DNA from: Diphasiastrum complanatum
Taxonomy: Eukaryota > Streptophyta > Lycopodiopsida > Lycopodiales > Lycopodiaceae
Length of the DNA stretch: 64,000 nucleotides
Direction: 5' to 3'
Assembly: GCA_029204225.1 (NCBI GenBank)
Contig: CM055100.1
Location: forward strand, 9,927,058-9,991,057
Within the stretch, counting starts at the first letter, position 1; every line of letters begins with the position of its first letter. Shown in pieces: positions 1-64,000 of this stretch. A model generated the notes under the pieces. That model had not been told where the DNA came from, searched no databases, and saw only the letters and a list, made by a program, of their open reading frames with translations. The position numbers and the translations under genes were made by a program.

Positions 1-1902
1 AGTAGGCCTTGAGGGCTTGCTTGGCCTGGGCGAGCTCATGCGTTGCGCTTGTCCGATATTTGTTGAACTCTGCTTGGTAGCTGTTTAAGGTTTGGCTATA
101 AACCTGCACCTGACGCCGTAGAAGATTCATTCTGATTGAGAAAGCGGCCTTGAGTCCGGTGCAGGTTGAGCTAACCAGACGGCTTTGACCGCCGTCCCCA
201 AGTGCATATTCTCTGCTTCCAAAAGGTTTAGTTGCCGTTGGATGGGAGCAAGCCGTTGGGACGCTTCAGATTGAAGCTCCCACACCTTCGTGGATGCCTC
301 TGTCAACGCTTTGGAAAGGCTTTGGATATAGTTGTTGAGGCCCTCCTCCTTCTGTAGCTTGGCAATCTCCTGGTCCCCTGCTTGTTCGTGTTGTTGAGCC
401 AAAATCAGCTCTTGTTGCAGCTTGGTGAGGTCTGCTCGCAACTATGTGTTATTCCTTGCCAGATGTAGTACCCTGCTTTCCAGAATGGCTTTGGCCGCTA
501 CCGCATCCAGGATGTATTTCCCTAGAGTTTGGTACGCCGTCGTTAGATCTGTGGGAGCAGCCGGTACACTGGCACTGGTAGGGGCTTTTGTCGTATTGGC
601 CCCGACGACTTGTGGAGTACCATCGTCATTGTCTTCTATCAGGTTCTCATTGGACCTGATGTCATATGGGGTGGTAGGATCAGTCCGATCTGGCGATGGT
701 GCAAACATTGTTTGGACAAATGCGTCATCAGGCAACGGTTGATTGCCCTCGGCAACCTTTGTTGGCGAAGCGGGTGGGGTTCGAGAAGCAACTGTGGAAA
801 CATGGGTGAGGACGGTTTGTTTGAACGGTTGCATCCACGCCAGAGTGTCGGGAGACAATTGAGAATCATAGGGATTGAATGGAATGGAAGCAACGGTGGC
901 GACAGGAGTGATGGAAGATGCGATGGTGATGGATGGAGTGGTGGATACTGGAAGAGAAATAGGAGTGGTATCAACAGAAGAAACAGAGATGGAGACAGAA
1001 ATAGATGCGGATGGAACAGGAAGAGAGGTAGTGACAATAGAAATCGGAGTGGGGGGTTGCACGGAAGAAGAAGTGGCGGTTGTTGATGGGGTGGTTAGTG
1101 CGGTAGTGGAGGTGCGTCTTCGGGTAGCAGATGGAGATGTGGATGTAGAGGCAGCGCCACACATTCGTTTGGTGGCCGTTGTGTTAATAATTGCAAGTTG
1201 GGAGGAGGTGGATGCTTGAGATGGCGGATAAAGGTTAGTATGTGGCACGAGAGTAGACAAAAGAGATGAGCATTGGAAACCGCACACTTTTGCCTCGAGA
1301 AGTGCACAGGCAAAGTTACACAACAGGGGGCCTGCTGTGATTCACTCATGGTTGTTGGGTTTGATGGAGTTGGTTAGTTCTCAAATAAGGAAGCTATGCC
1401 AGTCGTATGGCACAATGGAGGGACCGGAGAATTCCAGAAAGGATTCCACTATCTGACTTAGTAGCTTAGACTAGATTCTGTCTTTGCGAAATGTTGAAAT
1501 AACCAGAAAGTTATTCAATAGATGCACAACCATCTGAATGATGGGTTCCGTGATGGCCTCTATCAAGTAACCATTGTTAGTCAGTATGGGGATTTCTGGT
1601 GCGGTTTGGGTGATGAAAGGCTTGATCAAAGTTTTAGCGTTGCGATGGGAGAAGGGCTGACAATCACCGGACATAATGCCAATGGTAACCATCGAGTCGG
1701 CGTTAATCCTGACCTTGTACATGGTACCTTGGTATAGGAAGTGGGAACGAGTCTTTTCTCGGTCCCAGGTGGCGTAAGCGTGAAGGGCGAGCCCCATGTT
1801 AATCTCAGAATGGAAGAGCGCCGGGTAAAAACCCATTGCCGCTAGAAGTGAACTGGTTGTCTGTAGCCATGGTTGGATCAGAGCGTCAGAGGGTAGAGGC
1901 CA
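1..1902 (-). pseudogene. Family A protein remnant, copy 1 (gypsy-associated, function unknown)
   Basis: One minus-strand frame runs from about 1900 to 127. It is broken by in-frame stops at 1471-1473, 1381-1383, 1342-1344 and 442-444, and then by a 1-base loss near 127 (copy 2 keeps frame there). The N-terminal third is globular, with motifs GYLIEAI and PYDWHSF. Next comes a long Ser/Thr/Pro-rich low-complexity stretch (about 640-1200), then a Gln/Glu/Ala/Leu-rich coiled coil (1-441). I do not recognise the family. Homologous copies lie at 42660-44216 and 56460-57874. The upstream end is cut at 1902 by the chromovirus, and the downstream end leaves the window. The position after a gag on the same strand (8998-8234, across the chromovirus) suggests an accessory ORF of a gypsy element; that is inference. 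Confidence 0.6.
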
Positions 1903-2671
1903 GGGATGGGTAGAGGAAGTCTTCCTCTACATACACAAACTTTTTTTTGGCAAAAAGATTGATTCTAGCTATGTGTTTTGATCAAAACTAGTGTTCTTTT
2001 TGCATAGATGAAGTTTTTGAAGTTCTGATTTTCATTTTGAAGCTCTATTTTTCATACCTGTAAAACTGAAAATCAGATCTGAAAAGTGAAGTTTTCATTC
2101 AAACTTCATTAGTTACACCTTTCTATCTCCTAGTTTCATGAAGATGACAATGTAGGAAGGGAATGGTAGTGTAACTTTGTGCATAAAACAAGTTTCAAAA
2201 TTCTGTTTTTTTGTCATTTTGAAGTTTCGATTTTCAGACCTGTAAATCTGAAAATCAGATCTGAAAATTGAAGTTTTCATAAAGCTTCATTAGTTATCCA
2301 TTTCTAGACACTAGTTTCTTGGTTTTGGAAATCTAGAATAGTGAGAAATGTGAAAACTTTGGTTGCTTTTGAAATGACAAATAGAATTGGAATGGGAATG
2401 AGAATGAGAACTTTATGTAAACATTAGCTTGGATTAGTTAATTGAAGTTTATATAAAGATTTGGTTTTCATTTTTGCTTTTGATTAAGGCAAATGTAGCT
2501 TGATGTTGTTTTTCTCTTAAGCTTGGATTGAGCTTACAAACAATAAGATTGAATGAATAGAAGTAAATGCTTTTTATTTGCATTGGATGTAACAATTGAA
2601 GCATTTCTATCATTCTAATTTGAGGACTTGTTGTTGTATTTGCATAATAGGAAAACACACAAGCAACCCCA
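1903..2671 (+). other. Untranslated leader of chromovirus copy 1
   Basis: AT-rich sequence without a credible ORF. It matches the leader of the inverted copy (about 51745-52500), which shows it is internal element DNA between primer site and gag. It contains two diverged repeats (about 2020-2110 and 2210-2290) built around a 'ctgaaaatcagatctgaaaa' core with short inverted symmetry. Confidence 0.6.
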
Positions 2672-3600
2672 ATGGATCAAACCAATGAAAATCCAACATT
2701 TGATCTATCAAACCCATCCAATGTGGCACAAGCTCTTGAACTTTTATACCAACAAATTCAAGTCACTAATAAAAAGCTTCTTGAAACTAATCAAAGAAAC
2801 CAAGACTTAGAGTCTAGGTTAGCCAATCAGAAGAAGCATTACTTCCACCTCCTGTAAAAGTGTTTAAGGGGGAGAAGAAGGATAGGAACTTACAAGTGGT
2901 AAGTTCTTGGCTGAATGTTTGGAACAAATACTTTGCCATGAACCAATTCCCTGAATCTGAGAAGTTATCTACTGTCACTATGTTCCTTGGTGGAAGAGCC
3001 TTAGTTTGGTGGGATGACTTAGTTGTAAAGGGCAATCAACCTTGTACATGGGATGATTTTTGCAAGCTTTTTAGGGATTATTTTCTACCACTTTTAGATG
3101 ACTATGAACACTTCCAAAAGTTGAGTCATCTAACAAGGTTTGGAACAATTTATTCAAGATTTTCATGAGTACCTGAATCAACTTTATAGTGATATCCCGC
3201 CTAAGGTACAAATGTTAATGTTTATTGATGGGTTACCAAAAGATTATATATAGGAACCATCCAGAAACCCTAGAAGATGCTATTAGGGCTACAAAATACT
3301 TTGATGACACACCTAAGCCACCTAGGGGTCAACAGCCTAATGAGCAGAAAAAAGGTTTTCAATTTAAGAGGCAGGATAGGGAAGTTGTTAATGAAACACA
3401 TCCCAATTCCAACAATCCTAAGAAAACCAAAAAAAACTTTAAAAACCATCATGGTGGCAATGATAAAGCTAAAGCTTGTAAGAAGAACCTGTGCTTCAAG
3501 TGCAATGGCGAGGGTCACCTTGCACGTGATTGTGTCAAAAAACGAGCTTCAACCTCAGGTAATTTATCTCGAAGTAATGAGATGGATGTTTGTTTCCTTA
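2672..3600 (+). pseudogene. gag: Chromovirus gag (capsid/nucleocapsid), frameshifted
   Basis: The frame starts MDQTNENPTFDL at 2672, has a Gln/Asn-rich coiled N-terminus, and contains a retrotransposon capsid region (WLNVWNKYFAMNQF; WWDDLV). It ends with a CCHC zinc knuckle (CFKCNGEGHLARDC, about 3497-3540). Comparison with the inverted copy shows frameshifts near 2840 and at 3168-3240, so no intact Gag can be made. Gag would form the particle and bind the RNA. Confidence 0.85.
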
Positions 3601-5095
3601 GTTCTTTAGTTTTTGGTCCTAATGACCTTATTTGCATTAAAGGTAAAGTTAATGATCAAGTTGTTAATGTTCTTTTTGACACGGGATCCACTCATAACTT
3701 TATTAATGTAGATTTGGTGCAAACGCTAAACCTTCCTACCAAAAAAAGTGAGAAAAAATACTGTGACAATGGCATCGGGAAGGAATTCCGATGTGATGGA
3801 TTTTATTGTTCCTGATGTAGAATTGCACATTCAGGATTATTCTGAAAAACTATAATTCCATGCTGTTCAATTAGCTAATGTAGATATTGTTCTTGGGCAA
3901 CAATGGCAAGTTGATAAAAACAAATCATTGAGAATTGATTTTGTTGAGAAATCTTTATCTTTTATGCATGAGAATTCTTTAATTAAGATCAGGTCTAGTT
4001 TAAGTGTTGACACTAAAAATGTTAACCCTTATTCTAAACGGGAACTTAATTCTATTATGAAGAATTCTAATTTTAAAGTTTATTTATGTTTTCATAATGA
4101 TATCATTTGCTGCAATGATAAAGAACTTAACATAATTGCCATGAATATACCCAGTAAGAACACTACAGATTTTGAAGCCTATAATGAACTTAGACAGGAG
4201 TTCAATGATGTTTTTTTAGACCTTCTTGTAGGTTTACCACCAGAAAGGACAGTTGATCATAAAATTGACCTAATACTTGGAGCAATTCCAATCGCACAGC
4301 GTCCTTATAGGATGAATGCATCGAAAGAGACTGAGGTAAATAGGCAATTACATGATTACCTGAAAAAGGGGTGGGTACAACCTAGTAAGTCTCCTTGGGC
4401 ATCACCAGTGGTTCTGGTGGCTAAGAAGGATGGGACTATAAGGTTTTGCGTCGACTATAAGAAATTGAACAAGGTAACCATCAAGAATAGATATCCACTG
4501 TCGCGGATGGATGATCTAATAGACTATCTTGGTGGTGATGAGTACTTTACCAAGATAGATTTAAGATCGGGCTACCATCAGATATGCATCAAGATAGAAC
4601 ATATACCAAAAACAGGGTTTCGAACTCGCTTTGGTCACTACGAATTTTTGGTGTTGCCTTTTGGTTTGACCAATTCCCCGGCAACTTTCCAACAAATGAT
4701 GAACGATTTGTTCAGGCCATATTTGGGAAGATTCGTAGTGGTATTCTTAGATGATATCCTAGTGTTCAGTAAGACTTTGGCGGAACATAAAGAGCATCTT
4801 AGGATTGTCTTGGACATTCTAAGACGGGAAAAGCTCTTTGCCAAGGACTCTAAGTGTGACTTTTTTATTAAGGAATTGTCCTACTTGGGGCATAAGATTT
4901 CCAAACGGGGGGTGGAGATTGAAGTTGATCGTATTTAGAGGGTTACTGATTGGCCTATTCTCACCACAGTTCAGAAAATCAAGTCTTTCTTGGGGTTTGT
5001 GGGATTTTTCCATCGGCATATTCCCCAATTTGCTCGATTGGCATGTCCCCTTACCCAGGCCTTGAAAGGCTATAAGAGGCTAAGCCGGAGGGCAA
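3601..5095 (+). pseudogene. pol: Chromovirus pol: aspartic protease and reverse transcriptase
   Basis: The protease active site reads VLFDTGSTHNFIN (about 3667-3705). The reverse transcriptase occupies about 4200-5060, with the fingers motif [10 protein letters not shown], the palm motif [14 protein letters not shown] and the catalytic FLDDILVF (about 4747-4770). A frameshift lies between protease and RT (about 3760-3930). An in-frame TAG at 4936-4938 follows EVDRI, where the other copy reads Gln. Otherwise RT is well preserved, so inactivation is fairly recent. Confidence 0.88.
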
Positions 5096-5699
5096 AGATC
5101 CACTAGTGGTGTGGACAGAGGATATGAATAATTGTTTTGAGTTGCTTATGAAAAGTGTCACTTCGGCACCAATACTAATCATTGGCGATTCTAATAAGAC
5201 TTTTGTGGTTAGGACCGATGCCAGTAATTATGTTATTGGAGCTGTTTTGATGCAGGATGGACATCCTGTGGCTTATAAAAACAAGAAACTCAATTCTGCT
5301 CAGTCTAGGTATTGTACCTATGAGAAGGAACTGTTTGCAATTGTTCATTCCTTGAAAATTTGGCGACATTATTTGTATGGAGCCAGATTTGAAGTTTTGA
5401 CGGATCATCAGACTCTTCGATATTTCTGTGATGCTACAGATTTAAAGGGGAGGCAAGCTAGATGGACTGAGTTGATGCAAATCTTTGACTTTTCTATACG
5501 TTATTGTAAAGGAAGTCAAAATACTCTAGCGGATGCTTTGAGTCGGTTACCGGTTATTAATCAATTGTGCTTTACTATTATAGAACCGGAGTTGTTTCAG
5601 TCTCTTCAAGGACTATATGAGTCCGATCATTTTTTTGGAAAGTATTGGCAACAAGTACTTTTGGGGGTCGATTTAGGTTTGCAAGATTCCTCGAACTAG
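5096..5699 (+). pseudogene. Chromovirus pol: RNase H domain
   Basis: The frame 5106-5699 carries the RNase H signature: FVVRTDASNYVIGAVL with the first acidic residue, YEKELFAIVHSLKIWRHYL, FEVLTDHQTL, and the tail NTLADALSRLP. It is out of frame with the RT upstream because of a shift near 5095, and a stop at about 5697 separates it from integrase. This domain degrades the RNA strand during reverse transcription. Confidence 0.85.
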
Positions 5700-6958
5700 G
5701 GAAAGACTAAAACGGATTTCCTAATTCAAAACAGGATTTTGTTTCGTATAGGAAAGGTGTGTGTACCAGAGAATGACACTGTAAGGGCCCAAATCTTGCA
5801 TGAGTGTCATGATAGTCCATGCGTAGGACATCCGGGTATACAAAGAACACTTGACTTAGTTCGAAGGCAATTTTGGTGGCCTAAGATGAAAGGTCAGGTA
5901 GAGGCCTATGTACGTAAATGTACTAAGTGCCAGTTAAATAAAACAAAGAGGCTAAAAGCTAGTGGCCTATTACATCCTTTAGATATTCCTACCGGAAAGT
6001 GGAGAAGTATATCTATGGATTTTGTGGTCGGGCTTCCACGTACAGGGAAGGGCTACGATTCGGTTTGGGTCATTGTTGACAGATTTACAAAGTTTGCTCA
6101 ATTTATCCCAACGAAAACTATTGTTAAAGCTTCAGAACTAGCTCAACTGTTTGTTGAGAAGCTTTTTCGACTATACGGGCTGCCTTGCGATATTGTCAGT
6201 GACCGAGACCCAAAATTCACTGGAAATTTTTGGCAAGCGATATTTGAAAAGTTGGAAACAACTTTAAGTTTGAGTTCTACAGATCATCCGGAATCACGGT
6301 CAAACGGAAAGGACCAACTAGACGATGGAGGATATGCTGCGAGTATATGTGGGCCATTGGCAGTCTGATTGGGAACAGTACCTTCCACTGGTGGAATTTG
6401 CATATAACAGTGCAAAACATTCAGCGACCGGATTCAGCCCTTTCATGCTTATGTATGGTTTTCAACCTCGATCACCAATTAGTGTTGGCTAAAGATAGCA
6501 TAAGAAGTGCCCAGGACAGGACAAGGCACTATGCTGATCTATCTCGGAAGCACAAGGTATTCATGGTCAACGACTGGGTCTTTTTGAGAGTCCCTAGTCA
6601 CTCTAGGGGCTTGAAAACTATTAAGTGTGCAAAGTTGGCACCTAAGTATTGCGGTCCTTTTAAAGTTATCCAAGTGATAAACAAGGTCGCATACAAACTA
6701 GAACTTTCAGCTAACGTTGAAATTCATCCTATTTTCCACGTTAGTAAGTTGAAACCCTCGTTGGGGGTTGGGGAGACCCTGGTCCCTGTTGAAGATCTAG
6801 TGGAACTTCTTCGTGATGAGTCTCTGAGTGGACCACCTGAACCCGAGGCGATTGTTAATAGCCGGCAGAGAACTCTACAGAGTGGAGTGCTTCGGGAATT
6901 TTTAGTCAGGTGGAGGGGCAAATTAGAAGAGGAGGAGACCTGAGAAAAGGAGGCTGAT
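5700..6958 (+). pseudogene. Chromovirus integrase with C-terminal chromodomain
   Basis: The zinc-binding HHCC region is at 5780-5940 (HPGIQRTLDL, CTKCQLNK). The catalytic core includes MDFVVGLP (first Asp) and IVSDRDPKF (second Asp). A frameshift near 6300, just before the expected SDGQ/Glu region, breaks the core, and another frame resumes at about 6347. The end (about 6838-6958) reads PEAIVNSRQRTL then REFLVRWRG and EEEET, a chromodomain typical of chromoviruses. Its conserved Trp codon is TGA at 6941-6943. The domain normally guides insertion into heterochromatin. Confidence 0.85.
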
Positions 6959-7019
6959 CTCTAGAAGAATTTTCCAAATTTTTCTCTACAAGGAAAAATT
7001 TAAGTTTAGGGGGATGGAA

Positions 7020-8101
7020 TGTTACATACCTATGTAACTAATAGTACTTCAGACCCCTAATAGTCCATTTAGTGTTGGGGGCTAAATGGCAAGGTACCCT
7101 TAGGATTAAGGGTATGTGCCCTTGGATAAGGACAGACAAGTGACTATACCTTAGTTGGAGGTATGGAGTCACGTGACCCTTGGATAAGGGGTACCCTTAG
7201 TATTAAGGGTAGTTGTCTTAGATTAAGGTACTAGTGTCCTTGGTTAAGGGCAGGTAGGTGTCTATGCCTTGGATGGAGGTATGGAACCTAGAGAGGTGTT
7301 AGAAAGTCATTGGATGACTATTTTTTCTAAACCTTGGGCCTCAACCTTGAACCATATCACTTTATTGGTCTAGGACCAAAGTATACTTGCACAACTTGGG
7401 CAATGGGACCTAGTAGGAGGCCGCCCTTCTAAAGTGTCCATTGAGTTCCCAACTCCCACAAGAAAGGCATTCAAAGAGTCATAGGTTATGGAAGGAGTCT
7501 CTTGACATTCCATAAGCCTATGGAGGCTCTTGGAGATTCTTTAACTCCCCTAGGCTTCTCTCTCTCTTATTGGATGAGCATGAAATTCCATAGTGCATTG
7601 GAGGGGTCCCTAGGCCATCTATATGAGGGTAGTAGGGCACCCATTGGGAGGGGAGAGATCTCTCTTGTTTTGCTTGGCTTATGCTCTAGTGTTGCTACTA
7701 GTGTGTAGAGTGCTTACTTGTGGTAATATGCTTGAGGTGTGGATCTTGCTTATGGTATGGGACATAAGTAGAGTTTGGATCTTGAGTATGCTATGGAGTG
7801 TTGTGGTATGCTTGTGATTTGTTTATGGTTAGCAAGGGGGTGCTAGATAGGTCTTGCTTGGAGCTTGGATCTAGCGATGGTTGGGTGGTGAATACTTGAG
7901 GCCAGCTTGTTATCTATCTTTGTGTTTAAAGAGTAGGGACACAGGTGGAGGAGAGATCCTTGGAGGCTTGCAGATCCTTACTTGTAGGTGGAGGCATCCT
8001 AGCTTGGAGTTGGAGAGCATCTTGAAGCTTGCAGGTTGCTTGGAGGACATTTGGAGGCTCTACCTTGGATTTGGAGGACTTCCTCACTTCTACTTGTAAA
8101 A
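7020..8101 (+). repeat. Chromovirus copy 1, 3' LTR
   Basis: It begins TGTTACATACC directly after a polypurine tract (about 7006-7019, agtttagggggatggaa) and ends ...CTTGTAAAA. It is about 1082 bp and matches the two LTRs of the inverted copy over its full length. The start is TG but the end is AA rather than the usual CA; the same end is seen in the other copy. Short ORFs inside it are not genes. Confidence 0.88.
7095..7252 (+). promoter_or_regulatory. Array of CCTTA-TTAAGG palindromes in the chromovirus U3
   Basis: At least six near-palindromes of the form CCTT(A/G)G(G)ATTAAGG lie within about 160 bases, for example cccttaggattaaggg, cccttggataagggg and cccttagtattaaggg. All three LTR copies in the window keep the array. 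Position in U3 suggests transcription-factor sites, but no factor is assigned. Confidence 0.4.
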
Positions 8102-8233
8102 CACTCGTTCGCTGTATGGTTTTGCGTGCACACTGAACACCATACATTTTACCGTCTTGGGTACTGCAGCTGGTTTGGTTCCGGTTGATGTGGCGTTACT
8201 GCTACAGCTCCTTGTAAGGCGTTCAGTTTTTGG

Positions 8234-8998
8234 TCAACTACGCCGTAAGTTGCTCCATCTGCTGTTGTGTAATTTTGTCATTTGCTCCAACAACAGTTCG
8301 ATGGATGGAACAGATGCGTTTAATAATGATGATGCTAACAAGGGAGTAGGGATGTGGGTGGATGGATAGTCATCGTCAGATCCCTCATCCTCTTCCCTGA
8401 TGGCATCTTTCATAGCTTCTTGTAGAGTAGCGTACTGCTCCCGTCGTTTCAGTTCTCTTATGATGCTTCGTGGTCGTCCGGCTAGGAACCACATGATCAC
8501 CGCGTGATCGGAAGTTAGGGCTGCACTGCACTCGGATCGTAAGTGTTTGACCCGCTCAATATAGTCCTTGACCCTTTCTCGTTTTCCCATCTTGACTCTG
8601 CTCAACAGGAGAAATAGGTCTTCCAGAAATTTTTTTGGTTTAAAGCGCGTAATGAGAGCCATCTTAACCGCTTCCCAGGTGGATTTTTCTTCCTCTGACA
8701 GGTTGAAAAACCAATCTTGAGCCACTGCCAATAAGGACATGGGCTTCTCCGTAGGTGTCCGTTCACCGTAGATTTTACAAGCTTGCTCGTAGATCTGGAG
8801 AAATGGAATGGGATCTGATGATCCGTCATATTTTGGTATTCCATCTATGGTGCTCTCCAGACTGCTTGCAAAGGAGCGACAGGTACAGGTTGGCCCATTG
8901 GGTCCATTGGTGCTGGTTCCGGTTCTGCCTCTTGTTGCACATCTACTAATCTGGGAAGGTGTGGTGTTTGATTTGTTATCCTTCGTGCTATTGATCAT
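8234..8998 (-). CDS. gag: Gypsy Gag capsid-like protein (element B1)
   Basis: This is an open frame of 254 codons. The capsid core (residues about 50-190) shows the retrotransposon gag pattern: IPKYDGSSDPIPFLQIYEQ, WEAVKMALITRFKP, RVKDYIERVKHLRSE and a hydrophobic MWFLAGRP segment. There is no zinc knuckle, and the frame ends shortly before the chromovirus LTR, so the nucleocapsid part may be lost. A similar, more decayed gag lies at 44217-44640. Confidence 0.75.
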   Translation of the reverse strand: MINSTKDNKSNTTPSQISRCATRGRTGTSTNGPNGPTCTCRSFASSLESTIDGIPKYDGSSDPIPFLQIYEQACKIYGERTPTEKPMSLLAVAQDWFFNLSEEEKSTWEAVKMALITRFKPKKFLEDLFLLLSRVKMGKRERVKDYIERVKHLRSECSAALTSDHAVIMWFLAGRPRSIIRELKRREQYATLQEAMKDAIREEDEGSDDDYPSTHIPTPLLASSLLNASVPSIELLLEQMTKLHNSRWSNLRRS

Positions 8999-9224
8999 CC
9001 CGATCTCAGATTCATCCGATGGTGGGTTTCAAAATGATTGGATCTTGCTTATACAGTAGGATGCAGTATGGATCTCTAAAGATCTGATCAATCTGATTGG
9101 CTGAAAGTGAATTTTAGGCCCTTTACGACGGTTTTTCCTTGATAACTTTTGACTCCTTTGCTCTAATTGACCTGAGATTTTGACAGTAGCTGGATCTGAT
9201 GCAGATATTTCCACTGATCTAGTC

Positions 9225-9870
9225 TACGAGGGTTCTCTTGTGCGAGGGTTGGCTGTGCGAGGGCTCTTTAGCTATTTTTGTAGGTAAAAAACTTGATATC
9301 TTTCAGATCTCTGGGAAGTAACTCTCGCAAGGCTCACAATAGCTAGATCTGGTCAGATATCACTATAGAATTCTCTGCGAGAGTTAACTCTCGCAAGAAG
9401 TGAAAATTTTACTGTCTGCGAGGGTTCAAAACCGTTTTTTTGACTTGATCTTGACCAGATCTTCACACTAACTCTCGCAGGCTTCATCACTGATGTAAAT
9501 TGACATTCTAAATCGATTGAGAGGGTCTGTGAGAGTTCTTACTAGATGGATTTGCTGGATCTTCACTTTTTAGAGACTTTTTTGCACTTAAATCCAATTT
9601 TCTGCTCACTGGAATCAAACTAATTCTCGCAAGCTCTTCTGTGTCCTGGTCTCACTGAGATGGAACTTCAGAATCATCTGCGAGAGTTCTTGACCACTGG
9701 AATTGAAAATTTTTCTGTCTGCGAGGGTTCACTAGTACTTTCCCACCTTTTTTTCACTGGGAACTCTCGCACAGGCACTTAGATATCAAACTAACTCTCG
9801 CAAGCTTCTCTGTGTCTTGGTCTCACTGAGATGGAACTTCAGAGGGCTCTACGAGAGTTCTTATGAAGAT
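9225..9870 (-). repeat. Leader repeats with the motif CTCTCGCA / TGCGAGAG
   Basis: More than a dozen copies of ctctcgcaag or its complement ctgcgagagtt occur on both strands, spaced tens of bases apart, in otherwise AT-rich DNA. They sit in the untranslated leader of element B1 between primer site and gag. Mixed orientation lets them pair into stems in the transcript. 9870-10317 holds no further gene. Confidence 0.6.
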
Positions 9871-10317
9871 TTGAATTTTTTGGATTGTTTTCAAGGATTT
9901 TTTGAATTTTTTTTTATGATTTTTCTCTGGTTTTCACAATTTGCTTGGAATTAACTCTAGCAGGCTTCTATGCAGGTCTGGGACAATACCTTGGAGTTAC
10001 TACCAGTCATGCAAGGGTTAATTCTCACTTATTCTAGAGATATAAAAATCTGATGAGATTTTAGGCTCTTTTTCCCTCCAAAATGTAGATTGGTGTATTT
10101 TTTTGGGTTTTTTGGTTGGTTGGTTTGGGTTTCAAGCCCTTAGAGGCTGTTCAAGGCCTCCTCTACCCTCTCACACCTCCTCCGCTAGTTGTGAACAATT
10201 GAAACCCAAAGAAAAACTACCAAAAACTAACTCTAAACACCCAAAAATCTACCTAAAACTACTCTAAAAAGCAAGAAAATAGCTAAAATACAGCTAAACT
10301 AGTTAGTGGAAACATAT

Positions 10318-10334
10318 CCCCAGCAACGGCGCCA
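10318..10334 (-). other. Primer-binding site, tRNA-Asp type
   Basis: The minus strand reads TGGCGCCGTTGCTGGGG, which matches the complement of the plant tRNA-Asp 3' end with one mismatch. It lies immediately next to ...CCCTACAG, a plausible LTR end, and upstream (minus strand) of leader and gag. This fixes the element's orientation. Confidence 0.75.
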
Positions 10335-10749
10335 CTGTAGGGTTTAGCAACGGCACCCAAAAATCATATTCAGGTTTAAAAGATGACTAATGAGCCCCCA
10401 AAGATGAGGACATGATGTATCACCATATCCAACATAGAGCTTCTTTGATCTTGATCTCCTCCAAGATGAATTGAAGAGTCTTGATTCTTCCTTGCACCTT
10501 TGCACTTGATCTCTTCCATGTTGAGTGAAGATACAGAACTTGAAATTTGCTTCTCCTTGCCATGATCTTGATGCTTCTCTTTGAAGGAAATATGATGTCT
10601 CCATGTCTTGTGAAAATCACATTGATCAAGATCACAAAACATGTACTTGCTACTATTACCAAGATTTATCATGCTAAAATGACTAGTCGACAAACCATCA
10701 AAAGTAATCATGATTTTTCTAATCTTGTAATTACAATTGATCTTGAACT

Positions 10750-11763
10750 TCATGAGGCTACATACTTTCTTATGGATATAAGTGTCCTTCTTAACTCATT
10801 CTTGCTCTTCCAAAATCTGAGAGCACTCATTTGATCAAACAACCAATTTACTCTTAATTGGTTCATAACAATTTTTAGATCACTAAAACATAAAAACTTG
10901 TTCTCAAATGAGTCATTATACATCTTATCTTCAACTTTCTTCTTGATGAAGCCCTTGAGTTGCCTCATGTAGTTCTCATAGCATACCTCGGTTTGCCTCA
11001 TGCAGATCTCATAGCAAAATGGTTCATCAAGAATTGAAGTAAGAAAAGTGTTGAAAGTGAATGGTTTGCCAAGATAAGTGAGCCTTGAAGGCTCGACCCT
11101 TGCCTTTGTGGATCTTCTTGGATCACTTGATTTTTGAGGTGTATCCTCAAGATCTCCATCACTTTGTTGCTCCTCCTCAATCCTTGCAAGATCATTGACA
11201 CCAAGGCTGTTGATTTCACTTTCATTCACACAAGATACTAGATGGGTCCAAGCATCTCTTGTATAAACATCTAAGAATGTTTCATGCATCTTATTATCAC
11301 TACTTGGTACATGAGAAAAAGAGTGTACATTTGAATAAATGATTTCCTCTTTTGCCATAGCAATTTTAGCATCCAACTTAAACAAACTACTTTGTTTAAC
11401 ACCATTTGCTATGCAAATATCATTCTTCATGATGGAACAAACTCCATGCTTGAAGTGAACATCTAAATCATCATTCATTAGTTGTCCAACACTAAGCAAG
11501 CTCTTGGTAATTGATGGTACAAAAAGGACATTGTCTAGATCCATCCTTTTGCTAGATCCTAGACTTAATGAGATGGTACCAATACCATCTATCTTGCATT
11601 CTTGATCATTTACTAAAGAAACAAATTTACTAGCACCATTGAAAGAGTGTAAGGTTGAGAATGTGTTCTTTTGGAAAGTCATGTGGGAACTAGCCCCACT
11701 ATCAATCCACCAAGTGTCCTTTGAGTTGCTTTTGCTTGTTGGAGTGGATGTAGATGCCATCAA
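10750..11763 (-). pseudogene. Copia protease joined to pre-RT linker
   Basis: The frame starts at the Gag/PR boundary and carries TWWIDSGASSHMTF, the copia aspartic protease site, followed by the usual LSVGQL and LFKLDA region. From about residue 190 it jumps to RRSTKARVEPSRL, a linker normally found between integrase and RT. The integrase core is therefore deleted. The last 100 residues match nothing I know. Confidence 0.7.
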
Positions 11764-12285
11764 AGATGAGATCTCCTCATCTCCATCCTCTTCATATGCA
11801 AGGTTCCCTTGTTTGTCCTCCTCCTCTTTTGCTCTTAGCCTCTTGTAGCATTCGGATGCATAATGCCCTTTCTTTCCACAAAAAAAACATTTTTGCTTTG
11901 ACTTGTCCTTTGAGCTTGATGCATCATCCTCTTCTTTGGCCTCCTTTGGAGCTTCTTATTTCCATTGGTCTTCTTTTTGCCCTTGAATGAGAAATTGGCT
12001 TTCTCATATCCATCCTGCAAAGATAATGAACTCATTCTTGCCTTGGTGTAGAGCATCCTACACTCTTCAGCCACTAATACACTACTATGAAGTTTTTCTA
12101 TAGTTGGCAAAGTGTCTTGGATGACAAAACTTTGGACCAAATTTGCAAAGTCATCTCCTATACCATTAAGAACAATTTGTACAAGCTCTCCATCATGAAT
12201 CTTCTCTCCAATGGAAGCCAACTCCCTATTTAGAGACTTAATTCTGCATTAGAGGAGTTCTCAATATCAAAAAGACCCTTTGTAA
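11764..12285 (-). pseudogene. gag: Copia gag, C-terminal half with frameshifted zinc knuckle
   Basis: The frame (ELASIGEKIHDGELVQIVLN, then SFVIQDTLPTIEKLHS) is typical UBN2-type copia gag, rich in Lys towards the end. The CCHC knuckle near 11870-11900 is out of frame at a run of eight A on the plus strand. Homologous codons at 60350-60400 read CFFCEKKGHYASKC. The right end merges into the shared junction sequence at 12247-12285. Confidence 0.75.
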
Positions 12286-13217
12286 AGATACTTTTATTTT
12301 TTTTCTTTAGTTTCGACCGTCACCAGGCCCAATCAAAATGCACAGATTTGAAATCTACGTAACGTAGTTCAAATCAACTAAAAAATCAAAATGCAATATA
12401 GAAAACTTTGAAACTTGTGTCCGGGCAGCATGGACGTATCCCATTGGTTTCTTCTTCCTGCCCGACACATGCTAATCTGCCCGACGTCAATACCTCAAGT
12501 TAAATTTACTTGACTATGCTGGTTAGTATAATAAAATTTTCTAACTATACTAGTTACAGTTATAGAAATATAGTATGTACAGTTACATAAAATATGGTAT
12601 ATGCAGTAACTGTGTCTATGTTGGCATTCACATTAGATTAAATGTGATACAAAAAATTAAAATTAAGTAACATATCAGAGAGATTTTTGGCGCCCAAGCT
12701 TTGAAAATAGCAATGACAAGGAGACCCAGATCTACAATCGATTCTGTGATTCTTTACAATGAGAAAGATGAAGCTGATAACTAGAAGCCAACAAAATATA
12801 CGAAGAACTCATGGGTATTGCTGCATCCATCATCAAAAGGCAATTTTCGACAAAAGAAAAGAGCAAAAATGACTTACAAATATTATTGGAAAGCAAAAAT
12901 TTTGGAGTTTAAGACTACCCCGGGAGGTCAATCGATATTAGAAGTCTTAGTGCAACATGTATATATGCATTCAGAAATCAAAGTACATGATATCAATCCT
13001 CATGATCATCAAAAATGTAATTGTAAGTATATCAAAACATATGCACTCTACAACAATCATAGGTGATTTCCTTTATTGATGCTCTTCAGATTATGATTTA
13101 AATGCTTCAACATTGTTTTTTTCTTTCAGATTTATATCCATCATGCATAAGTGAATGGGAGCCCGCACAATCACTTGCAGGAATATGAGATGTGATTCAC
13201 TTTGATGTTGGAAAGCT
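12286..13217 (+). pseudogene. Family C protein, copy 1, first exons
   Basis: An ATG at 12713 opens MTRRPRSTIDSVILYNEK, then a stop (TAG where copy 3 has Trp) near 12782. The frame resumes to 13034 with SYWK/YYWK, TPGGQSI, VQHVYMHS and a Cys-rich QKCNC. A GTAAG donor (about 13024) and a CAG acceptor (about 13130) delimit an intron at the same place as in copy 3. Exon 2 (SEWEPAQSLAG) is cut by copia element 2 at about 13218. The 430 bases upstream hold no ORF. Confidence 0.6.
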
Positions 13218-14045
13218 GCAATACATAGATCTGGCACTTTCCACAATCGTACGATTCTTGCACTCAGCTACACCATTGAGAGCAAGAGTATGAGCTTGTG
13301 TAGATTGTCTTTTAATACCACATTGATCACAAAGATCATTGAAGTCATTAGACTTGTACTCACCTCCACTATCTAATCTTAGGACTTTGATCTTCCTACC
13401 TGTCTGATTTTCGACCAATGCTTTGAAGCTCTTGAAGTTGTCAAATGCATCTGATTTTTTCTTAAAGAAGTAGATCCACATCTTACGTGACATATCATCA
13501 ATAAAGGTCATGAAATAGAAGGCTTTACCTAAGGACATGGTCCTCATAGGTCCACAGAAATATGTGTGGATTAAATCCAGGATGTTCTTTGCTCTTGCAA
13601 CACCCCCTTTATTGAGCTTCTCTCGATGTTGCTTCCCATATACGCAAGATTCGCACATCGATTTCAAGTGATCTTCTATGGTAGGCAATCTTATTACCAT
13701 CTCCAATTTTCTCATCAAATTGAGGCTTCCCAGGTTCAAGTGACCAAGCCTCTTATGCCACAACTTAGTTTGCGATGGAATGGAAGATACAAGTCCATGT
13801 TGCCCCTTGATTGTAGCATTCAACATGTACAATTTTGTATTGGGCTCAATAACTTTGATCTTTTGGTTCACATCTTTCACAAAGCTACGATCATGGACAA
13901 ATTCTACTTTCAACTTTTGATCAGTAATGACTCCAACAGAAAGTAGATTTTTCTTCAAACCTGGTACGTAAAGTACCTCCCTGATCATCCTGCTTTTGCC
14001 ATCAGGTAGTTGGATTGAAACGGTGCTATCCCCTTGATCTTGCAC
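13218..14045 (-). pseudogene. Copia GAG-pre-integrase and integrase core
   Basis: GAG-pre-integrase motifs are LWHKRLGHLNLGSLNLM and CESCVYGKQHRE. The integrase core follows with TFIDDMSRKMWIYF (first Asp), VLRLDSGGEYKS (second Asp) and NGVAECKNRTIVE (Glu). All three catalytic residues are visible, but the domain is cut just after VESARSM at the junction with family C. The frame begins inside the protease domain. Confidence 0.85.
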
Positions 14046-14104
14046 ACCTCACCATTTGCTTGTGAAACGAACATTCCATTATCCAACACTTTCAAGCTAT
14101 TGAG

Positions 14105-14572
14105 CTAATTCTTGTTACCTGTCATGTGTCTTGTGGCTCCTGAGTCAATATACCATGCTTGATCATCTTGATTAGATGACAATGCAGATATGAAGATGCT
14201 AGAGTCTTCAATCTCACCCTCATCGACAAGGTTGTCTGCTTGTTTTGGTTTCCCCTTGCCTTGTTCCACTAGGAATTTGCGACATTCACTCTTCCAATGG
14301 CCCTTTTTATCACAATGGAAGCACTTGCCTTTCTTCTTGGTCTTACTAGAAGATCCCTCATATTCCCGAGTCTTGGCAAATTGCTGTTTAGACTTCTTCT
14401 TGCCCTTGCCCTTGCCTTTTTTTTGGCATGTCGCAAGTGCTTGATCGTCAGTATTTTGACGTCTAGCTTTCACCATTTCTCGTCGTTGCTCTTCCTGCAT
14501 AAAGATTCATGTGAGCTCGTCAAAGGTTGGCAATCTTTTTCTTGATGCTATTCCACTCACTTCAATTCTTCA
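14105..14572 (-). pseudogene. gag: Copia gag C-terminus and start of protease
   Basis: Lys-rich gag tail (EEQRREMVKARRQN), zinc knuckle CFHCDKKGHWKSEC, then the protease site AWYIDSGATRHMTG. A stop and shift near 14100 separate it from the downstream frame. A further 280 bases (14573-14860) hold an N-terminal fragment, MINCIRTTELKPI at about 14646, in another register. Confidence 0.8.
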
Positions 14573-14880
14573 GGGCCCACTTCAGTTAAATCCAACGATA
14601 GGTTTCAATTCTGTGGTCCTGATGCAATTAATCATGTCCGTCGATCGTTGTGGAGATGATCTTGTAGACTTCCTTGCATCGGTGCATCGAACTACACTTT
14701 TGAAGCCGCTGGACACTTCAAAACACCAAGCTGTTTCCCCGTTCGTTGCGCGTGAGCTCCACACTCCTCTCTTTCTATGACCGTGCCTCCCCAAACTGGT
14801 TTTTGCTAGATCAATTTTGTTTTTGGATCAATTTGAGCACGATATGAGGCCTGGAGCAGGATCGCCCCACTAATACCAAG

Positions 14881-16201
14881 TCTGTAGAGTGTTCAATCAT
14901 GAAATTCCATGGAGAAACGGTGATTTTAGCTCAATTTGACAAAGTGGCATGAATTTCCTAAACTCACAATTTCTCTAACTTGATCACTCAATGGACAATC
15001 TCAAGCAATGAGAGCAATATGATATATCTCATGTGATAGACAATGATTTTGAGCTATATCGCATGATAGGGGTGAATTCCATTGATAAGCGATAAAAAAA
15101 ATTTAATCTAACTGTAGTAAACTCAATATTAGTCAATTTTGATCTCTCGTCGAGCTAAGCCAAGTGATGAGGACCAGATTTGATGTTTCTCACATGTAGG
15201 TATCAAATTCAAATTTTTTCGAGTGATAAACATCAATATTTTATCTATATTGAGTGACAACCACCAATTCCATCCATGAGGGATCAAACTCAAGCAATAT
15301 GCATGTCCTAAGCTTGAGGCTAGCCAAGTTCGATCCCTTCATCAATGATGTCGAGTGCTAAGGAGAAAATCATAGCATAGGCATCAATGTCAAAGCATGT
15401 TGAGAAAAGAGACATAAAATTTGAGCTACTTAAATGTCCTAAAGTTGAGATTCCTCTAATTCAATCGCCCAACGGGAAATCTTGAGTAATAAGGTCCAAA
15501 ATTGACTTATATATGATGATGGAAATCAAATTTGAGTTATTTCGTGTGATAGGGGTAAACCACATTTAACTTCACTAAAAGAAGGAATAAGGTAGAAAGT
15601 GAAAATAGAAAGGGGGTCTATAGATAAGAATGCTACAATAGGACCAAAAAAAGCACCTACCATTGGAAAATGGAACATAAATTAAGAGTCACCTACGCTA
15701 TGTCATATCCAGCACGAAGATGATAGGTTATCAATGAGGTACAACTCGTCTTTGTATGATATTAATAGGACCAATATCCTAAGAGACAAACATAGTGATG
15801 GACAAAAGAGTGCACATTGGAGAGAGTGGAATGTTGTAAAAGTCCAAGATCATCCCAAAAATGGTACCCTTGAAATCCAAGATCATCATGGGTGATTGAC
15901 GTCAAATTGGAATTATCTTGTCTACAAGCGGCCAAAATTGATTGTCCCAAATTTTAGATTGATCAAGTTCAGTCACTCGATCTTCTATGTCAAGTGACAA
16001 GGACCAAGATCTTGTGTTAGACATTAGATTTGAGCTACCTCAAGTGATGGGGATCAAGTTTGATCTATTTCATGATCACAAAATTTCTCGAATTTGATCA
16101 CTTTACAAGAAACCTTTAGTGATATTCACCAAAAGTGAGCTATCCCAAAAGATCAAATTTTAGTTATCTCATGTCATAGGAGTCAATTTCATTGACAAGG
16201 G
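14881..16201. repeat. Non-coding region with three diverged copies of a ~130-bp repeat
   Basis: No gene is visible. Three related blocks lie at about 14950-15095, 15435-15560 and 16075-16205. Each has a 'tttgatcac'/'aattcaatcg' start, a 'caagaaacct..agtgat' middle and a 'catg(a/t)(c)ataggggt.aa.t.cattga' end. Part of the stretch may be the 5' LTR of copia element 2. Confidence 0.4.
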
Positions 16202-16901
16202 TGTGAAAAATTGCCTATGTTGTCAAATCTAGCCATGTAGAACTTTGTAAATATTGTGTATAATTGGGTTCCACACATGTAAGGCCAATATGCAATGTGG
16301 CAACCCACTCCTAATGTAGGTTAGTTCAAGTCAAGAGAGTTGTTCATGTCTATTTGGTGGTCGTCCCTACTTTATAGGACCTACACCTTAGTTTAAGGTG
16401 GAAATTTGACCAACTAGCTACCTACCAATCATAACTCTAGGATCTAGACTAGGGTTTCATTTCAGGGCAAGAAGAAGGAGTTAACTTCCTTATTACATGC
16501 TGGAAATCCACCTAACTTCAAGAAGGGACTCGAGTTTGCTATGTATTCCAAGCTCTCATAGTGAGAAGATAGAATATTTTTGGAGCTCATTGGCAATCTC
16601 AAGCTAGTTCACTATGTACATTGAGTTTTTGTGATCCAAATGCAGCCAAATCAATTTCTACTTGTTTCTTAGCTTGAAGGTCGCACTACAGCCTGTAGTA
16701 CACACATGTGGGCTCGGATTTCAATGTTGATCAATGGTTTATATTGTTAATGCTTATTGTTTGTCAAATTGCCAATCTAGATCAACTTTTGTGTGTCTAG
16801 TTTTTTGATAGATTGTTAAGCAAGCATCCAATCACTCTTGTGGATCTTTTGTAGATCCCTTTATGGTCCTAAAGTACAGTACTTTCAAATGGTATCAGAT
16901 C
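16202..16901 (+). repeat. Copia element 7, 5' LTR and initiator-tRNA-Met primer site
   Basis: The LTR starts TGTGAAAAATTGCC and ends ...GTACTTTCA at 16887. Two bases later TGGTATCAGA (16890 on) matches the initiator-Met primer site. The LTR is related end to end to that at 61970-62673. It contains a CACACATGTG-type palindrome. Downstream 16902-17698 is a non-coding leader with a duplicated block (about 17340-17460 and 17520-17640). Confidence 0.75.
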
Positions 16902-17698
16902 CAAGTACAAGAGCATAAGCCATTGATCTAATGCAAATCCATTTTTAGCAGGTTTTGGTGCTAAAAACTAGTATTGAGAGGGCAAGCTAGAATCTTGATT
17001 TTGGTGAGGAGATTTGATCCCAAACTTGGTGGGGGTACAAATCCATACTGTCCACATGTGTGTACACCTCTGAACCTACATTTAATGCATGGTATTCATT
17101 TGATCCAAAGAAATTCAATTTGTGAGGTTTTGATGTAATTTTTGGTGGAAATCTTAGGATAAGCTACCAAGATTGAGCGCCATTGATTAGATTTGACTTA
17201 GGGTCATGAGATCTAATTAATCTAGGCTGAAATTAGGTCCTCTAAACTTGTTTTAAAGGTCTTGAAAGTACATCAAAAAGTGTGAAAGAGATTAAGTCAT
17301 TTTTTGGTCCAAAAATAGCCAAAATTGGCAAGATTTGATTGTAAGTAGATTTCACATCATCTTATCTTCATTCCAACTTTGTGAGGGAGTGCTAGAACTG
17401 AGATTATAAGTCCATTTGTTGGATTAGAAATCTAATTTGTGTGAAACACTACAAGAGAGAGACCTTAGTGAGTTTCTAGAGACAATCAAATCCATTTCTT
17501 GGCAAGATTTGTTTGAAAGTAGTTTTCACTTCATCTTATCTTCATTATAGCTTTGTGAGGGAGTGATAGAACTATGATTATAAGTCCATTTGTTGGATTA
17601 GAAATCAAATGAAACATTGCAAGTGTGAGACCTTTGTGAGTTTCAAGTCATTCAAATCTATTTCTTGTTTGTAGAAGTCACTAGTAAGATGGGATCTA

Positions 17699-17953
17699 CT
17701 GGAGCATATCTTCTAGAATCTAGTGAGGGATTGAATTCTACAAATTATGCTATTTGAAAGGTTAGGATGGAGTCAATCTTGGTGCTCCAAGACCTTTATG
17801 AGTTCTTGATTGTAAATGAAGATGAACCTCTAGGTGCACAAAAGTTAGCTGGATACAAGAAGAGATCTAGGCTTGCACTTCATTGTGTGAAGATGAATGT
17901 GAGCAATGATTTGCTGAGAGAAGTATCAGCTTGTACTAGTGGATTATGTACTC
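17699..17953 (+). pseudogene. gag: Copia gag N-terminus
   Basis: ATG at 17699 opens MGSTGAYLLESSEGLNS, then NYAI followed by TGA where copia Gag normally has Trp. The frame continues KVRMESILVLQDLYEF and LLREVSACTS, the usual UBN2 gag start. It stops where the following domain is expected; the next ~60 bases hold that domain inverted. Confidence 0.75.
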
Positions 17954-18010
17954 CATTAGAGGAGTTCTCAATATCAAAAAGACCCTTTAAGGAATGCCAT
18001 GTAGGATATA
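17954..18010 (-). other. Inverted copia gag snippet at a rearrangement junction
   Basis: Read on the minus strand the segment gives WHSLKGLFDIENSSN, the gag block expected next after the plus-strand gag. A 35-bp core is shared with 12247-12281 and 38272-38306, both at the left edge of family C fragments. This implies inversion or repeated capture of the same junction. Confidence 0.45.
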
Positions 18011-18540
18011 CAAAAATATCAAAATAAATAAAACAATATTGTTTATTTGCTTGCCCACACCACTCCCAAGGCCTCCCCAACTTCCAATGATCTAACCACA
18101 GTGTCTATAGTCACAGTTAAGAACTGTTAACATTCGTAGTATAACTTGACTAAATCAAAAAATATTCCCTCCATTGGTTACAAAAAGGGCAATATTTTCA
18201 CTGGATCTAGAATATGACCGCCATCCCCAAATTCGAATCAGGAAAAATTGCAAAATTTTTACATATGCATTCCTTCCACGAGAATAGAAATATGAGCGCC
18301 AACTACCTATTGGAATGAAAAAATGAGCGGCATTTCCAAATTTGAATCAAGCATACAAGCATGGAGATTGGATTAATCATACATAGTATATAATATAATC
18401 AAAGATGAGTATTTTGTTTTACTTCATAGAATCTGGTCATAGTACTTTGATGCAACTGATTACTCTATTATTTTTTTGATGATGACATTATATCATCTAC
18501 ATGTGGATATCCCTATTGATTTGGCACCTTTGCAAGAGGA

Positions 18541-20345
18541 GGCAAAGGAGTTCAAATATCTGCTGAAGATCGTTCTCGTTACAAGACAGAAGGAAAGAAA
18601 AACGTGGATTTGTGGACAGATGGAACATTATATCCACAAGATCCAAGCACTTTGACACATCCCACATTCTCTTCAATAACTCATTTAGTTACATGGATAT
18701 GCAATGGGCATAGTGAATTACTAGGATATTGTGAAAGATCGCAAAACCATGGAAAACAACTTTATATGAATAAAGTTCACTTTTTAGAAGGTGAGTTAAT
18801 TCGGATATCCTCTTATTGCCAGAATAGAGATTGTCATCTCCAAAAGACGTTGGAAGAAAATGAACAACTTAAAAAAAATAATGAATAATTACAGAAGATA
18901 ACAATCAATATCAAATCAGAACTAGAGCAAATACAATCAGTCTTACAGTCTATTCGTATTGAAAACTTATAATTACTGAAGGATGTGGATTTGGTAAAGA
19001 AGAAGGCTGAAAGTAAGAAGCGAAAGTGACAAAGTTGCAAGGATATTCAAACGCTTTCAAAAGGAGGTTATCAAAATAGAAGGATCCGTGCATTCAAGTA
19101 AGCATATTCTGAATTTTTTAATTTTTTCAATGACATTTGGATTTAATTTCAGCTATGGTGATATTCTGTTAACTATCTATTTTTTTTGCGGATCTGCATT
19201 AGTAGCTCCTCTGAATATTAAAGACAATGCTTTACTAGGAATGTCATTGGGCACAATATTGACTTGCAAATCCACTGAGCGTATCATGATGAGCAATAGG
19301 ATTTCAAATGTAAAGTGTAAAATAGCAGAGTCTTTGATGGTGGACATTCACAATATTTTAGATAAGACTATAGTTCAGGGTGCTTGTGATTTTGCAGGGA
19401 TTCGTAGGGAAGCATATGCAACAATATTTAAACTAATTAGAGAAGCTTTTAAGCAAGTTCAAATTAGAAAAGTCCCAATCACTAGGACATATCACTTGAA
19501 GAAAGAGAGGAATACATTAAACATAGATATGCATAAGATCACTAGAACTCCATCTCATATTGAGGAGGTGTATGAAACTGATGGAAGATCGATATTCTAT
19601 AATTCATCAAACAATTTATTTGTTGATCTAAATTACTTGCTGAGATACATCGTCACATTCTATGATATAACCTATGAAAAGGTGAATGGCAAAATAATCA
19701 TAGTACTTAAGTTAGATGAGTCAGAAATTGTGAAAGGGCAGAAGATGGAAAGGGTTAGTATAACTCTCATGAATGGTGCTCTATCCCAAACAGAGAACCA
19801 AGAAAATTTCAGATTCAGTGTCCAGTCAGAAAATGATATATGGTGGTTGGAAGTGTTTCAGGTAACTAGCCTCATTATCACATTACATTCATTGAATAGT
19901 ATTAATTCATTATAAACTAAGTCTGATTCATTCTTTGGACAGGTGCTGAAAGAGGATCATGATATATTATCATGGATATTCTCAAGGACATCTTATCCTA
20001 GGATCATCAAGGACTATATGGATAAAGGACTTCTCAATGTTCCATGAGTTGGAGACTTCAATGTTGAATGGCACTTAGCAGGTGATTTGAAAACATGGAA
20101 ATGTATGTATAATGTCTCTCACGGTGCTACATCAAAAAACCCTTGTTTGTACTGCATGAAAATGGCAAAAGATGTAACTAGGAGTATAGGAATTACTAGA
20201 GAATATGCAGATCTAAACTGGAAGCATGTGGTGTCTATCCCCTTAAAAAAATGTGCATGTTTGCACTCTTCATGCAGAAGTTAGATTAATAGAAAAGATC
20301 ATCTATCTTCATATAGTTTTTTCTTGGAATACTAAGCCAGCATCA
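18541..20345 (+). pseudogene. Transposase-like multi-exon region of family C
   Basis: 18604-18888 encodes a hydrophilic frame ending in a coiled coil (LEENEQLKKNNE). 19200-19861 encodes a basic globular region (ACDFAGIRREAYATIFKLI). A GT donor at 19862 and an AG acceptor at 19942 bracket an 81-bp intron. The next exon has VEWHLAGDLKTWKCMY, then NPCLYCM, and after a shift in an A-run (about 20250) TLHAEVRLIEKIIYLH. GD..K followed by a CxxC pair and LHA..R resembles RNase H-fold transposases of uncharacterised eukaryotic mobile elements, from memory only. A TGA at 20046-20048 interrupts the frame. Confidence 0.4.
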
Positions 20346-20395
20346 TTAGCAAAGGAAGCTATCTATTCGGTTTTCGTGTCATTTATACTAAACTT

Positions 20396-20675
20396 TTGCA
20401 CGTGTGGTCAACGGACTTAGGACACGTGTCTACTTTCAATTGGACAACAGTTGCAGACACGTGTGAGATGACACCTGCACATGTGTGAAATGACACTTGG
20501 ACACGTGTCGCGTGTTCATTCGATTGCTCATAAACACATGTCGCTCTCGCATTCGATCGTACAAATCCCACACGTGTAGTGTGACAGGGTGACACATGTT
20601 GCTCTCGCATTTGTTTGTACAGCTTTCACATGTGTGACAGGACGTTCTTTCGCATGTGCGAACCCTGATATAAAA
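20396..20675 (+). promoter_or_regulatory. Cluster of ten ACACGTGT/CACATGTG boxes plus TATA box
   Basis: Ten palindromic CACGTG or CATGTG cores (near 20400, 20424, 20459, 20479, 20501, 20536, 20573, 20594, 20628 and 20652) are flanked mostly by ACA/TGT. A TATAAAA follows at 20669-20675. Such G-box/E-box cores bind plant bZIP and bHLH factors. The cluster lies 313 bases upstream of the histone-like ATG and is a plausible promoter for it. Confidence 0.5.
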
Positions 20676-20987
20676 TCACAAATTTCGATGAACTCTTTTC
20701 ATTTTTTTTTTCGCTCCGCATATCGCATTTGTACGCACCCTTCACAATCGAAATTCCTCCTACTACCTTCCATGCGCACAAGTCCGATACATCTGCCTAC
20801 GTGTCACCCCATATCGCACTTGTGTGTCTTTTCTCAAATCTAATTGTTCTCTCTCATATTCGGCTCGCATAGGTCCGATATACCGTACATTATGTCCGTA
20901 CATAGCGATCCTCTGTGAGTTCTTTATCATCCCTCCCTTCTCATCCTAACCTTCACGCACAAGTCCGCTATCACATAGTTCACGCCC

Positions 20988-21686
20988 ATGGATAGGAGAA
21001 AGTAGACAAGGAGAGACTTCTTCTCTCCTGGCTCATCCTCATCTCCTGCGGTTGCCATCACACCACCTGCTAGACCTAGAATGCGCAACCGCAGCAGGTG
21101 GCTCTCTGAGATATGCAAGTATCAGAGGTCAACAGCTCTGTTGATCCCAAGAGCTCCATTCTACCGTGCTGTCCGGAACATGACAAAAACTTATCTCAGA
21201 CAACACGTTAGATTCACACCGAGTGCTCTTCAGTGCCTTTAGGAGGCTGCTGAAGATTATATTAGCCTTTTTTTTGAGGATTCTTTTTTGCTTGCCATCC
21301 ATACCAAGAGGGTTACCATAATGCCCAAGAATTTTCAGCTTCTGATAAGAATGAGGGATAGGTACCGTAGGTTACATGTATCTCAGCCTTCTGCTCCTAG
21401 ACTAACTCCTGTAGATAGGACTAATCTTCCTACGAAGCGTCCTAGGAAGCAGACAGCCCCCAAGCGTGCTCCTAAGAAAGTGAAGCCTAACCCTTCAAAT
21501 TCTGTGAAGCCTATCCCAGAATCCATTGTAGATAATGCTACTGTTGATAATGCTGTAAATATAGCTACCTCTGTTTTGGATACTCCTATAATTGCTGTAG
21601 ATACTACACATCCCCCTCCTCCTCCTTCTCCCAATTTTTATAAATATATAGATTTGGATGATTATCTTAAATTTGAGAAGCTATAG
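20988..21686 (+). pseudogene. CENH3-like histone H3-fold protein with C-terminal extension
   Basis: A single frame of 232 codons with stops only at codons 6 (TAG, 21003-21005) and 85 (TAG, 21240-21242), both where H3 has Gln. The N-tail MDRRK.TRR echoes the H3 start. The fold runs from SEICKYQRSTALLIP (codons 40-54) through APFYRAVR (56-63) and VRFTPSAL (74-81) to FEDSFLLAIHTKRVTIMPK (96-114). LLIPxAPF, VRF, EAAEDY and one extra loop-1 residue are CENH3-like rather than canonical H3. No intron is present. Codons 129-232 are a Lys/Pro-rich tail ending DLDDYLKFE, which recurs beside the Ulp1-like domain at 41140. It could be a captured centromeric histone; function is unknown. Confidence 0.7.
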
Positions 21687-21699
21687 ATACAATTGGTAC

Positions 21700-22728
21700 T
21701 CCTTTTTGTTTTAGACTAGATGAACTTGATTTTAGTATTAATTTTAGAGTTCTAGATTGCCTGGATCTCAAAGACAGACGGGCTTCTATCAGTGATCTTG
21801 TGATAGAGTCCGGGCTTACACTCTTGCAATATGACATTGCAAGAGATTCATCAAATGAGTTGCTGGTGCAGAGTAACTTTCTGCTTCAGGCCTTCAAGGA
21901 GAACAATGACACATTGTCACAGTGTCTGACAAGTGGATTCACACAAGCAACAAAGTATCTGCTCATACCTTATCATACAAAGTAGGTTATACTAAATGCT
22001 TCTTGTTGTTTTATGCATTAACATTGGCATTATCAATGAAAATAGTTCTCAGAATTGCAACTAAAGAAATTTCAATCTTATTTTGTAGTGACCACTGGAG
22101 TTTAAACTTGATCTCTATTAAGAGATCTGTAAATAATATTATTAAATGTTTTTGTCTCAAGATGAATTCGATGAGAAATACGCATAAGGATGTAGATATA
22201 TACATTCCATATCTAAGTAAATATATTCCTACAGACGTTTCCCATTCCGTGGACTGGCAGATCGTCAGCTTGGAGGTAAACTCTGTCTTTCTTAATAGCA
22301 TTTTGAAATCAGTATTCTAATGAAATATTTTCAATCTAATTCATTCTGTTTCATAATTGATTTCTTGTGTGCTGAATTATTTTGCAGTCACCCCAGCAAA
22401 ATGATTCATTCAGATGTGGGTGGTACACATTGTACAATGCCAAGTTGTATTTTGAGTGGTTCATCCTTCAACAAGATGTTGATATTTCTAAGGTAATAAA
22501 TCTTGTTTATTCTTATTTTGGAATCATGATTAGTTTTCTATTTTGGTGATGTTATTGGCCATTACTAATACATGAATGTTCTATTTTGAAGTTTACACTC
22601 CTGAGTACACATCAAGCCTTGTGTACGAAATCAGACAAGAAATTATCCTAAGTATACTGGCTAGGGTAAGGCTTCAACCACCCGTTATTGATGATGGTGC
22701 AAAGGATGATGTAGTCGTACTAAATTAA
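21700..22728 (+). pseudogene. Ulp1/C48-like cysteine protease region of family C
   Basis: A helical stretch (LVIESGLTLLQYDIARDS, 21800-21985) precedes an exon (about 22090-22275) with SDHWSLNLISI, the HW...L motif of C48 proteases. An intron (22276-22387) leads to QQNDSFRCGWYTL, the Gln...Cys active-site block; the Cys codon is 22415-22417. A third exon ends at 22728 with LARVRLQPPV. The expected Asp reads Asn (MNSM). C48 proteases cleave SUMO-like modifiers and recur in plant transposons. The last splice is one base out of frame, so the copy is probably dead. Confidence 0.6.
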
Positions 22729-23585
22729 GATCAGAAAAAATATAGATAGCATAGAAAAAAAATACATGTATAGACTTCATAGAAAAATATACATTGATAT
22801 ATCAAATGCTGCTCCAGTTTATGAATTTGGGAGCACAAAATACATGTATAGATGCCCAACTTGGGCTTTCATTTATTGAATGAAAGAGTGTATACATAGA
22901 TTTTTACTAAAAAGGATATGCAAGATCTACACCACAAATCCAGCCTATTCAGTTTACCTGAATGTTGATTCCTACATCAATCCACAAGAAAACATGAAAT
23001 CTAATCCACTCTACGAAAGCAAGGGAACTAATCCACTCTAAGATCCACAACCACACACAAAGGAGATGGAGGGGCAAGATCATTAATGCATCACTCAAGA
23101 AACAAGAATGATCAAGGGGCTCAAGAATGCATCAAAACTCATGGAAGATCTTCTCATTTCAGCATGGAGTAGATACATTTATAAAAGCCTCCCTTTTACA
23201 AAGGGGGAGTCTCTTAAATAATCAAGAGAGCTCCTTAGGTGGCATCCTAGTGGCATTTCCACATTACACAAATTACAAGTGAAAATATGCTCTCCACTAG
23301 ATGCCACCATCAAAAGGTGGCTCACTCTACTTTTCTAAGAGGGGCCTACTTGCATTTATTACCTTGTCTAGAAATATTAGTTCCTACATAGTCATTCCAT
23401 CTTCCGGGATTCACCATGAGGCTTACACAATTATTGTTTGTTATTACTAACTAGCATTTCTTAGCTCTCATACTCGGCTCTCAGTCTTCATTAGTCTCGT
23501 CTTCTCAGAGACCTCCTCGGTCTAAGGTGAGAGGTGCTCTTGAGTTGCTCTGTCCGAGTATCTTGGAGATTCGTCAGAATCAACC
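22729..23585 (+). other. Spacer without recognised gene
   Basis: No ORF of note. A TATAAAAG box near 23180 and a CT-rich stretch (23465-23560) resemble the U3/R part of an LTR, but no second copy of this sequence occurs in the window to confirm that. Confidence 0.35.
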
Positions 23586-24360
23586 AACACTGAAAAACAT
23601 TTTGACAAAAAAGGAGCTATGGGAGATTGTGATAGGTGAAGAGACAGATTGAAGAAGATCAGAGGACATTTGACAGGAGAAAACGAAAAGCACAAACTAT
23701 CATCAACTTATCAGTTAGAGATGCAATTATTCCCTACATTTCAGATTTAGAAGGACCAAATGAAACATGGGATAGCTGATCACCTACTGAAGATCAAAGA
23801 GATTCGTGATCAATTAGCAACAGTTGGAGAGCGAGTTCAGGATCATGAGATCATGCAATTGACATTGAATAGTTTGAGTGAGTCGCATCAAATGTTTGTG
23901 ACAAGTATAGCCACACGGGAAAATCTTCCAACCTATGAAGAGTTAGGTGGACTGCTTTTACAGGAAGAACAACATCAAGAGAACTTGAGTCATCGCAACA
24001 GGGGATTTGATCAAGCTCTCACAGTAAGAGGACGTGGTGGCAGATTTGGACGTGGAAGACACCAATCAAGAGGTGGAAACTCAGATCATGGATTGTTTCA
24101 ACAATTTGAAGAACAATCCAATGATGGCCCAAATCGAGGCAATTGGAATCAAGGCGTCAAGGACGTGGCTATTCCAGGCAAAATAAACTTGAATATTGTA
24201 GGTACTGCAACAAACCTGGCCATTGGGAGCGTGAATGCTTCAAGAAATAGAAGGAGATAGAACAAAGAAAAGGCAAATGGAAAGCGGGCAATTATGCTGA
24301 TCAACATCAATTTGAGAATGATTATTATGAAGACAACTATGCTGATCAACATCAATACGA
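23586..24360 (+). pseudogene. gag: Copia element 3 gag
   Basis: The first part (KAQTIINLSVRDAIIP, about 23690-23760) is the gag N-terminal domain. An internal deletion then joins MKHGIADHLLKIKEIRDQL, whose frame runs to 24260 and includes an Arg/Gly-rich linker. A frameshift near 24170 precedes the zinc knuckle YCNKPGHWERECFKK (24200-24250). Confidence 0.8.
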
Positions 24361-25772
24361 TGATGATCAATATGCAAATGATATAGGTGAGAGTTCAAAC
24401 TTGTTCATTACAGCATTAATGACAAGTGATGAAGCTAAGGATACCTGGTACATTGATAGTGGTGCATCCAAGCACATGACTTCAAGGAAAGAGTGGTTTT
24501 CAGAACTCAAGGAAACTCAAAATGGTGATGAAGTTGGACAAGCTGATGGCCAATTACTATCTGTTAAAGGATTTGGAGTGGTACCAGTGAAGTTAGCCAG
24601 CGGGGAGATAAAGCGGATAAGCAATGTGCAATATGTACTTGGCTTAGGTAACAATCTACTATCTGTTGGGACGATGGCTGATCAACAACTCAAGGTTGAG
24701 TTTGACAGCGACAAATGTCTTGTCAAAGACATCAAGAATCACTACAAAGTTATTGCTACAAGAGCTAGAGTCAACAAGAATTGACTCTACAAATTGAATG
24801 CGAGATCTTTTACTTAAGCTATGGTAAGCACTGTTGATAGTCGAAGTGACCTTTGGCATCAAAGGTTTGGTCATATTAGTGCTCAAAGCTTGCAAATCCT
24901 TAAAAGAGATAATCTAGTTGTTGGATTGCCTGATATCTCTTTTGAAGGAAAAATTTGTGAGGGTTGCATTTTGGGAAAACAACATAGAGAGAGTCCCAAA
25001 GATGGAGCAAGAAGAGCCAATGGCATTCTTGATCTTATTCATAGTAATCTGTGTGGACCAATACAAACTAGGTCCATTAGTGGTTGTTACTATTTCATCA
25101 CATTCATTGATGACTATAGTAGACATATCTGGATTTATTTCATAAGCAAGAAATCTGATGCTTTTGCCAAGTTTAGAGAGTTCAAGGTTCTAGTTGAAAA
25201 ACAAACAGGTTGTTATATTAAGACTCTCAGATCAGATGGTGGCGGTGAGTATTTTTCAACAGAGTTTATAAATTTTTGCAAGGATCAGAGGATCAAGAGA
25301 CAAACTACTGCACCCTATTCACTACAACACAATGGAGTTGCAGAACAGAAAAACAGATCCATTGTGGAGAGAGATGGCTAGGGCAATGATTAAGAGCAAG
25401 GGTTTGCCAAATACCTTTTGGGCAGAAGCATGCAACACAGCTACTCATATCTTGAATCGGTGTTCTACGAAGTCCGTGGAGGGTAGGACACCTTACGAAG
25501 CTTTTATTGGAAAGAAACCTAATGTTCCTCATTTATGAGTATTTGGTTGTGATGCCTACGCTCATGTGCCTGATGAAAAATGAAAAAAGTTGGATGGAAA
25601 AGCTGTTAAGTATAGTTTGCTTGGATATGATGAAAGAGCCAAGGCATACAGGATGTATGACACAGATGCACAAAAGATCATGATTTCCAGAGATGTTACT
25701 TTTGATGAGATGGGTCAAATTGACCAAATAAAATTGACAATTTATTCCTTTGATGATAAAGCTAAAGTATAG
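24361..25772 (+). pseudogene. Copia element 3 protease and integrase
   Basis: The protease site is TWYIDSGASKHMTS (24450-24490). GAG-pre-integrase is LWHQRFGHISAQSL (24850). The integrase core has TFIDDYSRHIWIYF, LRSDGGGEYFS and NGVAEQKNRSIVE, giving all three acidic residues. A stop follows at 25381, and the chain continues in another frame (ARAMIKSKGLP) through the C-terminal DVTFDEMGQ at 25710. Stops at 24782, 24818, 25536 and 25580 disrupt it. Confidence 0.88.
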
Positions 25773-27410
25773 GTGAAGAAAGAAGTTGGTGTCAATATGG
25801 AAGAGCCAATGGAGAAAGATAGGGTTAATAATGAGACTCCTAGGAGAGTGCCTAAGTGGTACTTGTCAGTAACAGGGGATGCTAATAAGGGAGATACTTC
25901 TGAATCAAGTGAGCAGGGAGAGCTTAGGAGATCAAGCAGAAATCGAAAACCTCTAGCTCGACTAGAGATGAATCTAGCCCTAATGGGATCCATGTTAACG
26001 GCTCAAGAACCTAAAACTTTCAACAAAGCAAAGGAACACAAGGAGTGGTGTGTAGCTATGGAAACAGAAATGGAGGCTATATCAAAGAACAAAACGTGGG
26101 ACTTGGTTGAGCTACCTGATGGCAAGACACCTATCACATGTAAGTGGATCTACAAGACAAAGTATGGAGCCGATGGGCAACTCAACAAGTACAAGGCACG
26201 ACTAGTTGCAAGAGGCTTTGAGCAGCAAGAAGGTATAGACTTTGAGGAGACCTTCGCACCTGTAGCCAAAATGGTAACTATTTGTTCTATCATTGCAATT
26301 TCTGCTTTCTATGGTTGGAAAATTTAGCAAATGGACGTCAAATCTGCTTTTCTTAATGGAGTGTTGGATGAAGAGGTATATTTAGAGCAACCTCAGGGGC
26401 TTGTTGAGCCAGAGAGAGATCATTTGGTTTGTAAACTCAACAAAGCCATATATGGATTGAAGCAAGCACCACGAGTGTGGTACTCTTGCATTGATGAGCA
26501 CTTCAAGCGAAAAGGAATGGTAAAGGTACCTTTGACATGAGCAATTTAGGGTTGATGCATTATTGTCTTGGTATTGAAGTTTGGAAAAAGGAAGACAGTG
26601 TTATCTTACGCAGAGCAAGTATGCACAGGATCTATTATATAAGTTTAATATGCAGGATTGCAAGTCACTAAGTACTCCAATGGAGGCCAATATCAAACTG
26701 TCTGCATGATGAAGCCGAGAAAGTTGATGCATACTTGTACAGGTAGTTAGTGGTCAATTTAATCTATTTGATACACACATGACCTGACATTGCTTATGCT
26801 GTTGGTGTGGTAAGTCAATTTATGCAAGAGCCTAGTCAGACTCACTGGAAAGCTGCTAAACGTATTTTGAGATATGTTTGAGGCACATTAAATTTTGTCT
26901 TGAAGTATAATCAGTCTGAAGCCCTAATGTTGGTAGGTTATACAGATGCTGATTGGGCAGGAAATGTTGATAATAGACGATCTTCCAGTGGTCATACATT
27001 TAGCTATGGTACAGCTGTTGTTTCTTGGAACAGCAAGAAGCAACCTACAGTAGCATTCTCTTCGACGGAAGCTGAGTATCGTGCACTTAGCAATGCTACA
27101 CAAGAGGTAATATGGCTACGAAGACTACATATTGATTTGGGTCAATCATAGGTGGATGCTAAAACTGTATATTGCGACAACAGAAGTTGTATCCATCTTG
27201 CCAGAAACCCAATTCTACATGCTTGAACAAAACACATCAAGATACACCATCACCTTGTTCGAGAGAAACTAATTGATGGCACCATTGATCTAGTTTTTTG
27301 TAAATCTGAAGATCAAGTGGCTGATATTTTTACTAAGTCTTTAGGTAAATGTAAATTTGAGAACCTTCGTAGTCTCTTAGGCATAGAAAAATGTAATTTT
27401 ATCATTGAGG
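25773..27410 (+). pseudogene. Copia element 3 reverse transcriptase and RNase H
   Basis: RT begins with [16 protein letters not shown] and [13 protein letters not shown], continues [18 protein letters not shown] and [11 protein letters not shown], then jumps at about 26526 to [16 protein letters not shown]. The stretch with the catalytic YVDD is deleted. RNase H is at 26900-27350 (GYTDADWAGN, SSTEAEYRAL, DNRSCIHLARNP). A TAG at 26326 lies just before QMDVKSAF. Confidence 0.87.
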
Positions 27411-27416
27411 GAGAGT

Positions 27417-27900
<484 letters not shown>

Positions 27901-27906
27901 GGCACA

Positions 27907-27934
27907 CCCTAAACCCTAAACCCTAAACCCTAAA
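27907..27934 (+). repeat. Interstitial plant telomere repeat, four CCCTAAA units
   Basis: Four perfect CCCTAAA heptamers in tandem, the plant (Arabidopsis-type) telomere unit, between the copia element 3 LTR and the next copia remnant. The short length argues for an interstitial insertion rather than a chromosome end. Confidence 0.85.
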
Positions 27935-28393
27935 CACTATAGATAGGGGTCCCAGCCTGCCCAAAATGTGGCTAGAGCAAATTTTGAGGTCTTAGAAATG
28001 GCCCATAGCGTTGGGAGAGAGAGAGAACGAATAAATGACCAACAAGACGCGAACGAGAAATGAACTCGAACAAGAAACGAACGAGTAGCGAACTCGAACA
28101 TAAAATGTTCATGCGCAGCGGAATGAGTTAAATGACTCTCTCCCTAAGCATGACTACGCCTATCAGAATGAACAGAACAGATAGTAATTGAAATCACTGT
28201 CATTCTAGATTACGTAGCCAAACTTTTGAATGGACGAAGCGTGCTATTGTCGCAAAGGTGGACAAATTTCTGGGTATCGTAAGGTGTATAGGACTCGAAA
28301 TAGCCTATTAGGCTAGTCATGTGCTGAGTGGCTCCGGAGTCCAGGAACCAGGAACTGTCACCAGATGCTCCTTAATGGTTGGTCATGAAGGCA

Positions 28394-29083
28394 TCATGAT
28401 CCGCTTTTTGAATTGGCTGTGGAGCTTCTGTAGCTGCATTTGCCACTTGATTCGACTGTCCTTTGCTGTTTCTTCGCTTGAAGTATTTGGCAGTCTTGAA
28501 TTTCATGGTCGTTTCCTTTGCAGTATCTACAAAACAGCTTCTTCTTTGTTTGTAGATTCAACTGCTCTTTGTCCTGAGCTGGTTTCTGGTCTGGATTTGA
28601 TGGCTTCGGGCCTTTCTTCTTTTTCTGCTTTGTCGTGCCCTTGTTGGTGTACAAGGCGTGAGAATCAGCTGAGGAACTTGAGGTTTCGTTCTTTCGCGTG
28701 TCATCCTGCAACAACATAGTGGTGACTCTCGAAAGAGTCAATTCTGGATGAGTCGTGATGATCATCACCCAGATGTCATAAGAACTTGGCAAGCTTGTAA
28801 GCAGTTGCATCATTGCGTCTTGATCGTCTATGACAAATCTGATAGCAACCATTTGTCTTAGCAGGTTCTTGAATTGATTAATGTGATTCTGCAGAGAATC
28901 ACCATTCGTCATCTCGAGAGAGTAGAATTTCTTCCTGAGATGTAGCTTAGAAGCTATATCTCGCACTTCGTATAGCGTGCTCAAGATGTCCCAGACTTCT
29001 TTCGATGTATGAGCCTCGGATACATGGCCGATTTGATGTTGAGGATGATCAGTGCGAAAGCCTTTCCATCCTTCAGCTTCCAT
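28394..29083 (-). pseudogene. gag: Copia gag (UBN2 type) of element 4
   Basis: Open for 229 codons: SEAHTSKEVWDILSTLYEV, KLHLRKKFYSLEM, LPSSYDIWVMIITTHPEL and a CCHC-like knuckle CRYCKGNDHEIQDC. The N-terminus lies upstream to about 29250 in another register. The frame ends shortly before the protease remnant. Confidence 0.85.
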
Positions 29084-29402
29084 CTGGCGATTGCTGCTTC
29101 GACTGCTTCGGGTTTCCCTTCTGCACCTATGACAATGTCATACAATTATTTTGCTATTAGTACAGTTTTCATCTTAAATTTCCACAGATGGTAATTGGCT
29201 CCATCAAGCTTGTCTATGAGAGGACTGGCTTTCCCTTGGGAATCCATGTGGAAGAATTAGTCTAAGTGATAGGCAAAACTATCAGTGACTTAAGTATGAA
29301 AATCTGATACTGGAAAAATACAGAACAAGAAGACAATTACTCTATCGGCTAGAGTCTTGTACTGTGGAAGCTAATCAAGCTATGGACAGGGCTCTGATAC
29401 CA

Positions 29403-30080
<678 letters not shown>

Positions 30081-33000
30081 CTTGTTCTAGACTTATCTTG
30101 TTCTTCTAGCCATACACTGCTTCATTGTCATTTATTAAATACACAGATGGTATCTACTATATACAAGATATTACAGGTGTGCAGATATGAAAGTACAGAG
30201 GGGATGTGCTGTCTGTAGGAGATCGTGGGTGGCTACAGTCGTTGTTCAATATGTTAGCGCAGCTGCAAAGGATGGGCGTGGAAAAGGGTGTGACATCAGG
30301 TGAATGTTCATGATGATGCAAGAGTGTGTCACTCTTACGAATGGCCTTAGGATAAGATCTACAAGGTGCTTGAGCTTTTAGGGCACTTTTCCATTTTGTG
30401 AGGTAGTGTCCTCTTTTCGCCTGTCACCATGACCTGTGTAAGAACACAGTGTCGCAATTCATTCGCCTTTTATTCGTCTGTGTGAATTTGCGTGTAAAAA
30501 TGCAGAGTGCGTGACAACGTTAGAAAATATACAGCATGAATGGAGGCAAATTAAAATTGGGATTTTTAGGAGAGTGGAAGGAGTAAATCTAACACATAGA
30601 ATAGTTTACGGCCTTAGAATTGGCCTGATTATACTAGTCGGCACTGTCGAGCAAATTTTCAATGTACTCCGTTACTTTTATTAATGCAAAAATTGCCTAC
30701 TGTGTTTTTCAGGGAACTGGGTGCCTTGAAGAAACCCCAAGTCATGAGTGCTCGTCAGTAATGATACATGGGAAAACCAACAAAGAGAAAAATCAACTCG
30801 CAACAAACAGTCGGAAATTGTGGGACAGGGTCAAGGAAACTGCAACAAAAATACAGGCAAGTTCTAGTGCAAGTCGAAGCTGCACACGGATAGAAAAATC
30901 ACCTCGACAGCTTAATCCATGGGCCACAGACATGCAAAAGGAAAATGCAAGTGGAGGCCAAAAGTGCATAACAAAAATATCCTACCGAAAAGTGGTAGGG
31001 ATTGACCACAAGTAGCAAAGAGGACTACTCAATTAAGAAAGACAATCAAGTAAAGTACTTGCCATTTACACCACCAACAAGTGCAAAAGAGGAAAGTGGC
31101 TCACACAAGTGGTACCCCAGTACCAGTGACCCAAAACATCTTTTCAAAACAAAGGGGGTACCACTTCAAGTCCAATACCAATCTAAAGACCTTGTACAAA
31201 GCGGACGCATGGCATGAAGGCCTTGAAGGATGAAAATATGGCATTTTGAAGGGGAATGTATGAGAGATGCCTATAAGAGGAGGGGCCTCTTTTTGCATTC
31301 GCGTGAGAGAATGACTATGGAAGGGTGAGGGAATGAAGAGGGTTTCTTGAGTTGAGAAAAAATTGGAAAAATAGGTTGTTTGTGTTGAGAGAACTTTTGG
31401 ATGGTGTTGAGAGCGTTGGTTGGTTTGATGGATAGTTGTGGAAGTTAGCTCAATGGTGTTGAGGATGGGAAAAGGAATTTTTGCTTTGTTGTTGAACGAG
31501 AGGATGTTACGTGAGAAAACGAATGAGTTGTTTGTGAGATGAGGAATTTTGAGGGGAGAGGCGCCTGAATTATGGAAAACCTTGTTTGTATTATGTTGCG
31601 AGGAGCGTGACCCAAGCGGTTGTCATCCCCATTGAGAGTAGCCTGATGCTTATTGCAGTGTGGTGATCATCTTGCCCCAGGCTCATGTCACGTAGGCTTG
31701 CTATAATCTGTAAATGTGATCCATAGCCTACAAAAGAATGAGGTCTAGACTACAGTGACCCAAGAGCTATGTCAGTAGCCACTCTTTTGTCAATGAGCTT
31801 GGAAGGAGCAATGAGGCCAAAATGTAATCTATTGCCAGACAATCACACTTCGAGTTACATTTTTGTGGAGCATTCAACCGCATCTCTACAACAAATAATC
31901 TCACTTCTGTAAAGAGAGACATTGGTATTTCTATGGGAAGTCATTCATTGATTCCAGAGGCAACATCCAGCAAATTTTCATTACCAGTCCATCGCACTTC
32001 GAATGCACTCCATTGCTAATTTATGAGGCACTGTATCTCTACTGGTTTTGCCTGAAATTACCTCACATCTACAACATCAAATCGGACGTTTGTGATAGCG
32101 TATGCACATTCATTGATTTCCAAGGCATAAATGTGTGGCAATAGTCACTCCATTTATGCACCAGATGTCGCACTTCTATAGCAACAAACTAGCAAGTTCT
32201 TTTTGGCTAGTTACTCACTGATCAGTGAAGGAAATGTCTACCAGACAGTCGCACTTCACAGGTGAATGATCTATCACCAGCAGAACCTTAAATGCTCTGC
32301 GGGCCTCAACCTCCTCGTGTGTGCTGAGCGAGTTTCTGGAATATGATCCACCCGTCATGACCCATCAAAGTCCAAAATTGCTGCAAGAGTTTTGTTTTTT
32401 CCAGACTTGAATGCTCATGGCTTGATCCAGTGATGCTACTACAACAACAACTGATCCCAATCTGCGACGGCGGCCCACATCCACTATCAAAATAGGCCCA
32501 CTCTATGTGGAACTGTCAGAGGCAAATGACCCAGGTGTGAAGCACCCTCATATTGGATCACGATTCTCTTCAAGAGTTACGGAAGGCCAATAGAATGCCA
32601 CTCTCAAATTTTTGTATCATAGCCCCCTCAAGATCTTGAGTGCAGATGGTGGCTATTGACATACGTTGGCAGCTGTGGAGCACAGTTGCTCATAGCCAGC
32701 GTGGTGTTGGAATTCATACCCAATACTGTATCTGTGGATCTGTGAGACTCGTTATATCTCTTCTATCTCTTCACCCTCGTGTTGGGCGAGCTGAAGCCTT
32801 AAACTACAACGGGTCATCGGATTTGAAACGGGCACCAACAAAGAACCAATGGTCCATCTAGAACGCCTGATTCTTGGACATGAGTCTCCTCAAAGGTAGA
32901 GTTATGTAGTATGGGGGACCTATTGGAAGAAGTGAAAATGGGATCATAGACTTGGGGATTTCGCGAGGCACACTGGTTCCTTTTCCATGCATGAGATACG

Positions 33001-33129
33001 GATCTTCAACTAAAAATTAGTTGCGTAGACAAAGGTTCATGAAATGAGAGAAAGAAACTAATTTGAGATGTTATTGTAACAATCAATATGTTGCAACATC
33101 ATTCAAATTCTCATACTAGCATCCAAATT
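30081..33129. other. Unassigned region with weak signals
   Basis: No family is recognised. A plus-strand frame at 30714-31015 follows a good splice-acceptor sequence (tgtgtttttcag at 30702-30713) and gives a basic, Ser/Lys/Gln-rich peptide (KLWDRVKETATKIQAS), which might be an exon remnant. A TATAAG box at 31272-31277 sits in 'gcctataagaggagg'. Between 31840 and 32280 the motif TCGCACTTC or a near match recurs at about 31850, 31993, 32170 and 32250, hinting at an old tandem repeat. Confidence 0.3.
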
Positions 33130-34010
33130 CAGCTACTATTAACAACGTCATACAACTCCTTAGCCATTGGCACAATTATCATTTTAAATTTCCACAGATG
33201 GTAAATGGCTCCATCAAGCTCATCCATGATAGGACTGGCTTTCCTTTGGAATCCATGTGGATATTTAGTCTAGGTGATAGTAACAACTATCATGACTTAA
33301 GAATGAAAATCTAATGCAACTTACAAGACAAGAAAATAGCTATCCTATCGGCTAATAGAATCAAGTTCTATGGGAAGCTTATCAGGCTGTAGAAATAGCT
33401 CTGACATAAAACCGCTTAAGGAATTAGACATGCTCTGATACCATGTTGGTATCAGATGAAAGAATCAGAGAGTAGTAATTAACGCTCTGATACCATGCTG
33501 GGCTCTGAAACCATGCTGGGAAAACTGGGGTCTGACTACTCAGACCTGGTCGGACAAATAGGATCAGGACGATCCTACTACTGCGCGAAGGCAATGTCCG
33601 ATGAATCCCTCGGTGCGTGCACTATTGATAACTAAGTAGGGGAACACAATATAGAATTGCACGGTTGTATGCAGAAGTAGAAGAGCAGATAATCAGACAA
33701 AGTAGAACGAATGTAGACAAGAAAATGTAGTAGCTTAAACATGCAATACTAACAAGAACTATGAACGCAAAGACAGTAGTTGATTCAGATTGGTGCATAG
33801 AAATACACGTCAGTTTGATGCTATGAGCACAAGACAATAGCGGGTGAAACTACGTGCTAAAGAAGCTAACCCCGCTCTGTATACATTGCTTTATATTTGA
33901 GCATCAATGGTGGCATATGACTTTGATCCTGAAGATGGTGTATTTAAATGGTGGTGTGAGCATTTTGTCCACTTCTTTCTCATCACTCCTGATGTTCAAT
34001 AATGTTCGTT
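33130..34010 (-). mobile_element. Ty1/copia element 5, 5' end only
   Basis: 33130-33300 matches the gag start of element 4 (29150-29270), 33300-33431 matches its leader, and TGGTATCAGAGC (33443-33432) is the initiator-Met primer site. To the right is LTR sequence, which shares the 'gagcacaagacaat' block (33827 on) with element 4. Extra primer-like 'gctctgatacca' and similar copies occur at about 33485-33520. Confidence 0.65.
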
Positions 34011-34054
34011 AAGAGGTTTTGATCTGAATTGTAGGCTTAGAAGAAAACGAAAGA

Positions 34055-34128
34055 CATGCACCTTCCGGGATTAATCGGAAGGTGCATGTAAAAACAATTT
34101 ACATGACCTTCTTTGCGGAAGGTGTAAA
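34055..34128. repeat. Two hairpins built on ACCTTC/GAAGGT
   Basis: The first is a perfect 13-bp inverted repeat, CATGCACCTTCCG (34055-34067) with CGGAAGGTGCATG (34076-34088), loop of 8. The second pairs ACCTTC with GAAGGT (about 34108-34127). They lie about 600 bases upstream of the desaturase ATG. They could be a remnant of a small mobile element or a processed transcript structure. Confidence 0.55.
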
Positions 34129-34199
34129 AAAAAAAATTACACGAAAAGGAAAAAAAATACAAAAAGTTTTGATGCCGCGGAAGGTCACCTCCTCAGCCA

Positions 34200-34440
34200 T
34201 TCCGACGTGGGAGGGGCTTTTTACTGCCCTCGACCGAAGCCCCTTCCCCGACAGAACAGCCTCGGAGGGTGACCCCTCCCTCCCCCTTCCCCGAAAGCCC
34301 TTCTCACACTCAGCCGAAGGCCCTCCCGGACAGAATGGCCTTCTAGGATGATCTCCCCCCCCCCCCCCCCCCTCCCCCCCTCCCCTCAAAGCCCTTCCCA
34401 GGCTGAACTGCCTCAAAGGTTACCCCCCCATAGCCCTTGG
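34200..34440. repeat. GC-rich degenerate repeats and poly-C tract
   Basis: Three degenerate units (about 34233, 34317 and 34387) share gaag.ccctcccgacagaa..gcct. A C run interrupted by single T bases spans about 34355-34384. The base composition contrasts sharply with the AT-rich surroundings. No credible protein is encoded. Confidence 0.5.
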
Positions 34441-34495
34441 CCAAAGGGCCTAACGCCCACTAAATCGATCGAATCCTAGTCCTCGAATTCCACCA

Positions 34496-34709
34496 TATAA
34501 ACATGCTGCATGTTCATGTTTGCACTTGCAGATCTAGGCTCTAACAATCTCGGGCTGGCTCTGGTACCTTTGATCCGTTTGCTGGCTACACTGTAGCCGT
34601 CATCCTTTTCTCTTGATTATCGTCCATTTGCTAAGCAGCTGATAGATTTGTTGTTGTATTGGTTTGTTTGCTGAATTTAGGAGCTGGTGGGTTTGTGAAG
34701 GCAGAAGCA
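34496..34709 (+). promoter_or_regulatory. Core promoter and 5' leader of the desaturase gene
   Basis: A TATAAA at 34496-34501 lies about 210 bases upstream of the ATG. This leaves room for a start site near 34530 and a 5' leader of about 180 bases. The leader has no obvious upstream intron. Confidence 0.5.
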
Positions 34710-36216
34710 ATGGCATCCGTGGTTTTGCATTCCGCTATTGCAGCTCAAATACGGCTCGACATTAGAGTTGTACACACGAGATGGAGGACAAGCAAAAGTT
34801 GCAAGATAGTAATGGCAACTGCAACACCTGTGACTCTACGGTTTGTATACTTCTTTGCTGACTTGAGAAGAGAAGTATCAATTTTTTTGCGATAGGCTTC
34901 ACTTGCATGATGCATGTCTATGGATGTACATATTCATAGTTCTTTTTAATACGTAGGCTGATTTTGTGTAGTTCATGTGGCAGGGACACTGCACAAGGAA
35001 GATTCCTTGGGAACAGCTTCCATAGCAATGGAAAAGCTTCACGGACATGGCCGTCACAACAGCAGATAGAGATCATCAGGTCTTTAGAATCTTGGGCTGA
35101 AGAAATGATCCTACCGCTGCTAAAGCCTGTGGAGAAGTGCTGGCAACCTCATGATTACCTCCCAAATTTTTCATCAGATACTTTCATGGACGAGTTGCTG
35201 GAGCTAAAGCGTCGAACATTCCATTTGCCAAACGATTACCTTGTTTGTCTCGTGGGAGATATGATCACAGAAGAAGCTCTACCCACCTATCAATCGTTTT
35301 TGAATACATTCGAGGGAGTGAGAGACACCACGGTAGCTAGCCCGACGCCGTGGAACGTCTGGATTCGTGCGTGGACAGCGGAGGAGAACAGGCATGGAGA
35401 TTTGCTGAACAAGTACTTGTATTTGTCAGGGAGAGTGGATATGAGAATGGTAGAAAAAACCACGCAGTATCTGGTTCGCTCAGGAATGGTAATAGCCCCT
35501 CCTGAGTCATAACGTTTCTTGATCAAAGGTTTTTCTTGTAGTTCTGTAACAACAAAATCTAGCTAACGCAGTCGAATTCAATTGCTTAATTTTTTTCGCT
35601 ACGTAGATATAAACTGATTATTGCTGGTACCAATCGATCGTGACAGGAAACTCACGTCGACAGCAGCCCGTACAACGGATTCATCTACACGTCCTTCCAG
35701 GAGCGCGCCACCTTCATATCCCACGCAAACACTGCCAGGTTTGCTAAGGAGCATGGAGATGATAAACTGGCGACCATCTGTGGAATCATAGCATCTGACG
35801 AGAGGCGGCATGAAATCGCATATACAAGAATAGTAGGCAAACTTTTCGAGGTGGATCCCAACGGTGCAGTACTTGCATTTGCCGAGATGATGCGGAAGAA
35901 AATCACCATGCCCGCTCACCTTATGTTCGATGGAGAGAACTCTAGTCTATTCAAAGACTATGCAGCTGTTGCTCAGCGCTGCAACGTGTATACAGCCAAA
36001 GATTACGCGGATATCATGGAGCATCTCATAGCAACTTGGAAGATCGAGAAGATAAGCGCCCTATCAACCGAAGCTCTTCAAGCTCAGCAATATGTCTGTA
36101 GCTTACCATCACGAATGAGGAAACTAAGTGAGAGAGCCCATGATCAGGAGAGAGTGAAAGCAGAACGAGAGAGCAGAGCTTTCAGCTGGATTTTCCACAA
36201 GTCAGTGAAGCTCTAG
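34710..36216 (+). CDS. Plastidial acyl-[acyl-carrier-protein] desaturase (stearoyl-ACP desaturase family), three exons
   Basis: Exons 34710-34840, 34984-35488 and 35647-36216 join in frame with GT-AG introns to 401 codons, the usual length. Residues 1 to about 45 are basic and Ser/Thr/Ala-rich, fitting a chloroplast transit peptide. The ferritin-like core keeps all six di-iron ligands: E140 (TEEALPTYQ), E178 and H181 (TAEENRHG), E231 (SFQERATF), E264 and H267 (SDERRHE). Their spacing equals that of the castor enzyme. The protein would insert a cis double bond into stearoyl- or related acyl-ACP in the stroma using ferredoxin. Exact substrate and double-bond position cannot be told. Intron number matches other plant desaturases of this family. 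No disabling change is visible. Confidence 0.93.
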
Positions 36217-38271
36217 ACTAAGTTATTTACCCTGTTTAGCTGCAGATCATCCACCAACCTTTATGCTAATAATCTTACAACCCACAAACTTGAAATTTTG
36301 AAGCTCTATCTTGTGGGTCCTGCCACTTTTTACATGTAAGCCAATACGTGACTAATTTATAAACTTAGAGCACGTTAACTTAAACTTATTGCTGGGATGG
36401 GCTAGGTTGAGGCTCGGGAAAATAGTTGTATGCTAACGTTGAAAATTTTTACATTGATAGGGGTATAATTTAGCAAATTAGAATAATTAGATTCGAGTGT
36501 TAACTGATTTTCTTCAATCTTTTGATCACTCGTTTGGCTCTCTTGATTTGAATAAGGGCTTATCAAAAATTCCAAAGATCAATTGCTGAATGCAATCGCT
36601 TTGTTCACTGGCTCACTTGCTCTCTTGATCGGAGCAATTTTTGTATAAAGAATTGATCTATTTAATAAGCTTGATTGCAACAATCTTTTGATCATATGAT
36701 CGCTCTATTTGACAATCGATCCATACATTGCTAGATACAGTGATTGAGTCCTCAAATCAGCCAATCCATTGATCACTCTTTCAAATCGCTCAGTCTCTTG
36801 ATTCGATTAATGGCCAAAGAACAAAGTAATTAAAGACCTTTGCATGTGCCAAATATTTCTTTTGCCTTTTAGTGTTGGATTTCGAAATAAGATATTCATA
36901 TTTGATTTCAATCAATCATTTGCTATGTAATCAGATTTATTTGAAAAACAATCTAAAAAATGGTGATTTGTTTTATTATGAACCATTTGATCAAAATTAA
37001 AAAAATATTATGGTGTTATAAACTCATAGTCATACTTTACTCAATGTCATAGGAGACTGGATTTTGGTCAAAATCACAAAAGTTAAATAATTGACCTAAG
37101 TTGCACAAAATGATTGTTGGTCAAAGTCACAAAAGCCAGGCTTTGATCAAAGATTGAAAAATTCATACTCTCCACATTATTGATAAAGTTCAAAGCAGAT
37201 AATTTAAAATTTGATTTTGATCTTGTAGGATGTTTTTCATCCTTCTAAAGGGCACAATTGTGTTTCGAACCATGCTAAATAAATGTCAAGATGCAGATAT
37301 GTCAAAATCTTTTATAGCCTAAGATATGCAATGTTCAAGAGATTTTAGAATCTTATATAATCATAAAGATTTGAGGATGGAGAGTTCCTCGGTTGATGCA
37401 TAACAATGTCCAAATATGGCATGTAAATATAGGGGATATCCAGTCCTAGAGGGAGATTAGGATGGAAAATTTTGAAATGTGCAAAAAACGCAAAGGATAG
37501 GAGAAGTATGTGTCAACTTCAACTTGAGATTACATCTTCTCTTTCATAGATATGTCCTTCTCTATCAAGAATAGTCATTTAGCGATCTCACAAGAAGAAA
37601 TACTTTTGGTGTATTGTTTTTTGGATTATGTTTAGTCAATACCATATCTCTGAGAAAATTCCTTCGCTACCAGTCTTGCCTTGTTTTTGTGCGTGCACAT
37701 GTCTCTTGACATCTGACATTTGTGGCACATACAAGAATGTTAGATCTAACTTGTAGTTTACTTCAATCAATTTTGCAGTTGCATTATCGGATTGTTCTTG
37801 CTTTAGAAATTACATAGTAGTATAAAACTTGTCATCAGCCCACACGTGTTGTGGTGGTGTCACGTACCCACATATGGTAGAGCTAGTGAGACATACGCAG
37901 TACTAGTTAACGAGATTTGGGAAATCTATGGGATGAGTTGTTTTTTTTTACTAGATCCTCATAACAACTTTCTAGGACATATATGAAAAATGTAATGTCT
38001 ATTATCATTTTAGTATACGCTTTGCTCTGCAAAGGAATAGGTGTCTAACGTGCATACCTCCCCATCTCATCTTGTTTTGTAAATGTCTGATCATGTCACA
38101 ATGATCATAAGTGGAAGTTGCCAAGGGATTAATTTTTTGTCTCATGGTGGTGTGTTCCAATCATAGTAAGTATAGTTCTTTCTTTTGTGTTCCAAAAAGA
38201 GGTTTAATTTATGTCTCATCATATTGAGAGTACACTTTTGACATAAAATAACACTCTATACAAAGTCCATC
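36217..38271. other. AT-rich intergenic sequence downstream of the desaturase
   Basis: No gene or element is recognised. 36500-36800 is rich in TTGATC and 'tcgct' words at irregular 20-40 base spacing, which suggests an eroded short tandem repeat. The rest is low-complexity AT-rich DNA. Confidence 0.5.
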
Positions 38272-40045
38272 CATTAGAGGAGTTCTGAACTTAAAAATGA
38301 CACTTTGTAAAGATGCTTTTAATTTTTTTTCAAAATATCGTCCGACATGTGGCCCAATCAAAATGCATATATTTGAAATCTATGAAACATAGCTGAAAAT
38401 AAATAAGTTTTAGAAATAAACTTTTAAAAATTTTAAGATTGCCTTTAGGCAACATGCAATAATGCTATTGGTATACAATGTCTACCCTGAACGTGTGAAT
38501 CTGCCCGACGACATTGTCTCTAGTTAAAATATTAATATGTTGGTAAATTTCAAACTACACAGGTACAGGTAACATTTCGACAGTAAGCATAGTTACCACA
38601 TGTAGTTATTGTGGTCCAATCCCCTGGTCACATTTAATAAGTTTGATAGAACTTTGGATCTAGATAGTATGTCATAGATTTGAGAATTTGGTGCTGAACT
38701 TGTGGCAACAATCACTATGGCCAGGAGACCAAGATCCAAAATTGAATTCGTGATTCTTCACAATGAAAAGAATGAAGCTGGAATTTGGAAACCAACAAGA
38801 TACATGAAAAACTCATGGGTTCTACTGCATCTGTCCTCAAAAGGCATGTTTCGACCAAGGAAGAAGGGAAAGATGACATTCAAATCTTATTGGAAAGAAA
38901 AGATCCTTGATTTTAGGACTTCTCCAGGAGGGCAATCAATCTCAGAAGTCATGGTTCAGCATGTCTATATGCATTCAAAACTATATTTACAAGATTTCAA
39001 TATTCATGATTGCCAAAAATGTAACTGTAAGCTCAAAAGTTGTTGGGATCTATATTTTTACATTTATGCTTGTAGAAATCATATCAGTTATCATATATGT
39101 ATTGCATTCTTATAGATTTATATCCATCTAGCATAAGTGAATGGGAGTCAACACAATCTCTGGCAGGTATATTGGATGTGTTTCATACAGATATTGGAAA
39201 ATTACAACATAGAGGAAGAACTTTCAAAGAGCTTGCAAACAGTGGTATATCCTTCTATGAATCCAAATACATTCCAAATATGCATGGAGGTTTCGAAAAG
39301 CTTGAAGATATCCCACTGCCACATTTTGGAAGTGATGAATGCCTTGCACCTGATAGCATTGTGTCAGAATCTTTTAGATGAAAATTACTATTAGATTTGA
39401 AAAACTCAATGAAAGTGAGCACTGATCAAAAGTCAGTAGATTAAGTTGGTTTTTGTCCTTATATGTATTCGTTGATTTCTTTTCAAATGCAAATGTTTGT
39501 CGAACACCAACATTATTCGTTTGTAAGGATGTGCCAAATGACACTCTTTCAAATCTGATGGATGTGGGTTGAGATTGCAAGGAAGACGGAGATATTGAAT
39601 GTAGGATTAAGACATCTTCTATGATATTCCATTATTGTAAACACATGCTTAGACATTCAGTTACTAGAGATGGAAACGAACAAGTGGGACCTGGATGTCC
39701 TAGATCAAGACCTTCAAATGGATTGTCACACAAATTGAAAAGAAGTCCACATTTTCAATAATGATGATATGCTAACTATGATTGAAGTGGAGGATCATTG
39801 GAGCTCAAGTTATATCAATGCACAATGCAATTCTACCTGAACACTTCAGATTCATTATAAATGAAAAGCTGGTAACATTTTTTTGTGATTTGCAAATCAG
39901 TCAGTCATTACATATGTAGCTCTACTCAGAGAATAATCAGACTAACAAGTTGCTTTTCTTTCATACAGATACAAAGAAGACAGGAAAATACAACACTCTG
40001 CAAGAATATTCCTATAGATATCAACATTGTAGAAGAACAATGACA
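38272..40045 (+). pseudogene. Family C protein, copy 3, 5' exons
   Basis: ATG at 38716 opens MARRPRSKIEFVILHNEKNE. Exon 1 runs to 39026 (WVLLHLSSKGMF, SPGGQSISEVMVQHVYMHS, DCQKCNC). Intron 39027-39115 has GTAAG and TATAG ends. Exon 2 (39116-39381) gives SEWESTQSLAGILDVF and PNMHGGFEKLEDIPLPHF. This is the best-preserved copy of the N-terminal part. Downstream, 39400-40045 has further decayed exon-like pieces (for example LPEHFRFIINEKL). The first 440 bases contain the junction sequence shared with copy 1. Confidence 0.6.
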
Positions 40046-40289
40046 ACTCATACAGTCAATTGTACAAACTGATATCTGTATTTGGGGATTTAGTATAACT
40101 GTGCAAATAATTCTTTTTCTATTTTGTCTATATGTCTGTATTCTAGTGTATGCCTATGTTTGTATCTGTATGAAATCATAGTATATCTATCATAAAGAAA
40201 CTATATATTCAGCTTGGGTATTTACAAATTCCCCAGCCTCATTTTGAATCTGTACTACATCCTTGTTAACGTCAGACATATTATAACAG

Positions 40290-41190
40290 TCTTTGTTTGA
40301 GTTGTTGCTCTGGACAATATGCTGAGGATGAGCTCCTATCAAAACTTGTACACTCTGTCTGCTATATAATCACAGAGGGTAAACTACAATAAAATATATC
40401 ATATATTAGATGAAGATTTATGATAAACAATCATAATTACTTCATGAGAAAGGAAACTAAATAACTCAACTTCGAAATATCAACATCTTCCTGAATATTG
40501 TATCACTCAAAAAATAGCCTTACATTGTAGAGAGTACACCATGCATAGCTAAATGGGTCATTTTGTTGGGGTGTCTTCAATTGATTAATCATGGGAGGAG
40601 AAACTGACACTAAACAAAGATCATAATAAAAAATACGCACGAAGTATTCAATAATTACCTCAATACTAACAATTTTGAAATCCCCTATTGTGGCATTCTC
40701 TAATGAAAAGTATTTACAAACTGCCGATAGCAGCGAGTCAATATTTTTGTGTGTATTATCGGCAAAATTCATTTTCACACAAAAAAATTTATTACATTAT
40801 TTATAGCTATATTTACAGAGACTGTAGTCAAGCTCCAATGATCACTACAAAAAACAAAGAAGCATTCCATTAGATATATGATATAGTGATTACAAGTAAA
40901 CTTAAATATACAAACAAGTACTTGGTATGATATGGCATCACCAAAATCTTCACAGCTAGTGAGCATCCACCAAGGAGACAGTGTGCCAAATTGTCATTGT
41001 CGTCCTTGATGGCCTATAGAAAAAAATTGTTGAGAAGACAGGTTTGTTTTATTGAATCACTCGCAATATCAAATTGCAGGAGAGAAAGACCTGCCTCTAT
41101 CACTAGGCGATATTATCTATTGCATCTGATATATCTCTCTCAAATTTTAGATAATCTTCAAAATATAAGTATAATAGAGGGGGGAGTGCT
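40290..41190 (-). pseudogene. Family C copy 4: Ulp1-like protease region, catalytic Cys lost
   Basis: Minus strand: YFEDYLKFE (about 41150), LVIEAGLSLLQFDIA (about 41090), PYHTK, then SDHWSLTTVSV (40840) and QQNDPFSYAWCTL (40560-40525). These parallel 21640-22430. The active-site Cys is Tyr here, a Trp is TGA after VRLFFE, and the final exon (ELILSILSR, about 40340) has stops. The fragment faces copy 3, so the pair is inverted relative to a normal gene order. Confidence 0.6.
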
Positions 41191-41389
41191 GGAAAGTAAG
41201 CCCAAAGTTGTATCCTTGGAATCACAACTTAGACAACCAAATTATTTGAAGAACGTCTACAATGAGCTTACGGTTGATCTCCAGCAAAGGGTAACCAATC
41301 TCGTCATAATTTCAAGTTCAGATGTTAAGTTCAATTAGCTGAAGTCATTGAGGACTTGGCCATCTTCAAGGACTTCCAAGAACTAGCAT

Positions 41390-41870
41390 TTAGAACAAGT
41401 CTGCAGATTTACATTACTTTTTCAACAGTCTGTAGAGCTACACTAAGTGTCGCAACAGTCTGCAGAATTACTCTAAGTGTCGCTACAGTCTACAAAAATG
41501 AACTATCTTTTACATAGTGTTGGCTTTTCCCGAAAAGTGATAGTGTCGGCTTTTCCCAAAAAAGTGACACTTCAGCAGAGTTCACAAATTCAAGTTTTTG
41601 TGACAGTGTCGGCTTTTTCGCTTTTTTCCACAAAGCGACATTGCAACCTAGTTCACAAATTCAATTTTTTGTGACAATGTCGATCTTTTTTTTCTCGAAT
41701 TTTTCTAAAAAAGCAACACTTGTCTTAAACTTCTACCTTTCAACTATTTTGAAGAAGGCACCATCGGCCTTTTACAGGATAGTGACGCCCTTTTAAGGGC
41801 ACTGTCGGATTTTTCGCAAAATCCTGAAAAGAGAAAAAACGACATTAGTCTATTTTTCAACGAGGAACAT
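41390..41870 (+). repeat. Two short tandem-repeat fields
   Basis: 41400-41510 has three to four copies of a ~50-bp unit around 'caacagtctgcagaattac'. 41518-41860 has units around 'gtgtcggcttttcccaaaaa' with 'gttcacaaattcaa'. No coding potential. The next stretch, 41871-42659, holds nothing recognisable apart from purine-rich DNA at 42555-42620. Confidence 0.5.
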
Positions 41871-42659
41871 TCTAGGCACTTCCCGTAAAATGTGAAGTGA
41901 GAGAATTTGTGACGTCCTCGTTTGCATTAACATTCCCTACATGTTGATTGTGCACACAATGTACAATTGTCATCTCAAGCCAATACTTCCAAGTACATCG
42001 GCTTGCCTAATTAGATGACAAACATTTATTGTAATTAATACATGTAATTGTTATCTTATTGTGCTTCAGTGTAATATAGCAGCAGCGCTTTTTAATCTAT
42101 GCATAACGTAGATGAATGCTTGTTGTGATTGAATGCACTTTATCGCTATTTGATCGTGCTTGTTTACTCATTCTGATCAGAACATGGACGTCTACGACTC
42201 CTTCGTTTCTGATCAGACGATGGCTGTCTTTGACGCCTGAGGAACTCACAATATCATACTACTCTTCCATCTATTTCTGTTTTTTAGTAATACCACACAC
42301 AAACCATTTCTAATCTCTTCGATGGACTATACTCTCGTATTTGTGAGTATGAATTAATTTTTAAGATCTGTAGGGTCGAGGATCTCGTGTCGTAGTAGCC
42401 CTCCCGCATGTCAACAAGGGTAACACTGGATAGGTGCCTAATTATGAATAGATGCTACCTTTAGTTAGTTCTCTATTTTTTCCCTAACTCTAGCACCACT
42501 AACACTACTCCTTCCTAATCCTACTCACCCCTAACTACCATTCATCATGATTTTTGTAAAAGAGAAGAATAGAATAGAAGAGAGGAAGAGAGTAATAGAG
42601 AGAAGGTGGAGAGAGAATGAGGGTGGAGGTTAGCTCAAATGCTCCTTGTGTTTGCTAAT

Positions 42660-44216
42660 GCAAAAACTTTAACTATGGAAACCAAAGACTTGCAAACTTG
42701 TTCTGCTCCATAAACTTCTGACAAGCTTTGAGAGCTTGTTTTGCTTGGGCGAGCTCTTGATTTGCGCTAGCCCAAACTCCGCCTAGTAGCTAGTATTGAG
42801 AGTTTTGACTGTAGACCTGCACCTGATGCCTGAAAAGATTCATCTCTGATTGAGATAGTGGCCTTGAATCAGGTTCAGGTTGAGCTAGCTAGGCAAGTTT
42901 TTCTTGTTGTAGACTCTGGACCTCCGCTCCCAAGCGTGCATTTTCTGCTTCGTAGATCTGTAGTGTGCTTGTAGGGGGGCAAGTCTTTGGGCAGCTTCTG
43001 ATTGCAGCAGAAGTGGAGACAAGGAGAGGGATAGTTTGTCCAAAAGAGAGAATGGGTGGAACAAAGGGGAACTAGAGGGTGGTGTGAAGAATGGAGGGAG
43101 AAGAAGGGGATGAAGTGGCCTGGTGTGGCAGTGAAAAGTTTATGACTTGCATCCAGGCTAGAGTGTCGGAAGACAACTGTGAATCAGAAGGATTGAATTG
43201 AAGAGGAACGATGGTGGAAACAGGAGGGATGGAGGAAGCGATAGTAATGGAAGAGGTGGTAGAAGATGGAACAAAGGGAGAAGTATCAATTTCAGAGGAG
43301 GTGGGTATGGAAACAGAAGTGGTGGTTGAGGGTTGAACAAGAGAAATAGGAGTGGAAACAGAAATTGCCTGTAGAGGGCTGTACAGAAGAAAAAGTGGTG
43401 TTGGTAGAAACATGAACTGTTAATGGTGTGGTGGTGGTGGTGTGGCGTCTGGTAACAGGTGGGGATGAGGAGGAGGGGGCAGCGTCATGCATTCTTTTGC
43501 TGGCCATCGTGTTAGTGACTGCAGGTTGGGCAGACGTGGATGCAGTGGATGGAGGATAAAGGTTAGTGTGTGGCACAGTGGATGATAAGATGCTGGAATG
43601 GCGGAACCCGCACACTTTCATCTCGAGAAGTGCACAAGCAAAATTACATAGCAGGGGGCCTGTTGTGATACCTTCACGCGCGTTTGGTTTGATGAAGATT
43701 GTTAGTTTGTGGATGAGGAAGGCATGCCAGTCGTATGGCAAAACCGTGGGGCCAGGGAATCCCAAGAAGGACTCCACAATCTGACCATGCAGCTTGGACT
43801 GGATTTTGTCTTTGCAAAATGTTGAAACAACCAAAAAGTTGTTCAACATATGTGCAGCCACCTGAATGACTAGGTCCGTGATAGCCTCTATCAGGTACTC
43901 GTTGTTAGTTTGGATCGGAATTTCAAGTGCAGTCTGGGTTATGAAAGGCTTTATCAGGGCTTTTGCCTGACGATGAGAGATGGGCTGGTGGTGACCGGCT
44001 GATGGTCGTCGGACAGATGTGCGGCCGCCTGAATGACTAGGTCCGTGATAGCCTCTATCAAGTACCCGTTGTTAGTTTGGATCAGAATTTCAAGTGTAGT
44101 CTGGGTTATGAAAGACTTTATCAGGGCTTTTACGAGACGATGAGAGATGGGCTGGTGGTCGCCTGCTGATGGTCGTCGGACAGGATGCCGACAGTGACCA
44201 TCGAGACTGCGTTAAT
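42660..44216 (-). pseudogene. Family A protein remnant, copy 2, with internal tandem duplication
   Basis: The minus strand shows the same order as copy 1: globular part with EYLIEAITDL and PYDWHAFLIHKL, TGPLLCNFACALLE, Ser/Thr/Pro-rich region (43070-43500), then the coiled coil (SQSEMNLFRHQVQVYSQ, about 42855-42800). A frameshift lies near 43370 and others further on. A segment of about 166 bp is duplicated in tandem (43848-44013 and 44014-44183). The 5' end joins a gag fragment at about 44216. Confidence 0.6.
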
Positions 44217-44640
44217 CCATACGACATTCTATCTTGAGACATTTAAAATATTCAATGTAGCTTCTTACAGACTCTTCGCGACGCATCTTGATATGTGTGA
44301 TTTGGATTAATGGACTTTGAGTCAGTTTAGAAGGTTTGAAACGCTTGATAAGAGTGTCTTTGAGGGTATTCTAAGAAATAAGATCAGGAACTTCTAGGTT
44401 GAGATGCCACTATTTGGCTGTTCCATAGAGCACCATAGGAAATAGTTTGAGCTGTTCAATTTCAGAGGTGTCTCCATAGAAGTGACATGCATTATCAAAG
44501 TCTTGAAGAAATCTAACCGGGTCAGATTCTCCAATGAACTTTGGTGCAACAATGCATGAGAATCTGTGTTCTAGACGTGAAGGTGCAGGATTAGAAGATT
44601 CAGCACAATATCTTGACATGATGCAGAATCAGGAATAGAA
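44217..44640 (-). pseudogene. gag: Gypsy gag remnant (element B2)
   Basis: The frame MSRYCAESSNPAPSRLEHRF (44619) continues PKFIGESDPVRFLQDFDNAC and then, after a TAG for the usual Trp/Gln near 44410, NTLKDTLIKRFKP and REESVRSYIEYFK. The pattern parallels the gag at 8234-8998. It ends in mid-domain at the join with family A. Confidence 0.7.
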
Positions 44641-44799
44641 TAATAGCACAAATAATCAGTACAACATTGTACTTGGCCACAAAAGGTCAAAAAGGTGGTT
44701 TACTTGCAAGATAGTGAATTTGAACAAGAATCTATACTTTTCTAGAGTAACAAAATTCGCAGACAAGAGTAGAACTCGCAAACAGACTGTTGAATCGGA

Positions 44800-45693
44800 A
44801 TACGGTACTCACAAATTTTGAAAGAGAATTTTCATTGACAAAATATGGATTTTTTAAATATTTTTTGGATTTTTTGTAAAGGACAAAATTTGTAGAGAAT
44901 ATATAGAAATCGTTCAGACTGTGGGCGATTTTCTAATATGGTCGACGAATTCTGATATTGAATTTTTTTTTTTTTAAGAATTTGCTGGAAATCGTGCACA
45001 CTGTGGACGATTTTGTGGTATGGTCCACAATTACTGATAGGGAGTTTTCATTGACAAAATGTGAATTTTTTAATTTTTTTGGATTTTTTGTAAAGAACAA
45101 TTCGTAGAGGATGTATAGAAATCGTTCAGACTGTGGTCAATTTCGTGGTATGATCGGCGAATTTTGACTTGGAGACCGAGGCTTTGGCCGAAGAAAGTAC
45201 GGATGACAGATTCTGCCATGATGTACGAGTTTTTTTTTTTTTTTTTTTAAATTCGCTGGAAATCATACACACTGTGGATGATTTCATGGTATGGTCCACG
45301 ATTTCTGATAGGGAATTTTCACTAACAAAATGTGAATTTTTTATTTTTTGGATTTTTTGGACAAAATTCGAGGATGTATAAAAATCGTTTAGATTGTGAG
45401 CGATTTCATGGTACGGTCGGCGAATTCTAATACTGAAATTTTTTTTTCTGATTTTTTTTTTTAATTTTTAATTTTAATTTTTAGAATTCGCTAGAAATCG
45501 TTCAGACTTCGAATGATTTCATGGTATGGTCGGCAAATAAAAAGTTTTTACAGACAAAATATGGATTTTCTTAGTTTTTTTGGAATTTTTTTGCAAAGAC
45601 AAAATTTGTAGAAGATGTATAGAAGTCATTCAGATTGTGGGCAATTTCTTAATATGGTCAGCGAATTTTGACACTAAATTTTTTTTTTTTTGA

Positions 45694-45729
<36 letters not shown>

Positions 45730-46000
45730 TTGCTAGAAATCATGCATACTATGGACGATTTCGTGGTATGGTCCACGATTTCTAATAGGACGTTTTCATT
45801 GACAAAATGTGAATTTTATAATTTTTTTGGATTTTTTGGAAAGGACAGAATTCATAGAGGATGTATAGAAATCGTTCAGATTGTGAGAAATTTCGTGGTA
45901 TGGTCGGCGAATTTTGATACGGAGGTTTTGCTGACAGATAAGGATAATAGTGAAAAAAAGTGATTCTCTGACAGAAAACAAGCTAAATCTCTGAAATAGA
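44800..46000 (-). repeat. Leader of element B2 made of ~240-bp tandem repeats
   Basis: About five degenerate units recur near 44815, 45050, 45310, 45555 and 45800. Each contains 'ggattttttgtaaaggacaa', 'agaaatcgttcagactgtgg' and 'gtggtatggtc'. An AT dinucleotide run is at 45700-45724. The array lies between primer site and gag, as in B1. 46001-46438 has no gene. Confidence 0.7.
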
Positions 46001-46438
46001 ATTCGCGGAGCTGTTGGAGGACTAATCTTTTATAGATCTAGCCTCAGTGACGCCGACGAATTTTGACCCAAAAATTTGGGTGGAAAACAAAGGATTTTGA
46101 CAGTAAAACAATGGGTTTTCGAAAAATCTGAGCAGAGTCAGAAATCGCAGAGGTGGTAGGATGAAAGATGATGTTTTGTTATGGCTGCAAACAGCCCGAC
46201 AAATTCTAATATACTTGGTTGGTCAAAAAAAAGGTCACTTGGGTCATTTCTTTCAAAGAAAATGCCCAAGTTGATACTTTTGTTGCTTCTCCCCGGGTTG
46301 ATAGGTTGCTCATCAGCCCGTGTAGGACCTGGAGAGAAATCTTGTGCTGTAGTGTGAAGGAAAATACTAGGCAAGCATATACACAAGCAAGTTAGTAAGA
46401 AAGAAAACAAGTTATGTAAGAAAAAAAAAACTTAGAAA

Positions 46439-46880
46439 GCGACAACGACACCAATGTTGGAAGTAAGTCTATTTTCTACAGTGGCTAGGTCTAAAGAGAG
46501 TTTCGTGCATAGTATAGTGGTAGACCGGTTGTCCACCTTCTAAGTTCTACAAAGCTTAACTATTGTGAAATAAAAACATAAGTGAAAAGGGAGCACCAAG
46601 GCTTCCCAACTGGTGCTTGGAATGGAAACTAAAAAAGGTGTGGCTAAGGCGGTACCCAACTGGCCATTACTTTGAAAAATAAATGAATTTGCTAAGGCGG
46701 TACCCATGTAGCAAGTATCATCAGTAAACTAGGTTTGTTAAGGCTTCCCAACTAGCAAACCATAAAACTAATACTAACTCCCAAAGGGAAATGGAAATAT
46801 AAATTGCGGCTAAACTAAGCATAAAGCAATTAAAAACATGCCACAATAAAAACCAATGAAAGGAGGCAAGAGGAGGCCCG
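46439..46880 (-). repeat. Degraded tRNA-Asp primer site and inner part of the B2 LTR
   Basis: The minus strand at 46453-46439 reads TGGTGTCGTTGTCGC. It differs from the tRNA-Asp type site mainly by C-to-T changes, as expected for decay of methylated cytosines. To the right lies LTR DNA (from about 46455, ...CCAACA on the minus strand). It is interrupted at 46885 by chromovirus copy 2 and appears to resume at 53825. Confidence 0.55.
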
Positions 46881-46885
46881 AGCAC

Positions 46886-47962
46886 TTTTACAGTAGAGGT
46901 GAGAAAGTCCTCCAAATCCAAGGTAGAGCCTCCAAATGTCCTCCAAGCAACCTGCAAGCTTCAAGATGCTCCCCAACTCCAAGCTAGGATGCCTCCACCT
47001 ACAAGTAAGGATCTACAAGCCTCAAAGGATTTCCGCTCCACCTGTGTCCCTACTCTTTAAACACAAAGATAGATAACAAGCTGGCCTCAAGTATTCACCA
47101 CCCAACCATAGCTAGATCCAAGCTCCAAGCAAGACCTATCCAGCACCCCCTTGCTAACTATAAACAAATCACAAGCATACCACAACACTCCATAACATAC
47201 TCAAGATCCAAACCTTACTTATGTCCCATACCATAAGCAAGATCCAAACCTCAAGCATACTACCACAAGAAAGCACTCTACACACTAGTAGCAACACTAG
47301 AGCATAAACAAAGCAAACAAGAGAGATCTCTCCCCCCAATGGGCGCCCTACTACCCTCATATAGATGGCCCATGGACCCCTCCAATGCACTATGGAGTTC
47401 CATGCTCATCCAATGAGAGAGAGAGAAGCCTAGGGGAGTTAAAGAATCTCCAAGAGCCTCCATAGGCTTATGGAATGTCAAGAGACTCCTTCCATAACCT
47501 ATGACTCTTTGAATGCCTTTCTTGTGGGAGTTGGGAACTCAATGGACACTTTAGAAGGGCGCCCTCCTACTAGGTCCCATTGTCCAAGTTGTGCAAGTAT
47601 ACTTTGGTCCTAGACCAATAAAGTGATATGGTTCAAGGTTGAGGCCCAAGGTTTAGAAAAATAGTCATCCAATGACTTTCTAACACCTCACTAGGTTCCA
47701 TACCTCCATCCAAGACATAGACACCTACCTGCCCTTTACTAAGGACACTAGTACCTTAATCTAAGACACCTACCCTTAATACTAAGGGTACCCCTTGTCC
47801 AAGGGTCACGTGACTCCCTACCTCTAACTAAGATATAGTCACTTGTCTGTCCTTATCCAAGGGCACATACCCTTAATCCTAAGGGTACCTTGCCATTTAG
47901 CCCCCAATACTAAATGGACTATTAGGGGTCTGAAGTACTGCTAGTTACATAGGTATGTAGCA
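46886..47962 (-). repeat. Chromovirus copy 2, 3' LTR
   Basis: On the minus strand it starts TGCTACATACC (47962) after the polypurine tract and ends ...CTGTAAAA at 46886, next to AGCAC. The terminal base pattern TG...AA equals that of copy 1. Short ORFs inside are not genes. Confidence 0.9.
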
Positions 47963-49499
47963 TTCCTTCCCCCTAAACTTAAATTTTTCCCGTAGAGTTC
48001 TCTGCCGGCTACTAACAATCGCCTCAGGTTCAAGTGGTCCACTCACAGACTCATCACGAAGAAGTTCCACTAGATCTTCCACGAGGACCAGGGTCTCTCC
48101 AACCCCCAATGAGGATTTCAACTTACTAACGTGGAAAACATGATGAATTCCAATGTTAGCTGGAAGTTCTAGTTTGTATGCGACCTTGTTTATCACTTGG
48201 ATAACCTTAAAAGGACCGCAATACCTAGGTGCCAACTTTGCACACTTAATAGTTTTCAAGCCCCTAGAGTGACTAGGGACTCTCAAAAACACCCAGTCGT
48301 TGACCATGAATACCTTGTGCTTCCGAGATAGATCAACATAGTGCCTTGCCCTGTCCTGGGCACTTCTTATGCTATATTTAGCCAGCTATAACATTTTTTG
48401 CATATCCGCAAGAAAATCAGTTGCGGCTTGAACCCGTAGGTTTTTCATGCCAACACTAATTGGTGATCGAGCTTGAAAACCATACATAAGCATGAAAGGG
48501 CTGAATCCGATCTCGTTGAATGTTTTGCATTGTTATATGCAAATTCCCCCAGTAGAAGGTACTGTTCCCAATCAGACTGCCGATGGCCCACATATGCTCG
48601 AAGCATATCCTCCATCATCTGATTGGTCCTTTTCGTTTGACCGTCTGATTCTGGATGATCTGTGGAACTCAAACTTAAAGTTGTTTCCAACCTTTCAAAT
48701 ACTGCTTGCCAAAAATTCCCAGTGAATTTTGGGTCACGGTCACTGACAATATTGCAAGGCAGCCCTACAGTCGAAAAAGCTTCTCAACAAACAGTTGAGC
48801 TAGTTCTGAAGCTTTAACAGAAGTTTTCGTTCGGATAAATTGAGCAAACTTTGTAAGTCTGTCAACAATGACCCAAACCAAATCTTGGCCCTTCCCTGTA
48901 CATGGAAGCCCGACCACAAAATTCATAGATATACTTTCCCACTTTCCGGTAGGAATATCTAAAGGATGTAATAGGCCACTAGCTCTTAGCCTCTCTGCTT
49001 TATTTAACTGGCACTTAGTACATTTAAATACATAGGCCTCTACCAGACTTTTCATCTTAGGCCACCAAAATTGCTTTTGAACTAAGTCAAGTGTTCTTTG
49101 TATACCCGGATGTCCTGCACATGGACTATCATGACACTCATGCAAGATTTGGGCCCTTACAGTGTCATTCTCCGGTACACACACCTTTTCTTTACGAAAC
49201 AAAATCATGTTTCGTATTAGGAAATTCGTTTCAGTCTTTCCCTAATTTGAGGAATCTTGCAAACCTGAATCGACCCCCGAAAGTACTTGTTGCCAATACT
49301 TTCCAAAAAAAGAATCGGACTCATATAGTCCTTGAAGAGACTGAAACAACTCCGGTTTTTTAACAGTAAAGCACAACTGATTAATAACCGGTAACCGACT
49401 CAAAGCATCCGCTAGAGTATTTGACTTCCTTTACAATAACGTATATTGAAGAGTCTGATGATCCGTCAAAACTTCAAATCTGGCTCCTTACAAATAATG
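47963..49499 (-). pseudogene. Chromovirus copy 2 integrase region, chromodomain deleted
   Basis: HHCC (49150-49000, HPGIQRTLDL, CTKCQLNK), core MNFVVGLP and further pieces to 48445 (DGQTKRTNQMMEDMLRAYVG). The C-terminal block (48307-47990) ends SSRQRTL and then directly reads into the polypurine tract region. The chromodomain is missing (see findings). Frameshifts at about 48770 and 48440 also break it. Confidence 0.85.
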
Positions 49500-50570
49500 T
49501 CATCAAATTTTCAAGGAATGAACAATTGCAAACAGTTCCTTCTCATAGGTACAATACCTAGACTGAGCAGGATTGAGTTTCTTGCTTTCATAAGCCACAT
49601 GATGTCCATCCTGCATCAAAACAGCTCCAATAGCATAATCACTAGCATCGGTCCTAACCACAAAAGTCTTATTAGGATCGCCAATGATTAGTATTGGTGC
49701 CGAAGTGACACTTTTCTTAAGCAACTCAAAACAATTATTCATATCCTCCGTCCACACCACTAGTGGACTCTTAGCCCTCCGGCTTAGCTTCTTATAGCCT
49801 TTCAAGGCCTGGGTAAGGGGAAATGCCAATCGAGCAAATTGGGGAATATGCCGACGAAAAAATCCCACAAACCCCAAGAAAGACTTGATTTCTCGAACTG
49901 TGGTGAGAATAGGCCAATCAATAACCCTCTGGATACAATCAGCCTCAATCTCCACCCCCCGTTCGAAAATCTTATGCCCCAAGTAGGACAATTCCTTAGC
50001 AGAAAAGTCACACTTAGACTCCTTGGCAAAAAGCTTTTCCCTTCTTAGAATGTCCAAGACAATCCTAAGATGCTCTTTATGTTCCGCCAAACTCTTACTG
50101 AACACTAGGATATCATCTAAGAATACCACTACAAATCTTCCCAAATATGGCCTGAATAAATCATTCATCATTTGTTGAAAAGTTGCCGGTGCATTGGTCA
50201 AACCAAAAGGCAACACCAAACATCATTGAACTCCTGCCTAAGTTCATTATAGGCTTCAAATTCTCTAGTGTTCTCACTAGGTATATTCATGGCATTTATG
50301 TTAAGTTCTTCATCATTGCAGCAAATGATATCATTATGAAAACATAAATAAACTTTAAACCAGACTTGATCTTAATTAAAGAATTCTCATGCATAAAAGA
50401 TAAAGATTTCTCAACAAAATCAATTCTCAATGATTTGTTCTTGTCAAAATGCCATTGTTGCCCAAGAACAATATCTACATTAGCTAATTGAACAACATGG
50501 AATTCTAGTTTTTCAGAATAACTGAATGTGCAATTCTACATCAAGAACAATAAAATCCATCAAATCGGAA
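49500..50570 (-). pseudogene. pol: Chromovirus copy 2 RT/RNase H, N-terminal RT deleted
   Basis: Frame 50219-49503 carries [22 protein letters not shown] and the RNase H start FVVRTDASDYAIGAVL. Upstream, [13 protein letters not shown] joins directly to the LPFG region, so about 436 bp of RT fingers and palm is gone compared with copy 1. Confidence 0.88.
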
Positions 50571-51701
50571 TTACTTCCCGATGCCATTGTCACACGGTAT
50601 TTTTTTCTCACTTTTTTTGGTAGGAAGGTTTAGCGTCTGCACCAAATTTACATTAATAAAGTTATGAGTGGATCCCGTGTCAAAAAGAACATTAACAACT
50701 TGATCATTAACTTCACCTTTAATGCAAATAAGATCATTAGGACCAAAAACTAAAGAACTAAGGAAACAAACATCCATCTCATTACTTCGAGATAGATTAC
50801 CTAAGGTTGAAGCTTGTTTTTTGACGCAATCACGTGCAAGGTGACCCTCGCCATTGCACTTGAAGCACATGTTCTTCTTACGAGCTTCAGCTTTATCATT
50901 GCCACCATGATGGTTTTTAAAGTTTTTCTTGGTTTTCTTAGGATTGTTGGAATTGGGATGTGTTTCATTAACATTTTCCCTATCCTTCCTCTTAAATTGA
51001 AACATTTTTTCTGCTCATTAGGCTGTTGACCCCTAGGTGGCTTAGGTGTGTCATCAAAGTATTTTGCAGCCCTAATAGCATCTTCTAGGGTTTTTGGATG
51101 GTTCCTACGAACATCCACTTGATAATCTCTTGGTAACCCATCAATAAACATTAACATTTGTACCTTAGGTGGAATATCACTATAAAGTAGATTCAGGCAC
51201 TCATGAAAATCTTGAATAAACTGTTCCAAACCTTTATTCATGATTAGATGACTCAACTTTTGGAAGTGTTCATAGTCATCTAAAAGTGGTAGAAAATAAT
51301 CCTTAAAAAGCTTTCAAAAATCATCCCATGTACAAGGTTGATTGCCCTTTGCAACTAAGTCATCCCACCAAACTAAGGCTCTTCCGTCAAGGAACATAGT
51401 GACAGTGGATAACTTCTCAGATTCCGGGAATTGGTTCATGGCAAAGTATTTGTTCCAAACATTCAGCCAAGAACTTACCACTTGTAAGTTCCTATCCTTC
51501 TTCTCCCCCTTAAACACTTTTATAGGGAACTACATGCTTCTTCTGATTGGCTAACCTAGACTCTAAGTCTTGGTTTCTTTGATTACTTTCAAGAAGCTGC
51601 TTATTAGTGGCTTGAATTTGTTGGTATAATAGTTCAAGAGCTTGTGCCACATTGGATGGGTTTGATAGATCAAATGTTGGGTTTTCATTGGTTTGATCCA
51701 T
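50571..51701 (-). pseudogene. gag: Chromovirus copy 2 gag and protease
   Basis: Begins MDQTNENPTFDL (51701). The capsid region WLNVWNKYFAMNQF lies at about 51470, the zinc knuckle CFKCNGEGHLARDC at about 50865 and the protease VLFDTGSTHNFIN at about 50680. Frameshifts occur near 51310 and 51000. It preserves some gag stretches lost in copy 1. Confidence 0.87.
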
Positions 51702-52745
51702 TGGGGTTGCTTGTGTGTTTTCCTATTATGCAAATACAACAACAAGTGCTCAAATTAGAATGATAGAAATGCTTCAATTGTTACATCCGATGCAAATAAA
51801 AAGCATTTACTTCTATTCATTCAATCTTATTGTTTGTAAGCTCAATCCAAGCCTACTATTTGCAAGCTTCATCCAAGCTTAGGAAGAAAATAACATCAAG
51901 CTATATTTGCCTTAGTCAAAAGCAAAAATGAAAATCAAATCTTTATGTAAACTTCAATTAACTAATCCAAGCTAATGTTTACATAAAGTTCCCATTCCCA
52001 TTCCCAGTCCAATTCTATTTGTCATTTCAAAAGCAACCAAAGTTTTCACATTTCTCACTACTCTAGATTTTCAAAACCAAGAAATTAGTGTCTAGAAATG
52101 GATAACTAATGAAGCTTTATGAAAACTTCAATTTTCAGATCTGATTTTCAGATTTACAGGTCTGAAAATCAGAACTTCAAATTGACAAAAAATAGAATTT
52201 CAAAACTTGTTTTATGCACAAAGTTACACTACCATTCCCTTCCTACATTGTCATCTTCATGAAACTAGGAGATAGAAAGGTGTAACTAATGAAGTTTGAA
52301 TGAAAACTTCACTTTTCAGATTTACAAGTCTGAAAAATAGAACTTCAAAATGAAAATCAGAACTTCAAATACTTCATTTATGCAAAAAAAAAAAACACTA
52401 GTTTTGATCAAAACACATAGCTAGAATCAATCTTTTTGCCAAAAAAATTTGTGTATGTAGAGGAAGACTTCCTCTACCCATCCCACAAATCTTTTTTCAG
52501 AACTTTAAAAACCCAAAGCCCACTTTAAAACTTCTCTAACATGATAAAAAATCAGCCCCTAAACAATTCTATAAGGATCACTACTCTCTTCCAAAGAGAA
52601 CTAGATTCATTGGGTACTTCAACTACAAGCTTCCTACAACTAGAAAAGCCTATAATCTTCCCCAAAAAAAAATTTAGTGGGTGATCTTAATAGAACTTGA
52701 AGAAGGTTAGAAAGGTTACCATCCTTTGTCTAGCTCTGATACCAC
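51702..52745 (-). other. Leader and primer-binding site of chromovirus copy 2
   Basis: The primer site (52744-52733) matches initiator tRNA-Met. The remaining kilobase has no ORF and corresponds in part to 1903-2671. It shows what copy 1 lost at its 5' end. Confidence 0.8.
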
Positions 52746-53819
52746 TTTTACAAGTAGAGGTGAGGAAGTCCTCCAAATCCAAGGTAGAGCCTCCAAATGT
52801 CCTCCAAGCAACCTGCAAGCTTCAAGATGCTCCCCAACTCCAAGCTAGGATGCCTCCACCTGCAAGTAAGGATCTGCAAGCCTCCAAGGATCTCTCCTCC
52901 ACTCGTGTCCCTACTCTTTAAACACAAAGATAGATAACAAGTTGGCCTCAAGTATTCACCACCCAACCATAGCTAGATCCAAGCTCCAAGCAAGACCTAT
53001 CTAGCACCCCCTTGCTAACCATAAACAAATCACAAGCATACCACAACACTCCATAGCATACTCAAGATCCAAACCCTACTTATGTCCCATACCATAAGCA
53101 AGATCCAAACCTCAAACATACTACCACAAGAAAGCACTCTACACACTAGTAGCAACACTAGAGCATAAGCAAAACAAACAAGAGATCTCTCTCCCCCAAT
53201 GGACGCCCTACTACCCTCATATAGATGGCCCATGGACCCCTCCAATGCACTATGGAGTTCCATGCTCATCCAATGAGAGAGAGAGAAGCCTAGGGGAGTT
53301 AAAGAATCTCCAAGAGCCTCCATAGGCTTATGGAATGTCAAGAGACTCCTTCCATAACCTATGACTCTTTGAATGCCTTTCTTGTGGGAGTTGGAAACTC
53401 AATGGACACTTGAAGGGAGCCCTCCTACTAGGTCCCATTGCCCAAGTTGTGCAAGTATACTTTGGTCCTAGACCAATAAAATGATATGGTTCAAGGTTGA
53501 GATCCAAGGTTTAGAAAAATAGTCATCCAATGACTTTCTAACACCTCACTAAGTTCCATACCTCCATCCAAGGCATAGACACCTACCTGCCCTTAACCAA
53601 GGACACTAGTACCTTAATCTAAGGCACCTACCCTTAATACTTAGGGTACCCCTTATCCAAGGGTCACGTGACTCCCTACCTCTAACTAAGGTGTAGTTAC
53701 TTGCATGCCCTTATCCAAGGGCACATACCCTTAATCCTAAGGGTACCTTGCCATTTAGCCTCGAACATTAAATGACTATTAGGGGTCTGAAGTACTGCTA
53801 GTTACATAGGTATGTAACA
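52746..53819 (-). repeat. Chromovirus copy 2, 5' LTR
   Basis: Starts TGTTACATACC at 53819 and ends CTTGTAAAA at 52746, one base before the primer site. It differs from the 3' LTR by scattered substitutions and short indels, so the insertion is not very recent. Confidence 0.9.
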
Positions 53820-53824
53820 AGCAC

Positions 53825-55299
53825 CCTCCCTCAACCTATGTACCTTCCAATGGGAACACAATGAAATTGCAAGATAATCTCAAATTGTTATTTTACAAGA
53901 GAAATGCCTTTCTTCTTATAGCAAGAAGGGCCTTCCATAAGCTTCTACTAACTTATGGGATTAATTTCTAAAACTTGCAATTCTAAGACTTCTAAACTTC
54001 TCAACTTCTAACTTAGAAAGCCTAAGACTCTAAACTTAGAACTCAAGATAGCTTAGAATCTTTTATTTTCTAAGCTTAAGTTTCTAAATTTAAGTTCTCT
54101 AAGTTAAGTTTTCTAATTTAGAAGTTTAGAACGTAATTAAGTTTCTACCCATGGACTTACAATACACATGCCATGGTAGGAGTTTAGTAATAAGTACTCA
54201 CAGTGGACTTACAATACACATGCCACGGTGTTTTATTTTACTTTAATTTTACTTTATTGCTAACATTGATGGTATTTCACGCTGGATCACCTGCTTGGTG
54301 CCAGAGTCATCAGAAGATGAGGAGGCCATATTAGCAGTGATAGTTAAAGTTAGTTACAAAGAAAAAGTGATAAAAAATAAGAAAAAACAGTGGGAATGAC
54401 AAAAGTGATGGAAATGAGAAAAATAGTGAAAAACAGGAAGTGGCTAGTAGGAAAGGTGGTTTAGAGCACAGATCTAGGTTCAGAGTATTAGAGGATGACT
54501 TGTATGTGTAGAACAACTGATCAGACAAATCTTGATTCTACTAACAAAGCGCGCAGTTTACTTGACAAAGGATGAGAAAGAAACGAATGCAAACTCGAAA
54601 CATTTCTATTCGTGATCAACCTCAAAGGATTCAAAAAATTTTATCTTGCTTAAAACTCAAAAGATTCGCGAAACAGTTTCTTGTAGAAGCTCGTGGTTTC
54701 TTGCTGAAGTTTGAAAGATTCACGAACATATTATTCACGAAATATTTTGTTTCTTGTTTAAACCTCAGATGTCGCAAAATTGTCGTGAACAATTCGTGAG
54801 ATCTTCTAATTCTTCTTCGAGCTCAAAGATTGTCATCCGTCACAAACAATTCGTGAAACACAAAAATGTCGCAAAGAGACAAGTGTCGCGAACAATTCGC
54901 GACACACAAAGCTGTGACGAAGAGATGGACTGTTGTGAAATAATTTGCGAACAGAAATTATTCGACCCTAGAAACAGAGCATCTATTTCAATATCAACCA
55001 TCGTAAACGGTTAGATCTACTGTTGCAGAATTAAAAGGCCAAAAGACCTATAATTAAATGGCCAAAAGCCTTGTCTTGTAGCAATATAAATACATGTGGT
55101 GCAATTTGATGATTGGCTTCCCTCTTGGTCCTATCTAGACCTGAATCCCTCTTGGATCTTGTTGGATCTTCTCTTATCTTGCCAGATCTGGCTGAATCTT
55201 TTTGGATCTAGCTTGATCTGTATTGATCTTTCTAGATCTGGCTGTGATGGCCTTACAGATGAACTTTTCGTAACATGCCATCACCAACCTGGATCTATC
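53825..55299. other. Non-coding element DNA: outer part of B2 LTR and an unassigned leader-like region
   Basis: 53825-54240 continues the LTR split by the chromovirus (inference from the AGCAC duplication). It contains many 'ctaagttt'/'aacttag' words and a ~28-bp direct repeat (54149 and 54202). 54540-55000 has scattered 'aattcgcgaa'/'gtcgtgaacaattcgtga' words like those at 29760-29850. 55130-55250 repeats 'ttggatct'. No gene is visible. Confidence 0.4.
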
Positions 55300-56459
55300 T
55301 CATTGAGGTGGTTGGTACCTGTGCAGCCGACTACCGTTGATGGGTGTGTTGAAAGGTGTCCCATCTAGTTTCTCCAAATTCACAGCTCCATGATTAAGAA
55401 TCTCTTTGATCCGATAAAGACCCTCACCTGTGAACTTTAATTTCTCTTTGATCGCCTTGGTCTTATACATCAGGACTAGATCTCCAGATCCAAGATCTTT
55501 CTTTTGTAACCTACGATCGTGCCATGTTTTGTGTCGTTTCTTTTCAGCTACCAATGCATGTACAACTAGTAAGCGTGTCTCATAGAATTTATGTAGAGCT
55601 TTGTGGCATAATTGCAGAGATCTGGATTCATCAAGACGTTGCGTTGTGGCAATCCTTATGAAGGGACCAGAAACGCTATTGGCATTACAGCATCCTAACC
55701 ATAAACCAATTGAAATGACGTTTAGTCAGTGCTGTCCTGAATGCAGCAGCATGTAACTTGTGTTCCCAATTCGATCTGCTAGCTTCAACTATTTTCGTGA
55801 GTACGCTACACAGGATCTTATTGGACAACTCTGCTTGTTCATTACTGCGAGAATGATAAGACGTACTGGTTCTATGGATCACGAAGAATTCCTCCAATAG
55901 GACCTTGATGGTCTCATTGATGAAAATGACTCTCACGATCATTGACTATCTCCACCGAGCATCCAAAGCTCACAATAGTATTTTCATAAAGAAACTTGGC
56001 AATGGTCCTAGCATCAGCTCTACTCTGACTGCCTTGGCTTCGACCCACTTGGTGAGGTAGTTGGTGGCCACGATTATATAATGTGCTTGGGTACTTCTTG
56101 CTGTAGGGTAAATTGGACCAATATAATCCAATTCCCACTTTTTAAATGGTGCTTGGGCTAAGATTGGGTGCAGAAGGTCATAATTTAATCTCGTTGGTCT
56201 CCTCGTCCTTTGGCACACATCACATTTTCTCAAGTATTCCTCTATATCCTTATGAATCGTTGGCCACTAGCATCCTGATTGCAAGATCTTGCAAACTGTA
56301 ATGTCAGATGCAAAATGACCTCCACCCATGCCTTCATGTGAAAGCGAAATGATTTGGGTGGCCTCATAAGGTAGAATACATCACCGAAGAATCCCATCTG
56401 GTCCTCTTCGGTACAATTGGTCGGCAATCAGCTGATAAGGTCTAGCTTTCAAGATCAAC
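55300..56459 (-). pseudogene. Gypsy (Tat/Athila-like) integrase
   Basis: Minus strand: LKARPYQLIADQLYRRGPDG (56450), SHEGMGGGHFA and RKCDVCQRTRRPTR (HHCC), WELDYIGPIYPTA (first Asp), EIVNDRESHF (second Asp), SNEQAELSNKILCS (Glu) and the C-terminal DLGSGDLVLMYK. Frameshifts and stops occur at about 56390, 56240, 55950 and 55600. It is distinct from the chromovirus integrase. RT and RNase H that should precede it are absent and family A stands there instead. Confidence 0.8.
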
Positions 56460-57874
56460 TTTTGTTGTTACACCTTTGGTAATGATTTGTCTGGTTATTG
56501 GGAGGGTCAGGCTTCCTCCTGGCTGATCTTCTTTCTCTGGTTCATCATCACTTATCTCCATCAGGTCCGCAACATCAAAATATTGCAAAGTGTCCAAGGT
56601 GTGGACTTGTTGGGCCTGTGGCTGTTGGGTTGCGTTTGTGTCTTGGGGAATGGAACTCCCCACTACACCCCCCCCTCCCCCCCCCCCCCTGAAAAAAGTG
56701 TCGTTGGTGATGTGGGCGGCGTTGGCGTGGTTATCAGCATGGGAGGGGTGGTGGCTTCATCTGGTGGCACGACGTGGGTTGTGTCCGTGTCCACTACTGC
56801 CGATGATGTAGTTGCTCCATCACCCTCGTCGATGGTGTGTGAGGGTGAGGAGTGTGTCAGAGAGGCTGCATTCAAGCTTCCATCATCTGAAGGTGAATCG
56901 TCTGATGATGATCCATCAGGTGATTTCCTCTTGCTTGAAGCTTCTTGCGTATTCATTGTTGTCTTGTGTCTGGCAACTGGGCCTTGGAGATATCGGCCCC
57001 GTTGAGCTTCCGAGAATAGTGCTGCTTGTGGGTCTAGTTGTGGGCTTTGTCACTTGTGTACCAGTGGAAGAATACTGGTGTTCACCCTTTTGGGTGGAAG
57101 CCCCGATGGTGAAGTAGCCTGTGATCATGGACGCTTGGACTATTTGGCTCCTATTGGGATGTCCCATGCTTTGTCCGCAACCTGCAGGTGTTGTTGAAGC
57201 CTGGGCCCATTTTGTACTTGCTGGATAGTGATGTCAGTCATGAGATACCCCAGGACGGTTATTGGCTTCTTGTTCTTAACACACTCATGAAGGCAGTTCG
57301 AAGCAAACTGTGCCCAATCATAAAGGTTCTGGGCATGCAGTCGTGAATTTACCATCATGTGGAAGAGGGACATGGGTACCCGCAACAGCTTTGTCCTTGG
57401 TCTTTGTGTGCATCTGGCTAAATATGCACATGCCGCTTGCAGCTGCTGATCATTGATGGCCTCAATGCGGTACCCATCTTTATTCTTCCATTTGTCCACT
57501 GTGGTATCTATGTATTTGAAGTAGGCTGTCTGCTTAATCTTCTGGAGCGTCCTTGTGATAGCATTTGGTCCTCGAGGGAACCCGAAGGGTTGCAAGTCGG
57601 CCGCCACAAAAGATATGTTATAAACATAGTTCCTGACAGGGAGAACTATGAGTTGGCATGACCTTGCCGTAGCATTATAATTGGTGTATGCCATATGTAT
57701 CAGGTATGGACTTTGATACCCCATCAGGAGAGGGATTTGGAACTCAATTTCCTTGAAAAATGACTCTGCCTACTGGTACCAGTCCTGCATCTCTGTAAAA
57801 TCCAATTTGCACAATTGGATGTCGAGCTTATTAGCATTGGGGTCGTCGAAACTGGAACTGGGGTTGGATGACAT
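56460..57874 (-). pseudogene. Family A protein, copy 3 (divergent, near-complete N-terminus)
   Basis: ATG at 57874 opens MSSNPSSSFDDPNANKLDIQ and continues CKLDFTEMQDWYQ, then TAG, then AESFFKEIEFQIPLLMGY. The frame runs to 57140 with DGYRIEAIND, YDWAQFASNCLHE and LGYLMTD. A Ser/Thr/Asp-rich part (56956-56663) follows, with a G run near 56670-56690, ending GVTTKVDLES. The motif order matches copies 1 and 2 but identity is low. The coiled coil is replaced by the integrase at about 56459. Confidence 0.55.
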
Positions 57875-57945
57875 GGTGAAAAAAAAAATGTAAGAAACAA
57901 GGGTCTGGAAAAAATGTGTCGATTGAGATTTGAGACAGTGTTAAG

Positions 57946-58165
57946 GGTGCGTCGGTTGAGATTTGATGGAGGCATCGGTTGAGATTTGAAGGAGGCGTCG
58001 GTTGAGATTTGAAGGAGGCGTCGGTTGAGATTTGATGGAGGCGTCGGTCGAGAGTTGACGGAGGCGTCGGTTGAGAGTTGACAGAGGCTTCGGTTGAGAG
58101 TTGACAGAGGCTTTAGTTGAGAGTTGACAGAGGCTTCGGTTGAGAGTTTACAGAGGCTTCAGTCG
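57946..58165. repeat. 23-bp minisatellite
   Basis: About nine tandem units of the form ggaggcgtcggttgagatttgaa or ggcttcggttgagagttgaca. Unit length is constant at 23 bases, with gradual change from left to right. It lies just upstream of the family A copy 3 start. Confidence 0.85.
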
Positions 58166-58351
58166 AAATGGGATGGAATGGCTCCGGTCGAGATGGAATG
58201 GAATGGCTTCGGTCGAGAAGGAATGGAAGGAAAGGGTTGTGAAGGAATGAGGTTGGATAAAGAAAGATGGAAGGTAAAGTGTGTGAAAGTGGAGGTGTGT
58301 TTGCAAGGACGGAGTGGAAGATGTGTGGAAAGCAAAGTATGTCGTGGATGT

Positions 58352-59385
58352 CTTGCTACTTATTTCAAATTGGAGCTCTTCCAACTTGATGTGACAAATG
58401 CTTTCTTGAATGGATTCTTGGAAGAGGAAATCTACATGTGCCAACTCGAGGGCTTCATCAAAGATGGAGAAGAAAACAAGGTGTGTTTCTTGAAGAAGAG
58501 TCTTTATGGACTCAAGCAAGCACCAAGAGCATGGTACTCTAGGTTGCATTCCTATCTTATTTCCTTCAGATTTGTTGTAAGTTCTTATGAACCATCATTT
58601 TACTACAAATGTAATGATGGGAAGATCAATATATCTTAGTTTTATATGTTGATGACATTATACTCACAGGAAATGATCTAGATGGCATCAAAAATGTAAA
58701 AATTTCCTTGTCTAATGAATCTAGAATGGTAGATCTAGGACTTCTTAAAGTTATACTTGGAATAGAAGTCACTAGAAGTAATGATTTTACTTTCATATGT
58801 CAATCTAAGTATGCTAGATCAATCTTAGCAAAATTTGGCATGATTGATTGTGAAGGAGTTGAAACTCCCATGGAACTAAGCGTAAAAGTTTCTAAGGAAA
58901 GTGATGAAGCATCCTTTGAGGACATCACTACCTATAGAATGCTTATTGGTTCCTTGATATACTACGTTCTTATGTGGAGGAGCTATATCTTGGCTTTCCA
59001 AAAAACAAGATACCATCTCTCTTTCATCAATGGAATCCGAGTATAAAGCTATGACAACAACAACAAAGGAGGTTTTTTGGCTTAAAAGGCTTTTGGAGGA
59101 GCTTCATTGATCAAGGATGAAGGCATTCCATGCATATATTGTGATAATCAAGCAGCTCAACAACTTGCAAACAATCCAGTCTTTCATGTTCGAACAAAGC
59201 ACATTGGGATTTCACATTATTTCGTGAGGGAGAAAGTGCAAGCAAAGGAGATTCAAGCTTATTCATGTTTCATCATCAGATTACATTGCTGATATACTCA
59301 CCAAGGCATTGCCTAAAGATCCATTTGTAAAATTAAGATTGGCTCTTGGAGTTATAGATAGATCTATGCTAGATTTACCAAGCTA
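58352..59385 (+). pseudogene. Copia reverse transcriptase/RNase H fragment (element 8)
   Basis: LFQLDVTNAFLNGFLEEEIY and [16 protein letters not shown] are followed, after a stop at 58637, by LYVDDIILTGNDLDGIK in another frame and LGIEVTRSN. A deletion near 58990 removes most of RNase H. DNQAAQQLANNPVFHVRTKH and ILTKALPKDPFVKLRL mark the C-terminus. Gag, protease and integrase are missing. Confidence 0.85.
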
Positions 59386-60040
59386 GATTTTTGAGGAGTG
59401 TGAAAATGCAAAAATCATGCTTGGACAAAGCCAGAATCTTGTATATAGGATAATCACACATGTGTGGAGCCTGTTTCCATGTGTGAAATTAGTGTACTTG
59501 TCATGTACCATAATCATATATGTTGTACATATGATTTAATTCAAGTTCTAGTGGCTAAAAAGGCCAAAAACTAGTTTTCTAGATATATGACACATGGCAT
59601 CAATCTATTGATTGCATGAGCCAAATAAATTGGATAGGTGTCATATCCCATGTGTAGAGGACAGCTCACACGTGTGGAAAAAGCTGAAGTAGGCGAGTTT
59701 TTGCTGCTAGAAGATTTTCATGAAGATCTCCATACAGTAGGAAATTGGATAAAAAATGCTCAAAATAGAAAGTTTGATCCAAGTGTCAAATTTGCATGAT
59801 GATGACAAAGTATCCTCACACGTGTGAGATCTGATGCATGATCAGTACCTCGAGCTCCAAAAAGTGTATATATAGAGGCATATTTGGCCACAATCAACAT
59901 GAAAAACATCAATCTTGATTTTGGAAGCAATTTTGTGTAATTCTCTCTATTTGTCTACATTTGTTTTGATTGTTTTAAGGTTCTATCATAGTGTACTTTG
60001 TTTTCAGGTTGGAGTCCGTACTCTGACAGGGTTTCACACG
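59386..60040 (+). repeat. Probable copia element 8, 3' LTR
   Basis: A purine tract (ttttgaggagtg) precedes TGTGAAAATGC at 59400. The region contains four CACATGTG/CACACGTGTG palindromes (about 59458, 59660, 59666 and 59817) and a TATATAGAG near 59867. The end is not defined because no second copy is present. Confidence 0.5.
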
Positions 60041-60434
60041 TGGTGAGCTTGTACAAGTGATCCTCAATGTCTTAGGAGATGAATTCTCCAATTTGGTTCA
60101 AAGTTTTGCCATCCAAAACACTTTTTCATCAATTGATAAGCTCCATAGTGTGCTAGTGGCTGAAGAGTGTAGGATGCTCCATGAAAAATCTAGGATGAGT
60201 TCCTTATCATTGCAAGATGGAGATGAGAAGGCAAATTTCTCATTCAAAAGCAAGAAGAAGACCAATGGATCTAAGAAGGATCAAGCAAAGGAGGCCAAGG
60301 AGGAGGATCAAGCATCAAGTTTAAAGGAAAAGGACAAGTCAAAGCAAAAATGCTTCTTTTGTGAAAAGAAGGGGCATTATGCATCCAAATGCTACAAAAG
60401 GAAAAGAGTGCAAGAGGAGGAGGACAAAAAATGA
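60041..60434 (+). pseudogene. gag: Copia gag C-terminus (element 6)
   Basis: Frame: QSFAIQNTFSSIDKLHS, Lys-rich linker, and a complete zinc knuckle CFFCEKKGHYASKC. It is the same family as 11764-12285 but with the knuckle in frame. The N-terminal gag is missing; the left join falls near 60045. Confidence 0.8.
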
Positions 60435-60476
60435 AACCTTTCATATGAGGAGGAGGAGGATGAAGGAGATCTATTC

Positions 60477-61969
60477 TTGATGGCATCTACATCCTCACCA
60501 ACAAGCAATGGCAATTCAAGAGACACTTGGTGGATTAGTAGTGGCTCCCACATGACTTGTGAAAAGGACTTTTTCTCAACTTTTTCTAAAAAGTTTTTCT
60601 TTACTGCAAGTGATGAAGAGTGTAGGATAGATGGTGTTGGTACCATCTCTTTGCATCTAGAATCCTCAATAAGTATCGATCCAGAAAATATTCTTTTTGT
60701 ACCATCAATCACCAAGAATATGCTAAGTGTTGGTAAACTTTTGGAAAGTGGATTGGATGTCCACTTCAAGCATGGAGTTTTTTCCATTTTGAAGAATGAT
60801 GTTTGCATTGCAAAAGGACTAAAACATGGAAGATTGTTTAAATTGGAAGCTAATATTTCTTTTAAGAATGTGAATTTGACAAAGGAGGAGATCACTCAAG
60901 TAGAGATCTTGGCAAAGTGTGATCTTGCTAGCATTGAGGAGGAGCATCAAAAGGAGGAAGATCTTGAGGATTAGCCTCAAGGCATGAGAGTTCCAAGGAA
61001 GTCCTCAATGACAAAGGCCGAGTCATCAAATTGCATGCAAATTGTCCATTCAAGTGTGCATCTTGCAAGGGAGAGCAGTGGAGAGCATTGGAGAGTCTAC
61101 TATTTTTGAATACTTTTTGGATAGTATTAGTAGACATAAAGTGGCTTGTTTCTTATCTTTAAGATTCATGGTGTTTAGTAATTTGTATGACAAGACAATG
61201 AAATTAGATGCTTTCAAATCTACATTTGTTGTTGAAAAGGCACTTTCATTGCATAACTATTTTTGTAATAGTTTGAATAGAGTCATAAAAGTTGAAACAT
61301 CATTTTTTTTGGAAATTTTTGTGTCCACATGCTTTGTGGATGATCATTCCAATGTAAGGACCAAAGATTATCCTACTTCAATGATAGGAATAATGGTAAT
61401 ATTTTGCTCTTCAAGTAGAGATTGTAGAATCTACATGTTTTCCACCAAAGAAGTTGTTAATGGTGGAAATGTGATCTTCCAAGAGTGGAAAATTTGTAAA
61501 TTTGAAGAAACACCTTTGGATGAACACCTTATTCAATTCATTGATGTTTTGGAGTCAAGTCAAGTGGAGGAGCAAGCTCAAGACCCGATGATTCCAAGAA
61601 GAACCTTGAGTATCAAGATGGAGCCATCAAGGCTCAATCATATGGATCAAGCAAGGCAAGCTGTCTTTGGAAACATTATGTATGCACTTAATAGTTTATT
61701 TGATGTATCTTCAAGTGCACAAAATGCCTTGGACTCCATGGCTTGGCATGATGTACAGTTTTTGAAGTGTGCTACATGTATATAGACACATTTGTGGAGC
61801 ATATTGTAAGGGATCCTTTAAGAGGTGGTGAAAGATCCTTTATGGACATCATTTTCTATTGGAGTCTCAAAAGTTCCTTGTTTGTAGCTGGATTTTTTAG
61901 ACACTTCTAAAAGCATTCATTCATCTATCAAGAGAGTTGTAAATAGATCAAGCTAAATTTGAGGAGGAG
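60477..61969 (+). pseudogene. Copia protease, integrase tail and linker (element 6)
   Basis: The protease frame 60477-60974 has TWWISSG-SHMT, where the copia catalytic DSGA is damaged (Asp reads Ser). 61042-61785 is open for 247 codons. Its end resembles the copia integrase C-terminus (CRIYMFSTKEV, NVIFQEWKICK) and the pre-RT linker (MEPSRL). Integrase core and RT are absent, as in element 1. The middle part (VVEKALSLHNYFCNSLNRV) is not recognised. Confidence 0.6.
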
Positions 61970-62673
61970 TGTGAAGAATTGCCAAAAAATTGGCAAATCT
62001 AGCTTGATAAAAAAAAAACATGTAGAATTATGTAAAATGTATGTAAGTGGGTCACACACGTGTGAGACCATGGAGCCATGTGGGAAACGTACCCTACTAT
62101 AGGTTAGATCAAGTCTAATGAGTTGGTCAAGTCAATTTGGTAGTGATTCCTAGTTTATAGGACCTACATCCTAGATCTGAGGTGAAAATTGACCAACTAG
62201 CCACCTACTTGGCATGACTCTAGGAAATAGGCTAGGGTTGCAAATTATGACAAGAAAGCCAAGTTAACTTCCTTATTACATGTTGGAAATTCAAATAAGT
62301 TTACAAAGGAAGTCACTTTTGCTATGTATTCCATCTCTTCATAGTGAGAAGATAGATTATTTTTGAGAGCTCATTTGCAAGACTCTAGTTTCTACTCTAT
62401 GTACTTGTTGTTTTTTGGATCCAAGCAAGATCAAAGTCATTTGTACTTTGTTTTCAGTCTACAGGTCATATTATGTATTGTTTCACACGTGTGTGGGCTG
62501 TAGTTTGTGTTTGATTAATGATTAAAGGTTGCTCTTGATTGATAGATGCTAATTTGTTGATCTATATCTCAAAATCTAGTGTCTAGCCTTGCATTGTTTT
62601 TATGATCAATCAATCAATCACTCTTGTGAGGCATTAAATGCACTCATTCAAGGTCCAAAGTATTGTACTTTCA
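61970..62673 (+). repeat. Copia element 6, 3' LTR
   Basis: Starts TGTGAAGAATTGCC after the purine tract gaggaggag, ends ...GTACTTTCA, 704 bp. It is alignable along its length with 16202-16887, including the 'ataggacctaca' block. Two CACACGTGTG palindromes (about 62052 and 62482) lie in it. Confidence 0.8.
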
Positions 62674-63960
62674 CACATGAAGCCATGCAACAACATGTCA
62701 CAAAGAGAATATGAACCATTAAATTTCAATCACCAACACTATCTAGATTTTGCCACATGGATAGGCTCAACATAGAAGCAATTATGCTCTTGGCAAGGGC
62801 TAGAACTATTAAAATATTAACTTTCCCAAGCTTACATAGTTCATAGTGAACAGGGAATAAGGGTTTATTTCTCACAAAGATAATTCTTCTAACGAGCTTC
62901 ATTATGTACAACATGTACACTCTACATCACATAACAAGGCCCAACCAAGGAGCACAAGGCTCCAAACGTCCACTTGTGCAATAATTGAGATTCAAGCCTG
63001 TGTTAGTTGGAGCACAATTCCAACTTGACTACTAGATAAGAATAAGTTTAAGTAACATGCTTTCAATCATATCCTTCAAATATTTTCTATCATGTTGTAT
63101 AGTTGCATTGGGAGTATCAAATAATGCTTTCCAAAAATCATTTGGGTGATACTCTTACTCATCGAGCAAGTCTAGATGAAAATGTCTAAGCATCGACTAA
63201 GTTGGAGTAACAAACCATTTGCTAATGTTTTTGTCACAAAATAAAAGATGACGTCGTTGAGGTTGGTAACCTTTGGTTTCATGTCATTGCTATGTCCAAG
63301 TTCAAGGACTAACTACAAGTCTTTTGATTGGCAACTCTCAGTTCCTACACCTATCAGCATGCTATGAGGTCAAATCAATATCAAGCTTTAAAAAATATTT
63401 TGGATATATTGATTGTGTTGGATAGCTTACTTGGAAGGTTGATGATAGGTTCCATGGATCTCATGATGTTGTGGTGCTAAGGAGGGTTTCTTGCGCTTGG
63501 CTTGGATGTATAAGTAGCTAGTCTCACTGGAAGGGTCATCTCGAGAAGCCACTGTTTGTTGGCATGTTCCAAGAAGCCACTGCTTGTTCACATGTGGTGA
63601 AGCAAGAGGTCAAGGGTAGGAAGCTAAATTGGTTGTTATAAGCTTGCTTTCACATGACGAGAGAAGAAGGAGAAGAACAAATCTAGTTTTCCAATCATAA
63701 GCCTTGTCTTGTAGTAGCGCTGGGGTCCACCACATGGCATTACTCTATTGGAGAAGTTTTAGATAACCTCTAAGTCTTTAGTCCGATATTCTCTACTATG
63801 GAAATATTAGAAGTCACGATAACATCATCCCTTGGTACTTGAACAAAGGAAGAGACAAAAATGGAAGGGTACCGGCTGGAGCGGTAGACATCAAGAGCCG
63901 AGTTAGGGGCAACGAGGAGGGAGGCGGGCAATGCCGGTAATTGCCGGTGACTCGCCGCCC
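62674..63960. other. Sequence without recognised genes
   Basis: No ORF above 65 codons and no domain or repeat relation to other parts of the window was seen. The last 200 bases become GC-richer (cggctggagcggtag; gccggtaattgccggtgact), as is common just upstream of plant genes. Confidence 0.5.
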
Positions 63961-64000
63961 TCACCACCTTTAGTATAAATTCTCTCTTCTTCTTCGTCTT
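63961..64000 (+). promoter_or_regulatory. Possible core promoter of a gene beyond the right edge
   Basis: TATAAAT at 63974-63980 is followed by an unbroken pyrimidine-rich patch (tctctcttcttcttcg) up to the edge. TATA box plus Y-patch is a typical plant core promoter arrangement. Confidence 0.45.

Follow-up and report, generated by a model that had tools for sequence, protein, structure and literature searches.

A reading frame with a histone H3 fold, located in a 64,000-nucleotide stretch of the Diphasiastrum complanatum genome (the window), was found to form the 5′ portion of a gene continuing across two introns into a Ulp1 (C48) protease domain. The frame (positions 20988–21683, plus strand) is probably a decayed copy of a transposon accessory gene, not a lone captured histone. 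By analogy with accessory genes of other plant transposons, the likeliest role of the fusion (probability about 0.6) would be that of a nucleosome-borne, SUMO-directed anti-silencing factor. A fusion of H3 to a SUMO-protease type of domain suggests that the mobile element may edit chromatin while sitting inside the nucleosome.

The histone frame and its continuation into Ulp1

Translation of the frame, read to its stop at 21684–21686, showed in-frame TAG at codons 6 and 85. The preliminary description of this DNA had proposed an H3 histone fold for it, and the profile search bore this out: both halves of the frame, on either side of the second TAG, scored above the cut-off of the Pfam histone family (PF00125; 39.6 and 35.4 bits, cut-off 26.4). 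The PDB search with the read-through frame returned H3 and CENP-A chains, the top matches scoring 77.9 and 76.6 bits; the matches to the H3 fold far exceed chance. Modelled with AlphaFold, the read-through protein gave a structure that was weak as a whole (pLDDT 63, pTM 0.36) but good for residues 51–100 (80–89). Compared with nucleosomal H3, this model gave a best E-value of 1.6e-5.

Three pieces of Ulp1 coding sequence follow on the plus strand: exon 1 (21677–21981), exon 2 (22089–22275), which holds the His in a DHW motif, and exon 3 (22388–22492), which holds the Cys in a QQND...CGW motif. The three pieces join in one frame over two GT-AG introns, and together scored 35.9 bits against Peptidase_C48 (PF02902; cut-off 20.7). 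In the copies of the gene that have remained open, H3 and Ulp1 exon 1 are encoded by a single exon. In the window their frames are out of register because of a short deletion between them, and the stop that ends the histone frame arises from this frame shift; the open copies do not have the deletion. What had been described as a basic C-terminal extension is the linker to Ulp1, and the absence of introns noted earlier holds for the piece 20988–21686, not for the gene, which has Ulp1 exons downstream.

Copies, ends and transposase of the element

The search of the 1.74-Gb genome with the H3 piece gave 4,815 first-look candidates. The 150 that were scored lay on many contigs with 82–100% identity, and 32 of them had stops within the H3 part. 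Twenty-five loci were fetched, the first 20 favouring long open frames and the next five chosen irrespective of frame. At least one Ulp1 exon was present downstream of H3 in all 25 (20/20 and 5/5), and a transposase gene was present upstream on the same strand in 19 (15/20 and 4/5). No same-strand upstream transposase match was obtained with the queries used in L011, L013, L020, L023, L028 and L033, although L023 does contain the last transposase exon. Copies lacking the TAG codons exist: among the first 20, no stop was present at codon 6 in 17, and in 11 the frame stayed open throughout the fused exon. The view that the histone is the cargo of a mobile element was thus upheld by the presence of Ulp1-linked H3 in every fetched copy, within an element bounded by inverted repeats. 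The alternative that a processed host CENH3 pseudogene happens to lie beside an element bearing Ulp1 would account for an intronless H3 part with two stops; it is refuted by the recurrence of H3 with downstream Ulp1 in 25 of 25 loci, 11 of the first 20 having both within a single open exon. Methylation damage was considered as the source of the TAG codons and rejected. Among singleton changes C-to-T (counted on both strands) was the most frequent, but there was no enrichment at CHG sites (15 changes at about 94 CHG sites, 60 at about 390 CHH sites), so such damage is not claimed.

Homology among the copies ended sharply at terminal inverted repeats of about 35 bp starting CATTAGAGGAGTTCTC. Allowing up to three mismatches, this end pattern was found 1,106 + 1,182 = 2,288 times in the genome, the backwards-read control giving none. 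Some 2,300 ends imply copies of the order of a thousand, fragments included. Both ends were recovered for four of the 25 fetched copies, namely L009 (7,441 bp), L014 (8,681 bp), L029 (8,163 bp) and L032 (8,425 bp). Inspection of their flanks revealed no target-site duplication in any of the four, neither the 5-bp Transib type nor the 8-bp hAT type. The joined flanks of L009 aligned, with the junction itself free of gaps, to a copy of a copia element in the window that lacks the insertion (13953–13668). For L029 the sole spanning match, in L026, had a 7-base gap next to the junction, so a clean site is neither proved nor disproved; for L014 and L032, no empty site turned up in the sequence searched. 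These four two-ended copies, one of them checked against an empty site, make it probable that the element inserts without a target-site duplication.

By its anatomy, the element is a DNA transposon of about 7.5–9 kb with inverted repeats, a RAG1/Transib-like DDE transposase, the H3–Ulp1 fusion and two genes on the opposite strand. These last two were located on the minus strand of L014 (2637–4379 and 7039–8194). One contains a CPYCNKKC motif and the start of the other is faintly BAH-like (15.8 bits, cut-off 30.8). All Pfam matches of the opposite-strand genes, including BAH and a TnsA-like one (17.4 bits, cut-off 26.5), fell below the cut-offs, and none is claimed.

The transposase search identified 28 relatives at E ≤ 1. 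For one relative, P0134, about 36% identical to the window transposase, the predicted structure matched the folds of RAG1 and Transib; the transposase fold that characterizes the Transib/RAG1 superfamily was thus found in a predicted model of a relative. The profile of the transposase family gave no match at E ≤ 10 among PDB sequences, and no Pfam transposase domain exceeded its cut-off in the proteins scanned. The predicted relation to RAG1 and Transib therefore stands at the level of fold only. Membership of the hAT superfamily is not indicated, as there was neither a transposase domain above cut-off nor an 8-bp duplication in any of the four two-ended copies. With Transib, TransibSU/RAG-like elements and RAG1, as described in PMC4411706, the element would share the predicted fold of the catalytic protein and the D-D-E layout. 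In addition, its gene B lies convergent, as does the second gene reported for RAG-like transposons (PMC7204232). It differs from them in having no sequence-level match, a plant host, other accessory genes and no duplication seen, whereas a TransibSU copy is reported to show a CCAGG target-site duplication (PMC4411706). A RAG1-like transposase in a plant element would also be relevant to how far V(D)J-recombinase relatives have spread.

Selection, origin and role of the H3–Ulp1 fusion

The ratio dN/dS was estimated for two sets of sequences. For the 16 copies whose frame stays open beyond the H3 fold it was 0.30 (0.20–0.44) in the H3 fold, 0.29 (0.20–0.42) in the first Ulp1 part, 0.86 (0.62–1.22) in the linker and 0.41 (0.14–1.27) in the tail. 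For 26 sequences (the 25 loci plus the window, broken ones included) the value of the H3 piece was higher, 0.47 (0.27–0.82); Ulp1 exons 2 and 3 gave 0.39 (0.25–0.58) and 0.21 (0.09–0.58), and the transposase pieces 0.60–0.97, which denotes little constraint among these copies. Purifying selection thus acts on the H3 and Ulp1 parts, and not clearly on the linker. Judging from these sequences, the H3–Ulp1 protein seems to have stayed functional while the element spread, under tighter constraint in these copies than the transposase.

The capture of H3 by transposons has a precedent in fungi. According to PMC6710886, hAT elements of Pseudocercospora fijiensis and Pyrenophora tritici-repentis carry a transduplicated ordinary H3 and generate 8-bp target-site duplications; all captured copies are described as inactivated in the former species, while many seem intact in the latter. 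The clubmoss element resembles them, as portrayed there, in being a DNA transposon with an H3 coding sequence, amplified to tens or hundreds of copies; it differs in its RAG1-like transposase, in the absence of a visible duplication, in having a divergent H3 fused to Ulp1, and in the purifying selection. It could be argued from this precedent, and from the many broken copies (the 32 of 150 with H3-part stops), that the H3 is passive cargo, transduplicated from the host by the element and simply carried along in its copies. This is unlikely in view of the purifying selection seen for the H3 fold and for Ulp1 (that on the linker not being clear), the Ulp1 sequence that accompanies H3 in all 25 fetched copies, and the divergent H3 family with an extension present in ferns. 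No plant transposon carrying a histone was found in the titles and abstract beginnings of the open-licence papers listed by the literature searches.

The catalytic residues of the C48 domain were compared in 23 copies. The His was conserved in 21 and the Cys in 19, being lost in four; the position of the catalytic Asp was occupied by Asn in 20 and was gapped or garbled in three, with Asp in none. Since Asn is found at the Asp position, the protease activity of the Ulp1 part is unsure. In papain-type proteases, Asn works as the third residue. Alternatively, the Ulp1 part might read SUMO or be a pseudo-protease, with the H3 part acting as a decoy to which H4 or histone chaperones bind; the fusion would then sequester silencing factors with no cutting of SUMO. 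The Asn in 20 of 23 copies and the lost Cys in four would agree with this. It is nevertheless held to be improbable, given the conservation of His and Cys in most copies, the lowest dN/dS of all being that of Cys-holding exon 3, and the competence of Asn in papain-type enzymes.

Searching 5.8 billion proteins with a single sequence yielded one relative, P0002. A two-sequence profile gave 305 matches at E ≤ 0.01, the best 120 of which were examined. Top among the matches listed was a family most members of which combine an H3-type tail, an H3 fold whose last helix is longer, and an extension that is conserved (ILNIPPxRKPK...IKIEEVTHxxDTR); CENH3 and H3 proteins ranked lower among the matches listed. 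Eleven gene models of the fern Ceratopteris richardii, on ten chromosomes according to their locus tags, were among these 120. The extension, or at least its beginning, is visible in three of them (P0007, P0008 and P0030), and P0035 shows a Ulp1-like CGW stretch after H3. In Adiantum capillus-veneris, H3, the extension and a Ulp1-like core with CGW are present in one model (P0031), which scored 15.8 bits against C48, under the cut-off of 20.7. Another, divergent member of this family with H3 and extension, P0034 (270 aa), represents a cluster of 33 member sequences. No relative was detected in the viral contigs scanned with alignment A2. A linkage between P0101 and P0141, suggested by the coinciding length of their contigs (9,703 bases), was rejected because P0101 is an ordinary-tailed H3.

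Two H3 trees were built (93 and 92 columns), in which the CENH3 sequences were those of flowering plants. The transposon H3s were jointly separated from H3 plus CENH3 with branch support of 85/66 and 87/76, and they were not nested in the flowering-plant CENH3 clade (97/88 and 89/60). A strong branch (100/98 and 100/96) parted the fern-type family from the element, H3 and CENH3, and the window copy sat on a long branch; a separate capture is therefore possible. Owing to this split, it is their shared architecture, not the tree, that speaks for the fusion having arisen once for ferns and the element.

The element histone resembles CENH3/CENP-A in its H3 fold, its LLIPxAPF motif and one extra residue in loop 1. 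The motif had been regarded as diagnostic of CENH3, which it is not, being also present in the ordinary-tailed H3 proteins P0101 and P0114. As for loop 1, the extra residue was confirmed; the Trp that follows it in CENH3 (RW) is replaced by Phe, as in H3, in the window copy and in the six element copies aligned. Further differences from CENH3 are the long linker, the fusion to Ulp1, the many copies and the position outside the sampled clade. A CENH3-descended histone that targets the element to centromeric chromatin, or disturbs it, would be in line with LLIPRAPF and the extra residue, with the Trp present in most of the fern-type relatives in the alignment, with the weak branch placing transposon H3s and CENH3 on one side of the second tree (70/77), and with the forced grouping of element and CENH3, which cost 4.5 log units and was not rejected (p-AU 0.335). 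The exclusion from the flowering-plant CENH3 clade, the Phe of the element itself, the occurrence of LLIPxAPF in ordinary H3s and the insertions on many contigs, counted irrespective of centromere positions, speak against it, and a centromeric role is accordingly considered rather improbable.

An anti-silencing role, preferred here, would follow a plant model. The VANDAL elements, as reviewed in PMC13317346, have VANC/KIU accessory genes, with a Ulp1 domain, that are linked to anti-silencing. They are likewise plant DNA transposons, but are described there as Mutator-like and devoid of inverted repeats, whereas the present element has such repeats and a Ulp1 domain fused to H3; the term ‘histone’ is absent from the available text of that review. 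In the proposed mechanism, the H3 part would pair with H4 and enter nucleosomes; the attached Ulp1 domain, being thus placed in chromatin, might remove or bind SUMO on silencing factors; and the fusion may so act as an anti-silencing or integration-permissive factor, much as is proposed for VANC in VANDAL elements. Such a histone–SUMO protease fusion under transposon-kept selection would place the element among the rare ones that work through the nucleosome itself, and would offer a direct handle on the escape of plant transposons from silencing. A bolder reading, put forward tentatively, is that of a new superfamily of plant DNA transposons, shared with ferns, that would combine a RAG1-like transposase and duplication-free insertion with an H3–SUMO-protease fusion entering nucleosomes and erasing SUMO-dependent silencing from within. 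If common to this clubmoss genome and ferns, the superfamily would be hundreds of millions of years old, or would have moved between plants.

Remnants of the element in the window

The histone frame lies in a remnant of the transposon that extends on the plus strand from its left end, at 17954, to 22909, where homology stops. Segments 17954–18534, 19220–20364 and 20351–22909 matched L014 with 96, 93 and 92% identity, respectively. The right part is gone, and an internal deletion near 20364 removed the stretch between transposase and H3. The left terminal inverted repeat (17954–17989, plus strand) matches the end pattern with one mismatch, where 0 such matches were expected; the same ends bound fetched copies. 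It is followed by a truncated RAG1/Transib-like transposase gene (18540–20364, plus strand, the start being approximate), the exons of which join in frame over an intron at 19862–19942. Window positions 16286–26195, that is, the decayed element and its flanks, were also found as an inverted segmental duplicate (98–99% identical) at 10.04 Mb of contig C9 of the same assembly (G000). This locus, L025, was rejected as an independent insertion, its left flank being 99% identical to that of the window.

Two more copies are represented. The right half of an older, diverged copy lies on the minus strand (38272–41170, right end at 38272). It includes remains of Ulp1 (41170–40470, minus strand), upstream of which no H3 core was found, and of the convergent gene C (38717–39802, plus strand), the window counterpart of the opposite-strand genes of L014. 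A right-end fragment of another copy (12247–13228, minus strand) shares 94–95% identity with L014 and L019 at their right ends and shows the end pattern without mismatches.

Between the elements, two exon-like pieces of acyl-ACP-desaturase type (34964–36216, plus strand; PF03405, 222 and 144 bits) are likely to be a host gene or pseudogene. A (TC)59 tract at 27547–27664 faces a (GA)58 tract at 29415–29530, about 1.75 kb away, and a short telomere-like ACCCTAA array lies between them (27906–27939). Finally, stretches 829–1659 and 43147–43987 are 73% alike and contain long minus-strand open reading frames of one repeat family; the latter stretch is overlapped by a 167-bp tandem repeat (43846–44183).
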